64,000 nucleotides of DNA, taken from Clostridiales bacterium (GTDB taxonomy: Bacteria; Bacillota; Clostridia; Christensenellales; Borkfalkiaceae). Of this stretch, positions 1 to 64,000 are shown piece by piece. Numbering within the stretch: the stretch's first letter is position 1; the number at the start of each line of letters is the position of its first letter. Location of the stretch: NCBI GenBank assembly GCA_015055525.1, contig SVHZ01000002.1, positions 1 through 64,000 on the forward strand, written 5' to 3'. The translations under genes and the position numbers were made by a program. Below the pieces are notes generated by a model. That model was not told the DNA's origin. It made no database searches and saw only the letters and a list, made by a program, of their open reading frames with translations.

Positions 1-124
1 ATTTTTATTAAAAATAGAATTTCGACCTAAAATTGAAATTGAGACCGTTTTCAAAAAAATCATCCGCTTTTGGCTTCAACTCATCCGCTTTCAATTTTGT
101 ATCCTTTTCGTAGCCCTTTCACAC

Positions 125-158
125 GAATAACGCACACCTTAGCGGTGTGCGTTTTTTC
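125..158 (+). terminator. Rho-independent terminator hairpin
   Basis: ACGCACACCttagcGGTGTGCGTTTTTT: GC-rich stem followed by T6. Confidence 0.75.
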
Positions 159-160
159 GT

Positions 161-255
161 GCTTCCCCCTAACGAGATGAGAACGCAGTTCGGCGCTTGC
201 GTCAACCGAGGGGCTCCCCTTTAGGGGTTTCGGTTGTATCTCGTAGGGGTCACCA
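161..255. other. Highly structured intergenic element (predicted multi-helix fold), function unknown
   Basis: Nested inverted repeats: CCCCTAaCGAGA / TCTCGTAGGGG closing helix, ACGCA/TGCGT, AACCGA/TCGGTT and CCCC/GGGG. Confidence 0.45.
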
Positions 256-474
256 AAAAATAGAAGCATCAACAATAGTTGGTGCTTTTATATTTGTCGT
301 ACTTTTTACAAATTGCATTGGTACCACACACCTATACTTTTAGAAAAGATAAAAATGGCAAAAACGGCAAATTTTAATAAAACACTAATCATTATCAAAG
401 CTCTTGACAAATAGTTTCATATAAAGTTATACTTTATATGTTGAAAAAAATAGACTATGCTTTAGAGGTGTGTC

Positions 475-2847
475 GTGTTTAAAAAATTTGTAAAAACAAC
501 GCTTTTAATTTTCTTGTCATTTGTAATGATGTGTAATGCCGTTGCGTGCGACTTTGCGGGTGAAGATAGCGGCGGTGGATCTTGGTGGGATGACGCTATG
601 TCTGACTTGGAGGATTGGTGGGGGGATGCCTCAATAGATCTTGAAGATTGGTGGGGCAACGCATCGAGCGATTTAGAAAATTGGTGGGAAGACGTTTCTG
701 CTACTGGTGGAGATATTGCGGCAGCGATAGATGATAAATTTAATCAATTAGCTGGCAGCTTAAAATTTCAAAAAGATAAGATTGTAGATGATATTGCAAC
801 TAAACTTGCAGAGGCGACGTACAATTCTTATAACGAAAACAATATTATACCTCTTTCTTCAAGAAGTTTTGAGCATATGGATATAAGTTCGCTTGATGAA
901 GATAGTCTTAATGCTTTTGAAGACGATTTGCTTTATGATGAAGAAGCCTTCGTCTATCAATTGATTATTGCGCTAATGCCAACTTCTTATGATGTATTTA
1001 TTGCAACGACGGAAAACTCTGCCGGAGAAGTTGTGTATGGTCTTGCTTATACCGATTATTCAAGGATATATAAAAATAGTGAGGGAATCAAGTATTCTTT
1101 AAGTGGGTTTATAACGCTAAACGGGGAAGCGGTATTAACAGAATCGGAACTTTCAAGTTGTAAAGAAATAATACGTAAAGATGGTGCCGAAGACGATGAA
1201 ATGAGATATGTTTACGCATATCAACCGGAAAGTTATACTACTCACTGCGTTGCATTAAATAAATATTTTATATTTGGTGTAGACTCAAACGCACAAATCA
1301 CATATACTTGTGAGCCGTATAGTGCTTATAAAATTCGTTCTGATTTAGGGGATTTATATTCTTTTGATCAAAATAAAATCATATATAATTCATCAACAAA
1401 TAGTCATTTTACAAATTCAGAATGCTATACACAAATTAAAAATGAAACGAGGTCTCTGAAAGAGATTAAGCAAGATTTTTTAAATGAGTTTAAAAATTAT
1501 GAACTTGAATTTTCATCAATTGACATAGCAAGCATATTTACAAGTGTAAAAAATACAATAACACAAATTTTTTCGGAAAAAGGTATTGCAAATGCCGTTT
1601 CATCTTTAACACTTAACGATATTTTTTCAACAAATATATTTACTCCAAACGTTCCATCAACTGCTACTGAAAAAGAAAAATGGGTAGTAGGCGTCGCTTG
1701 CGTTGTTGTTTCAATCATAACAGTAGCAATAACTATTAAAAAACCCCAAGCATCATCTACTGCAGGCGCTATTGCTGGTGCTGCAATTGAAGTTCTTTTA
1801 GAGGTGGTAATGCAAAACCAATCGGTGGAAAGTTTAGATTATCGCAAGGTTGCTTTAGCGGCAGTGGCTGGTGCGTTGTCTGCAAATCTTGGCATTGTTG
1901 GGGATTCTTTTGTGGGTGGGGTAACAGAAGGATTGTATAGTTTAATAGATGGCGAAGATGTAAAAACGGCGTTGGAAAGTTTCTCTAAGGGTTGTTTAAC
2001 AGGTATTGCTCTTGGTGTAACTTTCAAGTGTGTTGGAAAACTTTTAGGTGGCGTAGTAAATAGTATCAGACCGAAACTAAGGAGGAATGTTTCTAATTTT
2101 GTTAATGATGCGGATATTTATGTTGGTGGTAAAAAAGCGACGGTTATGGCTAATGCATCATCAGACATTGCTGAGCAAACCACTCAAAAAGCAGTTCGTA
2201 AAATTAATGTAAACAATAAACAATTTAGAGAAGTTTTCGAAGAATCGGCATTAAAACAATTACCGAGTTTGAAAAACGCCAATTTTGAATATATAACGAA
2301 AAACGGGTCACTTTCTGCAAAGAAATTAAGGTCAGGATTTTTAAATATAACACCTGAAGCATCCGATGCCATCAAGAAGGCGAGTGTTAATATGTATACT
2401 GGTGAGAAGGTAACGAAATTTACTATTAAAAATTGGCAAGTAGATTTTTCTGAACTAAATGCCCCTAGTGTAAAAATTGGCAATATGACTACAATTCGCA
2501 AAGGTGCAGATGGCAATTTTAGAAAAGCGGATATTTTGTTGGCAAAAAATTGGGGAGAAAATCCATCTTTAATTCCGCCATCAATTAGAAACTATTTTGA
2601 AAATATAAAAGGCTGGAAAACAGCAGAAGATTTCCTTGATTTGGATGCTGCGGCAATTGCAAATATGAGAACATATTTGCAACTTACTTGGCATGAAGCA
2701 AACATAAATGGCTTAATGCAACTGATACCTATGCAGCTTCATTCAGCGGTGGGACACGTTGGGGCTGTAGGAGCTTTGAAAATTATGCAATGTTTAAATA
2801 ATAGGACTGGAGTTAGGTCTTATGTGTGTAAATTTATGGTTTCATAG
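475..2847 (+). CDS. Predicted lipoprotein polymorphic toxin with C-terminal HNH/EndoVII-like (WHE variant) nuclease domain
   Basis: N-terminal hydrophobic signal with lipobox-like AVAC; Gly/Ala-rich hydrophobic middle; C-terminal TWHEANINGLMQLIPMQLHSAVGHVGAVG resembles the WHH/LHH HNH-EndoVII toxin motif. Confidence 0.7.
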   Translation: MFKKFVKTTLLIFLSFVMMCNAVACDFAGEDSGGGSWWDDAMSDLEDWWGDASIDLEDWWGNASSDLENWWEDVSATGGDIAAAIDDKFNQLAGSLKFQKDKIVDDIATKLAEATYNSYNENNIIPLSSRSFEHMDISSLDEDSLNAFEDDLLYDEEAFVYQLIIALMPTSYDVFIATTENSAGEVVYGLAYTDYSRIYKNSEGIKYSLSGFITLNGEAVLTESELSSCKEIIRKDGAEDDEMRYVYAYQPESYTTHCVALNKYFIFGVDSNAQITYTCEPYSAYKIRSDLGDLYSFDQNKIIYNSSTNSHFTNSECYTQIKNETRSLKEIKQDFLNEFKNYELEFSSIDIASIFTSVKNTITQIFSEKGIANAVSSLTLNDIFSTNIFTPNVPSTATEKEKWVVGVACVVVSIITVAITIKKPQASSTAGAIAGAAIEVLLEVVMQNQSVESLDYRKVALAAVAGALSANLGIVGDSFVGGVTEGLYSLIDGEDVKTALESFSKGCLTGIALGVTFKCVGKLLGGVVNSIRPKLRRNVSNFVNDADIYVGGKKATVMANASSDIAEQTTQKAVRKINVNNKQFREVFEESALKQLPSLKNANFEYITKNGSLSAKKLRSGFLNITPEASDAIKKASVNMYTGEKVTKFTIKNWQVDFSELNAPSVKIGNMTTIRKGADGNFRKADILLAKNWGENPSLIPPSIRNYFENIKGWKTAEDFLDLDAAAIANMRTYLQLTWHEANINGLMQLIPMQLHSAVGHVGAVGALKIMQCLNNRTGVRSYVCKFMVS

Positions 2848-2858
2848 GGGAGAGAATT

Positions 2859-3311
2859 ATGAAAAAACTTATTACATCTAAAATAAAAAACGAGCAAAAA
2901 AAATACAATACTGTGGTAAACTATGTGTATAAGTGCGAACAATTATACATGAAAGAAAGTTCTAAAGCTGCTTGTTTCAACTGTGCTGTTTTCGAGAAAT
3001 ATAGAAACTTGGCGTTGGGAGATAGATATAAACAATGCTATAACTGTAGTGCTTGTGATAATGTTGTAGAAGCCTACAACAAATATCTTTACGCTCAAGC
3101 GCAAGTAGATGAAGTTATCAAAGTTTACGCAAAAGTTATATTTGAAGAATTAAGCATTATAAAACCTAAACTTATATCTCGCTTAGACAAAACTACTGTT
3201 ACATGGGAAAACGTATTTCCGTTAAACTTTCAAGAGGTACCTGACACACTTATGAAGTCGATAGTTGCGTTGATTGAAGAAGATGGTGGTAAATATAGAA
3301 TAAAACAATAA
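2859..3311 (+). CDS. Small Cys-containing protein, candidate immunity protein for the upstream toxin
   Basis: 11 nt downstream of the toxin stop, same strand, 150 aa, CFNC/CYNCSAC motifs; immunity role inferred from position only. Confidence 0.45.
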   Translation: MKKLITSKIKNEQKKYNTVVNYVYKCEQLYMKESSKAACFNCAVFEKYRNLALGDRYKQCYNCSACDNVVEAYNKYLYAQAQVDEVIKVYAKVIFEELSIIKPKLISRLDKTTVTWENVFPLNFQEVPDTLMKSIVALIEEDGGKYRIKQ

Positions 3312-3368
3312 AAACCTCACGAAAAGAATTGTTGAAATATGGGGCGTTAATAAAACCGCAAATTTTTC

Positions 3369-3398
3369 TTGACTTTATAGGTAAAAGTATGGTATAAT
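3369..3398 (+). promoter_or_regulatory. Sigma-70-like promoter
   Basis: TTGACT-N18-TATAAT. Confidence 0.6.
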
Positions 3399-3523
3399 AT
3401 AAGTAACTCAAAAAACTATATATATTTTTTTAGAAAAAATCTCACCTTCGGGTGAGATTTTGGCGTTTTTAGGGGAAAGTCCACATAGTGTGGAAAATTC
3501 ACGTAAAAAAGGAGAAAGAAAAA

Positions 3524-4180
3524 ATGGAAAAGAAAGTCATAAGTGAAGAAGAATACATTAAGCTACTAAAAAAGAAATCAGATACGGAAATAGAAAACTT
3601 CAAACCATCGGACGCGTTCTTTGCTAAACTTAATAAAAACACAAAAACTATGCAATTAATGCGTAATTTTGATGATTCTAAAAAAAGGTTTTTAATTTTG
3701 AAAAACGCGCTTGCTATTAAGTATACATATACTCAAAAAGTAGAGTATTTATTAGGAGATGCAGAGCCTGAAGACAAACGTGTTTGCCATATCGACTTAA
3801 TTATAAAACGAGACAATATGTGTATCGGGAGATTTGATGAAACTGGAATAACTATGACCGAATTAAAAAAATATTCGCATTATTACTTAAAATTCATTAG
3901 AGGCAAAGATTATTATTTAAGCACGTTATACGAGCAATTAAAAGGCGTTGAAGAAAAGTTTATGAAAACGATGGACGAAGATAAAAACTTTGAGCCGTTT
4001 GTTCTTGCTTTCAACGAGTACGTTGAGTTAAGAGCGCAAAGTGAAAATAACGTTCAGTACGGCACGACAAGAGAATATTTAATAGCGGGCGCAAGAATTA
4101 GCGCTTGCAAAGCGCCCGTAAGATACGTACCTATGCCGGATAGAGAGGAGCGCCTTGCTAGAATAAGAGAGTTTTTTTAA
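3524..4180 (+). CDS. Hypothetical protein (start re-assigned to MEKKVISEEE)
   Basis: Open frame with AAAGGAGAAAG upstream of ATG 3524; followed by a terminator at about 4198. Confidence 0.6.
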   Translation: MEKKVISEEEYIKLLKKKSDTEIENFKPSDAFFAKLNKNTKTMQLMRNFDDSKKRFLILKNALAIKYTYTQKVEYLLGDAEPEDKRVCHIDLIIKRDNMCIGRFDETGITMTELKKYSHYYLKFIRGKDYYLSTLYEQLKGVEEKFMKTMDEDKNFEPFVLAFNEYVELRAQSENNVQYGTTREYLIAGARISACKAPVRYVPMPDREERLARIREFF

Positions 4181-4197
4181 TACCAAACAAATAAAAA

Positions 4198-4224
4198 AAG
4201 GCTTGGTTTTAACCAAGCCTTTTT
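4198..4224 (+). terminator. Rho-independent terminator
   Basis: AAGGCTTGGTTTTAACCAAGCCTTTTT. Confidence 0.8.
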
Positions 4225-4333
4225 AATATTCTTTTCGTCCAAGCAAATAAAAAAATATTATTTTATTTTGACAAGGGTTGGCATATATTATGTGTTAAAG
4301 TTTTATTGTAAACTAAAATATAAGGAGATAGTT

Positions 4334-4555
4334 ATGAAAAAACAATTAGAATTGTGTCGCATAAAATTGTTTGCCGATAGTTTGAAAAAGGGTAAAAGCT
4401 GGAACGGATATGAAGTTTACGAGCCGATTTATAAAGAAGAGTATATAGGAGGACATCCAAAAATCGTTTTAGTAAAAGACGGCGAAGTAAGACTATCGAC
4501 AAGCGAAGAGTGTTTTGCTTATATGGAATTTGTTAAAAGTAAGGGAACGCCCTGA
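4334..4555 (+). CDS. Small hypothetical protein (start MKKQLELCRIK)
   Basis: RBS AAGGAGATAGTT upstream of ATG 4334. Confidence 0.5.
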   Translation: MKKQLELCRIKLFADSLKKGKSWNGYEVYEPIYKEEYIGGHPKIVLVKDGEVRLSTSEECFAYMEFVKSKGTP

Positions 4556-4621
4556 TTAGAAAACAAATGCAAAAATATCCTAGCGAGTTGACAATAAACA
4601 ATATACAAAAGAAAAATAATT

Positions 4622-4653
4622 AAAAAGCACTTGCGGTTGCAAGTGCTTTTTTT
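4622..4653. terminator. Bidirectional terminator
   Basis: AAAAAGCACTTGCGGTTGCAAGTGCTTTTTTT between convergent genes. Confidence 0.8.
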
Positions 4654-4659
4654 ATTGGG

Positions 4660-7600
4660 TTATTTTAAGGATGCTAAAATCTTTTCGCATTCGTCGCCCG
4701 TCAATGATTTTTTCTCAATTAACGCTTGAGCTAAGGCTTCAAGCTTTTCTCTGTTATCAGATAAGAGCTTTAACGCCCTTTCATATTGTTCGCATATAAT
4801 TGCGTTTATGCGTTCAAGCATAGCGTCTGGAATACTTTCATCGTTTTCAATATAGCGGGTGCTATATAAGAAATTATCCATACCATAATAACAAACTACG
4901 CATTTAGCATTGTGAGTAGCGCTTTTTATATCTCCGCTAACGCCCGTTGATAAACCTTCTTCGCCGTAGATTAAAACTTCGGCGGCTCTACCTGCAAAAT
5001 CACAGCAAATTTCGTTGAGCAAATCTTGTTTAGTAATTTTGGATCGGTCTTCTTTTGAGTCAATTCTCGTGTAACCGAGATAATGCCCTCTAGATACGAC
5101 TGTAACGAACGACGGATGACCGCCTAATAAATAATCTATTAAATAATGCCCAACTTCGTGATATGCGGTTTCGGCAAGACCTTCGGTAGATAGCGAGTTG
5201 GTTTCTTCGCCCATCGTGTAAAGATCGTAGGAGTCGACAAAGAGCGTGTCGGTAAGTTCTTTGCCCCTTGCGTTAGAGATAGCAAAATCGATAAGAGTTC
5301 TAATAAAACTATAACTATTATATTGAGTTGTTGCAACAACGGTTTCGATTGCTTGATCGGAAAGGGAAGTAATTTGTTTTTCAGCCAAGTATTTTTTAAT
5401 GAACGCGCGCCTTTCTTCTTTATTTGGTAAAATCAAGCCGATTGCTCTATCAAAACTATTGATAGTTTTATCTGGGAACTCATCTCTATCGAAAGTGGTT
5501 GTTCCGATAAATAAAACGGGTTGTTTTTTGTTTTTGTTTAACTTTTCTATTTCTCCAAGCGTTGCCCTTGTAATATCGGGGTCGTAAAGCAAGAGACATT
5601 CAACGTTTTTAACGAGTAAAACGGCGGGAGCGCATTGTTTAGCGTTATTGAAAATTTCCTTTATCTTTTTAGCGACTTCGCAAGGAGAACAAGTATCGTC
5701 GAACACGATATCTTTAGCGTCGTAACTAATTAAAGTTGCATTAGTTTCGCCCGCCAAGGCTTTTGCAAGAAGCCCTTTGCCAAGCCCTGAGCGACCGTAA
5801 ATAAGGAAGCCTTTGGGAGGATTATCACCAAGATAAACGTCGTTACGGGTTAAGAAACTAGAATAGTATTTAAGAACTTTTTTTGCGTGTTCGTGCCCGA
5901 TAACGTCGTCAAACTTCAAGTTGGATAAGAAACTCGTTAGATATCTACTTTCAAGTTTTCTTTCGGTGTTTTCAAGGGAAAGTTTAGTAAATTGAATTGT
6001 GAGCAATTCGTTTTTCTTATCTAAAACTTGTTTGGTTTGATAAGCAAGGTATTTTCCTTCGCCGATAAGCAACGCTAAATCTTTTGCCACTTCAAGCTCT
6101 TCTTGAAGGAAGGATATAGAAGTTTCAACGTCTTCAACGTCTTCTTTATTAAAATAGCAAATCGCTCTTGCAATATCGTTTAGAAAACTTGCGTAACTCG
6201 TATGGTAAATTTCGTATTCCACGTTGGCAAGAAGATATAAGGGGACTTCTCTAAAATAAGTTCCAATATAGTTAAAAATCTTAACGCCTTGCGAATCATA
6301 GTCTTCAAGGCTAGTGGGAACGATTTCCATTTTTTCAACGCCGGTTAAAACGTCAAGCAACACAAAGTCAACGCCGTTATTTAATATTTGAACAGCATCG
6401 TCATAAGTTGAAGCGGTTATAATTTTTACGTTATCTATCTTCAACGCCTCAAAGAAAGAAGCGTCGCTCTTTTTGCAAACGATTAAAGCTGTAAAAGTTC
6501 TAGTTGCAAAAAGGTTTTTAACGTTAAGGTCGCAGTCGTCTAGCAAAAGTTCGAAGTTAAGTTTTTTAGTAGAGCAGAGCAAAGGCTCGCCGGAAGATTT
6601 ATCCACTTGTGAAAAAAGGTCTGAAAGTTCTTTGTTAAAAAGTTTATTAACGCACTTTTTAATGGTGGGAATAGTATAATCTTCCTTATTCATATAAAGA
6701 ATAGCGGTTGATAACTTATCGGCATCGCAACTGATTTCTATATTAGTTTTTTGGTTGAAATCATCAAATACTTTACAAATTTCATCGTAGGCAACCGACC
6801 TTAACATTTCTTGCGGAGCAAAGTTGAGCATAATTAACTTTCCGCTTGCAAGTTTTTCGGTTAAAGTTTCGCCAAAGTATTGAGAAATAGCGTTTATAAG
6901 CGTTTCTTCTGAAACGTTTGCAAGATTTCCCGTGAAAGAAGAATTGTAAATAGACTTTCCGATTTTCGTAGTGAAAATCATTATGACGTTTTTGAAGGAA
7001 ACCCTATCGTACTCGCCCGTTTCAATGGCGCTTATAATAAGGTCTGCAATATTGCCACTTTGAAGAAAATCATTAAACACTAAAACGCAACGCGGATTAG
7101 AGTAAACAAACCTAACGATATCGTTACAAGTAGAGGTTTTATCGTAATCAACGGCGTTTAAGATTTTATATTCCGTTCCGTTGAGTTCAAACAAAAGTTT
7201 AGCGGTTTTTTCGGCAAGAAGGCTCTTTCCGCAACCAGACGGACCCATTAAAGTAAAGGTGGTAAGGGGAGAATTAGAGTCTTTATCCTTAAAATAAGCG
7301 TTAAGCAAACCGGAAACAACTTCGTTTATAGCGTGAGATTGACCGTAAATTTCCTCTTCGAGTTTTTCTTTTAATATGCGCAATTGATTGACGTAATCTG
7401 AAAAAGAGTCGCCGTTACGTTTTCTAGCCTCGTCTTGCAAAGAAGTGCGGTCGTCGTTTTCGCTAACGTTGAAAATAGAGAAGTTAGTTCCGCAAATCTC
7501 GTCTTTGTTAAGTTCGGAAGATTCGTAAACGAAGTTTTTGATAGAATCAAAACTAGCGTTGCATTTTATATCTAAAACCAAAGTGCTTGATTCTTCTTCA

Positions 7601-7731
7601 ACCACCGTTACGTTTTCTTCGCCGAGTTCTTTTATAAGCGCGCTTGTAATCTTATTAAAAAGCAACTCTTTTCTCTCTTGCTCAAATTGTTCAAGCAATT
7701 TTTTTTCTGCAAAAAATACAATTCTAATCAT
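4660..7731 (-). CDS. AAA+ protease: ClpA/B-like AAA module, receiver-like middle, FtsH-like AAA and M41 metallopeptidase
   Basis: Walker A GPSGCGKS and GRSGLGKG; IYGQSHAINEVV as in Clp AAA; HEVGH zinc motif and TGVSGDIKSAT third-ligand region as in FtsH; no N-terminal TM segment. Confidence 0.85.
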   Translation of the reverse strand: MIRIVFFAEKKLLEQFEQERKELLFNKITSALIKELGEENVTVVEEESSTLVLDIKCNASFDSIKNFVYESSELNKDEICGTNFSIFNVSENDDRTSLQDEARKRNGDSFSDYVNQLRILKEKLEEEIYGQSHAINEVVSGLLNAYFKDKDSNSPLTTFTLMGPSGCGKSLLAEKTAKLLFELNGTEYKILNAVDYDKTSTCNDIVRFVYSNPRCVLVFNDFLQSGNIADLIISAIETGEYDRVSFKNVIMIFTTKIGKSIYNSSFTGNLANVSEETLINAISQYFGETLTEKLASGKLIMLNFAPQEMLRSVAYDEICKVFDDFNQKTNIEISCDADKLSTAILYMNKEDYTIPTIKKCVNKLFNKELSDLFSQVDKSSGEPLLCSTKKLNFELLLDDCDLNVKNLFATRTFTALIVCKKSDASFFEALKIDNVKIITASTYDDAVQILNNGVDFVLLDVLTGVEKMEIVPTSLEDYDSQGVKIFNYIGTYFREVPLYLLANVEYEIYHTSYASFLNDIARAICYFNKEDVEDVETSISFLQEELEVAKDLALLIGEGKYLAYQTKQVLDKKNELLTIQFTKLSLENTERKLESRYLTSFLSNLKFDDVIGHEHAKKVLKYYSSFLTRNDVYLGDNPPKGFLIYGRSGLGKGLLAKALAGETNATLISYDAKDIVFDDTCSPCEVAKKIKEIFNNAKQCAPAVLLVKNVECLLLYDPDITRATLGEIEKLNKNKKQPVLFIGTTTFDRDEFPDKTINSFDRAIGLILPNKEERRAFIKKYLAEKQITSLSDQAIETVVATTQYNSYSFIRTLIDFAISNARGKELTDTLFVDSYDLYTMGEETNSLSTEGLAETAYHEVGHYLIDYLLGGHPSFVTVVSRGHYLGYTRIDSKEDRSKITKQDLLNEICCDFAGRAAEVLIYGEEGLSTGVSGDIKSATHNAKCVVCYYGMDNFLYSTRYIENDESIPDAMLERINAIICEQYERALKLLSDNREKLEALAQALIEKKSLTGDECEKILASLK

Positions 7732-7732
7732 A

Positions 7733-8164
7733 TTACGCCTCCGTTATGGCGGTGAGCGGGAGTAAGTATTCCGCGCAAGAATCGCTAAACAACCTATCAA
7801 TCATTTCTTGAACGGTTTCGCTTGCTTGTTCAACGCTATCACAGTTAGGGCTAGCGTATTCAACGATTAACGCATGCCCGCGCCTTACTTGCTTAACGTA
7901 AGCCTTAAAGAAATATAAACCTTGGTTAAAGTAATTAACAAGCGCCAATGACTCTTTATTATAATTGATAGAATCAAACGCAAATGTAATAACGAGAGTT
8001 GCCTTTTCGTTAAACTCAACCGTCATAGCAATTTCAGTATTATATTTTCTTGAAGGGATAAAGGTTCTGAGCGCAACGGAGTTTTCGCCAGAGTCAATTT
8101 CTTCCCAAGAAAATGAGTTTGCCGTTTTCATGATAAGCCCTTGCTTAAATAAATCTAAATTCAT
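7733..8164 (-). CDS. YbjN-like domain protein (start MNLDLFKQGL)
   Basis: RBS TAGGAGAAAAATT before ATG at 8164; directly upstream of the AAA/M41 gene in the same operon; fold assignment tentative. Confidence 0.55.
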   Translation of the reverse strand: MNLDLFKQGLIMKTANSFSWEEIDSGENSVALRTFIPSRKYNTEIAMTVEFNEKATLVITFAFDSINYNKESLALVNYFNQGLYFFKAYVKQVRRGHALIVEYASPNCDSVEQASETVQEMIDRLFSDSCAEYLLPLTAITEA

Positions 8165-8246
8165 AATTTTTCTCCTAAAAGTAAAGGTGGGATAAGTATA
8201 GCACTCGTGTCGAATTTTGTCAATATAGGGCGGAATAATTGCAACA

Positions 8247-8275
8247 AAAAAAGCACTTGCGATAGCAAGTGCTAA
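8247..8275. terminator. Terminator hairpin
   Basis: AAAAAAAGCACTTGCGATAGCAAGTGCT. Confidence 0.7.
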
Positions 8276-8285
8276 TTTATTAAAA

Positions 8286-9278
8286 TTAGTTGATTGTGAA
8301 CGTAGAATACGTGTCACCCGTTACTTTTATATAATACTTGGCGTTTCTACTCGGTTTGAAAGTTACCTTTTGACTGCCTTGACTAGTTCCGCTAGTTGCA
8401 GAAACTAAGTTACCGCTTGAATTGTAAACGTAAACTACTGCTTTTTCACTCTTAGAAATAGTTACCGTTAAGTTAGTGGTTGAAGAGCCGTTATCATAGT
8501 AGTAATAAGTTTCGTGAGTAGGGTCGTGAGATTCAACCGGCATTGCGTAACCTTTCTTAGTGTAAACCGCATCGCTTAAACTTGTTCCAATTCTACCTTT
8601 TACCCATTTGTTAGTGTCAAACGCGTTGCCGAGCGCTAAGCCCGTGTAAGGGTTGCTATATCTTGCAGACGGAGCGTAACCAACTTCCGTTGCAATCGCC
8701 TCCCACTTACCGTCAGCATTTCTTTGAAGAGTAGTTCTATATACGGGATAAATATTCGTTCCCGCAGGGATTTCAGGTGACCAGCCGTCGCCAAGGAATA
8801 AACTCGTACTGTATAAATAATAAGTATCGTCAGACCCGTCTGGGAATTTAAGGATAAATTCAACGTTGTTAGTGCCGTCGTTAAGTTCAAAGAACTCGTT
8901 AATTCTATCCGATTGCCAAAGGTCCATGCTACCAAGTTGGTTAGCGTCACGATAAGAAATGGCTTTTCTATTAGCAATTTCTTCAGCGAGATAAGAGTTT
9001 TCTGTGTTAAGACCAACGTTTTGATTAGTACCACCTGAAGTGTAAGTTCCGTTCAAAACTTTTTCAATTAAAATTTTGTGGTTGTTACCGTATTCGCTTT
9101 GGTTTGGAAGATCATCTGCGCCTTCCCACGGCATAACTATAACGTCAACGTTAAAATCTATATCAGCAGACAAGGCTTCGTTATATACCCACGACGCTTT
9201 AACTTTAGGAGTAATAAGTGAAACGGCTACGACAAATAAGGCGACGAGAGAGAAAGCAATATATCTAAATTTACGCAT
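8286..9278 (-). CDS. Secreted protein, probable SipW-processed TasA-like/matrix component
   Basis: N-terminus MRKFRYIAFSLVALFVVAVSLITPKVKASW; overlaps the 3' end of the signal peptidase gene; C-terminal beta-rich domain. Confidence 0.6.
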   Translation of the reverse strand: MRKFRYIAFSLVALFVVAVSLITPKVKASWVYNEALSADIDFNVDVIVMPWEGADDLPNQSEYGNNHKILIEKVLNGTYTSGGTNQNVGLNTENSYLAEEIANRKAISYRDANQLGSMDLWQSDRINEFFELNDGTNNVEFILKFPDGSDDTYYLYSTSLFLGDGWSPEIPAGTNIYPVYRTTLQRNADGKWEAIATEVGYAPSARYSNPYTGLALGNAFDTNKWVKGRIGTSLSDAVYTKKGYAMPVESHDPTHETYYYYDNGSSTTNLTVTISKSEKAVVYVYNSSGNLVSATSGTSQGSQKVTFKPSRNAKYYIKVTGDTYSTFTIN

Positions 9279-10137
9279 CTTCACCTCTGCTAGACCCCTT
9301 TCTACCTTCTCTATAAAGTTCAAGAGCCTTTCTATCGATTTCGCCTTTTTCAACGAAAAGAAAAACGCGCGCGTATTCTTTTCTTAAAATAAAGTTATCC
9401 GCAATAGGCATCAATACTAAAGTAACGAGTAAAAGGATAATACAAATAATACCTGCTGGAGATTGCATAAAGTAAACGAAACTACCAACGTTAGGTATTT
9501 TTTCGCCACGATAAATACTTCTCATTTGGCTATATCTAACGGGATAAGTGTCAGGATAATGCACCGCGTCGCCTTGCAAAAGGAAGTGGCGTTCGTTAGG
9601 ATGCTCTGCATTTGGCTCTTCAATGCCGATGATACGGTGAATTAAGAGCGCCCCCGTGATATGTTCGTAAACAACTATGTCGTAAAGCTCTAAATCTTCT
9701 TCCTTTGGAAGTTCGTGAAGTAAAACCACGTCAAAGAGTTGAAGTTGATCGTCAAGGTTATTGTTGAAAAGATATTTGTTTTCTTCGTACTTTTCCGCCA
9801 TTGAAGTTGACGCTATAACCTTGATTGCGGGTAAAGAGTCAACTTTCGTATCGCCTCTGCAACTTGAAATACTCGTAACGATTAAAAGCACGGCTAAACA
9901 AGCGCATAAAGTTATGGAAGCAATCTTCTCGATTAATTCCATAATCCTACCCGCTTTAGTGCTTTTTTTATTAAGTTGTTTATTGAGTCTTTCTTTTATC
10001 TTAGCGTCTTCAAGCCCGTTAGTTACTAAAATTCCCTTTTGCTTTGCAATATAGCAAATCATAAACGAGAATAATGCAGTAAGAGCAATGAAAACTATAA
10101 GACATAGGAAAAATACGTATAATTCAAACCCTGTCAT
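9271..10137 (-). CDS. Signal peptidase I, SipW/ER type
   Basis: Catalytic Ser motif STSMAE and His in LLIHRIIGIEE (Ser-His type); N- and C-terminal TM segments. Confidence 0.8.
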   Translation of the reverse strand: MTGFELYVFFLCLIVFIALTALFSFMICYIAKQKGILVTNGLEDAKIKERLNKQLNKKSTKAGRIMELIEKIASITLCACLAVLLIVTSISSCRGDTKVDSLPAIKVIASTSMAEKYEENKYLFNNNLDDQLQLFDVVLLHELPKEEDLELYDIVVYEHITGALLIHRIIGIEEPNAEHPNERHFLLQGDAVHYPDTYPVRYSQMRSIYRGEKIPNVGSFVYFMQSPAGIICIILLLVTLVLMPIADNFILRKEYARVFLFVEKGEIDRKALELYREGRKGSSRGEDA

Positions 10138-10242
10138 AAAGTATTCCTTAGTCTATTTTTAAGACGACATAACGGCACAATGAAAATTGCGCCGTTATGG
10201 ATATCTTAAATTTTTCGCACGTTAATATAAAAGTTTTAATTT

Positions 10243-10845
10243 TTATACTGGATTAGCAGCAACTACTTCGCTAATAGTGATAACGATAGTGTAGTTCTTT
10301 AATGCGTTGTGGAAAGCATCGTTTTCAGCCTTAGTGTCAAGCTTAACGTTAGCAAGAGTAAGGCAAGCAGCGATATCGCTTGCTTCCAAAATAGTAGACT
10401 TTGTTGGATCGCCATTGTTAAGAGTGATTTTGTTATTTGTGTTTACTGTAAGCGGAGCAACTTCTGTTTTAGTATGGGGATCGTAATAAAGAAGAGCTGA
10501 ACCAGTAACACCAGCAGTAGTTTTAAGAGTTATAGTTGCTTCCATTGCGATACCATTATTAATAGTGTCAGCGTCAGCGCCGGTTGCGTGAGTGAACGTA
10601 ATGGCAAATGAACCAGAAGCTTCTAATTCTGCTTCATAGTTACCTTTGTCGTCTACTATGAAAGCAACGTTTGTTGGGGTTGCTTTGATAGTACCCTTGT
10701 TACCAGACGTAATAACTTGCGCCATTTGAACTTCACGAGTGATTTCAACTGATGCAGTTGTGCCTTGAGCGTAGTTCCACGCTGCGTATACGCCACCGAT
10801 TGTTACGATGAGCGCAATTGCGATTAATGTGCTTAATTTTCTCAT
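10243..10845 (-). CDS. SipW-dependent-type signal peptide protein (TasA/CalY-like)
   Basis: MRKLSTLIAIALIVTIGGVYAAWNYAQGTTA matches the SipW-cognate signal peptide type. Confidence 0.7.
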   Translation of the reverse strand: MRKLSTLIAIALIVTIGGVYAAWNYAQGTTASVEITREVQMAQVITSGNKGTIKATPTNVAFIVDDKGNYEAELEASGSFAITFTHATGADADTINNGIAMEATITLKTTAGVTGSALLYYDPHTKTEVAPLTVNTNNKITLNNGDPTKSTILEASDIAACLTLANVKLDTKAENDAFHNALKNYTIVITISEVVAANPV

Positions 10846-10980
10846 TTTTTTTCCTCCTATAATCCATAAGTTTTACTTATGAATAATATTTATGCCTTAT
10901 ATAGTTAGGTTTGTCAAGGAATTTTTATAAATTTGTATTTTATACTTGAAAAACTTTAATAAAACTATTACAATATAAAC

Positions 10981-11244
10981 ATGGTTAAGTTTGTTTTAGG
11001 CTATATAGCCGTTGTTTCAATAATAACTTTCTTTGCGTACGGCGCGGATAAATCAAAGGCAAAAAAGAATAAGAGAAGAACTCCGGAGAAAGTTCTTTTA
11101 GGCTTATCGTTTATAGGTGGAGCGGTAGGTGGAATTTTAGGCATGAACTTGTTCCGCCACAAAACTAAGCATTGGTATTTTTGGGTAGTTAACGTTTTAA
11201 GTTTAATTATTCACGCTTTTTTGTTCTATTTAATTTGTTTCTAA
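10981..11244 (+). CDS. DUF1294-like small membrane protein
   Basis: Pattern DKSKAKKNKRRTPEKVLLGLSFIGGAVGGILGMNLFRHKTKHWYF. Confidence 0.8.
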   Translation: MVKFVLGYIAVVSIITFFAYGADKSKAKKNKRRTPEKVLLGLSFIGGAVGGILGMNLFRHKTKHWYFWVVNVLSLIIHAFLFYLICF

Positions 11245-11273
11245 TGAAAAACACACCTAAAAGGTGTGCTTTT

Positions 11274-11993
11274 TTATTTATGTAAATTTATAAACTCTTG
11301 GTCGTTTGTGAGCGCGCCGAGTTCGTTACAGCGCGAGCAAAGTTTTTCAGCGACTTCTTTTTTAGATAGGGCTTGATTTTTGAGCTCAGAGTATAAAATT
11401 GGCTTATCAATTAAGAACGTTTTGTTTTTCTTATTAAAATAAGCAATATATATAGGAACGTCAATTTGATTTTTTAAGGCGTATTCTCCAAGCATTATAA
11501 ATCCACCGAAGAAACCGTCTAAAACTTCTTTGTAACCGTCGTCGGATTTTTCAGGGAAAATCATAATATTATCCCCGTCTTTCAATGCGGAAACGCTCTC
11601 TTTCAAAGTTTTAGCAAACCTTGCGTCTTTATACGTTGAAATTAGGTTGAGCCCACTATAAAAAAGATTGGTAAGCGGTGAGGCAATCAAGCAAAAAAGC
11701 CTTGCTAAAAATAAATTCCAATGCTTTTTTTCGTGAAAGTACACTCTTGATTGGTACTTATACATTTTTATAAGACCGCTGTTCATCTCGTTTGCGCCCC
11801 AAAATCTTACAGGTTTATTTGAATAAATTTCAAACGTCATAGGCGAGTCCGTTCCCTCGTGATTGCAAAGGATAACTCCGCTGTTTGAAATTTCTTCGCC
11901 CAAGTATATAAACGTTGGCTTTTTGTATCTTATTTTGGTAAGTTTTTTAAGAAGTCTAAAATACCATTTTCTTTTGCTCTTAGTCTTTTGCAT
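11274..11993 (-). CDS. 1-acyl-sn-glycerol-3-phosphate acyltransferase-like (PlsC family)
   Basis: NHEGTDSP (NHx4D-like) and FPEKSDDG motifs; start re-assigned to MQKTKSKRKW because the longer ORF runs through an intrinsic terminator. Confidence 0.7.
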   Translation of the reverse strand: MQKTKSKRKWYFRLLKKLTKIRYKKPTFIYLGEEISNSGVILCNHEGTDSPMTFEIYSNKPVRFWGANEMNSGLIKMYKYQSRVYFHEKKHWNLFLARLFCLIASPLTNLFYSGLNLISTYKDARFAKTLKESVSALKDGDNIMIFPEKSDDGYKEVLDGFFGGFIMLGEYALKNQIDVPIYIAYFNKKNKTFLIDKPILYSELKNQALSKKEVAEKLCSRCNELGALTNDQEFINLHK

Positions 11994-12092
11994 ACTTAAA
12001 TTGTAGAAGAAAAAGGTTACTTTAAGGTTAAGTTGCGGTAAATTTTGGGTTAACAAGTTGTAAAATATTTGTGAAAAAATCTCGTTTGCAAA

Positions 12093-12178
12093 TAAAAAAC
12101 CCGTCAGCAATAATGCTCGCGGGCTATAAAGGTATACGTTCTGCCTTGTAGGGGGTGGTAGGCAAAACTAGATCTTAC
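12093..12178 (-). ncRNA. Candidate small RNA (about 86 nt) with own promoter, C-rich hairpin loop and intrinsic terminator
   Basis: Minus strand TTGACT-N17-TATACT, then GTTTTGCCT[ACCACCCCCTACA]AGGCAGAAC stem-loop, then CCCGCGAGCA-TTAT-TGCTGACGGG-TTTTTT. Confidence 0.55.
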
Positions 12179-12184
12179 ACGTTG

Positions 12185-12213
12185 AGTATAATAAAATAAA
12201 AAGATAAAGTCAA
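12185..12213 (-). promoter_or_regulatory. Sigma-70-like promoter of candidate sRNA/leader
   Basis: TTGACT (12213-12208), 17-nt spacer, TATACT (12190-12185) on minus strand. Confidence 0.65.
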
Positions 12214-12312
12214 GCAAAATGCGTGATAATAAGGTGAAATTTCAATATTTTATTGCAAGTATTTTTTCAATGTGGTATACTGTGATTATAAAATAAAAAA
12301 CAAGGTGTTTTT

Positions 12313-13605
12313 ATGATTAACTTAAAAGATTTTATCAAAGGTAACGAAGTATTATTTACTAAAACTTTTCAAGAAGCGGTAGATTTTGCAAGCGCTAAAA
12401 AGCAAACATTATTTATTCCGTCAGGGGAGTATTTGCTCGGCACGGTTGAACTTAAAAACGACACTTCTATTTTGTTTGAAGACGGGGTTAAACTTTTAGG
12501 CTCTAAAAATCTCGATGATTTTTATGCAGACGAGTTTTTAACCGAGCCAAGATATCAAGACGTTTCTCATAGCAGTTACACTAAATCAATGTTTTACGCT
12601 AGCGACGTTAAAAACGTTTGCTTAAAAGGTAGAGCGGTTATCGATATGCAGTCGGTTTGGGAAGATGAAGATACGCGTGGCTCTTATCATCGCGGAGCAA
12701 AGGCAATTTCTATTAAAAATTCCGAAAATATAACAGTTACCGACCTTCAAATTTTGAACGCAACCGATATTGCTATGCTCTTTGGCAGATGCAAGCACGT
12801 TTTCGTTCGTGGAATTTATATGAGAGTTCATATCGACGGTATTTCGCCAGACGGTTCTGAAAACGTTATTATCTCAGACTGTAATTTGTTCTGTGGCGAC
12901 GATGCTATCGTATTCAAAACTTCAACGTATGACGGGGAAGTTCATCCGTGCAAGCATATAACCGTTACTAATTGTACTATTTCTTCAAGGTGCAACGCCA
13001 TTAAGTTCGGCACGGAAACTACGGGGGATATGAAGTATATAACCATTTCTAACTGCACGATATACAACGTTAGATGCACGGGTATTTCAATCGAGTCAAT
13101 CGACGGGGCTAATTTAGAGGCTATCAATATTTCAAATATTATGATGGAAAACGTAACTTGCCCTATATTTATGGTACTTGGCAAGCGTATGAGAGCGCCC
13201 GAAGGAACGCCTATCGGCTCTATCAAAAACGTTTTCTTATCTAATATTTTTGCCGATAATAACGATAAAAAATATAAGTCGATCGACTTTTGGTATCCGT
13301 CGATATCAGAGGGTAGCGAATATCAAACGAACAACTGCATAACAAGCAATATCGTTAATATGACGGATAACGCGTTTGAAAACGTTACGCTTACAAATAT
13401 TCACTTAAAAGTTTTAGGCGGAAAGAAAATTTCAGAAAGTTCGTTTACCGCAAACCCCACGGGGTATGCTGACGGGGCTATGTTCGGCTCGGTTCTTCCT
13501 TCTTACGGCTTGTACGTTAAAGGCGTTAAGAACGTCGTTATGCAAAACGTTACGGCGGAAACGATTTTACCCGACGAGCGCCCTGACATTATAGTGGTTG
13601 ACTAA
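12313..13605 (+). CDS. Glycoside hydrolase family 28 (polygalacturonase-like)
   Basis: Parallel beta-helix protein with HIDGISPDGSENVIISDCNLFCGDDAIVFKTS. Confidence 0.85.
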   Translation: MINLKDFIKGNEVLFTKTFQEAVDFASAKKQTLFIPSGEYLLGTVELKNDTSILFEDGVKLLGSKNLDDFYADEFLTEPRYQDVSHSSYTKSMFYASDVKNVCLKGRAVIDMQSVWEDEDTRGSYHRGAKAISIKNSENITVTDLQILNATDIAMLFGRCKHVFVRGIYMRVHIDGISPDGSENVIISDCNLFCGDDAIVFKTSTYDGEVHPCKHITVTNCTISSRCNAIKFGTETTGDMKYITISNCTIYNVRCTGISIESIDGANLEAINISNIMMENVTCPIFMVLGKRMRAPEGTPIGSIKNVFLSNIFADNNDKKYKSIDFWYPSISEGSEYQTNNCITSNIVNMTDNAFENVTLTNIHLKVLGGKKISESSFTANPTGYADGAMFGSVLPSYGLYVKGVKNVVMQNVTAETILPDERPDIIVVD

Positions 13606-13639
13606 AAAAGAAAAGTAGTTGCTAAAAGCAACTACTTTT

Positions 13640-14713
13640 TTATTTATTGAGTATTTTATCAAGAACGGGATAAACGGTTTTTGCCATACGATAAAAACCA
13701 AGGTCGTTTGGATGAACGCAATCAACCGTGCAAATATCTCTATCTTCTTCGCCAAAGAGCGTTCTGCCGTCAATAAAGTAAACGTTTTCATCCCCGTTTG
13801 ATTTAGCGTTTTCATAAACGGATTTAATGTACTCTTTTCTCTCTTCGCCGTGATACATATATTCGCTGTTAGGCGAAGTCATAATAACGATAGGGGTTAA
13901 GGGGTGAGATTTTCTTATCGTTTCTAAAAGCCTTTTATAAGTTGCCCTTAAATGAGATTCGGTAGGAGCGTTGTGGTCGTAATCGATAACGAAAACGCTT
14001 GCATCTAAACTTGCCAAGTAGTTAGCCATTTCGGGTTCTGCTTTGGCGCTACCTGAAAAACCTAAGTTTATATAATCGCTGTCAAGCCACCTAGATAACA
14101 AAGCGGTGTATTCGTTGCCGGGGTGAGAAACGCAACCCCCTTGGGTTATTGACGAGCCGTAAAAAATTATAGGTTTTTCGTGCTTGTATTTTTTAGCGGG
14201 AAGAAGTTTACAGCCCTTTTTAATCCCTATAAAAAGTTTGAAAACGTTATTGTATATGGGGAAACAAATAGAAATATCTCTTTCTTTTATATTTTCATCG
14301 TACCTTATCGAGCGAGAAAACGCTAATGCGTTTGGTTTTGCTTTTTCAATATCTTTGTTTTCCATATAAAAGCAATTTGAAAACCTATCGTCAATGTAAA
14401 GGGCAAAACTATGCGAGCCAAATATCGGCATACGCGCGAGAATATTTTCCGCAGGCATAGAGCATTTGATTGCAACGTACGGCGAGTCGGTTATAAACTT
14501 AATTCTACCGCCAACCGTATAATTCGAGCCGTAGTTTACCCCGTTGTTTACCGTTTTTGCAACTTCTTCGGGCATACGCCTATAGCGTTCGGTTTTTTCA
14601 TCGTAAAAAATGCCGTGAAGAGAAAAGGGATAGGAGTTGGCGTCATACCAACAAACGTCTTTTTCCGCCATTTCGGGAAGGGCGAAGTTTTTATCAAAAT
14701 CTTGAATATTCAT
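13640..14713 (-). CDS. SGNH/GDSL hydrolase family protein (two-domain carbohydrate esterase-like)
   Basis: IIFYGSSITQGGC nucleophile block and DCVHPNDLGF Asp-His block. Confidence 0.8.
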   Translation of the reverse strand: MNIQDFDKNFALPEMAEKDVCWYDANSYPFSLHGIFYDEKTERYRRMPEEVAKTVNNGVNYGSNYTVGGRIKFITDSPYVAIKCSMPAENILARMPIFGSHSFALYIDDRFSNCFYMENKDIEKAKPNALAFSRSIRYDENIKERDISICFPIYNNVFKLFIGIKKGCKLLPAKKYKHEKPIIFYGSSITQGGCVSHPGNEYTALLSRWLDSDYINLGFSGSAKAEPEMANYLASLDASVFVIDYDHNAPTESHLRATYKRLLETIRKSHPLTPIVIMTSPNSEYMYHGEERKEYIKSVYENAKSNGDENVYFIDGRTLFGEEDRDICTVDCVHPNDLGFYRMAKTVYPVLDKILNK

Positions 14714-14777
14714 AGATATATAATAGCACTAAAATAATTGTATTGCAATCGTTATTTTAATATGTTAAAATAAATTT

Positions 14778-15698
14778 ATGAAAATCACAGTTTCAAACAA
14801 AAGCGTTCCGTCTAGCGACGGAAGTCATATATTAAAAGGAAAGGTCTATTTCCCAGAAGGCGAAGTTAAAGGTTATCTTCATATCGTTCACGGTATGACC
14901 GAGCATATCGGAAGGTATCACGCCTTTATGGTAAAAATGGCGAGCCGTGGATATATCGTTTTCGGTTTTGATAATCTTGGGCACGGCTACACCGCTAACT
15001 ATAAAAGCGAACTCGGTTTTATCGCTCACAAAAAAGGCTGGGAACTTTTGGTAAAAGACGTTGAAGTTTTCTCTTTGCAAATTTTTAAGGAATACGGGGA
15101 TAAACCCTATTATTTAATGGGGCATAGTATGGGCTCGTTTATCGTGAGAGTTGCTATGGTAACTAACGTTAGCCCCGATAAAGTTATTCTTTGCGGAACG
15201 GGTTATAAAAACCACCTTTCAAACCTTGGAATAGCCTATACTAAAATCTTAAAGATTTTCAAGGGAGATAAGTACGTTTCAAAATTTTTAGATAAAGTTT
15301 CGATAGGCTCGTATAATAAAAAGTTCAAAGAAGAAGGGCATAGAAGAAGTTGGATAACTTCCGATGAAAAGTTGCGTAAAAAATACGATAATGAAAAACT
15401 TTTCAACTTCCGTTTCGGGTTATCTGCTATGCAAGACCTTATCACGCTTAACAAAATGGCAAACTCTAATAGATTTTATAAAAATATAGACTACGGTTGC
15501 AAAGTCTTGCTCGTTTCTGGGAAAGACGATCCCGTTGGTAAGTTTGGAAAGGGCATAGAAAAAATTTACAATAAACTTGTTAAGAACAAAGTTGACGTTC
15601 AAATGAAACTTTACGACGGCAGGCATGAAATTTACACCGAACCGCGCGCCAAAGACCAACTTATAAACGATATAGATGAGTTTTTGAGTATTGACTAA
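14778..15698 (+). CDS. Alpha/beta hydrolase (monoacylglycerol lipase-like)
   Basis: GHSMGS nucleophile elbow; HGMTEHIGRY; DGRHEIYTE C-terminal His. Confidence 0.85.
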   Translation: MKITVSNKSVPSSDGSHILKGKVYFPEGEVKGYLHIVHGMTEHIGRYHAFMVKMASRGYIVFGFDNLGHGYTANYKSELGFIAHKKGWELLVKDVEVFSLQIFKEYGDKPYYLMGHSMGSFIVRVAMVTNVSPDKVILCGTGYKNHLSNLGIAYTKILKIFKGDKYVSKFLDKVSIGSYNKKFKEEGHRRSWITSDEKLRKKYDNEKLFNFRFGLSAMQDLITLNKMANSNRFYKNIDYGCKVLLVSGKDDPVGKFGKGIEKIYNKLVKNKVDVQMKLYDGRHEIYTEPRAKDQLINDIDEFLSID

Positions 15699-15752
15699 AC
15701 GCTTAAAAACAATTATAATAGAACTATAAATTATGAAAAACAAGGAGATTTT

Positions 15753-17177
15753 ATGTTCAGTTCAGCAAAAGACGTTATTAAGTTTATCAAAGACAACGAT
15801 ATTAAGATGGTTGATTTTAAGATGGTTGATATCAACGGTCAATTCCGCCACGTTACTATTCCTGCAACTTCTTTTAGTGAAGAAACTATGAAAGACGGTA
15901 TCGGGTTCGATGCGTCTAACTATGGTTACGCAGTAGTAGAAAAAAGTGATATGGTGTTTATTCCAGACCCGACGACCGCTATGGTAGAGCCGTTTTCTGA
16001 AATACCAACCCTTTCAATGAGCGGTAACGCTATGATTATTGATTATCCTAGCAACCGTCCGCTTGACCAATATCCAAGAAATATCGTTTTGGCTGCTGAA
16101 AAATATCTTAAAGATTCGGGCGTTGCAGATGAAATGCATATTCTTCCCGAATTTGAATTTTATCTTTTTGACGACGTTAATTGGTCGGTTCAACCATATA
16201 ATATCTCTATGAATATTGACGCTAACCAAGCGTACTGGAACAGCGGTGTTGACGGTAAGGGCGTAGTAGTTCCCAAGCAAAAAAATTACCATATCGCAAA
16301 ACCTTACGACACGTCTTACGAGTGCCGTAGCGAAATGTGTATGCTTATTGAAAAAGCAGGTATTCCAGTTAAATATCATCATCCCGAAGTTGGCGCTGCT
16401 GGTCAATACGAGATTGAGCCTAAGCCCGGCAAACTTGGAAAAATGGCAGACGGCACAATGATGATAAAGTACATTATTCAAAACACCGCCTTAAAATACG
16501 GAAAGAGCGCAACGTTTATGCCAAAGCCCGTTTACGGCGAGGCGGGTAGCGGGATGCACGTTCATATCCTTTTATTCAAAGACGGCAAGCCCGTGTTCTC
16601 CGATGATAACGGATATTCTCATTTATCAAAAGAAGCGCACTACTTTATCGGTGGCTTGTTAAAACACATCGGTTCTCTTTGTGCAATCACAAATCCAAGC
16701 ACTAACTCTTTCAAGCGTTTAGTTCCGGGGTTTGAAGCGCCCGTAACCGTAGGTTACGCAACGAGCAATCGTAGCGCGGTAATTAGAATACCAGCGTACG
16801 CTAAGCGCCCTGAAGAAAGAAGATTTGAAATTAGAAACCCCGACGCTACTTGTAACCCGTATTTCTGCTACGCGGCGCTCTTAATGGCGGGGCTTGACGG
16901 TATTAAGAATAAAATCGACCCCAAAGAAAACGGTTGGGGACCTTATGATTTTAACCTTTTCAATCTTCCTGAAGAAGAAAAGAAAAAACTTCAAGGTCTT
17001 CCCACTTCGCTTGATAAGGCTCTTGATGAACTTGAAAAAGATTATGAATATCTTACCGCAGGCGGAGTGTTCCCCGAAGCGCTTATTAAAAAGTTTATCC
17101 AAACAAAGCGTGAAGAGTGCCGTAAACTTTCAATTATTCCAAATCCTGCCGAATTTGAAAAATATTATAATTGTTAA
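15753..17177 (+). CDS. glnA: Glutamine synthetase type I
   Basis: Full-length GS with MHVHILLFKDGK, NPSTNSFKRLVPGFEAPV, RIPAYAKRPEERRFEIRNPDATCNPY. Confidence 0.97.
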   Translation: MFSSAKDVIKFIKDNDIKMVDFKMVDINGQFRHVTIPATSFSEETMKDGIGFDASNYGYAVVEKSDMVFIPDPTTAMVEPFSEIPTLSMSGNAMIIDYPSNRPLDQYPRNIVLAAEKYLKDSGVADEMHILPEFEFYLFDDVNWSVQPYNISMNIDANQAYWNSGVDGKGVVVPKQKNYHIAKPYDTSYECRSEMCMLIEKAGIPVKYHHPEVGAAGQYEIEPKPGKLGKMADGTMMIKYIIQNTALKYGKSATFMPKPVYGEAGSGMHVHILLFKDGKPVFSDDNGYSHLSKEAHYFIGGLLKHIGSLCAITNPSTNSFKRLVPGFEAPVTVGYATSNRSAVIRIPAYAKRPEERRFEIRNPDATCNPYFCYAALLMAGLDGIKNKIDPKENGWGPYDFNLFNLPEEEKKKLQGLPTSLDKALDELEKDYEYLTAGGVFPEALIKKFIQTKREECRKLSIIPNPAEFEKYYNC

Positions 17178-17215
17178 AAATCAAAAAAACTCCGCATTTT
17201 GCGGAGTTTTTTTAT
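17178..17215 (+). terminator. Terminator
   Basis: AAAAACTCCGCATTTTGCGGAGTTTTTTT. Confidence 0.8.
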
Positions 17216-17281
17216 TCTAACGCTTGATATAAAAATTTTAGTATGTTACAATGAGTTTATAAATTAAACGGGAGATTTTTT

Positions 17282-18451
17282 ATGATTTACGATTTTGATA
17301 AACCTATAGATCGTAGAATTTCAGGCGCAGTTAAGTGGGTTGACCTTCCTCAAGGTATTATCCCTATGAATATTGCCGATATGGAATTTAGGCTTATGCC
17401 AGAAGTTATCGAAGAGATGAAAAAAGTTGCAGATTACGGTGACTTTGGTTATATAGGCATGCTTGATAGCGATTATCAAGCCGTTCTTGATTGGATTGAA
17501 AAAAGAAGAAAAGTTAAAGTTCCAAGAGAGCATATAATAGCAACGCCGGGCGTTTTGTACGCCGCGCGCATCGCCCTTTCAATTTTAACGGAGCCGGGCG
17601 ATAAAGTTATAGTTCAAACCCCGCTCCACACTCCGTCAATTGCAACTCCTTGCATAATGGATAGAATTAAACTTGAAAATAGGCTTATTTATAAAGACGG
17701 AAATTACTATATCGATTACGATAATTTAGAAGATCTTTTCAAGCAAGGCGCAAAAGTTTTAATGATGTGCGCTCCGCAAAACCCAACGGGTAGAGTTTGG
17801 ACTTATGAAGAACTTACTAAAGTCGGTGAAATTGTAGCAAAATACAACGGATATATCATCGCCGATGAAATTCATAGCGATATTGTTTGGGGAGATAACG
17901 TTCACGTTTCTCCAACGCAAATTCCCGTTATAATGGATAGGTCGATTGCGGTATTTTCTACGTCGAAAACTTTTAATATGGGTGGTTTCCACGTCGGAAC
18001 AGCCATTGTTCCAAACGCTGAACTTAGAGAAAAAATGGTCAAGGCGTTTTACAGTATCGGCCACGTTTGCGATAGGCCTGCGGTTATGTGTTTAAGGGCG
18101 CAAACGGCGGCGTATACTAAGGGCGAAAATTGGCTTAACCAAATGCTTTCTTACGTTGATAAAAACTTTGATTATACCTTAAAAGCGTTTGAGTCAACGC
18201 CTATTAAAGCCTCTCACCCCGAAGGAACGTTCCTTCTTTGGTGCGATATAGACTCGCTCGGATGGGACGCTGAAAAACTTAGAAACGTTATGTTTAACGA
18301 CTGGAAAGTTTTACCCGACCCCGGCAGTTATTACGACACTAAAGATTGGGCGACTTACACAGGCAGAGAACACCATATAAGGCTTAACCTTGCCCTTCCA
18401 AGGCCAACGCTCGTTGAAGCGATTGATAGAATAGTTAAATATTTTAAGTAA
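17282..18451 (+). CDS. MalY/PatB-family PLP aminotransferase / cystathionine beta-lyase
   Basis: DFDKPIDRR...KWVDLPQGIIPMNIADMEF; CAPQNPTGRVW; STSKTFNMGG lysine motif. Confidence 0.9.
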   Translation: MIYDFDKPIDRRISGAVKWVDLPQGIIPMNIADMEFRLMPEVIEEMKKVADYGDFGYIGMLDSDYQAVLDWIEKRRKVKVPREHIIATPGVLYAARIALSILTEPGDKVIVQTPLHTPSIATPCIMDRIKLENRLIYKDGNYYIDYDNLEDLFKQGAKVLMMCAPQNPTGRVWTYEELTKVGEIVAKYNGYIIADEIHSDIVWGDNVHVSPTQIPVIMDRSIAVFSTSKTFNMGGFHVGTAIVPNAELREKMVKAFYSIGHVCDRPAVMCLRAQTAAYTKGENWLNQMLSYVDKNFDYTLKAFESTPIKASHPEGTFLLWCDIDSLGWDAEKLRNVMFNDWKVLPDPGSYYDTKDWATYTGREHHIRLNLALPRPTLVEAIDRIVKYFK

Positions 18452-18484
18452 ACAAAAAACTCCGCTAGTCGCGGAGTTTTTATT

Positions 18485-19474
18485 TTACAGTAAAGCCGTA
18501 AAGAGCAAGAACATTAACGGTATCGTTATTATGCAACATATACACGCAAGTAAAACGTACGACGTTGCCGACTTTCCGTCACCCCCGTATAAAGTGGGAT
18601 AAAGCGCGGTACTTGTTGCGCACGGCATTGCAAGCAAGAAAACGAGAACGTACTTGATAGTTTCGGCAATAGGTAAAAAGCAAACGCAAAGCATAGTAAC
18701 GATAGCCATTAGCACAAGTTTCATAAAGCAAACTAAATAGCCGTACCCGTCAAGGAAAAGGCCTTTGAAGTTAGCGCCCGCAAGTTTCATACCGATAACC
18801 GTCATAGAAAGCGGAGTTACGGTATCGCCTATAACGTTGATACTGTTAACTAACTTTGAAACTATCGTTGAAAGAGTTGTTCCCGGGGTTGGAAGTTTAA
18901 CGAAGGGAACTTTTACCGTAAAGAATAAAACGAAGCCTATAATTACCGCTATAATCGTTGGGTTAGTGATAATCTTTTTGAGTGAAACGTTCTTTTTGTC
19001 ACCCGTTACGATATACACGCCAAGCGTCCAACTTAAAACGTTAAAGATTGCAACTACAACTGCGGCGTAAATCATAACTTCGCCAAGGTACTCCGAGCCG
19101 GCAAACACCATTTGAAGAAAGGGAAAACCCATAAATCCGCAGTTAGAAAACATTGAGCCGTAGCGAACGACTCTTTGCTTATCAACGTTGTTTTTGATTT
19201 TAATAACCAAGCAAACTATGCCTGCCATTATCAAGTGAACGACAACGGTAATAAGAGCAACTATTAAAACGTTCAAGCCGATTTCTTGATTAAATCTCGT
19301 GTTTTGAAAGCCCATTAAAACCATACACGGTTGAGCGCCGTATAAAACGAAAGTTGAAAACGCCGATTGAGCCTTTTCGCCTAAAAGTTTGGTTTTAGTA
19401 AGCAAAAAACCTGGAACGGCTAATAAAACTAATGAAACTACCGCTATTAAAACGGTTAAAAAACTTATTTGCAT
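18485..19474 (-). CDS. AEC family (auxin efflux carrier) transporter
   Basis: About 10 TM segments, MFSNCGFMGFP motif. Confidence 0.85.
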   Translation of the reverse strand: MQISFLTVLIAVVSLVLLAVPGFLLTKTKLLGEKAQSAFSTFVLYGAQPCMVLMGFQNTRFNQEIGLNVLIVALITVVVHLIMAGIVCLVIKIKNNVDKQRVVRYGSMFSNCGFMGFPFLQMVFAGSEYLGEVMIYAAVVVAIFNVLSWTLGVYIVTGDKKNVSLKKIITNPTIIAVIIGFVLFFTVKVPFVKLPTPGTTLSTIVSKLVNSINVIGDTVTPLSMTVIGMKLAGANFKGLFLDGYGYLVCFMKLVLMAIVTMLCVCFLPIAETIKYVLVFLLAMPCATSTALYPTLYGGDGKSATSYVLLACICCIITIPLMFLLFTALL

Positions 19475-19483
19475 AGTAAATTA

Positions 19484-20158
19484 TTAGTTAGAAGATTTTT
19501 CAGATTGTTTTTCTCTTATAAAAGTTACAGCGGTGTAGAATAAAGAAATTAAAGCGCACGATAAGATAATTCCGCCGATTATATCGGTAAGCCAATGCGC
19601 GCCGGATAAAAGCCTTGTAACAACGGTTGCAAGCATAATAAATCCGCCAACTGCGTAAGCGCCAATTTGCAATTTTTTATTGCTGATAAAGTCTTTTACT
19701 AAAATGAGCGCGGAAGATATAACGCAGAGTGAAAGCAAAGTGTGAGAAGACGGATAAGACGCTTCAAGTTCGCCTTCCATTAAAACGGGGCGGTAGTTGA
19801 TAACGATTACTTCAAACGCAAGGTAGAAAATAAACGTTAAAACGTAGAAACACGCAAGAGCGTAAATTTTAGCGTCAACTTTTTTGAAACTTTTGCCCTT
19901 TATAAGTTGATATAAACCAAGGATAACAAAACAGCCGATAACGATAAAGGTAACAAAACCAAAAACTTCTGATATTTTATAGAAAGTTTCGTTAAAACCG
20001 ATTGCGCTTGCTACTATAAGGTTTAATGAGCAAAAACCTATTTCAGATGCAAACGGACCCGCGTTACATACGCCGACGAATTTAACAAGTAGCGTGAACG
20101 CTATAAAAATTAAAAATAATGCGCCCGTTAAAATTAAATTTGATTTGAGTGTTTTCAT
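19484..20158 (-). CDS. PAP2 superfamily phosphatase
   Basis: SYPSSHT and RLLSGAHWLTDIIGG motifs. Confidence 0.85.
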   Translation of the reverse strand: MKTLKSNLILTGALFLIFIAFTLLVKFVGVCNAGPFASEIGFCSLNLIVASAIGFNETFYKISEVFGFVTFIVIGCFVILGLYQLIKGKSFKKVDAKIYALACFYVLTFIFYLAFEVIVINYRPVLMEGELEASYPSSHTLLSLCVISSALILVKDFISNKKLQIGAYAVGGFIMLATVVTRLLSGAHWLTDIIGGIILSCALISLFYTAVTFIREKQSEKSSN

Positions 20159-20318
20159 AAAAACTCCCTTTTTAGTTCAGTAATAAAATTATATCACGCT
20201 AATTGAACCTAAGTCAACAGGAAAATACTAGGGTATTGACTTTGACGCTCATTTTTGTTATTATATAAATAAGTATGGTATATTATACTTAAATTTTAGT
20301 ATAATAGTTGGGGTAAAA

Positions 20319-22157
20319 ATGAGCAGAAGAAACGAAGTAAAGATAAACCATGAATTTTTTGCTATTTTAGGAGACGTAATAGCAATTTTTTTGTCTGCAT
20401 TTATCGCCATAATCTTGCAAGATAAAGGGCACGTTATTAGTTACCTTGACGTTATTTGGGCAGTTATAAACGTTGTAGTTATCACTTGCTCTTTTCATTT
20501 TTTAGGCTACTATTCTCTCGTGTTCAAGATGTTTAGCGTTAAAGGCGTTGTCAAAACGATATGCTTGATAATAGCCGTTGCAGGTCTTAATCTCTTATTC
20601 GCTTTTATTTCAGGGCTTGGCGTTGTAAACTACGTTGGCGTGCTTTACTTTATGGCGCTTTCAGTAACTTCAACCTTGCTTATTATGTTTATAAGAAAAA
20701 TCGTTCCAGTTGTTCTTTCCAAGTCAAGTAAGAGTAGCAAAACGAGAGTTATGGTCGTTGGCGCGGGCGATGCGGGCGTTCAACTCATCAAAGATATGAT
20801 TGAATTTCGCCACGTTAAATATATCCCCGTTTGCGTAGTTGACGATGACCCTAAAAAGCAAGGCGAGTACGTTGGCGGTGTTAAAGTTTGCGGTACGATT
20901 GACGACGTTAAGGAAGTTGCCGAAAAATACAAGGTAGAAGAAATTTTCGTTTCAATTCCATCTGCAAGCATTAGAACTCGTGAAGAAATCGTTAAAAAGT
21001 GTAAATCTACCGGGTGTATCGTAAAAACGCTCCCCGACGTTGCTGAAGTAGCCAGCGGTAAAATTACCGTTGCTCACTTGCTCCCCGTTGGCGTTGAAGA
21101 ACTTTTAGGTCGTTCTCAAACCAAAGTCGACCTTACTCAGATTAAAGGTTACATTGAAGATAAGGTAGTTTTAGTTACGGGTGGCGGCGGCTCGATTGGT
21201 AGTGAACTCTGCCGTCAAATAGCAACTTTTACTCCAAAACAACTTATAATTTTAGATTATTATGAAAATAACGCCTATGAAATTCAGCAAGAACTTTTAA
21301 GAAAACACCAAGATCTTAACTTGCTCGTTTTGATAGCGAATATTCGTGAAAAAGATAAGATAAGAAAAGTTTTCGATACTTATAGACCGCAAATAGTTTT
21401 CCACGCCGCGGCGCACAAGCACGTTCCACTTATGGAAACAAGCCCTAACGAAGCGGTTAAGAACAACGTTTTTGGAACTCTTAACGTAGCGAGAGCGGCA
21501 GACGAGTTTGAGGTTGAAACTTTCGTTCAAATTTCTACCGATAAAGCAGTTAACCCAACTAACATTATGGGCGCAACTAAGCGCATTTGCGAAATGATAA
21601 TTCAAACTATCGGCAAGCACTCTAAAAAAACCAACTTTGTTGCCGTAAGGTTTGGCAACGTTTTAGGCTCTAACGGTTCGGTAATTCCCTTATTCAAAAA
21701 GCAAATTGAAGAAGGCGGTCCCGTTACCGTAACGCACAAAGATATCGTTAGATATTTTATGACGATAAAAGAGGCTGTATCGTTAGTATTGCAAGCGGGA
21801 GCGTTTGCAAAGCGCGGTCAAATATTCGTTTTAGATATGGGCGCGCCTGTAAAAATTTACGATTTAGCCGAAAACCTTATAAGGCTTTCCGGTTACGAAC
21901 CGCACGTTGACATTGATATTGTTTGCACAGGTCTTCGCCCCGGCGAAAAACTTTACGAAGAAAGGCTTATGGAAGAAGAAGGTTTGCAAAAGACTCAAAA
22001 CGGTTTAATTAGCATAGCAAAGCCTATCGAACTTGACGAAGATCATCTCTGGGCAACTTTAGATAGGTTATATCAAGAAGCTTACGCTGAAACCGACGAT
22101 ATGAAACACTCGGTTAAAGAGCTAGTAGACACCTACACCATTTTTAAGCCTCTTTAA
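20319..22157 (+). CDS. Polysaccharide biosynthesis NDP-sugar epimerase/dehydratase (CapD/PglF-like)
   Basis: N-terminal TM region, two Rossmann folds (VTGGGGSIGSELCRQI), YxxxK-like ISTDKAVNPTNIMGATKR. Confidence 0.92.
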   Translation: MSRRNEVKINHEFFAILGDVIAIFLSAFIAIILQDKGHVISYLDVIWAVINVVVITCSFHFLGYYSLVFKMFSVKGVVKTICLIIAVAGLNLLFAFISGLGVVNYVGVLYFMALSVTSTLLIMFIRKIVPVVLSKSSKSSKTRVMVVGAGDAGVQLIKDMIEFRHVKYIPVCVVDDDPKKQGEYVGGVKVCGTIDDVKEVAEKYKVEEIFVSIPSASIRTREEIVKKCKSTGCIVKTLPDVAEVASGKITVAHLLPVGVEELLGRSQTKVDLTQIKGYIEDKVVLVTGGGGSIGSELCRQIATFTPKQLIILDYYENNAYEIQQELLRKHQDLNLLVLIANIREKDKIRKVFDTYRPQIVFHAAAHKHVPLMETSPNEAVKNNVFGTLNVARAADEFEVETFVQISTDKAVNPTNIMGATKRICEMIIQTIGKHSKKTNFVAVRFGNVLGSNGSVIPLFKKQIEEGGPVTVTHKDIVRYFMTIKEAVSLVLQAGAFAKRGQIFVLDMGAPVKIYDLAENLIRLSGYEPHVDIDIVCTGLRPGEKLYEERLMEEEGLQKTQNGLISIAKPIELDEDHLWATLDRLYQEAYAETDDMKHSVKELVDTYTIFKPL

Positions 22158-22625
22158 GCCGTTATAAACTTCGCAATACTGCGTTAACTGTCAAGCCGTT
22201 GCACTAACAATGACCAACAAGGTCTATTGTTACCGCACCGTCTTGCCGAGCCTTGTCTTGCTTGTTTCTAGCGTCTTAAAATAAGAGCATTTAATATGCT
22301 TAGCATTTTGACTTCGACAACCAAAAAGGTCTATTGTACCCGATAACTTGCCGTCGAGCCTCGCCTAGCTTGTTTCTAACGTCTTAAAATTTTAATCTGT
22401 TATAAGCGTCGTTATACATTGTTACTGCGATTTTTTAACACTTCGTTGACCAGCAAGGTCTAACTCAGCGTTAAAAAATCTTGTGCCTCGTCTAACTCGC
22501 TTCTAACGTCTTAAAATAATAGCATTTAATATGCTTAGCATTTTGACTTCGATGACCAAAAAGGTCTATCTCAGCCTATCGACTTCGTGAGCCTTGCCTA
22601 ATACCCAAACTAACGTCTTAAAATA
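22158..22625 (+). repeat. Four tandem copies (A-D) of an interspersed hairpin repeat family with GACCAANAAGGTC-type apex
   Basis: Units end in (CTAACGTCTTAAAAT)-like sequence; apices at 22212, about 22319, 22448 and 22554. Confidence 0.8.
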
Positions 22626-22638
22626 CTTATTCAACTAA

Positions 22639-22675
22639 ACAAAAAAAAGCACGCGGTTGCGTGCTTTTTGTTTTT
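22639..22675. terminator. Bidirectional terminator
   Basis: AAAAAAAGCACGCGGTTGCGTGCTTTTTG. Confidence 0.8.
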
Positions 22676-23891
22676 ATGATTTTTTAATGAGAACGTTTAA
22701 TATCAGAGCAATAAAAGTTAATGCTAAAAGCATTATAAACGTTACCGTGTAACCGCCCGTGGCTTCGAGAACAGCGTTTGACGCCGTTGCTATAAACGAG
22801 CCTACCATTACGGTAAAAGTCATCAAAGCCATATTGTTTGAAAAATGTTTTAAGCCAAAGTGAGATGACGTGAACGCCGAAGTTATAGTTGGGCAAGCCC
22901 CGTAAGACATACCCGTTAAACAAACCCCAACAACACATAAAACCAACGAATTTATCGAAACGGCAAGTAAAGTTACAGATGCGGCAAGTATTGTTAAAAG
23001 GTTAGCCGAAATCATAGTTTTTTTGCATCCTATAACGTCAAAAACCGCTCCCGTAATAATTCTTCCTATACCGTTGCAAACGGATAATATTCCAACGAGC
23101 GAAACGGCTAAAGTTTCGGGTGCGTTAACTGAAAGAGCCAAGTCTTTTGCAAAACTTATTACCGAACTTCCAACTGCCGCTAAAAACGATATACATATAA
23201 ACGCCATCCAAAACGACGGGCGACAAAGCATTTGTTTAGCCGTTAAATCTTGCGTTATTTCTTGACTTCTTGAGTTGGAAATTTTCTTTTCGGGAAGTGG
23301 GAAATCTTCGCTAGGCTTTTTAAGGATGATGCCCGAAAGAGTTAAAATAACGAAAATTGCCACACCGATTATCACATACGTTGCGCGCCAACCGATTGCG
23401 CTTTTGAACAAAGCGTCCGCCAAGTTTCCAAGAATAAGCGCAGATGCGCCAAACCCCATCATTAAGCATCCTGAACACAAGCCTTTTTTATCTGGAAACC
23501 AAGCGCTTAGCGTTGCAATTACAACGTTATACGAAATTCCTATTCCTACACCTGCTAAAACGCCGTAAGTTAAATAGAGAAGAATAACTGACTTTCCTGA
23601 AAGGATAGCCGTTAATAAAAAGCCTAATAATGATAACGTTCCCGCTAAAATAAGCGCAATTTTATGCCCCAAGCGTTTAGAGATTTGCGCTCCTAAAAGT
23701 CCACCCACGCAAAAAAAAGTCATAGCCAAAGTGAAGTTTAGCGAAAGTTCTGAAACGCCCCAACCAAATTCCGTTGAAAGCGGAGATTTGAGAATTGACC
23801 AAGTGTAGAGAACGCCCGCAAAGAGCATAGCGATTACGCCAACCACCATATACGTCCAGCGAACTGATAATTTTTTATTTGTTTCGTTCAT
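22674..23891 (-). CDS. MFS transporter, OFA (oxalate/formate antiporter-like) family
   Basis: 12-TM MFS with RWTYMVVGVIAMLFAGVLYTWSILKSPLSTEFGW N-terminus. Confidence 0.88.
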   Translation of the reverse strand: MNETNKKLSVRWTYMVVGVIAMLFAGVLYTWSILKSPLSTEFGWGVSELSLNFTLAMTFFCVGGLLGAQISKRLGHKIALILAGTLSLLGFLLTAILSGKSVILLYLTYGVLAGVGIGISYNVVIATLSAWFPDKKGLCSGCLMMGFGASALILGNLADALFKSAIGWRATYVIIGVAIFVILTLSGIILKKPSEDFPLPEKKISNSRSQEITQDLTAKQMLCRPSFWMAFICISFLAAVGSSVISFAKDLALSVNAPETLAVSLVGILSVCNGIGRIITGAVFDVIGCKKTMISANLLTILAASVTLLAVSINSLVLCVVGVCLTGMSYGACPTITSAFTSSHFGLKHFSNNMALMTFTVMVGSFIATASNAVLEATGGYTVTFIMLLALTFIALILNVLIKKS

Positions 23892-23948
23892 AATAAACTC
23901 CTAATTTAACTTTATTATAACAAATAAAAAAACTAAAAACAAGTAAAA

Positions 23949-23982
23949 ACAGACGGCGGAGAAAATTCTCCGCCGTCTGTTT
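23949..23982. terminator. Perfect inverted repeat terminator at the 3' end of the BMC/ParA unit
   Basis: AACAGACGGCGGAGAA (rev) / TTCTCCGCCGTCTGTTTT, 15-16 bp perfect stem. Confidence 0.85.
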
Positions 23983-24035
23983 TGCTGTGTCTAACTGAAT
24001 AAGATCACGTTTGTTGTCAACTATAAGTTGTTTTT

Positions 24036-24353
24036 TTAGAGTAAATAAATGGGAAGTTCTTCGCCACAAGCGTAAGACTTGCCGGGTTTTTCTTCCGCTT
24101 TTTTAGCAGGTTTTTTTGCTACCGTCTTTTTAGCGGTAGTTTTTTTAGCGCTTGGCTTTTTAACTTCTTCTTTTTTAACTTCTTCAGTTTTAGGTTCTTC
24201 TATCTTGTTTTCAACTTGGCTTTCAACCATATTCATAACTTGCTCGCTAGTTGCGCCGATAACCGTGCTATTAACCATATCTGGAGCCTCCGTTTTAACG
24301 TTACTATAACCGTTGTTTTCTACTCTTTTGATTGCATTTTTACCTATTGGCAT
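24036..24353 (-). CDS. Low-complexity Lys/Ala/Glu-rich (histone H1-like) small protein, candidate ParA partner
   Basis: KKPSAKKTTAKKTVAKKPAKKAEEK tract followed by a distinct C-terminal motif SYACGEELPIYLL; overlaps the parA 3' end by 14 nt. Confidence 0.75.
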   Translation of the reverse strand: MPIGKNAIKRVENNGYSNVKTEAPDMVNSTVIGATSEQVMNMVESQVENKIEEPKTEEVKKEEVKKPSAKKTTAKKTVAKKPAKKAEEKPGKSYACGEELPIYLL

Positions 24354-25131
24354 AACTTGTAATCTCCTTTGCGAGCGCGATATATTCTTGCGCGCTACGG
24401 CTATTTTTCTTAAACGCTACTACGGGAACGGAATTATCTTGCGACCACTCGATAGTGCTATCAACTCTAACGTAGGTGTCAAACAATCTAACGCCTTCCA
24501 TTTCTTTGAGCGTTTCAAGTGTTTGTTTGAAATATTTTTTTCTTTCGTCCGCCTTAGTTACGGCAACGCCTAATATTTCAAGTTTAGGCGAAATTTCCTT
24601 TACTTGATTTGTAAAATCAAACATATTTGCTAGCCCAAATAAACCCCACGGGCTTGCTTCAACAGGGATAACTAAATAATCGCTTGAACAAAGAACGTTC
24701 ATAACCCAACCGCCGAGCGTTGGCGGAGCGTCGATTAAAATATAATCGTAATACCCCCTTGCCCTTATCGGTTCGAGTATTTTTTTAAGCACCGTTTCCC
24801 TTTGCCACTTTGCAAAAAGTTCAAATTCAATTCCGCTCATAAGCGAAGATGAGGGGATAAGGTCAAGCCCCTTATAATCAGTTTCTACTATGCAAGAAGA
24901 AAGTTCGGTTTCCCCTTTGATTGCGGAATATATATTTTTACCGCCTTGTGCAAATGAAAGAGCCTTTTCTTCATCAAAGTAAGAAATTGTAAGGTTGAGT
25001 TGCATATCGCCGTCAATCATCAAAACTTTCTTGCCGTCTTGCGCCAAAGCGCAAGCAACGTTAGAACAAGTAGTAGTTTTGCCACTACCACCTTTATTAT
25101 TGGCAAATGCAATAACTTTCGTCTTGCTCAT
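24340..25131 (-). CDS. ParA/Soj-family ATPase
   Basis: Deviant Walker A KGGSGKTTT, Walker A' MIDGDMQLN, DAPPTLGGW; about 16 nt downstream of the EutP/PduV-like gene. Confidence 0.92.
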   Translation of the reverse strand: MSKTKVIAFANNKGGSGKTTTCSNVACALAQDGKKVLMIDGDMQLNLTISYFDEEKALSFAQGGKNIYSAIKGETELSSCIVETDYKGLDLIPSSSLMSGIEFELFAKWQRETVLKKILEPIRARGYYDYILIDAPPTLGGWVMNVLCSSDYLVIPVEASPWGLFGLANMFDFTNQVKEISPKLEILGVAVTKADERKKYFKQTLETLKEMEGVRLFDTYVRVDSTIEWSQDNSVPVVAFKKNSRSAQEYIALAKEITSYANR

Positions 25132-25147
25132 ACTTTCTCCTTTTGAA

Positions 25148-25660
25148 TTATAGTAAATGCGTGTCGAGTTCGCGTTTTTCGGGGTTTGATGTTATAACGG
25201 CTGACTTGTTTGATTTAGGAATAACCTTTTTATTGTCTTCTTTCAAAAAGTCAACGAGTTCGCTTATTCCTTCGCCCGTGATTGCGCTGACGGGGAAAAT
25301 CTTTTTGCAACCTGCAAGTTCAAGCCAGCGCCTAACTCTTTCAACGTTGGCGTCGGGCTTGTCTATTCCCGTAATTATACCTATAGACTCTCTATTTACC
25401 ATACTCGTTAAGCAGGGGGAAAATATTGAGTAAGGCTCGTTTGCCGATAAAACTAAACCAACGACGTCTGCCTCGTACGAGTATAGAGCGAGCGCTCCGC
25501 TCGTTTCACGGCGTTCGGTGTATTCTCCGGGCGTGTCGATAACCTTATCTAGGTAATTGACGTATTGAGTTTTGTAATACTTAATTTCTTCTCCGCGAAG
25601 GGCTTGAGTAAGGGTAGTTTTACCTGCTCCAACTCTTCCGAATAGCATAATTTTTTTCAT
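25148..25660 (-). CDS. pduV: EutP/PduV-like small GTPase of BMC operon
   Basis: MLFGRVGAGKTTLTQAL P-loop, IDTPGEY, TGIDKPDA; context next to BMC shell gene; C-terminal tail of about 25 aa beyond the GTPase fold. Confidence 0.85.
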   Translation of the reverse strand: MKKIMLFGRVGAGKTTLTQALRGEEIKYYKTQYVNYLDKVIDTPGEYTERRETSGALALYSYEADVVGLVLSANEPYSIFSPCLTSMVNRESIGIITGIDKPDANVERVRRWLELAGCKKIFPVSAITGEGISELVDFLKEDNKKVIPKSNKSAVITSNPEKRELDTHLL

Positions 25661-26019
25661 TAGGTTTTAGTAACGTCGCAACAAATATATCCGAGTTTAT
25701 TCTTAAAATAATCGTTGATTGCGTTAAACGCCGCTTCAACGGAAGAAACGCTACCGGTAATTATCAAAGTACCTGTAAATCTATCAACGAACCCGATTTC
25801 CGCGCCAGATGATTTCATAGCGATATCCGCAGCGATTACCGCGCTTTCATAAGGGATAACCGTGAACACGCCGATTGCCGAACGTGTATAATCAACCCTT
25901 GGGTCAAGCCCGAGTTTAACGTAGAGCGATTCTCCGGGGTTTGCAATAATATGACAAAGAGTTATCTGTTTACCAGGAACGAACTCTTGTATAATTCTCA
26001 TTTTGTCGTGCATTTCCAT
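25660..26019 (-). CDS. pduU: Circularly permuted BMC-H shell protein (PduU/EutS-like)
   Basis: RIIQEFVPGKQITLCHIIANP...AIGVFTVIPYESAVIAADIAMKSSGAEIGFVDRFTGTLIITGSVSSVEAA. Confidence 0.92.
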   Translation of the reverse strand: MEMHDKMRIIQEFVPGKQITLCHIIANPGESLYVKLGLDPRVDYTRSAIGVFTVIPYESAVIAADIAMKSSGAEIGFVDRFTGTLIITGSVSSVEAAFNAINDYFKNKLGYICCDVTKT

Positions 26020-26033
26020 AATAAAACCTCAAC

Positions 26034-26145
26034 TTTTAGCCAAAGGCTAAAAATATCACTTGCCGATAGGCAAATATCACTTCGCCCATGGCGAAATATC
26101 ACTTTTTCGTAAAACGAAAAAAGATAACTGTTTACAAAGTAAACT
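26034..26145. repeat. Array of five short distinct hairpins separated by ATATCAC/GTGATAT-type linkers
   Basis: TTTTAGCCAAAGGCTAAAA-ATATCAC-TTGCCGATAGGCAA-ATATCAC-TTCGCCCATGGCGAA-ATATCAC-TTTTTCGTAAAACGAAAAAA-GATAAC-TGTTTACAAAGTAAACT. Confidence 0.85.
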
Positions 26146-26931
26146 TTAGCCTCCAATTTGAATTTTAAGACCGCTTTCTTCAGCAACGGACTTTAAGTAT
26201 TCCATTTTCTCTTTGGTTGGCGGTTCAATATCTTCAAGCGAGTATTTTCTTCCTAAGCCTGAATACTTATCAAAGCCAAGCCTATGATAGGGGAGAAGAT
26301 GATGCTCTTTAACGCCGGGGAGCGAACTTGCAAACTTTGAAATTGCCTTTATCTCTTCCGCCGTGTCGTTAAAAGTTGGAATAACGGGGGTTCTTATAAT
26401 AAGTTCAACGCCACTATTAGCAACTTTTTTAGCATTTTCTAAAATTCTCTCGTTAGGAGCAGTAGTAAACTCCTTGTGCTTGTTAGAATTGATATGCTTT
26501 ATATCCATAAGGCAAAGGTCGAGATAGGGAAGAATTTCTTCAATATGCTCTTGCGGTGCGTTCAAAGTTGTTTCGATAGCCGTGTGAAGACCTTCGGCTT
26601 TAAGCGCCCTTAACAAATCTCTTGCAAATTCCGGTTGAGCAAGAACTTCGCCACCAGATAACGTAACACCGCCACCACTTCTTCTATAATATGGAACGTC
26701 TAATAAAATTTCGGGGATAAGGTCTTTAACTAAAACGTCTTTTCCAACGATTTTTTTAACGCCCGCCTCGAACATTTCTTCAATCTCGTAACTTTGAGAT
26801 TCGGGATTACAACACCACGCGCAACGCATATAACAACCCTTGAAAAACACGATTGTTCTTATGCCCGGTCCATCGTGAATAGAGAACCGTTGAATATTAA
26901 ATATTCTGCCTGAGGTGTTTAAGTAATCCAT
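26146..26931 (-). CDS. Glycyl radical enzyme activating enzyme (radical SAM)
   Basis: FKGCYMRCAWCCNPE (CxxxCxxC), SGGEVLAQPEF, adjacent to glycyl radical enzyme. Confidence 0.93.
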   Translation of the reverse strand: MDYLNTSGRIFNIQRFSIHDGPGIRTIVFFKGCYMRCAWCCNPESQSYEIEEMFEAGVKKIVGKDVLVKDLIPEILLDVPYYRRSGGGVTLSGGEVLAQPEFARDLLRALKAEGLHTAIETTLNAPQEHIEEILPYLDLCLMDIKHINSNKHKEFTTAPNERILENAKKVANSGVELIIRTPVIPTFNDTAEEIKAISKFASSLPGVKEHHLLPYHRLGFDKYSGLGRKYSLEDIEPPTKEKMEYLKSVAEESGLKIQIGG

Positions 26932-26939
26932 AGTTAAAA

Positions 26940-29471
26940 TTAAAATCCTTGTTCTGTTCTTGCGATAATATCGTCTTGAAGTGATTTAGAAAGGGTAGTG
27001 AAAAGCGCGCTATAACCTGCAACTCTAACGACGAGAGTCTTGTAATTTTCAGGGTTCTTTTGCGCGTCGAGAAGAGTTTCTCTAGTTACAACGTTAAATT
27101 GCATGTGCATACCCTTTTGATCAAAGTACGAGCGAATAAGCGCAACGAATTTAGAAAGACCTGAATTTCCTTGTAATGCTGACGGGTGGAATTTTTGGTT
27201 AAGTAAAGTTCCGTTACTTGCAACGTCTTGTTCAAGTTTTGAAACGGAGTTAGCAGTTGCCGTAGGACCTTTTCTATCTCTACCCGACGCTGGGCCTATA
27301 CCATCGGCAATAGGCGTGAAAGCAAGCCTACCGTCAGGGGTTGCGCCCGTTTGAGTTCCAAGTGGAACGTTTGCTGATACGGGGTATAATCCCGCTTGGA
27401 ACATACCGCCACGAGGGTTTTTGTATTTTTCAACTTCTTTAGTGTAAGTATTGGCAACGTCACGCGCGAACATATCTACTTCGTAGATATCGTTACCGTA
27501 TTTGGGGCATTCTTCATCGATTAAACGCTTAACTTCTTGGTATTTTCTCTTTTCAGCGCTCGATAAAGTGCCTGCGGTCGTTACGTTTTTATAAATAGCA
27601 GATACTATTTCTTCGTTTACGGGGATACCTTTTTTAGAAAGTTCCTTTGCAATTTCAGAAGTAACGTTAATTGCTCCTTGACCAACGTAGCCGTAACCAA
27701 AGTTATTGTCCATTGCTTGCTTGAACTCTTGCATAGTTAAAACTTTATCTTCAAACACGAGTTTTCTTATTGCAATCAAACCGTCTGTGTTGTTTGCTAT
27801 GCCAAAGCCTTGCGGACCTGTAAAGTTATATATAGCGCCACCTTCTTGCAAAGACTTACCCCTACCGATACAATCGTCAACCATAGAAGATTGGAAGGGG
27901 AGCGGGCATCTCGTTGCGTGAGCAACGTCGATGGCGTTGTTTGCATTTACTAAAAGTTTAATAAAGTAAGATTGTTGTTCTTTATAAGCGTTGTAAAATT
28001 CTTCAAACGAAGTCATCTCTAAAACGTCTTTCGTTCTAGGGCCGATTTGAACGCCCTTGTCAACGCCTTGCGTGAACACGAGTTCTAAAGGACGGCACAT
28101 ATTGAAGAACGCAGCGTCGTGCCAACCGTCCGTTTTAGCACCTTTTTGCGGTTCAACGCAACCGATAATGCAGTAATCCCTTGCATCTTCGAGCGTTACG
28201 CCACGTTGCATCATAGACGGAATAATAACTTCGTCGTTATAATACGCTGGAAGACCCGTTCCAAGTCGAGTGAGCGCCCCAGCCTTAATGAGTAAATCTT
28301 CAGGAGAGCCGTTCCAAACTCTTATAGAGATTGACGGTTGCGGAAGGGGAACGTGCATAGACGCTTCAAGGCACATATACGATAAATCGTTAGTTGCGTC
28401 CATACCGTATATATTTTGACCGCCTACGATAAGGTTTTGGAACATACCGTAACCTGCAAAGCCGTCAGCCGAAACGGCGTCACGCACTTTGTTTATATCG
28501 TTGAGTTTTACCCAAATGCAATCGATGAGTTCTTGCGCTTGTTCGCGAGAAATTTTGCCTTCGTCTAAGTCCTTTTTATAGAAAGGATACATATATTGGT
28601 CGAATCTACCAGGAGATATTGAGTGACCGCTCGATTCAACTTGTAAAAGAAGTTGAATAAACCAGAAAGATTGGCAGGCTTCATAGAAAGAAGTTGCGCC
28701 GTATTCGGGAACTCTTTCGCAGTTTTTAGCAATTTGTAAGAGTTCTTCTCTTCTTTCATAGTCGCTTTCTTTTTCCGCCATTTCTTTAGCGAGAGCAGAG
28801 TATCTTTTAGCGTATAAAATAACTGCTTCGGCGCTTTCTATAACAGCGGTTAAGAAGTTCATTCTGCGCATATATTCAGGGCAGTAAACTTCGAGTTTAT
28901 CTATTGCCTTTTGCGCTTCTTCAATAATTCCACGATAGCCAACTTTTAAGATTTTTTCATAGTTAACGTTAACGTGGCCGATACCGTTATAGAAGTAGTT
29001 ACCGGGGGTAAACATACCGTGGGTAACGAACGCTTCGTACGCTTCGGGCGCCATATTTGCCTTGGCAAGATCACTCGTCGTTTTGCCTTTCCAATAAGAA
29101 TACGCGTCGCGAAGTTCTTTTTTAGTTTGTTCGCTAATATAGAAGGGGTCTGCGGAACGTTTTTCAACGGTGTCAAACTCCGCTTCTAACCACTCGAAAG
29201 AGTATTCTGGGAAAACTTGACAGCCACGCGGATGAACCGTTGCGCTACCAACTACGAGTTCCTTGTCCCTAATTACGATGGGAATATTTTTAAGAATATG
29301 GCTAAAACAAGCGCTTCTACGCTTGATAATAGGTAAGTCTTCCGTGTTTTTATAACTTTCCGTTACTAAAATACCACGAGCAGACTCAATTTCAGGCATA
29401 TTCTCGTATAAATCATCTATTAAAGATTGTATTCTTGAACTTTTTTCAATTACGAATTTTATATTATCCAT
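26940..29471 (-). CDS. Glycyl radical enzyme, probable B12-independent 1,2-propanediol dehydratase
   Basis: DYCIIGCVEPQ active-site Cys region; C-terminal VRVAGYSALFTTL glycyl radical motif; pdu/fuculose-type neighbours. Confidence 0.9.
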   Translation of the reverse strand: MDNIKFVIEKSSRIQSLIDDLYENMPEIESARGILVTESYKNTEDLPIIKRRSACFSHILKNIPIVIRDKELVVGSATVHPRGCQVFPEYSFEWLEAEFDTVEKRSADPFYISEQTKKELRDAYSYWKGKTTSDLAKANMAPEAYEAFVTHGMFTPGNYFYNGIGHVNVNYEKILKVGYRGIIEEAQKAIDKLEVYCPEYMRRMNFLTAVIESAEAVILYAKRYSALAKEMAEKESDYERREELLQIAKNCERVPEYGATSFYEACQSFWFIQLLLQVESSGHSISPGRFDQYMYPFYKKDLDEGKISREQAQELIDCIWVKLNDINKVRDAVSADGFAGYGMFQNLIVGGQNIYGMDATNDLSYMCLEASMHVPLPQPSISIRVWNGSPEDLLIKAGALTRLGTGLPAYYNDEVIIPSMMQRGVTLEDARDYCIIGCVEPQKGAKTDGWHDAAFFNMCRPLELVFTQGVDKGVQIGPRTKDVLEMTSFEEFYNAYKEQQSYFIKLLVNANNAIDVAHATRCPLPFQSSMVDDCIGRGKSLQEGGAIYNFTGPQGFGIANNTDGLIAIRKLVFEDKVLTMQEFKQAMDNNFGYGYVGQGAINVTSEIAKELSKKGIPVNEEIVSAIYKNVTTAGTLSSAEKRKYQEVKRLIDEECPKYGNDIYEVDMFARDVANTYTKEVEKYKNPRGGMFQAGLYPVSANVPLGTQTGATPDGRLAFTPIADGIGPASGRDRKGPTATANSVSKLEQDVASNGTLLNQKFHPSALQGNSGLSKFVALIRSYFDQKGMHMQFNVVTRETLLDAQKNPENYKTLVVRVAGYSALFTTLSKSLQDDIIARTEQGF

Positions 29472-29484
29472 AAATATTACCTAA

Positions 29485-30030
29485 TTATAATTGATCCCAA
29501 ATTCCTTGGTGGGGAGATGCTATAACCGACGTTGCAGATAATTGACCTAAACCTTTAGCGTATTCAGCGCCTGCGGAGATGGCGGCGGAAACGTCACCAA
29601 CTTCACCCGTTATCATAAACACGCCTTTACCGCCCATACCTCTTGAAACTCTAAGGTCGTAAATTTCAACCTTAGCAGTTTTAACGGCGATATCGGCAGC
29701 CTTGATAGTAGTTGCGGCGGAATAAGTTTCAAGTAAGCCGAGTGAACCACTCTTATTGCCAACGCCCGTTCCAAATAACGCAGAGATTACTTGGGGGTCG
29801 ATTCTACCCATAATCGAAGAATCTACAACATACCCGTCGAATTTTTGGTTAACGTGGCTAACTGCCGCCGTTACGTTTGATATAGAACCCGTCAAAATAA
29901 TTTCATACTTGCCTGGGCAAGAGGGGTGAGAAGTAACGAGTTCGATGCCTGCGCTTTTAAGCGCGTCGTCCGCGGCTTCAACACCTTTGGGTACGTTTTT
30001 AAGTTCAATCACTCCGATTGAGTTATACAT
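29485..30030 (-). CDS. pduT: BMC-T tandem shell protein (PduT-like)
   Basis: Two BMC domains; SHPSCPGKYEIILTG and SLGLLETYSAATTIKAADIAVKTAKVEI. Confidence 0.88.
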   Translation of the reverse strand: MYNSIGVIELKNVPKGVEAADDALKSAGIELVTSHPSCPGKYEIILTGSISNVTAAVSHVNQKFDGYVVDSSIMGRIDPQVISALFGTGVGNKSGSLGLLETYSAATTIKAADIAVKTAKVEIYDLRVSRGMGGKGVFMITGEVGDVSAAISAGAEYAKGLGQLSATSVIASPHQGIWDQL

Positions 30031-30047
30031 TGTCTTTTACCTTTCTT

Positions 30048-31361
30048 TTAGATTTTTGTAATAATAATTTTTGAGTCAAACACGGTAACTTTACCGTCGA
30101 TTGACGCGTGTTGTGGAAGAGATAATCCGTCGTTTGCATTTGCAATAAGGCTACCTTTAGTTACTATATCGCCCGTTTTAACTGCGGGGACTGAAGGCGC
30201 TCCAATATGCCCGCGGAAATTTATTTCCACCGTATTTGTATCGTTTATTTCGCCGATAAATTCAGCGATTTTATCGTACTTTTTAACGCCTAATACCGCT
30301 TGCCAACGGTCTGACGGTATCATGCGATATTCTCGTTCGTGGTGTGGAGAAACTTCGCTGTTTCCCACGTAACGCAATTTTTCTTTTGCAAGTATCGCTT
30401 TGTATTCGTTGATAACTGCCTTTGGAGAAATTCCTTGACAGCATGCAAGCGTTTCGCAAATACCGCAACCGCAACAAAGCGTTGCAGATAAAACCATTTG
30501 CGGAGAGATTTTAACCGCTCCTTTTGCAGTTCTAACCATTTTGTGCGGTTCAAGGGGATATCCAAGTAATCCTCTTGGGCAAAGGTCGGTGCATCTCGTG
30601 CATTGACAGCACGCAGTTTCCGCTCTTGCCACCGATTTAGCACCGTCTATAAACTTCATCTCTATCGCGGGGATAGATTTGGGAAGAATTAAAAGCCCTT
30701 TGGTAGTTTTGGTAACCACCGCTTTTTCATAGTCGATAATTTTTCCCATTGACGGACCGCCGTCTAAAACAACGTGAGTTTCAGGAACGGTTACGCCGAG
30801 TTTATTGAATAAATAAGATATAGGCGTTCCAAGTGGAACTTTAGTTACGATAGGTTTAGTTACGTCACCGCCTACGGTGAGCCATTTAGAAGTTAAGGGG
30901 TTATCAAACTTTACTGCGTTTGCAACGTTATAAACCGTTTCAACGTTATAAACGATAACTCCTGCGGTAATAGGGAGATTGCCCGGTTTTACCACCTTTC
31001 CCGTCGCTTGATAGATAAGGCTAATTTCATCGCCCATCGGATAAACGTCGGGAAGAACTTTTAGAGAAATTCTATCTGCAAGAATAGTTCCGTCACTTAT
31101 ATTTAATTTTTTAGCGGTATGGTCTTTAACGCACAGTAAAGCCTTTTTTACCGACAGGTAATCAAGAACTTGATTTATGCCTTCAAGCACCATATCCATC
31201 TCTTTTTTCAAGAGAATATAATCTGTATAGAGAAGGGGTTCGCACTCTGCGCCGTTGATAACTAGAACTTCCGCGCCGTCGGCAAGTTTTGCATACGACG
31301 GGAAACCCGCACCGCCTGCGCCGACGATACCTGCCTCCTTCATCTTCATTTTTAAGTCCAT
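30048..31361 (-). CDS. pduS: PduS-like RnfC-family 4Fe-4S flavoprotein
   Basis: GIVGAGGAGFPSYAKL, NGAECEPLLYTD, CCQCTRCTDLCPRGLLG. Confidence 0.92.
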   Translation of the reverse strand: MDLKMKMKEAGIVGAGGAGFPSYAKLADGAEVLVINGAECEPLLYTDYILLKKEMDMVLEGINQVLDYLSVKKALLCVKDHTAKKLNISDGTILADRISLKVLPDVYPMGDEISLIYQATGKVVKPGNLPITAGVIVYNVETVYNVANAVKFDNPLTSKWLTVGGDVTKPIVTKVPLGTPISYLFNKLGVTVPETHVVLDGGPSMGKIIDYEKAVVTKTTKGLLILPKSIPAIEMKFIDGAKSVARAETACCQCTRCTDLCPRGLLGYPLEPHKMVRTAKGAVKISPQMVLSATLCCGCGICETLACCQGISPKAVINEYKAILAKEKLRYVGNSEVSPHHEREYRMIPSDRWQAVLGVKKYDKIAEFIGEINDTNTVEINFRGHIGAPSVPAVKTGDIVTKGSLIANANDGLSLPQHASIDGKVTVFDSKIIITKI

Positions 31362-31392
31362 AAGCCTTTCCTTTTAATTAAAAAAGCTAAAA

Positions 31393-31641
31393 TTAGTCGA
31401 CGATACCAACGATAACCGCATCGCAAGGCGAGTTAACGTTTGATAAAGCAAGGCGAGCGGAACTACCGGTCGTTACGAGAACGGTTTCTCCAATACCTGC
31501 TCCAACGGAATCGATAGCAATTAAGTATTTATCCGTTATTTCGCCGTTTTCAATAATCTGCACTTCCATAAATTTAGCGCCGATTAATTCTTCTTTTTTT
31601 CTAGTGGAAACAACGTTTCCTCTGATAATACCTTTTAACAC
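31393..31641 (-). CDS. BMC-P pentameric vertex protein (EutN/CcmL/PduN-like)
   Basis: 82 aa, GNVVSTRKKEELIGAKFMEVQII...VGAGIGETVLVTTGSSARLA. Confidence 0.92.
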   Translation of the reverse strand: MLKGIIRGNVVSTRKKEELIGAKFMEVQIIENGEITDKYLIAIDSVGAGIGETVLVTTGSSARLALSNVNSPCDAVIVGIVD

Positions 31642-31644
31642 TTT

Positions 31645-32301
31645 TTACTCCTTGACGATTCTTACTTTTGCGCCGTTGCCGATGCAAGTTGCGTTAGAGT
31701 CGTCTGTATCAATGTGCATTTCAAGTCTGAAATCTTTGTGTACTCTTATTTGAACGTCGTACCAACGCGTTTGTTTTTGACCGATTACGTCTACGGTCAC
31801 TTTATCGCCGTCTTGAACCTTGAAAAACTCTGCGTCGAACGGCGACATGTGTATATGTCTGTTTGCTATAATACAACCTTCTTTAAGTTGTACCGCGCCT
31901 TTAGGCCCTATAATCGTAATACCAGCAGAGCCTTTAATGTTACCCGATTCTCTTACAGGGGGTCTATTTTTCAAAACGAAAGAATCCGTTTGAGAAATTT
32001 CTACTTGCGAGTGGCTTCTGAGCGGTCCTAAAACTCTAACCTTTTCAATAGGGCGGAGCGACGGGCCAACGATAGTAAGCGTTTCCTTGCAAGCGTATTG
32101 ACCGGGTTGGGATAAATCCTTAAACGGAGTGAGTTCATAACCCTTTCCAAAGAGAGTTTCAAGGTCTTGCTTATTAAGATGTATATGTCTGTTAGAAACG
32201 CCGACGGGGATTTCACCGAGTTTAATATTGTCTTTATCTCTAACTATGTTGTCGATAACCTGTTTTACAAGTTGTTCAATTTGTTTTTGAGTAACTATCA
32301 T
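31645..32301 (-). CDS. pduL: Phosphate propanoyltransferase PduL with N-terminal encapsulation-peptide-like helix
   Basis: PVGVSNRHIHL, ANRHIHMS motifs; start re-assigned to MIVTQKQIEQLVKQVIDNIV. Confidence 0.92.
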   Translation of the reverse strand: MIVTQKQIEQLVKQVIDNIVRDKDNIKLGEIPVGVSNRHIHLNKQDLETLFGKGYELTPFKDLSQPGQYACKETLTIVGPSLRPIEKVRVLGPLRSHSQVEISQTDSFVLKNRPPVRESGNIKGSAGITIIGPKGAVQLKEGCIIANRHIHMSPFDAEFFKVQDGDKVTVDVIGQKQTRWYDVQIRVHKDFRLEMHIDTDDSNATCIGNGAKVRIVKE

Positions 32302-32388
32302 AATTCTCTCCAAAGGGTAAAGTAATGTTAGAAAAACTCCCGTAGTACCCGACGCATCGGATACTACGGTATATTCCAATGCTTAGTC

Positions 32389-32664
32389 TTACTTAATAGC
32401 GGGAAGAAGTTTTTCTACGTCTGCGTGCGGTCTTGGGATAACGTGAGTAGCGATAACTTCGCCAAGAGCAGTTGCAGCTGCAGAGCCTGCTTCAACAGCA
32501 GCTTTAACAGCGCCAACGTCACCGCGAACCATAACGCTTACAAGTCCGCTACCGATTTTTTCGCTGCCGATTAAAACAACGTTTGCTGCTTTAACCATAG
32601 CATCTGCTGCTTCGATAGCTGCTACAAGACCTCTGGTTTCTACCATTCCTAATGCTTCCATCAT
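32389..32664 (-). CDS. BMC-H shell protein (PduA/PduJ-like), copy 2
   Basis: [27 protein letters not shown]; differs from the 33019-33294 product at one residue. Confidence 0.95.
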
Positions 32665-32725
32665 AGTTGTAGTTCTCCTTATAAATTATATTTGTTTGGG
32701 GCGTAAGCCCTTATAACTGTGTTAA

Positions 32726-32998
32726 TCAGCCCGTCGTTAAAAATTTCATAACGTCGGGGTGTGGGCGCGCGATAACTTCACGCACCTTTACGTTGCCAAC
32801 TTCGCTTGCCGCCGCCGCGCCTGCTTCGAGCGCAGCGGTTACGGCAGAAACTTCGCCTTCGACAACTACGGTTACCAGTCTACCGCCAAGACGCTTTTCA
32901 ACGTGAATTAGTTTTACGTTGGCAGCTTTAACCATGGCGTCAAGCCCTGTAATGGCGGCAACCATAGCTTGAACTTCAAGTAACGCGATTGCTTTCAT
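32726..32998 (-). CDS. BMC-H shell protein
   Basis: [51 protein letters not shown]. Confidence 0.95.
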   Translation of the reverse strand: MKAIALLEVQAMVAAITGLDAMVKAANVKLIHVEKRLGGRLVTVVVEGEVSAVTAALEAGAAAASEVGNVKVREVIARPHPDVMKFLTTG

Positions 32999-33018
32999 GT
33001 TTACTCCTTAATTCTATC

Positions 33019-33294
33019 TTACTTAATAGCGGGAAGAAGTTTTTCTACGTCTGCGTGCGGTCTTGGGATAACGTGAGTAGCGATAACTTCGCCAAGAGCA
33101 GTTGCAGCTGCAGAGCCTGCTTCAACAGCAGCCTTAACAGCGCCAACGTCACCGCGAACCATAACGCTTACAAGTCCGCTACCAATCTTTTCGCTGCCGA
33201 TTAAAACAACGTTTGCTGCTTTAACCATAGCATCTGCTGCTTCGATAGCTGCAACTAAACCTCTGGTTTCTACCATTCCTAATGCTTCCTTCAT
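33019..33294 (-). CDS. BMC-H shell protein (PduA/PduJ-like), copy 1
   Basis: Canonical 91-aa BMC-H. Confidence 0.95.
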
Positions 33295-33319
33295 AATATT
33301 TCTCCTTTACAAAAAATTT

Positions 33320-33637
33320 TTATCTTAATTTATCTTTGCCGAGAGCATTGAGTCTTGCAAACCACTCAATATCCGGGCTTTGCCTTGCTATAACCTTATG
33401 CGTAACGTAAAGTCCACGCAATTCGGCCTCTTGCTTACCTACTTCTATTGCAGATTCAACCGCGCCAACGTCACCTTCGATTTTGATTGCCATAACCAAA
33501 GGGACTCTTGCGTCGTCGCCCGCCGCAGGTTTATTCTTATCAATGGCAACGACTGAAACGTCTGCCGCTTTTGCCATTTTATCGGCTACTACGATTGCCG
33601 TAGCGAAGCCGAATACTTCTATCATACCTAATGCCAT
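33320..33637 (-). CDS. BMC-H shell protein with variable insertion
   Basis: MALGMIEVFGFATAIVVADKMAKAADVSVVAIDKNKPAAGDDARVPLVMAIKIEGDVGAVESAI; start at 33637 with RBS AAAGGTAAGT. Confidence 0.88.
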   Translation of the reverse strand: MALGMIEVFGFATAIVVADKMAKAADVSVVAIDKNKPAAGDDARVPLVMAIKIEGDVGAVESAIEVGKQEAELRGLYVTHKVIARQSPDIEWFARLNALGKDKLR

Positions 33638-33648
33638 ACTTACCTTTA

Positions 33649-33880
33649 AGCCGTTATTTACGGCGTTATACTTCGTTTCTGCGAGAGTTATTTGGACTTC
33701 GATGACCAAAAAGGTCTATCTCACCCCAAAAACTTCGCGAGCCTCGTCTAACTTGTAACTAACGCCTTAAAGCGAGCTTCAAATTGACTTTGTGTTTATT
33801 TACGTTATACTTTGTTCTTTGCGTTTTGCAAAATTCCTGCGATGCAACTAACGCCTTAAACGAGTTTCAAATTGACTTTT
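33649..33880. repeat. Interspersed hairpin repeat family, copies E (full) and F (truncated)
   Basis: GCCGTTATTTACGGCGTTATAC...GATGACCAAAAAGGTCTATC...GCCTCGTCTAACTTGTAACTAACGCCTTAAA, then partial CTTTGTTCTTTGCGTTTTGCAAAATTCCTGCGA. Confidence 0.8.
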
Positions 33881-33892
33881 CGTTGTGGTTAA

Positions 33893-35095
33893 TTAATCTG
33901 GTACGTAGCAGATCTTAATACCCTTTTGCGCTACGTTAACTTCCATTGCTTCATTGAGTTTGTCAAGCGGGAAGGTGTGAGTGATGAGTTCCTTAATAGG
34001 AATATTCATTTCACGTGCTTGACGTAAGAACGCCATAGTAGTCGGATAATCGTCTGCGCTATAATCCCAAGAACCAACGAGAGTGATTTCTTTGTTACAC
34101 ATAGCAAAGTGTGGGTTTACGTTGTATTCGCCGTTGTTAACGAAGAATCCCATTTCGCAAAGACCACCACCGCGACGGATATATTCAAAAATATCTTTCG
34201 CTGCCATAGGAGCGCCCGTGCATTGGAAAGCAAAGTCTGCGCCAACGCCGTTTGCTACGCTCTTAACGAGTTTAACTCTTTCTTCTAAGGTTGTAACTTC
34301 TTTGAAGTTAATTACCGTTTTAGCGCCTAACTTCTTAGCCATTTCAAGACGCATCGGAGTTCCGTCGATTGCGATAATATGGTTTACGCCAGCCGCTCTT
34401 AATACGGCAGTCATAACTAAACCAACGGGGCCTAAGCCTTGAATAAGAACTTTTGAGTTGAAGTTGATAAGACCTGTTGAATTTGCTCTTTTTAATGCGT
34501 GAACGCATACGCAAGCAAGTTCAAGGAGCATTCTTTCTTGAAGGTCAAGGTCGTTTACTACGAAGTAAGTAGAACCTTTGCCCCTAATTAAAAGGTGAGT
34601 TGCAAACCAGCCTGTAAGCGGATTAGCGTCGCCGTGTGGGATAAGACCGAATACGCCTTGCTTATCGCAAAGGTTGGTGTTTGCTGGTTGGTTACGGCAA
34701 ATATAGCAGTCACCGCAACTTATAACGCTCGTTACGATTTTATCGCCAACTTTAATGGGGTTGCCAGCCGTATCCTTTTTAATGTTTTTACCGAGCGCGA
34801 TAATTTCGCCCGTGCCTTCGTGACCAAGCGTTACGGGAATAATGCCGAACGGGTCGCCTTTCCATTCGTGAACGTCCGTTCCGCAGATACCGCAACCTTC
34901 AATTTTAACTAAAATGTCATCGTCTTGAAGAGCGGGAACGGGGAATTCTTTAACTTCGATTTTCTTTTGAGCGGTAAGCATTGCAACTTTTGCAGTCTTT
35001 GGAAGTTCGCCACAATTAGAGCAAGCGCTTTCTCCGCTAATTTCACCGAGTATTTTACGAACGATACTTTCTACTTGAGAAGAAGTGAAATCCAT
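33893..35095 (-). CDS. Zinc-type alcohol dehydrogenase (MDR family) with N-terminal encapsulation-peptide-like extension
   Basis: MDFTSSQVESIVRKILGEISG extension; CGICGTDVHEWKGDPFGIIPVTLGHEGTGEI; structural-zinc Cys cluster. Confidence 0.9.
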   Translation of the reverse strand: MDFTSSQVESIVRKILGEISGESACSNCGELPKTAKVAMLTAQKKIEVKEFPVPALQDDDILVKIEGCGICGTDVHEWKGDPFGIIPVTLGHEGTGEIIALGKNIKKDTAGNPIKVGDKIVTSVISCGDCYICRNQPANTNLCDKQGVFGLIPHGDANPLTGWFATHLLIRGKGSTYFVVNDLDLQERMLLELACVCVHALKRANSTGLINFNSKVLIQGLGPVGLVMTAVLRAAGVNHIIAIDGTPMRLEMAKKLGAKTVINFKEVTTLEERVKLVKSVANGVGADFAFQCTGAPMAAKDIFEYIRRGGGLCEMGFFVNNGEYNVNPHFAMCNKEITLVGSWDYSADDYPTTMAFLRQAREMNIPIKELITHTFPLDKLNEAMEVNVAQKGIKICYVPD

Positions 35096-35107
35096 ATTGT
35101 TTTCTCC

Positions 35108-36568
35108 TTATATTATTCTAAAGTTATCACTCATAACGCAACGGCGATATCTTGTGAAACTTCTTGCGCTCGTTAAGCCTTCACCGGTAGGACCTGCGAT
35201 AGTAAAGGTTGTGTGACCTTCGCCACCAAAGCCGATGCCCGCGTAAGACGGAGCGTTTTTAACGAAGATAGTCGTTTCAACGGCTCTTGCAAAACGAGTT
35301 AAATTATCAATGTTTTTAGAGTGCATGTGAGCGGTGTGGCGATTGCCGTGTTCCGCTTTTACTGCCAAGTCGATTGCTTGGTCGATGTCGTTTACCCTAA
35401 CGATAGGTAAAATTGGCATCATAAGTTCGTGTTGAACGAAATCGTGTTCAAAATCCGTTTCGCAAATAATGCAACGAACTTCATCGCCTACGTTTACGCC
35501 GATTTTTGCAAGTAATACTTTCGCATCTCTACCAACGCAATCACGGCTAACCGTCTTTTTAACGATGCCGGTCTTTGGGTTTTTAACTTCGGTGAGAACG
35601 ATTTTTGAAAGGGCAAGCGCTTGTTCGCTTGAAATTTTATACGCGCCGTTTGCAATCATTGAATCAATGAGTTCGTCTGCAATCGAGTTAAACGCAAAAA
35701 CTTCTTTTTCAGCGATACAGGGAAGGTTGTTATCAAAGGTGCAACCATCGATAATGTCTTTACCTGCCTTTCTAACGTCAGCCGTATCGTCAACGATAAC
35801 GGGGGGATTGCCCGCGCCTGCGCCGATAGCCTTCTTACCGCTAGATAAAACTGCTCTAACAACGCCGGGGCCACCCGTACAAACTAAAAGTCTGATTGCG
35901 GGGTGCTTATACATAACGTCAGCGGTGTCGAGCGTGGGTTTAACAACCGACGCAACTAAAACTTTTGGACCGCCCGCTTGATAGCACGCTCTATTAACAA
36001 GGTCAACCGCGTAGTTAGAAGTTGCTATTGCGTTGGGGTGCGGATTGAAAACTACGCCGTTTCCAGCCGCTATCATACCGATACTGTTACAAATTACCGT
36101 TTCAGACGGATTTGTGCTTGGTGTTATACTACCTACTACTCCAAACGGAGCCATTTCGGTAAGGGTAAGACCGTAGTCACCCGTTTTAACTTGAGAAACA
36201 ACGTCGGAAGTTCCAGGAGTTTTGTCTGCAACGAGAACGTGTTTAGCAGTTTTATGATCAACTCTACCCATTTTGGTTTCCGAAACGCCGAGTTTAGCCA
36301 TAATAGGCGCTTCTTCACGGCAGAGTTTTCTAATTTCAGTTATAATTTTTTCACGCTCTTCAATCGTCATTGCTCTAACGGCTTTGTAGCCTTGAGTCGC
36401 AGCGTCGATTGCGTCGTTCATATCAGCGTAAACACCAATGAGTTTACGTCCGTTATATTGAGTGGAGTCCCAACCCGTAGTAGAAGTTGAGGTTTGGGTT
36501 GCACCCAAATTCTTAATAACGGCATTAACGACTTGTTCTATTTGAGCGTCTGTCCAATTAATTGCCAT
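35108..36568 (-). CDS. pduP: CoA-acylating propionaldehyde/acetaldehyde dehydrogenase (PduP/EutE-like) with N-terminal encapsulation peptide
   Basis: MAINWTDAQIEQVVNAVIKNLGA helix; DNNLPCIAEKEVFAF catalytic Cys region. Confidence 0.93.
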   Translation of the reverse strand: MAINWTDAQIEQVVNAVIKNLGATQTSTSTTGWDSTQYNGRKLIGVYADMNDAIDAATQGYKAVRAMTIEEREKIITEIRKLCREEAPIMAKLGVSETKMGRVDHKTAKHVLVADKTPGTSDVVSQVKTGDYGLTLTEMAPFGVVGSITPSTNPSETVICNSIGMIAAGNGVVFNPHPNAIATSNYAVDLVNRACYQAGGPKVLVASVVKPTLDTADVMYKHPAIRLLVCTGGPGVVRAVLSSGKKAIGAGAGNPPVIVDDTADVRKAGKDIIDGCTFDNNLPCIAEKEVFAFNSIADELIDSMIANGAYKISSEQALALSKIVLTEVKNPKTGIVKKTVSRDCVGRDAKVLLAKIGVNVGDEVRCIICETDFEHDFVQHELMMPILPIVRVNDIDQAIDLAVKAEHGNRHTAHMHSKNIDNLTRFARAVETTIFVKNAPSYAGIGFGGEGHTTFTIAGPTGEGLTSARSFTRYRRCVMSDNFRII

Positions 36569-36593
36569 TGTTTATCTCCTTGTAATTAAACAA

Positions 36594-37349
36594 TTATCTG
36601 TTAAGAGCGTCGAGAACTTTTTTAGTGATAGCGTCAACGAGTTCGTCTTTATTGCAGTTAACTGCAGTAGTAGTTTGATCGCCGTAGTCGATACCGGGGT
36701 GACGACCAGGAAGGTTCATCTTCTTTCTGAGTTCCATAAGTTTCTTAAGTTGTGGACCTGGAATTTCGTGAACTGCGCCAAGTTCCATAGCGTGTTTACA
36801 AATAACTGCGTTGAATTCAACTTCTTCCATAACGAAGAACGCCTTAGTAAGGTCGCAACCAACGGTTAACGCGCCGTGATTTCTAAGTAAGAACGCGTCG
36901 TGGTTTTGAATATACGGATCAAGTGAATCGGGGATTTCCATAGTTGACGGAGTACCGTAATCACAAGTGGGAACGTCACCGATAGTGAGTACTGCTTCGG
37001 GAAGAATATATTGATCAAGGTCGATATCAGCAACGGTGAAAGCAGTTGAAACGGGAGGGTGAGCGTGAACTACTGCAGTAACGTCAGGACGTTCACGATA
37101 AACTCTCATGTGCATCTTGATTTCAGAAGACGGGTTGAGTTTACCTTCGAGTTTGTTGCCGTTTTTGTCAACTTTGATAATCATATCTGGAGTTAAAGAA
37201 CCCTTAGATACGCCTGTTGGAGTACATAAATATTCATTGTCGTTAAGTTTTACAGAAATGTTACCGTCGTTAGCAGCAACGAATCCTTTTAACCATAATT
37301 TGTGACCTACTTCGCAAATTTCCTTTCTAATTTCAAATGGTGATTTCAT
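36594..37349 (-). CDS. Class II aldolase (fuculose/rhamnulose-1-phosphate aldolase-like) with C-terminal encapsulation-peptide-like helix
   Basis: VVHAHPPVSTAF zinc ligands, HGALTVGCDL; C-terminus KDELVDAITKKVLDALNR. Confidence 0.9.
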   Translation of the reverse strand: MKSPFEIRKEICEVGHKLWLKGFVAANDGNISVKLNDNEYLCTPTGVSKGSLTPDMIIKVDKNGNKLEGKLNPSSEIKMHMRVYRERPDVTAVVHAHPPVSTAFTVADIDLDQYILPEAVLTIGDVPTCDYGTPSTMEIPDSLDPYIQNHDAFLLRNHGALTVGCDLTKAFFVMEEVEFNAVICKHAMELGAVHEIPGPQLKKLMELRKKMNLPGRHPGIDYGDQTTTAVNCNKDELVDAITKKVLDALNR

Positions 37350-37393
37350 AATAATTTCCTTTTCCTTTATATTATTTTATATATATTTATTTA

Positions 37394-38581
37394 TTATTTA
37401 GATAAGTTAAGAGTGTCAAGCGCGATCATGTATTCTTCGTTGGTTGGGATTACGTAAACTTTAACTTTACTATCCTTTTTACTAATTTCTCCAACTGTGC
37501 CCGACGGAATATTCTTGTTTGCGTCTTTATCAAAGTCAACGCCTAAGAAGGTGAGTTCGCTTGCAACTTCTTCGCGAAGCGCTCTATCGTTTTCGCCAAT
37601 GCCGGCTGTGAACACGATTGCGTCAACGCCGTCCATTTCAGCAACGTAAGAACCGATAATCTTCTTAATGTTGTGAACTAAAATTTTAAGCGCGAGTTTT
37701 GCTCTTTCGTTTCCTTCTGCGGCAGCCGCTCTAATATCACGGCAGTCGCTTGAAATTCCAGATACGCCTAAGAGACCGCCTTGCTTAGTAATAAGTTTGT
37801 CTGCCTCTTCGCCCGTAATTCCTTTAACCTTTTCAATGTAAGGAACGATAGTCGGGTCGATTGCGCCACTTCTAGTTCCCATTGGAACGCCGTCTTGCGG
37901 AGTAAAGCCCATTGACGTGTCGATTGCCTTTCCGTTAACCGTTGCGGTTATTGAAGAGCCGTTACCTAAGTGGCAAGTAATGATTTTTGAATTTTTGTTT
38001 CCAAGTAAATCCATTGCAACGCCTGCAACGTATCTGTGAGAAGTTCCGTGGAAACCGTATCTTCTAATCTTAAATTCTTCGTAAAGTTCGTAAGGGATAG
38101 GATAAATGTAAGCGTGGGGTTCCATAGTTGAGTAGTAAGAAGTATCGAATACGCCAACGTGGTTAATATTTGGCATAACTTCCTTGCACGCTTTGAAACC
38201 GCTGATTGCCGGTGGGCCGTGTAAAGGATTGATTCCCACAATGCTTTCAAGGTATTTCATTTCTTCATCGCCAAGGATCGTTGATTTTTTAATTTCACCG
38301 CCGTGAGCGAATCTGTGGCCAACCGCTACGATTTCGTCAATTGAAGAGATAACGCCTTTTTCGCTGTCAGTCAAGAGTGATAAAACAAGTTTAATTGCCG
38401 CTCTGTGATCGGGGAAGTCCGCTTCAATTTTGTAATCGGGTTTGCCGGGGCATTTGTGAGTGATAACGCCGTCGATTCCGATACGTTCGCAGTTGCCTTT
38501 TGCAAGAACGGTGTTAGTAGCCATATCAAAGAGTTGATATTTAAGTGATGAGCTACCTGCGTTTACAACGAGAATTTTCAT
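37394..38581 (-). CDS. ackA: Acetate/propionate kinase
   Basis: MKILVVNAGSSSLKYQLFD, HRFAHGG, GFHGTSHRYVA, full length 395 aa. Confidence 0.97.
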   Translation of the reverse strand: MKILVVNAGSSSLKYQLFDMATNTVLAKGNCERIGIDGVITHKCPGKPDYKIEADFPDHRAAIKLVLSLLTDSEKGVISSIDEIVAVGHRFAHGGEIKKSTILGDEEMKYLESIVGINPLHGPPAISGFKACKEVMPNINHVGVFDTSYYSTMEPHAYIYPIPYELYEEFKIRRYGFHGTSHRYVAGVAMDLLGNKNSKIITCHLGNGSSITATVNGKAIDTSMGFTPQDGVPMGTRSGAIDPTIVPYIEKVKGITGEEADKLITKQGGLLGVSGISSDCRDIRAAAAEGNERAKLALKILVHNIKKIIGSYVAEMDGVDAIVFTAGIGENDRALREEVASELTFLGVDFDKDANKNIPSGTVGEISKKDSKVKVYVIPTNEEYMIALDTLNLSK

Positions 38582-38659
38582 TTTAACTTAACTCCTTATT
38601 ATTTTAGATTTGCGTGTTTTGTTCAAATAAACGTTATATATAAACAGTTTCTTGGCTAA

Positions 38660-38688
38660 ATGATATCATATATTTTCGTTTTTGTCCA
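38660..38688 (-). promoter_or_regulatory. Candidate promoter for the ackA-BMC operon
   Basis: Minus strand TGGACA-N17-TATCAT. Confidence 0.5.
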
Positions 38689-38703
38689 TATATGTTCATT
38701 ATG

Positions 38704-38733
38704 TTGACAAAAAAACTTTTTTATGCTATGATA
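38704..38733 (+). promoter_or_regulatory. Candidate promoter of the DeoR-family regulator gene
   Basis: TTGACA-N18-TATGAT. Confidence 0.6.
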
Positions 38734-38734
38734 T

Positions 38735-38764
38735 GAACATAAATGAACACAAATGAACAAAATT
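38735..38764 (+). promoter_or_regulatory. Putative operator: three direct TGAACAnAAA repeats with 10-bp period
   Basis: TGAACATAAA TGAACACAAA TGAACAAAAT; inverted TGTTCA copies also at 38693 and 38620. Confidence 0.6.
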
Positions 38765-38804
38765 CGGTGTTTTTTTACTAAATTTCGGAAAAAGGAGGGA
38801 GATT

Positions 38805-39542
38805 ATGGCGCTCAACGAAAGGCAAGACGGCATTTTAGGTATAATCAAAGAGCAAAAAAAAGTTACCGTAACTGAACTTGCGTCAATATTTTTCGTAAGC
38901 GAAGCGACCATAAGGCGTGACCTTGCCGAAATGAAAGACATGGGCTTGGTTGAAAGAAGCCACGGTGGCGCGTTCCTTCCTGAAAACTCTGAAGAAGTTT
39001 CTCTTTTTTATCGTATGGAGAGAAACCCCGGCGAAAAGGATAGGGCGGCGAGCAAAGCGCTTCCGCATATTCCGCCTTTTAAGTCGGTGTTCATTGACAG
39101 TTCTTCAACGGCGCTTGCGTTAGCGGAAAAGATGGACTTTTCGTATAAGACGGTAGTAACTAACAACTTGCAAACGGCAATTCAACTTTCTAAAAAGCCT
39201 AACGTAACGCTAATTTTACTTGGCGGAGCGGTGCAGTATAACACCAACTCGACGCAAGGTAGTTGGACGGCTAAGCAACTTGAAGATTTCTCGTTTGACT
39301 TAATGCTCAGTTCTTGCGCTTGCGTTATAGGCGGAGCGACTCACGAACGTTCGCTCGACCAAAAGGAAATAAAAAGGGTTGCCTTTGAGCGTTCGCAGAA
39401 AAGAATACTCATTATAGACCATACTAAGTTTGAAGCCAGCGCGACGTACCGCGCAAAAGACCTGTCGGAATTTGATTTAGTCGTAACCGACAGTTTCCCC
39501 CCACCCGAACTCGACGACGGTTCGATAAAATTTGTTTATTAA
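38805..39542 (+). CDS. DeoR-family transcriptional regulator
   Basis: N-terminal DeoR HTH (RQDGILGIIKEQKKVTVTELASIFFVSEATIRRDLAEM), sugar-phosphate sensor domain; divergent from BMC operon. Confidence 0.93.
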   Translation: MALNERQDGILGIIKEQKKVTVTELASIFFVSEATIRRDLAEMKDMGLVERSHGGAFLPENSEEVSLFYRMERNPGEKDRAASKALPHIPPFKSVFIDSSSTALALAEKMDFSYKTVVTNNLQTAIQLSKKPNVTLILLGGAVQYNTNSTQGSWTAKQLEDFSFDLMLSSCACVIGGATHERSLDQKEIKRVAFERSQKRILIIDHTKFEASATYRAKDLSEFDLVVTDSFPPPELDDGSIKFVY

Positions 39543-39571
39543 CGAGCATTTGAAAGATAAAAGGAGAAGTT

Positions 39572-40330
39572 ATGATTATTCAAGATTTACATGCTCATAC
39601 TTATTACTCTTTCTGTTGTAGTGACAAGCCTGAAAAGGTTGTTGAAACTGCAATAGCGGGCGGTATTCAAATGCTCGGAATTTGCGACCACAGTTACGGG
39701 GTTGGTTGCGCGAGAAAGGAATTCTGCTACGATAAAGGAACAAATCTTTCCGCAGATTACGGTTTAACGCTTCAGCGTTATTACGACCACATGAGCGCGG
39801 TTAGAGATAAGTATAGAAACAGAATAAAGATACTTTGCGGAATAGAAGTTTCAACGCTAATGGGTAACGACAGTTACGCTCTTCCAGACGGCGCTGACGT
39901 TTCTATGTTTGATTTTGCGCTCGTTGAAAACTTAGACCAAGTAGGGCGTTCAACGGCTCGTGGCGATATTTTCACTTTTGCAAAAAGGCTTAAATGCCCC
40001 GTGGGTATTGCGCATACCGATATGTTTAGATTTATCGATCGTTTAGGCGAAGATCCGCTTAAATATTTTAGAAAAATGGCGGAATGCGGAATTTTCTGGG
40101 AGATAAACGTTAACTTTGATAGTCTTCACGACTTCAAAACACACGATTACGTTACCGAATTTTTCAAAAACAAGCGCCAGCAAGAAATAATCAAGCAATC
40201 GGGGGTAAGGCTTTCCGTTGGCTTTGATGGGCATAACGTAAGAGAATACAAAGCGCCAAGGGTAAAAAACGCTTGCAATATGCTTAAAAATATGGGAATA
40301 CGCTTAGCGTTTGAAACGAGGTTAATTTAA
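39572..40330 (+). CDS. PHP-domain phosphoesterase
   Basis: DLHAHTYYSFC, CDHSYGV, GIEVSTL, AHTDMF, GFDGHNV. Confidence 0.85.
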   Translation: MIIQDLHAHTYYSFCCSDKPEKVVETAIAGGIQMLGICDHSYGVGCARKEFCYDKGTNLSADYGLTLQRYYDHMSAVRDKYRNRIKILCGIEVSTLMGNDSYALPDGADVSMFDFALVENLDQVGRSTARGDIFTFAKRLKCPVGIAHTDMFRFIDRLGEDPLKYFRKMAECGIFWEINVNFDSLHDFKTHDYVTEFFKNKRQQEIIKQSGVRLSVGFDGHNVREYKAPRVKNACNMLKNMGIRLAFETRLI

Positions 40331-42306
40331 TGGAAAAATTTTATTGTAATATTGAAAATAGCAGGGTTATTTTTGGAAACGACTTAATAGAACTCAACCT
40401 TGAAAAAGTAGGTGGTAAGGTTTTTATTAAAAACCTTAAAAATAAAAAAACGGGCTATAATTTTACTAATAGTGAAGAAAATCTTCCAATAGTTTATATC
40501 CCGGGTTTTGATTATGAAAACGCAACCGTTTTATTTGAAAATTCAGATGAAAACGATAAACTTTTAATGACTTTCAAAACGGAAGACGCGAGCATTTTTT
40601 ACACACTTTCACTCTTTGAAAATCTTCCCGTTTTCAATGCAAAAGTTAGTTTAGAAGGTCGTTTTAACTCAAACGTTAAGGTTACAAGCGAACTTGTTCC
40701 AGACGGGGTGCTTGGCGGTAAAACGGTAATAATGAAAGAGTGGATTCCGGAAAATGCAAGTATCGTTGGCGTTCCGTTTTATGAAAACCACTTAAACCTT
40801 ACAAGAGTTGAACTTTTCGACGCGACTGACGATCACAACCTTGTAAAAAGAGAAGAAACGTTTGAACTTTTTAGCCCTTGGTCTAAAAATTATCAAGGCA
40901 ATATTTTTATCGTAGACGATTTTACTAAAAATCAAGCGGTAATGCTCGTAAAAGAAGCGCCTTGCAAAATTGCTCAAACGGGATATAGCGATTTTGATTT
41001 CTTCTTCAATAAGCATAGAACTGTGGCTGTAACGGGCATCGGTTTATCTTTTGATAAACCGTTTGATATAAAAAGCGACGTTCCTTTATATTCCGCAACT
41101 GTAATTGTTGGCGATAAAAACTCGGTAATTAGAGATTATCACGAGTATTATTTAAGGGGAGTTTCTTCCGTTCAACGCTATCCGCAAATACTTTCTAACA
41201 CTTGGGGTGACGGCCACGCAGATAGTTCAATAAACGAAGAATTTATGCTCAAAGAACTCGATACCGCTAACTTTTTAGGGGTTGATATAGTTCAACTTGA
41301 CGACGGTTGGCAAAAAGGTCATACCGCAGGTTCTCACGTTAAAAAAGGTGGCGCGCAAATTGGCGAAGGCATGTACGACCAGCAAAGAGATTTTTGGGAC
41401 GTTAGAGAAACTTTCCCAAACGGTTTAGTTCCTATTTTAGAAAAAGCCAAAGAATATGGTATTGAAATAGGCTTATGGTATTCTTGCGACGCAACAGACG
41501 ATTATAAATATCTTCAAACGGATATTAAAAACGTTATTGAACTTTACAATAAGCACGGCGTTTCCACCTTCAAAATCGACGGAATTAGAATTAAAAATAA
41601 AACTTGCGAAAACAACGTTTATAAGATTTTAGCAGAGATTAGAAAGGCAACTGAAAACAACGTAAAAATCAATATGGATATAACGGCTGGAAAGCGTTTC
41701 GGTTATTTATATAACCGAGAGTTCGGCAATTTGTTCTTAGAAAACAGATTTACAAGGGGTAGAACTTACTATCCTTATAGAACGCTCAAAAACCTTTGGG
41801 AACTTTCTAAATACGTTCCAACAGCGCGTTTCCAAATAGAAGTTTGTAACGTTTCAAGCAACCTTGATATGTACGAAGGGGATAGCTTAGCTGTCAACAC
41901 TTATTCTCAAGACTATGCGTTTGCGATTTCAATGGTTGCAAACCCACTTTTGTGGATGGAGATGCAAAATTTAAGCGAAGAAGATAAAGTTAAACTTCAA
42001 GCGATAATTTCCGTTTATAAAAAAGAGAGAAATTCACTTACAAACTGCTTTATCGAGCCTATCGGCGAAAGTCCTTCGGGAATAGGCTTTACGGGTTTTA
42101 GAGCAAGCGACAAAGTAGGTGGCGGATACCTTCTTTTATTCAAAGAAAAAAATAGCGATAAAATCTATGATTTTAACGTAAACTTAAAAGGCAAAAAATT
42201 ATCCGTCCTTTATAACTCTTCTAACTTAAAAGTAAAAATTAAAGGGGATAAGGTAAGGCTTATAGGCGGAGAGCCAAATTCGTTTATCTTTATAAAATAT
42301 AAGTAA
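40330..42306 (+). CDS. GH36-like alpha-galactosidase
   Basis: VDIVQLDDGWQKG and KIDGIRIKNK blocks; start overlaps upstream stop. Confidence 0.8.
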   Translation: MEKFYCNIENSRVIFGNDLIELNLEKVGGKVFIKNLKNKKTGYNFTNSEENLPIVYIPGFDYENATVLFENSDENDKLLMTFKTEDASIFYTLSLFENLPVFNAKVSLEGRFNSNVKVTSELVPDGVLGGKTVIMKEWIPENASIVGVPFYENHLNLTRVELFDATDDHNLVKREETFELFSPWSKNYQGNIFIVDDFTKNQAVMLVKEAPCKIAQTGYSDFDFFFNKHRTVAVTGIGLSFDKPFDIKSDVPLYSATVIVGDKNSVIRDYHEYYLRGVSSVQRYPQILSNTWGDGHADSSINEEFMLKELDTANFLGVDIVQLDDGWQKGHTAGSHVKKGGAQIGEGMYDQQRDFWDVRETFPNGLVPILEKAKEYGIEIGLWYSCDATDDYKYLQTDIKNVIELYNKHGVSTFKIDGIRIKNKTCENNVYKILAEIRKATENNVKINMDITAGKRFGYLYNREFGNLFLENRFTRGRTYYPYRTLKNLWELSKYVPTARFQIEVCNVSSNLDMYEGDSLAVNTYSQDYAFAISMVANPLLWMEMQNLSEEDKVKLQAIISVYKKERNSLTNCFIEPIGESPSGIGFTGFRASDKVGGGYLLLFKEKNSDKIYDFNVNLKGKKLSVLYNSSNLKVKIKGDKVRLIGGEPNSFIFIKYK

Positions 42307-42307
42307 A

Positions 42308-42550
42308 ATGAAAGGAATAAAATTATCACACGGAACTATATTTATAACAGACGGGCTAATAACGGTTAGAGTGTTAGCGTCGGGGCAAGTTGGCGTTTCC
42401 CCCGTAACTTACAATACTTTAGAGTGGGAACTTCAAAGCGAAAATCCTAACGGTTGGGATTATCTCACAGCGGGCGAGATAGAGAGTTTAGAAAAATATC
42501 AAGAAATACTTTTAGTTTTTGAAAATACACGCAAATTATTAAAGATCTAG
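42308..42550 (+). CDS. Small hypothetical protein
   Basis: 80-aa ORF directly after the GH36 stop. Confidence 0.4.
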   Translation: MKGIKLSHGTIFITDGLITVRVLASGQVGVSPVTYNTLEWELQSENPNGWDYLTAGEIESLEKYQEILLVFENTRKLLKI

Positions 42551-42567
42551 TTAGTAATTGCAATAAA

Positions 42568-42600
42568 AAACGCGGTGAAAAATCACCGCGTTTTTTATAT
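42568..42600. terminator. Bidirectional terminator
   Basis: AAAAACGCGGTGAAAAATCACCGCGTTTTTT. Confidence 0.85.
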
Positions 42601-42611
42601 TATAAGTTCTT

Positions 42612-43970
42612 TTAGAACTTAAAGTAGTTTTTAGCGTTTTCGTAAGCAATGCCTTTTACGATTTTTTCTAAAACTTTATAGTCTTTGGGGAATTCCCCGT
42701 CTTCAACCCACTCGCCGATTAAGTTGCACATTATTCTTCTAAAATATTCGTGGCGAGTGTAAGAAACGAAACTTCTACTATCCGTGAGCATACCAACGAA
42801 TCTTGCAATCATGCCAAGGTTAGCGAGCGAACGCATTTGATCAATCATGCCGTCTCTTTGGTCGTTAAACCACCAACCCGAACCAAATTGAATTTTTCCG
42901 GGGATTCCACCGCCTTGGAAGTTTCCAAGCATAGTGGCGAGAACGTAATTGTCCTTAGGATTAAGAGTATAAAGAATAGTCTTGGGAAGAACGTCGTCAC
43001 GCTCTAAAGAGTTAAGGAATTTTGCTAAGTTTTCAGCAATGCAAAGGTCGTTAATACTGTCAAATCCAACGTCTGCGCCCATTTTTTCATACATTTTAGA
43101 GTTGTTGTTTCTAAGCGCGCCGATATGAAGTTGCATAGTCCAAGAAAGTTTAACGTATTCTTTAGCGCAAATTTTTAAGATAGCGCATTTATAAGCGTCG
43201 ATTTCTTCTTTTGAAAGAGTTTCGCCGTTCATAAATTTGTTAAACACTTCTTCGGGGTTGCCTTCGGAATACGGAACGTATTCTAAAGCGTGGTCTGAAA
43301 GCCTACAACCGTGGTCGTGGAAGAATTTAATTCTATCAACGATAAATTTTTCAATTTCGCTATAAGATTTTGCGCCTATTTGTTCAAGATAAGGCTTGAA
43401 AGTTGCTTGGTCAATGTTCATAAGTTTATCAGGGCGCATAGTAGGTAAAATCTTCACGGGGAAGTCTTTTAACTGCTCGTGATATTCAAGGCTATCGGCA
43501 GGGTCGTCCGTAGTACAAATAACTTCAACGTTAGAGCGTTTGATAAGTTCTTGCGCACGGAACTCTTCTTTTGCTAAGCACTCGTTAACTTTGTCCCAAA
43601 TTTCCTTGCAAGTATCTTCGTTAAGCGTTTTGTCTATGCCGAAGTATCTTTTAAGTTCAAGATGCGTCCAATGATAAAGGGGGTTTCCGATGAGAAGGGG
43701 TAATGTTTTAGCAAATTCTAAAAATTTTGCGTATTCGTCTTTATCTCCAGTGACAAAATCTTCGGTAACTCCGTTAGTTCTCATTTGACGCCACTTATAG
43801 TGGTCGCCACCCAAGAAAAGGTCGAAAGCATTTCTAAATTGATAGTTTTCGGCAATCATTTTGGGGTTTAAGTGACAATGGTAGTCGATAATCGGCAAAT
43901 CTTTAACCATTTTGTAAAGTTTTCTTGCCGTTTTGTTTTTAAGCATAAAATTGTCTTTTATAAAACTCAT
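42612..43970 (-). CDS. uxaC: Glucuronate/uronate isomerase
   Basis: DLPIIDYHCHLNPKMIAEN; SLANLGMIARFVGMLTDSRSFVSYTRHEYFRRI. Confidence 0.95.
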   Translation of the reverse strand: MSFIKDNFMLKNKTARKLYKMVKDLPIIDYHCHLNPKMIAENYQFRNAFDLFLGGDHYKWRQMRTNGVTEDFVTGDKDEYAKFLEFAKTLPLLIGNPLYHWTHLELKRYFGIDKTLNEDTCKEIWDKVNECLAKEEFRAQELIKRSNVEVICTTDDPADSLEYHEQLKDFPVKILPTMRPDKLMNIDQATFKPYLEQIGAKSYSEIEKFIVDRIKFFHDHGCRLSDHALEYVPYSEGNPEEVFNKFMNGETLSKEEIDAYKCAILKICAKEYVKLSWTMQLHIGALRNNNSKMYEKMGADVGFDSINDLCIAENLAKFLNSLERDDVLPKTILYTLNPKDNYVLATMLGNFQGGGIPGKIQFGSGWWFNDQRDGMIDQMRSLANLGMIARFVGMLTDSRSFVSYTRHEYFRRIMCNLIGEWVEDGEFPKDYKVLEKIVKGIAYENAKNYFKF

Positions 43971-45337
43971 AAGGTAACACCGTCCTTAAATATTGATATT
44001 TCACGATAATCGTGAATTTCGTTTTTAGTCTTTTTACCGCTTGCAACGGAAACGACGTAATTAAGAAGTTCGTCGGTAAGCGGATTTCCGTCTAAAACGG
44101 GGCTAGCGTCAAAGTCAATCCACTCTGGTTTTCTCTCCGCCAACGAGTGATTTGTTGCAATTTTGATAGTTGGAACGGGAGCGCCTACGGGAGTTCCACG
44201 ACCGGTCGTGAATAAAATGATATGTACGCCCGACGCCATAAGGTTGGTAATCGCTACGATATCGTTTCCCGGTCCGTTTAATAAAGAAAGTCCGTTTTTA
44301 GTAAGAACGTCGCCGTAATCGAGAACGTCAACCACCTTTGAAAGCCCACCCTTTTGAATACAGCCAAGCGACTTTTCTTCAAGCGTTGTAATACCGCCTT
44401 TTTTATTGCCCGGGGACGGGTTTTCGTAAATAACTTGGTTGTGCCTTGTATAATAGTCCTTAAAATCGTTGATAAGTTTAACGGTTTTATTGAAAACTTC
44501 TTCGTTTTCCGCGCGTTTCATAAGCAAATGCTCTGCGCCGAACATTTCAGGAACTTCGGTTAAAACGCAACTTCCGCCCATAGCGATAAGTTTATCTGAA
44601 AGCCTGCCTACGAGCGGGTTAGCGGTTATACCGCTATAACCGTCGCTCCCACCGCATTTAAGACCGAGTTTGAGTTTTGAAATGGGGATAGGTTGTGGCT
44701 TAAACTTTTTAGCGTACTTTTGAAGTTCTTTTACGAGTTTAACGCCTTCTTTAACGTCGTTCTTAACGTCTTGAGTGTTAAGGAACTTAACTCTTTTTGA
44801 ATCCCAAGAGCCGAGAACGGTTTTGAAGAGTTCGATATTGTTGTTTTCACAGCCCAAACCGAGAACTAAAACGCCTGCGGCGTTGGGGTGATTAACCATA
44901 CCTTTAAGTATTGTTTGAGTAATTTTTTGATCGTCGCCAAGTTGAGAACAGCCAAACGGGTGGGGGAAACATTTAGCCCCCGTCTTTTTAGCGATTGCCT
45001 CGGCAACTTTGTTAACGCAACCAACGGTATTTACAATCCAAATTTCATTTCTAATACCAACGTCGCCGTTATCTCTAACGTAACCTAAAAAGGTAAGGGA
45101 AGAATCTTCTTTTTGAATATCGTAAAATTCGGGTTCGTAAACGTAAGTTATGTTTCCAGATAAGTTAGTTTTAACGTTGTGAGAGTGAACGTGGTCGCCC
45201 TTTTTAATATCTTCGGTCGCGTGGCCGATAGGGTTGCCGTATTTAATGATGTGTTCGCCCTTTTTGATATCTCTAATGGCGTACTTATGCCCGTCGTTTA
45301 AGTTAACTTCAACGTTGTCAAGTTTATTTATTAACAT
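43967..45337 (-). CDS. uxaA: Altronate dehydratase
   Basis: FPHPFGCSQLGDD, GLKCGGSDGYSGITANP, full length; stop/start overlap with uxaC. Confidence 0.94.
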   Translation of the reverse strand: MLINKLDNVEVNLNDGHKYAIRDIKKGEHIIKYGNPIGHATEDIKKGDHVHSHNVKTNLSGNITYVYEPEFYDIQKEDSSLTFLGYVRDNGDVGIRNEIWIVNTVGCVNKVAEAIAKKTGAKCFPHPFGCSQLGDDQKITQTILKGMVNHPNAAGVLVLGLGCENNNIELFKTVLGSWDSKRVKFLNTQDVKNDVKEGVKLVKELQKYAKKFKPQPIPISKLKLGLKCGGSDGYSGITANPLVGRLSDKLIAMGGSCVLTEVPEMFGAEHLLMKRAENEEVFNKTVKLINDFKDYYTRHNQVIYENPSPGNKKGGITTLEEKSLGCIQKGGLSKVVDVLDYGDVLTKNGLSLLNGPGNDIVAITNLMASGVHIILFTTGRGTPVGAPVPTIKIATNHSLAERKPEWIDFDASPVLDGNPLTDELLNYVVSVASGKKTKNEIHDYREISIFKDGVTL

Positions 45338-46613
45338 ATTTTTCTACCTCTTGGGTAAGGAAAGTTAAATCTTCTCCCCAAAGTTTATCGTTTGCTAAAA
45401 TTTCTTTAACGCCGTGAGTTTTCATAAATTCAACAACGTCAGGATCGTCGTTAGTCATATCAGTTTTATAAAAATCAATAAGTTTTGCAAAACTGAAAAG
45501 TAACGTTTCAGGCATTTTGTTATATCTTTTAATATATTCAAGGATAGAAGGAAGAACTCTAACTTTGAATTTTGAAACGGAGTTTAATGCAATTGAAGAA
45601 AGATAGTGCTTGATATAAGGGTTAGCGAATCTTCCAATTACGCCTTCGGCGTATTCAACGAGTTCGTCCTTTGGAAGGTCGAGCGTAGGAATAATTTCAT
45701 CAAACACGCACGCTCTAATGTGAGCGAGCATCTTTTCGCTGTCGATACAACTCTTAACCGTGTCGTACCCTTCAAGTAAAGCGTACGGAACAAGTGAAGT
45801 GTGAGCGCCGTTTAAGATTCTAACCTTTCTAGTTCTATACATAGAGAGTTTATCTTTAGTAACGATAACGTTAAGACCTGCGCTCTTGAAAGGAAGTTCC
45901 TTTTCAAGATCGTAATCGCACTCGATTACCCATAAGTGGAAGTATTCTGAAGTGTTAACCATATTGTCTTCATAACCAAGGTTGAGTTCTTCGCCACGCG
46001 GATAACCCGTGTTGATGCGGTCAACTAAGGTGTTGCAGAAAACGTTGTCCTTTTCAATCCACGCCTTAAAATCATCGCCCAAATTCCAAAGGTCAGCGTA
46101 AGATAAAACGCACTTTTTAAGGTTGTCACCATTTCTGTCGATAAGTTCGCAAGGAAGGAAGATAAATCCTTTAAGACCAAGGTCGAATCTCTTTTTCAAA
46201 AGTAAAGTTACTTTAGCGGGGAAAGTTTTAGGCGGAGCGTCTGTAATCTTATCTTCGCTTGAATATACGATACCAGATTCAGTAGTGTTAGAAACAACGA
46301 ATCTAAAATCGGGATTTTTTGCTAAATCTAAATAAGCGTTCCAATCGTCGTAAGGTTTAACGCATCTAGAAATAACGTCAACAACCGTTTTTTCAACGCC
46401 TTCAACACCGCGGATAAGGTGAGTGTAAATGCAGTTTTGCTTTTCAAGCATATCGCACATACCTTGTTCAATGGGTTGAACTACTACGACGTTGCCTTCA
46501 AAACTACCGTTGTCGTTAAGTTTTTGAAGCATCCAATCAACGAAACCACGAAGGAAACCGCCTTCGCCAAATTGAATAATCTTTTCTGTTCTTATTTTCT
46601 TTTCAAAGTTCAT
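45324..46613 (-). CDS. uxaB: Tagaturonate reductase
   Basis: IQFGEGGFLRGFVDWMLQKLN, RKVRILNGAHTSLVP (mannitol dehydrogenase family). Confidence 0.93.
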   Translation of the reverse strand: MNFEKKIRTEKIIQFGEGGFLRGFVDWMLQKLNDNGSFEGNVVVVQPIEQGMCDMLEKQNCIYTHLIRGVEGVEKTVVDVISRCVKPYDDWNAYLDLAKNPDFRFVVSNTTESGIVYSSEDKITDAPPKTFPAKVTLLLKKRFDLGLKGFIFLPCELIDRNGDNLKKCVLSYADLWNLGDDFKAWIEKDNVFCNTLVDRINTGYPRGEELNLGYEDNMVNTSEYFHLWVIECDYDLEKELPFKSAGLNVIVTKDKLSMYRTRKVRILNGAHTSLVPYALLEGYDTVKSCIDSEKMLAHIRACVFDEIIPTLDLPKDELVEYAEGVIGRFANPYIKHYLSSIALNSVSKFKVRVLPSILEYIKRYNKMPETLLFSFAKLIDFYKTDMTNDDPDVVEFMKTHGVKEILANDKLWGEDLTFLTQEVEKYVNK

Positions 46614-46752
46614 AAATTTTGTCCTCCATAATAGGCTTTGAATTTATTTTATATCAAAACTATCAATATTTCCTTAATTTGATTGACAAAAACTACTAAA
46701 AATCTTGATTTTTTTGATATGCTATGGTATAATCTAATAAAGGTGTTAAATT

Positions 46753-47550
46753 ATGGCAGATAAAAGTTTTGTAGATTCAAGCGAATATTATTTTGATAAG
46801 GCATCCAAAATCAAGGGGAATAAGTCTAGCAGTCACTACCACTCTCTACTTGAAATATATTATATGAAAAAAGGTAGTTGCAATTACTTTATAGACGATA
46901 AATCTTATAGGGTTGAAACGGGCGATTTAGTGTTTATTCCGAGCGGAATTATTCATAAAACTAATTACGACGTTGACTTTCACGACCGTTGGCTTATAAA
47001 CTGTTCAGGAGATTTTCTTCCCGATAGCGTTAAAAAAGCAATTAAGAATTTGCCCCACTTTTTCAAAAAGAGTAACATAACTGCTCAATGTGAAAAGGTT
47101 ATGGAGAGAATTTCTGAAGAATATCAAAAAAACGACGAGTATTCTTTAGATGCGCTCAAATGTTTAACGGGCGAACTTATATTTTTGCTCGTTAGAAACG
47201 CCGACCAAGAAGAAGAAACGGTCGGTAGCGAGTTTATCGGCAAGGCGATAAAATATATTCAAGAAAATTTTTCCCAAGAAATAACTTTATCGCAGGTAGC
47301 GGAACTTTTATCGGTAAGCGCCGAGCATTTGTCAAGAACGTTTAAGCGAGAAACGGGTTTTAATTTTTCAGAATACCTAACGCTTTTCAGGCTTCAAAAG
47401 GCGGAATATATGCTTAAAAACGAGCCGGGAAGATCGGTTCACGCCGTCGCTTTTGCTTGCGGATTTAACGATAGCAATTACTTTTCTTATAAGTATAAGA
47501 AACAATACGGCGTTTCGCCAAAGAAAGTAAAAAAGTTAAAAAAATTATAA
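46753..47550 (+). CDS. AraC-family transcriptional regulator with cupin N-terminus
   Basis: C-terminal double HTH AraC (ITLSQVAELLSVSAEHLSRTFKRETGFNFSEYL...FACGFNDSNYFSYKYKKQYGVSP). Confidence 0.92.
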   Translation: MADKSFVDSSEYYFDKASKIKGNKSSSHYHSLLEIYYMKKGSCNYFIDDKSYRVETGDLVFIPSGIIHKTNYDVDFHDRWLINCSGDFLPDSVKKAIKNLPHFFKKSNITAQCEKVMERISEEYQKNDEYSLDALKCLTGELIFLLVRNADQEEETVGSEFIGKAIKYIQENFSQEITLSQVAELLSVSAEHLSRTFKRETGFNFSEYLTLFRLQKAEYMLKNEPGRSVHAVAFACGFNDSNYFSYKYKKQYGVSPKKVKKLKKL

Positions 47551-47557
47551 AAAATAG

Positions 47558-47586
47558 TTGACAACGAAAAATCAAAATGTTAAACT
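47558..47586 (+). promoter_or_regulatory. Promoter of T-box leader 1
   Basis: TTGACA-N17-TAAACT. Confidence 0.6.
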
Positions 47587-47599
47587 TTTTTTATCTTAA

Positions 47600-47872
47600 T
47601 AGAAAAGCTATGACGAAGACGGATTCTAATAGGGTTTTTCAGAGAGTCGGGGATGGTGTGATCCCGATAAAATTAGTTAGAAATCTTATCACTTCCGAGC
47701 TGAAAGTTCAAAAGGGTGTTTCCCAAGTAGCGCTTTCCGTGCTTGCTACGTTAGTGCATAGGAGTTGTTAGACTCTGAAGGTGGTAGTTATATAACTACA
47801 ATTTGAGTGGTACCGCGTATGTTATAACATTCGTCTCAAAGCAATTTGAGGCGATTTTTTTATTATAAAAAA
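47600..47872 (+). promoter_or_regulatory. T-box riboswitch, predicted Ile (AUC) specifier
   Basis: AGAGAGTCGGGGATGGTGTGATCCCGA Stem I apex; specifier region TT-ATC-ACTTCCGAGC; T-box GAGTGGTACCGCG at 47805; terminator CGTCTCAAAGCAATTTGAGGCGATTTTTTT. Confidence 0.9.
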
Positions 47873-47896
47873 TCTTTTTAAGGGAGGGAAACAACA

Positions 47897-50164
47897 ATGA
47901 ACACAAACAACACTTTAAGTCAGTTATCGGAGATAGCAACTAGAATTAAGGAGTTGCGTGAAATTATGGGCTTTTCCGTTGCTGAAATGACAGAAAAAAC
48001 TAACGTTACCGAGCAACAATATCTTTCGTATGAAAGTGGAAAAGTAGATATTCCTTTCTCATTTATTCACAAATGCGCCTTGGCGTTTGGCGTTGATATG
48101 ACTGATCTTTTAGAAGGAAGATCTGCAAAACTTTCAACTTATACCGTTACGAGAAAAGGTCAAGGTCAAGAAACGGCAAAGGAAGACGGTATTGATATTG
48201 CAAACCTTGCCCCAAAGTTCAAAGATAAACTTGCAGAACCTTATTACGTTACTTACGAGTATTCTGCAAGTCAATTAAACAAGCCTATCCATTTAGCAAC
48301 TCACTCAGGTCAAGAATTCGACCTTATTTTGAGTGGTCAATTAAAAGTTCAAGTAGGCGATCATACTGAAATTTTATCCGAAGGGGATAGTATTTTTTAC
48401 AATTCTTCAATTCCCCACGGAATGATTGCAATAGGTGGGAAAAGTTGTACGTTCGTTGCGGTGGTAATGTCTGGCGATCATACGGATGAACCCGTGGTTA
48501 GAAAGAGCGTTATGTCTGCTAAGAAGAGCGAAAGTTTGGTGTGTGAAAAATTCGTCGACACTAAGGAAGACGATAACGGCAAACTTTTATCAATCAACTT
48601 CAAAAACACCAGCACTTTCAACTTCGGTTTTGATATCGTTGATGAAATTGCAAATAAATATCCTGAAAAACTCGCTATGCTCCATTTAGATAGGGCTAAA
48701 AACGAAAGAAGATTTACCTTCAAGGATATAAAAACCGAATCAAACCGCGTTGCTAACTACTTCACTTCGCTTGGAATTAAAAAGGGCGATAAAGTAATGT
48801 TAGTTCTCAAGCGCCACTATCAATTCTGGTTCTGTATGGTTGCTCTTCACAAGCTTGGCGCAGTTGCAATTCCTGCTACGAATCAACTTAAAGAACACGA
48901 TTTTGAATATAGATATAACTCCGCAGGAGTTAAGGCAATAGTTTGCACGGCGGACGGCGATACTTTTGAATACGCTCAAAGCGCCGCTAAAAAATGCCCG
49001 CAAGTAGAGCATTTAATAATGGTTGGCGGTCAAAAAGACGGCTGGCGTGATTTCGATAAAGAATACCCCTTATTCACGGGTAAATACGAGCGCTCAAAAG
49101 ATTGTTCTTGTGGTGATGACCCCGCTCTTATGTTCTTTACGAGCGGAACGACAGGTAATCCAAAAATGGCATCGCATAAGCACACTTACGCGCTCGGCCA
49201 TTTCGTAACGGCAAAATATTGGCATTGTTGTGAAAGAGACGGTCTTCACTTGACTATTTCAGATACCGGTTGGGGTAAATCACTTTGGGGTAAACTCTAC
49301 GGTCAATGGCTTTGCGAAGGCGCGGTATTTGTGTACGACTTTGATAGGTTTGACGAAAACGATATTCTCCCAATGTTTGCAAAGTACGGCATAACTACTT
49401 TCTGCGCTCCGCCAACAATGCTCCGCATGCTTATCCGTGGCGATTTATCTAAATTCGACCTTTCTTCAATTCACCATATGACTACTGCTGGCGAAGCCTT
49501 AAACCCCGAAGTTTTCAATAAGTTCAAAGAGGCAACGGGTTTAGAGATAATGGAAGGTTTCGGTCAAACTGAAACGACGCTTGCAATAGCAAATCTTTAC
49601 GGAACTACGCCGAAGATAGGCGCTATGGGAAAGGCAAATCCGCAATACGACGTTGACGTTGTCGATAGTGACGGAAATAGCGTTCCCGCAGGTGAAGTTG
49701 GCGAAATAGTAATTCATACGGACAAGAGTGTCCCCTGTGGTTTATTTAGAGAATATTATCGTGATACCGAAAAGACAAGTGAAGCTTGGCACGATGGATT
49801 GTATCACACGGGCGATACCGCTTGGAGAGATGAAGACGGGTATTTTTGGTACGTTGGCAGAGTTGACGACGTTATTAAGTCAAGTGGCTATCGTATCGGA
49901 CCTTTTGAAATTGAATCTGTAATAATGGAACTTCCTTACGTTTTAGAGTGTGGCGTTTCCGCCGTTCCCGATGAAGTTCGCGGTCAAGTAGTAAAAGCGA
50001 GCATCGTTTTAACTAAAGGAACAGTTCCTAGCGAAGAATTAAAGAAAGAAATTCAAAATTACGTAAAAGAGCATACCGCTCCCTACAAATATCCAAGAGT
50101 AGTAGTGTTTAAGGATGAACTTCCCAAAACTATAAGCGGTAAGATCCAACGAAACAAGCTCTAA
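47897..50164 (+). CDS. XRE HTH - cupin - AMP-dependent acyl-CoA synthetase fusion (copy 1)
   Basis: HTH (IKELREIMGFSVAEMTEKTNVTEQQYLSYESG), cupin (LILSGQLKVQVGDHTEILSEGDSIFYNSSIPHGM), adenylation motifs MFFTSGTTGNPK, GFGQTETT, YHTGDTAWRDEDGYFWYVGRVDDVIKSSGYRIGP. Confidence 0.92.
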   Translation: MNTNNTLSQLSEIATRIKELREIMGFSVAEMTEKTNVTEQQYLSYESGKVDIPFSFIHKCALAFGVDMTDLLEGRSAKLSTYTVTRKGQGQETAKEDGIDIANLAPKFKDKLAEPYYVTYEYSASQLNKPIHLATHSGQEFDLILSGQLKVQVGDHTEILSEGDSIFYNSSIPHGMIAIGGKSCTFVAVVMSGDHTDEPVVRKSVMSAKKSESLVCEKFVDTKEDDNGKLLSINFKNTSTFNFGFDIVDEIANKYPEKLAMLHLDRAKNERRFTFKDIKTESNRVANYFTSLGIKKGDKVMLVLKRHYQFWFCMVALHKLGAVAIPATNQLKEHDFEYRYNSAGVKAIVCTADGDTFEYAQSAAKKCPQVEHLIMVGGQKDGWRDFDKEYPLFTGKYERSKDCSCGDDPALMFFTSGTTGNPKMASHKHTYALGHFVTAKYWHCCERDGLHLTISDTGWGKSLWGKLYGQWLCEGAVFVYDFDRFDENDILPMFAKYGITTFCAPPTMLRMLIRGDLSKFDLSSIHHMTTAGEALNPEVFNKFKEATGLEIMEGFGQTETTLAIANLYGTTPKIGAMGKANPQYDVDVVDSDGNSVPAGEVGEIVIHTDKSVPCGLFREYYRDTEKTSEAWHDGLYHTGDTAWRDEDGYFWYVGRVDDVIKSSGYRIGPFEIESVIMELPYVLECGVSAVPDEVRGQVVKASIVLTKGTVPSEELKKEIQNYVKEHTAPYKYPRVVVFKDELPKTISGKIQRNKL

Positions 50165-50425
50165 TCCGTGAAAAACGGCGCTATGCTTTGTTCTTTGCGT
50201 TTTGTGAAATTCCTGCGACCAACAAGGTCGCTCCCTTCCACAAAAGCGCAAACGCCTCGCCTAGCTTGTTTTTGACGGCTTATACAAATTTTAATAAATT
50301 TTGAGTTAGTCGAGCCTTGCCTAGCTTGTTTTTGACGGCTTATACAAATTTTAATAAATTTTGAGTTGGTCGAGCCTTAAAACGTGCGCTTTTAACTAAT
50401 TTTGCGAGCAAGGCATAAGCCGTTT
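50165..50425. repeat. Interspersed hairpin repeat family copy G plus 60-bp tandem duplication of its 3' end
   Basis: CCGTGAAAAACGGCGCTATGCTTTGTTCTTTGCGTTTTGTG...GCGACCAACAAGGTCGC...CACAAAAGCGCAA; GCCTAGCTTGTTTTTGACGGCTTATACAAATTTTAATAAATTTTGAGTT repeated with 60-bp period. Confidence 0.8.
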
Positions 50426-50449
50426 TTGTAAAAAATCAATTAAAAATCG

Positions 50450-50478
50450 TTGACATAAAGTCAATTTAGTGTTAAATT
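50450..50478 (+). promoter_or_regulatory. Promoter of T-box leader 2
   Basis: TTGACA-N17-TAAATT. Confidence 0.55.
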
Positions 50479-50499
50479 AATAATAATTTAATTAAAGGC

Positions 50500-50760
50500 A
50501 ATGACGAAAAGTCCTTGTATTAAAGCTCGTTTACAGAGAACGGCGTTTGGTGCGAGCCGTAGCGAGAAGATATAAGGTTGTAGTTTCCGAGCCGAGAAGA
50601 AGAAAGCAAAATAGCAAGTAGAACTTCTCCGTGATTTCTGCGTTAATGAATAGGAATTGTTAGATTCTAAAGTGGCAACTATCAGGTTGCAAATTGAGTG
50701 GTACCGCGGGATAAAACTCGTCTCAAAGTTTACTAGACTATGGGACGGGTTTTTTTAACA
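50500..50760 (+). promoter_or_regulatory. T-box riboswitch, predicted Val (GUA) specifier
   Basis: AGAGAACGGCGTTTGGTGCGAGCCGT apex; specifier region TT-GTA-GTTTCCGAGC at 50580-50582; T-box GAGTGGTACCGCGG at 50696; terminator ending GGGACGGGTTTTTTT. Confidence 0.88.
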
Positions 50761-50781
50761 CCGTTCCGCAAAAGGATAAAC

Positions 50782-53064
50782 ATGGAACAACTTACTATCA
50801 AAATTCAAGAAATAGCAAACAGAATTAAGGAACTTCGCTTAATAGAAAACCTTTCGATTTCCGATATGGCTTTCAAAACGGGCGTTAGCGAAGAAGAGTA
50901 CCTAAATTGTGAAAACGGCAAGAGCGATTTGAACTTTGCCTTTATTTATCGTTGCGCAAACGCGTTAAAAGTTGACGTTACCGATATTATAGAAGGTTAC
51001 AGCCCTAAACTTAAAGCCTTCACGGTAACTAGAAGTGGTAACGGTCAAAACGTAGGTAACGCTCACGGTATGACGTATTATAACTTGGCAAGTTCTTTTA
51101 GGTCTAGAATTGCAGAACCTTTGTTCGTAGTTAGCAAATATTCCGATGAAGAGCAAGATAAGCCTTTAGAACTTACCACGCACGACGGTCAAGAATGTGA
51201 TATTATCGTCGACGGTAACTTGCTTGTTCAAGTGGGCAATCACAAAGTAGTGTTAAACCCGGGTGACAGTATTTATTATAATTCTGAAGCACCGCACGGT
51301 TTAAGGGCGGTTGGCGGAAAAGATTGTACTTTCTACGCAATCGTATTAAATCCGACGGGCGAGCCTATTCCCGAACTTAAAGAAAGCAAGATTATCGAGA
51401 GCAAGTCTAAACTTATCGACGATGGCAAGAAACCGAGAATTTACAAAAACTTTATAGACGTTGATCGTAACGAAAACGGAACGCCTACTAAAATTGAGTT
51501 CAAAAATCACGAAAAATTCAACTTTGCTTTCGACGTTATGGACGAGATTGCCGAAAAGGACCCTGACAAACTTGCTATGCTCCATATCTCGAAGGATAAA
51601 ACTGAAAGAAGATTTACCTTCAAGGATATTAAAAAGGAATCTAACCGCGCGGCAAACTATTTTAAGTCGCTTGGAATTAAAAAGGGCGATAGAGTTTTAC
51701 TCGTATTAAAGCGCCATTATCAATATTGGTTTGCAATGCTCGGTCTTAACAAACTCGGCGCGATTGCAATTCCTGCAACCAACCAACTTCAACCGCACGA
51801 TTTTGAATATCGTTTCAATGCGGCTGGCGTATCTGCGGTTATTTCTACGATAGACGATAATATTCCGTCGCGTATCGAAGAAACTTTACCCGCTTGCCCC
51901 GGCGTTACTACCAAGATTATAGTAAACGGCGAGCGTGAAGGTTGGCGCACTTTTGACGAAGAGTATAAACTTTTCTCAACTCATTTTGAAAAGACTGAAG
52001 ATTGTGCTTGCGGTGAAGACCTTATGCTTATGTTCTTCACGAGTGGAACGACTGGTTATCCAAAGATTGCAGCGCACTCGCACACTTATCCGCTCGGCCA
52101 TTTCCACACGGCTAAGTATTGGCACAACGTTGATCCAAACGGCTTGCACTTTACTATTTCAGATACCGGTTGGGCAAAGGCTATGTGGGGTAAACTCTAC
52201 GGTCAATGGCTTTGCGAAGGCGCGATTTTCGTTTACGACTTCGACCGTTTTGACGCAAGTGAAATTCTCCCGATGTTTGCAAAACATAAAATTACAACTT
52301 TCTGCGCTCCGCCAACAATGCTTAGAATGCTCGTAAAGGAAGATATTTCTAAATACGACCTTTCTTCGGTTAAGCACATGACGACGGCTGGAGAAGCCTT
52401 AAACCCCGAAGTTTACCGTCAATTTGAAAAGATTACCGGTCTTCAAATAATGGAAGGTTTCGGTCAAACGGAAAGCACGATGATTATCGGTAATATGACG
52501 GGCGCTCCGCATAAGATAGGTTCAATGGGCAAGCCCGCTCCGATATACGACGTTGACATTGTTGATAGTGACGGAAGATCCGTAGAAGTTGGTGAAACGG
52601 GCGAAATCGTTATTAAAATCGGCGATAAAGCGCCTTGCGGATTATTCAAAGGTTATTATCGTGATGAAGAAAAGACCAAAGAAGTATGGCACGACGGTTA
52701 TTATCACACGGGCGATACCGCTTGGAGAGATGAAGACGGATTCTATTGGTACGTTGGTAGAGTTGACGACGTTATTAAGTCAAGTGGCTACCGTATCGGA
52801 CCATTTGAGATTGAGTCTGTAATAATGGAACTTCCTTACGTATTAGAGTGTGGCGTTTCCGCTGAACCCGATGAAGTTCGCGGTCAAGTAGTAAAAGCGA
52901 GCATCGTTTTAACCAAAGGAACAGTTCCTAGCGAAGAATTAAAGAAAGAAATTCAAAAATACGTAAAAGAGCATACCGCTCCTTACAAGTATCCAAGAAT
53001 AGTTGTGTTTAGAGATGAGTTGCCCAAGACTATAAGCGGTAAAATCCAAAGAAATAAATTATAA
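50782..53064 (+). CDS. XRE HTH - cupin - AMP-dependent acyl-CoA synthetase fusion (copy 2)
   Basis: Paralog of 47897-50164; start re-assigned to MEQLTIKIQE because the longer ORF starts inside the T-box terminator. Confidence 0.92.
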   Translation: MEQLTIKIQEIANRIKELRLIENLSISDMAFKTGVSEEEYLNCENGKSDLNFAFIYRCANALKVDVTDIIEGYSPKLKAFTVTRSGNGQNVGNAHGMTYYNLASSFRSRIAEPLFVVSKYSDEEQDKPLELTTHDGQECDIIVDGNLLVQVGNHKVVLNPGDSIYYNSEAPHGLRAVGGKDCTFYAIVLNPTGEPIPELKESKIIESKSKLIDDGKKPRIYKNFIDVDRNENGTPTKIEFKNHEKFNFAFDVMDEIAEKDPDKLAMLHISKDKTERRFTFKDIKKESNRAANYFKSLGIKKGDRVLLVLKRHYQYWFAMLGLNKLGAIAIPATNQLQPHDFEYRFNAAGVSAVISTIDDNIPSRIEETLPACPGVTTKIIVNGEREGWRTFDEEYKLFSTHFEKTEDCACGEDLMLMFFTSGTTGYPKIAAHSHTYPLGHFHTAKYWHNVDPNGLHFTISDTGWAKAMWGKLYGQWLCEGAIFVYDFDRFDASEILPMFAKHKITTFCAPPTMLRMLVKEDISKYDLSSVKHMTTAGEALNPEVYRQFEKITGLQIMEGFGQTESTMIIGNMTGAPHKIGSMGKPAPIYDVDIVDSDGRSVEVGETGEIVIKIGDKAPCGLFKGYYRDEEKTKEVWHDGYYHTGDTAWRDEDGFYWYVGRVDDVIKSSGYRIGPFEIESVIMELPYVLECGVSAEPDEVRGQVVKASIVLTKGTVPSEELKKEIQKYVKEHTAPYKYPRIVVFRDELPKTISGKIQRNKL

Positions 53065-53330
53065 GCGTCGCAATACTGCGTTAACTGTCAAGCCTTTGCG
53101 ATTGCAATGACCAAAAAGGTCTATTGCACCCGACAAAGTCTTGCCGAGCCTTGTCTTGCTTGCTTCTAATTCATTTCTACGAAACAAACTCTAATCCGTT
53201 ATTTACTTCGTTATGCTTTGTTTCTGCCGTCAACTCGTGACCGTAATGACCAAAAAGGTCTATTACGCCCAACGAGATTGCCGTCGAGCCTCGCCTAACT
53301 CGTAACTAACGAATTATAGTGAGCATAAAA
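53065..53330. repeat. Interspersed hairpin repeat family, copies H and I
   Basis: TGCAATGACCAAAAAGGTCTATTGCA and CGTAATGACCAAAAAGGTCTATTACG apices with long flanking arms. Confidence 0.82.
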
Positions 53331-53364
53331 TAGGCTTTATTAAAAATCGATTTATAAAAACAAA

Positions 53365-54027
53365 ATGAACGAATTAAAAAGAATAACGATTATTTCAGGG
53401 CATTACGGTAGCGGGAAAACTAATTTTGCCGTAAATCTTGCGTTTAATCTAAAAAAAGATTACGATAAAGTTGCCGTTGCCGACCTTGATATAGTCAATC
53501 CGTATTTTAGAACTAAAGATAGCATTGAAGATTTCAATTCAAGAAATATCCGTTTGATTTCTTCCGAGTACGCTGGCTCTAACGTAGATATTCCCGCTCT
53601 TCCGCAAGAGATGTACGCTATAACCGACGATAAAAGTTATCAAATGATAGTTGACGTTGGTGGGGACGATAGGGGAGCGTTGGCGCTCGGTAGGTTAACG
53701 CCCAAAATCTTAGAAGAAAACGACTATGATATGCTACTCGTTGTAAACTGCTACCGTCCGCTCACGCCTGACGTAAATTCTACGATAGAAGTTGCAAAAG
53801 AGATAGAAACTGCGTGCAAGATTAAATTCACGGGAGTTATAAACAACTCTAATCTCGGTGAACTCACCACCGGGGAAGACGTTTTAACTTCTCTATCCTA
53901 CGCCGAAGAAATAGCAAAGGCGTTAAACGTAAAAGTAAAATATACCACCGTAAAACAAAGTTTATACGGTGAGTTGAAAGATAAAATAAAAAATCTTTAT
54001 CCTATGACTTTACAGAAAAAGATATAA
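53365..54027 (+). CDS. P-loop ATPase (CobQ/MinD-like) linked to 2-oxoacid oxidoreductase operon
   Basis: ISGHYGSGKTNFAVNLA, VADLDIVNPYFRT, VDVGGDDRGALALGR. Confidence 0.85.
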   Translation: MNELKRITIISGHYGSGKTNFAVNLAFNLKKDYDKVAVADLDIVNPYFRTKDSIEDFNSRNIRLISSEYAGSNVDIPALPQEMYAITDDKSYQMIVDVGGDDRGALALGRLTPKILEENDYDMLLVVNCYRPLTPDVNSTIEVAKEIETACKIKFTGVINNSNLGELTTGEDVLTSLSYAEEIAKALNVKVKYTTVKQSLYGELKDKIKNLYPMTLQKKI

Positions 54028-54038
54028 AGGAGAAAATT

Positions 54039-54245
54039 ATGGCAAAACTTACAATTAACGTTGATAATTGCAAAGGCTGTGGACTTTGCGTTGATGTTTG
54101 CCCAAAGAAAGTTTTAGAACTTTCAGCAAATAAAATTAACAAAAAAGGGCATAAGCCCGTTGAAGCGGTTAGGGAACAAGACTGCATCGGTTGCGCTTTC
54201 TGCGCTACGATGTGTCCTGACTGCATTATAAGAGTGGAGAAATAA
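54039..54245 (+). CDS. 4Fe-4S ferredoxin (delta subunit of 2-oxoacid:ferredoxin oxidoreductase)
   Basis: CKGCGLCVDVCPKK and CIGCAFCATMCPDC. Confidence 0.93.
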   Translation: MAKLTINVDNCKGCGLCVDVCPKKVLELSANKINKKGHKPVEAVREQDCIGCAFCATMCPDCIIRVEK

Positions 54246-54249
54246 GACT

Positions 54250-55308
54250 ATGGCAAATAAAGTTTTAATGAAAGGAAACGAAGCAATAGCCGAAGCGGCA
54301 ATCAAAGCAGGTTGCATGCACTATTTCGGTTATCCCATAACTCCGCAAACGGAAATTGCCGCTTATATGGCTAAGAAGATGCCTAAAATAGGTGGAACTT
54401 TCTTACAAGCGGAAAGTGAAATTGCCGCAATCAATATGGTTTACGGCGTATCTGCGGCTGGTTATAGAGTAATGACTAGTTCTTCAAGCCCGGGCATTTC
54501 GCTTAAAAGCGAAGGTTTATCATACCTTGCCGGCGCTGATCTTCCCGCAGTTGTAATCAACGTTCAACGCGGTGGCCCCGGTCTTGGCGGTATTCAACCT
54601 AGCCAATCAGATTATTTTCAAGCAACTCGCGGTGGCGGTCACGGTGACTTCCACATGATAGTTCTTGCTCCGGGTAGCGTTCAAGAAATGGCGTCTTTGA
54701 CGGTAAAGGGTTTTGAACTTGCAGATAAATATAGAATGACGTCTATGATACTTGCAGACGGTACGATGGGTCAAATGATGGAACCTGTTGAACTTGACTT
54801 TGAAGTTGCGCCTGCGCCTAATAAGCCTTGGGCAACTAACGGCACTAAGATGCAGAGAAAGCACAATATCGTAAACTCTTTATCTCTTATTCCTGAAGAA
54901 CTTGAAAAGTTCAACTTTGCTCGTTACGAAAGATACAAACAAATCGAAGAAACGGAAGCAATGTGGGAAGAATATAAAGTAGACGATGCTGAAATTATCG
55001 TTACCGCTTACGGTATTGCGTCAAGAGTAACTAAGAACGCTGTTGACGAAGCGAGAAAGAAAGGCATTAAAGTAGGCTTAATCCGTCCTATTACGGTATG
55101 GCCGTTCCCCAAGAAAGCATACGAAAAAATCGTAGGTAAAGCAAAGCATATCGTTTGCGTAGAACTTTCTATGGGTCAAATGATTGAAGACGTTAAACTT
55201 TCGGTTGAATGTAAAGTACCCGTTACTTTATGCAACCGTGCAGGCGGTATGATTCCGTCAACCGAGCAAGTACTTGCAGAGATTGAAAAATACGCAAAGG
55301 GGGAATAA
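54250..55308 (+). CDS. 2-oxoacid:ferredoxin oxidoreductase alpha subunit (VorB/KorA-like)
   Basis: [61 protein letters not shown]. Confidence 0.92.
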
Positions 55309-55312
55309 GAAA

Positions 55313-56068
55313 ATGGCAGTAGTATTTGATAAACCTAAATCACTTGCAGATATTTCTATGCACTATTGCCCCGGTTGTACTCACGGCATAGTTCATAGAT
55401 TAGTTGCCGAAGTTATCGACGAACTCGGCATTGAAGGAAGAACTATCGGTATTGCTCCCGTAGGTTGTTCAGTTATGGCGTACAATTATTTTAATTGCGA
55501 TATGATTGAAGCCGCTCACGGTAGAGCGCCTGCCGTTGCAACGGGCGTTAAAAGAGCAAACCCAGAAGAACATATCGTTTTCACTTATCAAGGTGACGGT
55601 GACTTAGCGTCAATCGGTATGGCTGAAACCGTTCACGCAGCCGCTCGTAATGAAAACATTACGATAATCTTTATAAACAACGCAATTTACGGTATGACGG
55701 GTGGTCAAATGGCGCCCACTTCTCTTCCAGGTCAAGTAACTCAAACTTCTCCGTACGGTAGAGACGTTCAAGCTTGCGGTTTCCCCGTTAGAGTTTGCGA
55801 AATGCTCTCAACTTTAGACGGCCCTGAATACCTTGAAAGAGTAACCGTAAACAGCGTTAAAGCAGTTAAGAACGCCAAGAAGGCAATCAAAAAAGCCTTC
55901 CAAAACCAAATTGACAAGAAAGGTTTCTCACTCGTTGAAGTTTTATCAACTTGCCCAACCAACTGGGGTTTAACTCCTAAGGACGCTCTTAAATGGGTAG
56001 ACGAAAAGATGATTCCGTATTATCCGCTCGGCGTTTACAAAGATAGATCTAATAAGGAGAGTAAATAA
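55313..56068 (+). CDS. 2-oxoacid:ferredoxin oxidoreductase beta subunit (TPP-binding)
   Basis: [60 protein letters not shown]; start re-assigned to MAVVFDKPK. Confidence 0.92.
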
Positions 56069-56070
56069 TT

Positions 56071-56610
56071 ATGAAAACTACTAAATATTTATTCTCTGGT
56101 TTCGGTGGTCAAGGCATACTTTTCTCTGGTAAGTTTTTAGCATACAAAGGCTTAACCGACGAAAAGAACGTAAGTTGGCTTCCGTCTTACGGCCCTGAAA
56201 TGCGTGGCGGTACGGCAAGTTGTTCGGTTATCGTTAGCGATGAAAGTATAGGTTCTCCTATCGTTGACGCGCCTGACGTTTTAATCGCAATGAACCTTCC
56301 ATCGCTTGATAAGTTTGAAAATACCGTAAGAGCGGGCGGAACTATCATACTTGATAGCACCTTGATTGATAGAAAGGTAAACAGAACTGACGTTGAAGTT
56401 ATTTATCTTCCTGCAACTCGTTTGGCAAGTGAAAACAACTGTCCTACGCTTGCAAACATGATTATCGTTGGCAAACTCTTAAAAGTTACCGGCGAATACG
56501 ATGAAAATTCCATTGAAGCAACTCTTAAAAAGGTAATATCTGCTAAGCGTGCAGACATGCTTGAAGTTAATAAAAAAGCAATGGAAATAGGAGCGAACTA
56601 TGGAGATTAA
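56071..56610 (+). CDS. 2-oxoacid:ferredoxin oxidoreductase gamma subunit
   Basis: [45 protein letters not shown]. Confidence 0.93.
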
Positions 56611-57661
56611 AATTCAATTAACAAGCAATAAAAAAGTAAAACCCGATAGTAGCGTGCTTGGTTTCGGTAAATACTTTACCGACCACATGGCTATGATAAC
56701 TTGGAACGCGGAAAAAGGTTGGCACAACGCGAGAATAGTTCCGTTTGAAAACCTTTCTATTCACCCTGCAAGCACCGTTCTTCACTACGGCGCTGAAATC
56801 TTCGAAGGCTTAAAAGCGTATAGAAGAAAAGACGGTGGTGTTCAAATGTTTAGACCTATGGAAAACGTTAAAAGACTTAATCGTTCGGCTGAAAGACTTT
56901 GCCTTCCAACTATTGATGAAGACGTTGCTTTTGAATTGCTCACAAAGTTTGTTGAAATTGAGCAAGAGTGGACTCCGAGCGCAAGCGGAACTTCGTTATA
57001 TTTAAGACCGTTTATGTTTGGTAACGACGAAGCGTTAGGCGTTCACGCCGTTCACAACGCAGAGTTCGTAATTATCGCGTCACCCGTTGGCAGTTATTAT
57101 AAAGAAGGTATCAACCCCGTAAAGATTATGATTGAAAACGAAGACGTTAGAGCCGTTCGCGGTGGTACGGGTTATGCTAAATGCGGTGGTAACTACGCTG
57201 CATCAACAAGAGCGGGCAAGCGCGCCGAAGATAAAGGCTACTCTCAAGTTTTATGGCTTGACGGCGTTGAAAGAAAGTATATCGAAGAAGTTGGCGCAAT
57301 GAACGTTATGTTCAAGATCAACGGAAAAATCGTAACGCCTATGCTTTCAGGCTCAATTCTTCCGGGTATTACGAGAATGAGTTGTATTGAAGTGTTAAAA
57401 TCAAAGGGCTTTGAAGTTGAAGAAAGGCTTTTATCGGTTGACGAACTTTTAGACGCTATGAAAACGGGCGCTTTAGAAGAAGCGTTCGGTTGCGGAACTG
57501 CTGCGGTAATTTCACCTATCGGTGAACTTATGTACGACGGGGTTAAATATCCCGTATCAGGTGGAAAAATTGGCGAAGTTACTCAAATGCTTTACGACAC
57601 TTTAACTGGTATTCAATGGGGTACTGTTGAAGATAAGTTCGGCTGGATATATAAGATATAA
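56600..57661 (+). CDS. ilvE: Branched-chain amino acid aminotransferase
   Basis: LHYGAEIFEGLKAYR, FMFGNDEALGVHAV, GTGYAKCGGNYAASTRAGKRAEDKGYSQVLWLDG. Confidence 0.94.
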   Translation: MEIKIQLTSNKKVKPDSSVLGFGKYFTDHMAMITWNAEKGWHNARIVPFENLSIHPASTVLHYGAEIFEGLKAYRRKDGGVQMFRPMENVKRLNRSAERLCLPTIDEDVAFELLTKFVEIEQEWTPSASGTSLYLRPFMFGNDEALGVHAVHNAEFVIIASPVGSYYKEGINPVKIMIENEDVRAVRGGTGYAKCGGNYAASTRAGKRAEDKGYSQVLWLDGVERKYIEEVGAMNVMFKINGKIVTPMLSGSILPGITRMSCIEVLKSKGFEVEERLLSVDELLDAMKTGALEEAFGCGTAAVISPIGELMYDGVKYPVSGGKIGEVTQMLYDTLTGIQWGTVEDKFGWIYKI

Positions 57662-57671
57662 TTTTAAGACA

Positions 57672-57706
57672 TAAAAAATGCAAGGCTCGATGCCTTGCTT
57701 TTTTTA
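57672..57706 (+). terminator. Terminator after ilvE
   Basis: GCAAGGCTCGATGCCTTGCTTTTTTT. Confidence 0.8.
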
Positions 57707-57707
57707 T

Positions 57708-57835
57708 TCCGTTATAAACGGCGCTATGCTTTGTTCTTTGCAGTTTTCCGAAATTCCTGCGACCAACAAGGTCGCTCCCTTTCCCAAAAACGCAAACGCC
57801 TCGCCTAACTTGTTTTTGACGCCTTAAAATAGATT
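57708..57835. repeat. Interspersed hairpin repeat family copy J
   Basis: CCGTTATAAACGGCGCTATGCTTTGTTCTTTGCAGTTTTCCG...GCGACCAACAAGGTCGC...CCCAAAAACGCAAACGCCTCGCCTAACTTGTTTTTGACGCCTTAAAAT. Confidence 0.82.
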
Positions 57836-57855
57836 TCAACTCAACTTTGAGTTAA

Positions 57856-57955
57856 GCGTGGGCTTGATGCCCGCGCTTTTTTAACGTAAAGTTACAACTA
57901 AAAATGCGTGGACTTGATGCCCCCGCTTTTTTAGCGTAAAATTACAACCAAAAAA
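57856..57955 (+). repeat. Two tandem 50-bp terminator-like units
   Basis: GCGTGGGCTTGATGCCCGCGCTTTTTTAACGTAAAGTTACAACTAAAAAT followed by GCGTGGACTTGATGCCCCCGCTTTTTTAGCGTAAAATTACAACCAAAAAA. Confidence 0.75.
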
Positions 57956-58387
57956 TAAAACAAGTCACATTTTAATAAATAAAAGTCACTTTAAGTTATT
58001 TATTGCTCTTTTCATAGCAAGTAAAATATAATTAGACTCGTGCGTGTATCCAAATATAGTAAAAATAGTTTTAATTTTAATTAAATCTAACTTTTTGGAT
58101 AGAATTTTGCGGTTTTTGAGTAGAATTGGCTATTTTGTAGATGTATAATAAGATTGAGAAGTTGTATAAGTTTAACGAGAAAAAACTTTGCAATTTATAA
58201 AATATTTGGCAGTTTGTACAAATAAACTTACTTCAAAAGTCAATATTTATACAATTAAAGTCAAATATAGAGTAGTTATTGACTTTTAGTCATATTAAAA
58301 TTAAATTATAAACTTGCATAATTTGAATTAAATTATACATAGTTTTATTAAAATTATCGATAACTTTTATTTCTAATAAAAGAAAAA

Positions 58388-58433
58388 TACAGCGAATATT
58401 CGCTGTTTTGTGTTTACACACAAAACACACAGC
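58388..58433. promoter_or_regulatory. Two adjacent perfect hairpins
   Basis: ACAGCGAATATTCGCTGT palindrome then TTTTGTGTTTACACACAAAA. Confidence 0.5.
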
Positions 58434-58500
58434 ATTGACGGGCTTAAAAAATTAAACTTGTTGAAAACTTGTTAGAAAGTTTTTATAGGGGGAATTTATT

Positions 58501-58632
58501 ATGAAAAAATCCTATTTAACTCCGTCGATTAACGTTGTTAACTACAACGTGGTTGACATTGTTACTACGTCTGTAACCACAAGTTACGCACACGTGAAAG
58601 AAAGTTGGCTTGAGTCCGACTGGCTTGCTTAA
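58501..58632 (+). CDS. 43-aa peptide MKKSYLTPSINVVNYNVVDIVTTSVTTSYAHVKESWLESDWLA (not in ORF track)
   Basis: ATG preceded by AGGGGGAATTTATT; ends in TAA 14 nt before the next ATG at 58647. Confidence 0.6.
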   Translation: MKKSYLTPSINVVNYNVVDIVTTSVTTSYAHVKESWLESDWLA

Positions 58633-58646
58633 TAGGGGGGGAGATT

Positions 58647-61600
58647 ATGAACAAATCGTTTAGATCTATTGCTCTTAAATTATTAGGTGTTGCTTTAATC
58701 TTTTGCGTTGTTGTAAGTGGAATTACTTCTATCCCTTCTGCTAGCGTTTTAGCAGATGAAACTTCAGCGTTTGAAGTTACGGAAGGGGCGTCTATTCGTG
58801 ACGGCTCTAAGGAAACTGACGGTAACTACGGTTTACGTTTTGAATCTAAGGTAACCGACGCTTGGTTTACTGAAAACGATTCTACCGTTTACAATTTTGG
58901 TACTCTTATTTTCCCTGCTGATAAGGCTAATGCTTTCAGTAGAGAAAAGTCTGTTAACGACAACAAAGAAGATACCGAAGCGGTAAAATTCATTTCTAAA
59001 CCAAACTATGCAGAAAAAACAGGCTTTACTTGGAGCACTTCAATCGTTTACAACGATAGTGAAGTTGCCAAACTTATGAAAAATAAGTGGCCTGAAAAGT
59101 TTGCAGAAGTTGATCCTACTAACGATGAAATAAAAGAAGTAATGAGAAAGTTATACGCTATGGAATTAACTGCCGTTTCTTTCGTTGAAACTGACAGCGG
59201 TGTAATTTATACCGATAACGAATACACTTCTTCTATGATAAAAGTTGCCGCTCGCCTTCAATCTAATGAAGCTTGGGCTGAAAAAGCAAAAGCATATCTC
59301 GGTGACGGTAAAGTTAAAAATGTAAAAACTTACGTTGATGACGATGATAACGTTATCGCTAAATTTGACGCGCAAGACGTTTCTCAACTCGTTATCGGTA
59401 ACGATACTTTAGTTGCTAATGAAGATTACGTTATCAACGACGGTGCAATCACTTTTAACGCTGATGACGTTGTTGCAAAGAAAGGTACTTACGAAGATAT
59501 TTTCGTATTTGATAGCCAAAACAACTTAACTATTATCAACGTTTTATACGCAACTGACGTTTTATCTACCGCTCAACAAGTTAAGGACGCTCTTGACTAC
59601 GGCAAGTACGACTTAAAATATATGGAAGAAAACTACGAAACCGTAGAATTTAAGGCGCACGACGGCGTTTACGTTCTTGCTAACGATATTGATATGACGG
59701 GTTACACCTTCTATAACAACTATGATACCGCTTATTATTCTAGTGCTATTTATAAGATGGGTAACGTTGGTTTCACTGGAATATTCGACGGTATGGGAAA
59801 CACTATTTCTAACGCTACCGTTGAAGTTAAGAACTATTACGCTGGTAACGTTACCGAAGCATCTTATCCCGTATTAAAGGCTGCAGGTTTCGGCGCATGG
59901 CAAAACCATAAGGGTTACGGTATTTTCCACAGTATTAAAGCAGGCGCGGCTGTTAGAAACGTAGCGTTTGTTAATCTTAATGCAATTGGTCAAGCAGACG
60001 GCAGTAACTCAACTCCGCTTTCAGGTATTTTTGCTCGTACTATTCAAGGTACCGTTGAAAACGTTTATATAGACGTTAACCCCGCATCTAAAGACACGGA
60101 AAATATTAAAGGTCTTTGTTATGACATTTATTATACTGCATCGATTAAAAACGTTGTTATTAACTGGCCTATGAACGACTGGGTATTTGATTATAATGCC
60201 TTAACGACAAATTCATCTTTCACTTACGGAACTTCATCTTTCGCTACTGCTCTTAACAGGACAAATGCAATATACGAAAACATTTACGTTATTTCACCTA
60301 AGCCACTTAGTTATACAGGTGACGGTTCTGAAAAAACTGGCGAACTTGATAGCCTTACCGAAGATTATTTCGTTTACGGCGCTAACGAAAACACTGTTTA
60401 CCACAATCACGCTGTAAACGGCGAAAAGACGTTTGAAGAACTCGTAGTAGATTACAAAAAGGACGGTAAAGTAAGAGTTCTTCCTGCAGCGGTTAAGTAC
60501 AATAGTATTGAAGATGCGGCAAAATCACAAGACCAAACTACTCTTGCTATGAGAGAAGCCCTTGTTAAAACGGGTTATTTCAAAGTAGTTAACAAACAAG
60601 TGGTATGGCACGATGCAAAAGTAAATCAAACAATATCTACTGATATTGATTTCAACGCATCAACCGGTGAACTCATTACTACTGAATTAGACGATCAAGA
60701 AATTTTAAGTATTACTATCGGCGATCAAGTTTTAACTAAAGGCAACGGCTTTGAACAACAAGGCAATGAATTAATTCTCTATGCTAAACAAAGCATCGAC
60801 GATGAAAAAGTTGGCGTTCCGTTTATTGAAAACACAACTTTAACTCCAGAACAAAAAATGACGTTGACCGTAGAAACGAAAGACGTTATCTACACTCTTC
60901 CAAACGTTTACTACTGGACGGCGTTTATTAGTGACGCAGATGATTTTAAGGCGTTCATTGAAATTGACCCGGGTACTACGTACGCTTCGAACTCTTACAA
61001 CAAAGGCTTATATAAACTTGCAAACGATATCGACTTTGAAGATGACGAAGGCAATCTCGTTACTATGGACTACTACAATAGATCAACAAGTAACACAGTA
61101 TATCAAGCAGGTCAAAACGGTTTTGCCGGCGTATTCGATGGCAACGGTTATACTATTGCTGATTTCGCCGCTAAAACTTACGGTTTATTCTCAACTCTTA
61201 CTAGTTACGGTATAAACGGTAGAACGATTGTTGTTAAAAACTTCGCTATGACTAACGTTAGAACTTCTTATAAGTTCGACCCGAATTCTAATACGATAAC
61301 TTACGGTCCTGTTCTTGCTTTTGCAATGCACTGGAACAACAACGTAGATACTGAAATTTCTAATATTTACGTTCAAGTTAATAGCGGTAGCGATATGACT
61401 CACGGTCTTATTGCTACTCCGTGCGCAAAACTTAAGTTGAATAACGTTTTCGTTGAATACAATAAGGCTGCAATCAAGGCTCCTTCTAATTACGTGTTCG
61501 ATAAAGATTATTCTTCTGCCGACGGCAATACTTATATGGCTTATAACCCTACCGTTTGGAATTCAAATCTCAGTAACTCTGCTACGTTATTTAGATCGCT

Positions 61601-62255
61601 TAGAAGAGCGGGAACTACGATGGATCAAAATATAACCAACGTTTACGTTGCATCTCCACAACCAGTTGCTATTCAAATTCTTGCATGTAGCTCAATTTAC
61701 GGTATGTGGACGCATAACGCAACTAATAAGACCCACACTCTTACTAATAGCGGTTATGAAACCGGTACTAGTGGTTACGAATATTACTATGGTTACGCAT
61801 CTAACGAAACAAGGGGAACAGTTCCTGTAATCGTTGATATGAGCGAAGACTTTAAGACTATTTCGTTAATGGATGGTTTCTTTAACAACTCTCTTAAGAC
61901 TGCATATCCTTGCAACAAGTGCGGAAGAATAACTACTACCGAAGCTAAAAATTCGGCTTGTAATATAACCGCAGGCTGTACTGGTAAGTTTGTAAACAAC
62001 GGTCCTGACGGTATTTGGGACGAAGTTGAGTCTTACGTTTGGGGCTTCCACGAACTCGGTGAAAATTATCAAAACCAAGCAATTTCAGGCTCTAACGGTA
62101 TTTGGCAATTTAGCGGTGTTAAGAAGTACGATACTAAGGCTATTATGGACGGCGCTGAAAACACTTACGATTCTTTCGTAGGCGATGCTGGTAACGGTTT
62201 GTGGTCGGCTGAAAACGGTGTTCTTACTTGGGTAGGACACAAAACAAATAGTTAA
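58647..62255 (+). CDS. Large secreted surface protein with GLUG/beta-helix-like repeats
   Basis: N-terminal signal MNKSFRSIALKLLGVALIFCVVVSGITS; repeats NGFAGVFDGNGYTIADF, VGFTGIFDGMGNTISNA; CxxC...C Cys cluster near C-terminus. Confidence 0.75.
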   Translation: MNKSFRSIALKLLGVALIFCVVVSGITSIPSASVLADETSAFEVTEGASIRDGSKETDGNYGLRFESKVTDAWFTENDSTVYNFGTLIFPADKANAFSREKSVNDNKEDTEAVKFISKPNYAEKTGFTWSTSIVYNDSEVAKLMKNKWPEKFAEVDPTNDEIKEVMRKLYAMELTAVSFVETDSGVIYTDNEYTSSMIKVAARLQSNEAWAEKAKAYLGDGKVKNVKTYVDDDDNVIAKFDAQDVSQLVIGNDTLVANEDYVINDGAITFNADDVVAKKGTYEDIFVFDSQNNLTIINVLYATDVLSTAQQVKDALDYGKYDLKYMEENYETVEFKAHDGVYVLANDIDMTGYTFYNNYDTAYYSSAIYKMGNVGFTGIFDGMGNTISNATVEVKNYYAGNVTEASYPVLKAAGFGAWQNHKGYGIFHSIKAGAAVRNVAFVNLNAIGQADGSNSTPLSGIFARTIQGTVENVYIDVNPASKDTENIKGLCYDIYYTASIKNVVINWPMNDWVFDYNALTTNSSFTYGTSSFATALNRTNAIYENIYVISPKPLSYTGDGSEKTGELDSLTEDYFVYGANENTVYHNHAVNGEKTFEELVVDYKKDGKVRVLPAAVKYNSIEDAAKSQDQTTLAMREALVKTGYFKVVNKQVVWHDAKVNQTISTDIDFNASTGELITTELDDQEILSITIGDQVLTKGNGFEQQGNELILYAKQSIDDEKVGVPFIENTTLTPEQKMTLTVETKDVIYTLPNVYYWTAFISDADDFKAFIEIDPGTTYASNSYNKGLYKLANDIDFEDDEGNLVTMDYYNRSTSNTVYQAGQNGFAGVFDGNGYTIADFAAKTYGLFSTLTSYGINGRTIVVKNFAMTNVRTSYKFDPNSNTITYGPVLAFAMHWNNNVDTEISNIYVQVNSGSDMTHGLIATPCAKLKLNNVFVEYNKAAIKAPSNYVFDKDYSSADGNTYMAYNPTVWNSNLSNSATLFRSLRRAGTTMDQNITNVYVASPQPVAIQILACSSIYGMWTHNATNKTHTLTNSGYETGTSGYEYYYGYASNETRGTVPVIVDMSEDFKTISLMDGFFNNSLKTAYPCNKCGRITTTEAKNSACNITAGCTGKFVNNGPDGIWDEVESYVWGFHELGENYQNQAISGSNGIWQFSGVKKYDTKAIMDGAENTYDSFVGDAGNGLWSAENGVLTWVGHKTNS

Positions 62256-62257
62256 TT

Positions 62258-62292
62258 AAAAAAATCTGCGCTCGCATGGGCGCAGATTTTGA
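62258..62292 (+). terminator. Terminator-like hairpin
   Basis: AAAAATCTGCGCtcgcatgGGCGCAGATTTTG. Confidence 0.65.
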
Positions 62293-62322
62293 AAATAAAT
62301 GTATTTTATTAAAAGGTATAAT

Positions 62323-64000
62323 ATGAAAAAAATGACGAGTAAAATAACGGTTTTTATACTTTCGCTTATACTCGCTTTTACTTTCGTAGGGTGTAATGGT
62401 TCTGGTCAAGGCTCAACGCCTGATTCTGAAGGTCCTAACACTTCAATCGTTACTCCAGACGCTCCGTCTTTGAAGATGACTGAAAGTAAAACTTTAATAC
62501 TTGGCGAAACGTTCTTGCTTAATCCCGAAGTTAAAAATGTTGAAGGCGATTTAGTTTGGTCAACTTCAAATAGTTCGGTTGCAACTATTTCAAACGGTTT
62601 AGTAACGGCGGTAGGCGCTGGTACGGCTCAAATTACCGTATCTATTGGCGAATTATTTGCTAAGTGCAACATAACCGTTTCTTATGGTGATTTCAAGCCG
62701 GAACTTTATCCGAGCGTTTCAATGGAAGATGGTAACGTTACCATTTCAATGGGTGGCAATTTCTATCTTTCTCCATATATAAAATATAACGGCACTACTT
62801 ATAACGATGCCGAGTATACTTATTCTACTAGCGACGATAGCGTTGCAACGATAGAAAACGGCGTTATAACGGGCGTTGGCGCGGGTACTGCAATTATCAC
62901 CGTATCTGCTAACTGGCGTGATTTTAATGCGAGTGAAGAGCCTTTCTTGACAAAGACTATTACAGTCGAAGTTAAAGACGACGTTGTATTCTTAGTAAAC
63001 GGCGATATTGCAAGAGGTTTCTCTTTGACAACTCCTGCAAAGTTCCTTTCCGAAAGCGAAAGAAACAACACCGTTCAAATTAAGCCTACCGTAAAAGTTA
63101 ACGGTGGGGAAATCGTCGACGTAACAGACGTTACTTTGACTCCCGTTGGCAATATAGTTTCAGGCGTTGATTACACTTTCCATAAAATTGGCGAAAGATA
63201 CATTTACACCGCTCTTGCTTTGGGTGACAGTTTAGTTACTTTGAAGTACGTTTTAGACGGCGACGTTCACGTTTGCAACTTCTATATTTCTGCAACCCGC
63301 CCAACAAAGGTTGTTGAAGAAAGAATAGAATACTTCAACTTAAAAGCGGGTACTATTAAAATAAAAGAAGACGGCGTTTTGAAAACTTCAACACTCGTAG
63401 AAGAGTTTTGGAGTGAAGGCGTTACTCTTTACGACGCTTATGATGAAAACGGAACGGCTATTCCGTTCAGTAGCGACGGTAGAATTTTACAAGTTTTAGA
63501 TAATAACGCAGAAGGTTACGGCGAAACTACCGTAACACTTGGAACTAAAACTGAAATCTATGAAATTCCTCTCCGCACGGCAGGTCACTTTATCTTTGAT
63601 AAAGAAGATCTCGTTTCCGCCCTCAATGCAAATCCGTATTCGGTAGATAAAGCTGATAAGGGATATTACGTTTTAATGAACGATATCGATATGGAAGGAA
63701 CTATTGTTAACGCTTATTTAACAGGTGGTTTCTACGGAATTTTCGATGGACGCGGTCACGTTATTTATAACTTGGTTTCAGACACTACGTCTTATACCGT
63801 AGACGGCGTTAGCAAGCGCGGTGGCGGTTTATTCAACGTGTTAAAAGGTACGGTTAAAAACGTTGCCTTTGTAAACCTTAAAGGTATTCAAAAAGGCAGT
63901 CACTCATACGTTGGTCTTTTAGGTAGAGAATTTGACTTTGGTCTTATGGAAAACGTTTACATTGACGTAAACCCTGAAACTCTTCCTAAGGGAGTAAATA
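62323..64000 (+). CDS. Lipoprotein with BIG2-like domains and the same FDG-type repeats (truncated by window end)
   Basis: MKKMTSKITVFILSLILAFTFVGCNGS lipobox; LVWSTSNSSVATISNGLVTAVGAGTAQITV; GIFDGRGHVIYNLVSD; no stop before 64000. Confidence 0.8.
   Translation, partial: MKKMTSKITVFILSLILAFTFVGCNGSGQGSTPDSEGPNTSIVTPDAPSLKMTESKTLILGETFLLNPEVKNVEGDLVWSTSNSSVATISNGLVTAVGAGTAQITVSIGELFAKCNITVSYGDFKPELYPSVSMEDGNVTISMGGNFYLSPYIKYNGTTYNDAEYTYSTSDDSVATIENGVITGVGAGTAIITVSANWRDFNASEEPFLTKTITVEVKDDVVFLVNGDIARGFSLTTPAKFLSESERNNTVQIKPTVKVNGGEIVDVTDVTLTPVGNIVSGVDYTFHKIGERYIYTALALGDSLVTLKYVLDGDVHVCNFYISATRPTKVVEERIEYFNLKAGTIKIKEDGVLKTSTLVEEFWSEGVTLYDAYDENGTAIPFSSDGRILQVLDNNAEGYGETTVTLGTKTEIYEIPLRTAGHFIFDKEDLVSALNANPYSVDKADKGYYVLMNDIDMEGTIVNAYLTGGFYGIFDGRGHVIYNLVSDTTSYTVDGVSKRGGGLFNVLKGTVKNVAFVNLKGIQKGSHSYVGLLGREFDFGLMENVYIDVNPETLPKGVN

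Follow-up and report, generated by a model that had tools for sequence, protein, structure and literature searches.

Within the window, by which we mean the whole 64,000-nucleotide stretch of Clostridiales bacterium contig SVHZ01000002.1 analysed here, a cluster of genes on the forward strand begins with a T-box leader (T-box 1, 47601..47841) and closes with an intrinsic terminator (57680..57705). T-box 1 is followed by the gene for a 755 aa protein (ligase 1, 47897..50164) in which HTH_19/HTH_3 and Cupin_2 domains are joined to an AMP-binding acyl-CoA synthetase. A second leader (T-box 2, 50492..50728) precedes the gene for a 760 aa protein (ligase 2, 50782..53064), also an HTH, cupin and AMP-binding acyl-CoA synthetase fusion. 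Downstream lie a small CbiA/MinD-type NTPase that is kept in the cluster (53365..54027), a two-[4Fe-4S] ferredoxin subunit (54039..54245), VorB, the alpha subunit of 2-ketoisovalerate:ferredoxin oxidoreductase (VOR; 54250..55308), a VorA-type TPP-binding beta subunit (55313..56068), a VorC-type gamma subunit (56071..56610) and the branched-chain aminotransferase IlvE (56600..57661). VorB scored 539 bits against NF005507 (cut-off 399) and IlvE 397 bits against TIGR01123 (cut-off 250). The NTPase between the ligases and VOR is perhaps concerned with Fe-S cluster delivery. Together these are the genes expected for conversion of an acid to its acyl-CoA, then to a 2-oxoacid and finally to an amino acid.

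An initial annotation, made from the sequence letters, had noted a T-box sequence, a Stem I apex and a terminator in front of ligase 1 and had proposed an Infernal alignment as a check. In cmscan, T-box 1 gave a full-length match to RF00230 (model 1-219; 103.4 bits, E 9.8e-22) and T-box 2 a match of 95.6 bits (E 1e-19), both over the gathering cut-off of 93 bits, and all three signals were located. The promoter of T-box 1 is TTGACA-17-TAAACT with a TG extended -10 (47558..47586; 10/12 matches). The CAGAGA/GGTG motifs are present at the Stem I apex, and the T-box sequence GAGTGGTACCGCG lies at 47805..47817. Within it, UGGU (47808-47811) is positioned for pairing with the tRNA 3' ACCA, and the N of UGGN is T in 90/92 leaders of the ligase 1 type. 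The intrinsic terminator at 47831..47861, with a 10-bp stem and 7 T (-13.1 kcal/mol), has the sequence TCGTCTCAAA-GCAA-TTTGAGGCGA-TTTTTTT and overlaps the 3' strand of the antiterminator, with which it competes. Intrinsic terminators were found in 147/151 family leaders versus 31/423 control stretches. When the Stem I region was folded for minimum energy with Vienna, the T-box Stem I did not emerge. Minimum-energy folding often misses RNAs rich in K-turn and loop E motifs; Stem I was judged by the Rfam alignment and helix covariation in place of these folds. T-box 1 is a transcriptional T-box riboswitch of the isoleucine type. The window also carries a Gut-1 RNA (RF01706), an sRNA, at 26048-26130 on the reverse strand (51.3 bits).

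The specifier codon in Stem I of T-box 1 is AUC (Ile; 47688..47690), in the register common to the orthologous leaders. Two ATC triplets, both Ile, stand five bases apart in this leader (47683-47685 and 47688-47690); because only the second is kept among orthologs, directly 5' of N-CTTC-C-GAGC, 47688-47690 was taken as the specifier. The register was anchored on the 3' helix of Stem I alone (codon, 1 base, 4 pyrimidine-rich bases, 1 base, GAG) to avoid picking whichever codon fits. Read in this manner, leaders of the ligase 1 type contained 83 ATC and 2 GTC (n=85), those of the ligase 2 type 53 GTA, 2 GTC and 1 GTG (n=56, GTN throughout), and those of LeuA-like genes 8 CTC and 2 CTG (n=10). 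Across leaders, every specifier change stays inside the valine or the leucine codon box or swaps Ile and Val. On other T-boxes of the source genome the same register gave TTC for pheS, TGG for trpB, ACC for thrS, TGC for cysE/cysS and CTC for the leuA-like gene, and was cognate in all five of these controls. The helix tetrad beside the specifier, seen as GAAG/CTTC, GGAG/CTCC, GAAA/TTTC and GAGG/CCTC, was fully paired in 131/151 leaders, whereas 200 permutations of the tetrads averaged 102 and never exceeded 109. Registers shifted by -2 to +2 were rejected, having produced no consistent meaningful codon for both ligases and the controls. The ATC (Ile) specifier predicted in the initial annotation is upheld by its presence in 83/85 orthologs versus GTN in 56/56 leaders of the neighbouring paralog. 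Although the specifier loop of T-box 1 is without the usual AGUA on its 5' side and the two ATC triplets stand so close together, a different specifier, for example through a shifted specifier loop, is extremely improbable, since both triplets encode Ile, the orthologs share the register that yields ATC, and that register is cognate in the five control T-boxes.

The UGGU of T-box 1 is compatible with A73, and the tRNA-Val(UAC) of the genome ends in ACCA. No tRNA-Ile was found among the tRNA loci examined (30/35) in this draft, which is 92% complete; missing rRNA operons are the probable cause.

T-box 2 likewise contains the CAGAGA and GGTG apex motifs and the T-box sequence GAGTGGTACCGCG. Its specifier codon is GUA (Val; 50580..50582), its promoter is TTGACA-17-TAAATT with an extended -10 (50450..50478), and its intrinsic terminator lies at 50714..50759 (-18.3 kcal/mol); it is a valine T-box. 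The open reading frame list placed the start of ligase 2 at the ATG at 50740, which was rejected as lying inside this terminator, and the start was assigned to the ATG at 50782. Downstream of ligase 1 and ahead of the T-box 2 promoter, at about 50258-50378 of the window, a 60-bp repeat occurs twice in tandem, and short elements resembling it recur near 53080-53300.

The acyl-CoA synthetase named as the T-box 1 target in the initial annotation is the AMP-binding fusion at 47897..50164, and its start is preceded by an AGGGAGG Shine-Dalgarno. The best NCBIfam match of both ligases is MbcS (NF047394), with 445.8 bits for ligase 1 and 448.8 bits for ligase 2, scores far below the MbcS equivalog cut-off of 850 bits. 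The two proteins are accordingly classed as relatives of MbcS, not as MbcS itself, and may work alike. The MbcS of S. aureus accepts 2-methylbutyrate and isobutyrate for activation, isovalerate only poorly, and its role is the priming of branched-chain fatty acids (PMC10026030). The best solved relative of both proteins is 3ETC, with 52% identity to ligase 1 and 51% to ligase 2. This is MacsMa, an acyl-CoA synthetase of Methanosarcina acetivorans that adenylates C3-C8 acids and prefers 2-methylbutyrate (PMC10455477). Ligase 1 is predicted to be a 2-methylbutyrate--CoA ligase and ligase 2 an isobutyrate--CoA ligase. The HTH-cupin part might, as a guess, sense the acid or its CoA ester and bind DNA, and the fusion could possibly be an enzyme that doubles as a transcription regulator. 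T-box control does not depend on the fusion, since an ATC T-box still stands upstream in a relative (L062) that encodes the HTH-cupin part and the ligase separately.

One site of the ligases is near-fixed for different letters according to the specifier, corresponding to chain position 278 of 3ETC (DSGW[G]K). It emerged from a first alignment of 82 ligases behind Ile T-boxes and 50 behind Val T-boxes. The full alignment has Gly there in 83/84 Ile-specifier ligases and Ala in 52/52 Val-specifier ligases; ligase 1 has Gly460 (codon at 49274..49276) and ligase 2 Ala465 (codon at 52174..52176). MacsMa has Gly at this site, while an acetyl-CoA synthetase has Val (GWV) at the aligned position, a residue that lines the acetyl (acyl) pocket of Acs. 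Two loci (L145 and L148) have a ligase 1-like protein, encoded near 9917 behind a T-box with specifier GTC, whose pocket residue is Ala. Being 98% identical they count as one event, in which specifier and pocket residue seem to have changed together. The tree requires the specifier to change between Ile and Val three times and the pocket residue between Gly and Ala four times, with only one independent pair on well supported branches; the Gly/Ala switch is thus replicated independently once with good support, and three times at most. Because there is one such pair, the link between specifier and pocket is suggestive and not proven by replication. The bigger pocket left by Gly would fit the bigger acid.

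The breadth of the known relatives allows a different account of the paralogs, namely that both ligases are generalists, acting for example on aryl or straight-chain acids, and are partitioned in expression only and not in substrate. The C3-C8 range of MacsMa (PMC10455477) and the acceptance of both 2-methylbutyrate and isobutyrate by MbcS are in keeping with this. Against it stand the single fixed pocket difference that tracks the specifier and the retention of the paralogs side by side, ligase 2 directly following ligase 1 in 62/121 fetched loci. We regard the generalist account as unlikely.

The association of these genes is conserved among the relatives, mostly MAGs of ruminant and other gut Clostridia. 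The full order of ligase, VOR and IlvE was found on one stretch in 35/121 fetched loci, many of the others ending at contig ends. One locus (L104) has no second ligase after the first, and IlvE itself is preceded there by a GTA T-box. Domain searches detected neither IlvC (PF01450) nor IlvD (PF00920) in the source genome or its eight genus relatives, and IlvB/acetolactate synthase (TIGR00118) was likewise not detected in the source genome or these eight. IlvC was present in 47/121 and IlvD in 54/121 relatives, and both in 14/14 control genomes. The source genome combines ligase, VOR and aminotransferase without IlvC or IlvD, as would be expected of the genes for an iso-acid route. Among the 121 relatives, VorB exceeded its cut-off in 30/30 genomes with a fused ligase versus 29/91 others (Fisher p 3e-12), and IlvC was found in 1/30 versus 46/91 (Fisher p 8e-7), both tests ignoring shared ancestry. 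Ligase and IlvC occur together in a few genomes (G085, G122 and G127), so the iso-acid route is not everywhere the sole route.

Taken together, we consider it probable that the Ile and Val T-boxes each switch their own iso-acid ligase, feeding a pathway of reductive carboxylation and transamination to isoleucine and valine. In T-box 1, uncharged tRNA-Ile would base-pair with the leader at two places, the AUC of Stem I and the UGGU of the antiterminator bulge. This would keep the terminator at 47831-47861 from forming, and ligase 1 would be turned on. Ligase 1 would then convert scavenged 2-methylbutyrate to 2-methylbutyryl-CoA, VorBAC with ferredoxin would carboxylate this reductively to 3-methyl-2-oxopentanoate, and IlvE would aminate the latter to isoleucine. 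T-box 2 and ligase 2 would form a parallel branch from isobutyrate to valine, each branch having a separate amino acid sensor and both having VOR and IlvE in common. Since isoleucine supply from 2-methylbutyrate most likely starts with this ligase, T-box 1 would be a biosynthetic T-box. The initial annotation had called a ligase target unusual, which holds for T-boxes in general; at this locus it does not, as the neighbouring genes fit the logic of biosynthetic T-boxes.

The direction of flux could be questioned, VOR being, as is generally known, reversible and used oxidatively in many peptide fermenters. The cluster would then be catabolic, with amino acids transaminated, VOR oxidising the products to acyl-CoA, the ligases handling the acids and the T-boxes tuning degradation. 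This is very improbable: a T-box turns genes on when its tRNA is uncharged, the opposite of what degradation would call for; AMP-forming ligases consume ATP; and with IlvC, IlvD and IlvB missing the supply must come from elsewhere. Very improbable, too, is a supply of branched acyl-CoA to branched-chain fatty acid synthesis and not to amino acids: the closest curated family, MbcS, does prime fatty acids in S. aureus (PMC10026030), but the cluster has VOR and IlvE without FabH or Bkd, two amino-acid-specific T-boxes would be strange control for lipid synthesis, and VorB accompanies the fused ligase in 30/30 genomes.

The proposed supply of isoleucine and valine from iso-acids may have a counterpart for leucine. 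On contig C30 of the source genome (L194:197-4343) a leucine T-box precedes a LeuA-like gene and an AMP-ligase fusion of 820 aa, in which a xylose-isomerase-like TIM barrel is joined to the ligase, and in relatives this leucine T-box arm lies within the same cluster. In the LeuA-like protein the LeuA_dimer domain, which binds leucine, is retained, but RDGEQ and the metal-binding HxH are lost. Leucine synthesis by the classical route was rejected, since RDGEQ/HxH are absent and no LeuC-size protein was found in the source genome, whose sole aconitase-family protein is about 650 aa and not of LeuC size. An isovalerate arm in which LeuA is reused as a leucine sensor would fit these features, and we hold this less firmly than the isoleucine and valine arms. 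Erysipelotrichaceae bacterium NK3D112 (L141), apparently a cultured strain and not labelled a MAG, has T-boxes for all three amino acids, with specifiers CTG (Leu), ATC (Ile) and GTC (Val), and no IlvC. The widest form of the proposal is a regulon of three arms, with an Ile, a Val and a Leu T-box each governing a ligase of its own (for 2-methylbutyrate, isobutyrate and isovalerate) and with one VOR and one IlvE completing the sole route to the branched-chain amino acids. In it, the single Gly/Ala residue would decide which acid the Ile and Val ligases take, and leucine would be sensed by a LeuA without catalytic activity. As a whole we put this forward tentatively, with a little less than even confidence.

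Branched-chain volatile fatty acids, the iso-acids fed to cattle, are required by many anaerobes of gut and rumen, and the activating ligases and their control are poorly known. If the RNA specifier labels a ligase with the amino acid to be supplied, T-boxes could serve as a tool for substrate annotation in a notoriously promiscuous family, and iso-acid T-boxes could predict which uncultured species rely on iso-acid cross-feeding. The control logic would also reveal the direction of an otherwise reversible VOR, and the Gly/Ala site provides a one-residue hypothesis of specificity.

No report joining T-boxes with VOR, iso-acids or CoA ligases was found in the literature searched; two classic T-box surveys lay outside that search, and absence is not thereby proven. 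The T-box targets named in one survey are tRNA synthetases, amino acid biosynthesis and transport (PMC3766115), and acyl-CoA or ferredoxin genes are not mentioned in another (PMC2494555). The chemistry is old and the RNA class known; T-box control of iso-acid ligases for each amino acid is, as far as searched, undescribed. The leaders resemble the transcriptional class of RF00230 (tyrS/ilv-type, Bacillus subtilis) in their CAGAGA/GGUG apex, specifier, UGGN and competing antiterminator and terminator; unlike those T-boxes, their target is an acyl-CoA ligase. MacsMa is 52% identical over the ligase part and has the Gly of ligase 1 at the GWGK pocket site, yet it is archaeal and has neither an HTH-cupin N-terminus nor a T-box. 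S. aureus MbcS is the best curated family for both ligases with the same predicted acids, but there one enzyme takes both acids and serves branched fatty acids. Rumen bacteria convert 2-methylbutyrate to isoleucine and isobutyrate to valine by carboxylation and amination (PMC7356843 and references therein), and the iso-acid route to isoleucine, valine and leucine goes back to Allison, Robinson and co-workers in the 1960s-70s (cited in PMC7356843). That route is known as culture biochemistry, to which the present proposal adds a set of genes and an RNA control specific to each amino acid.
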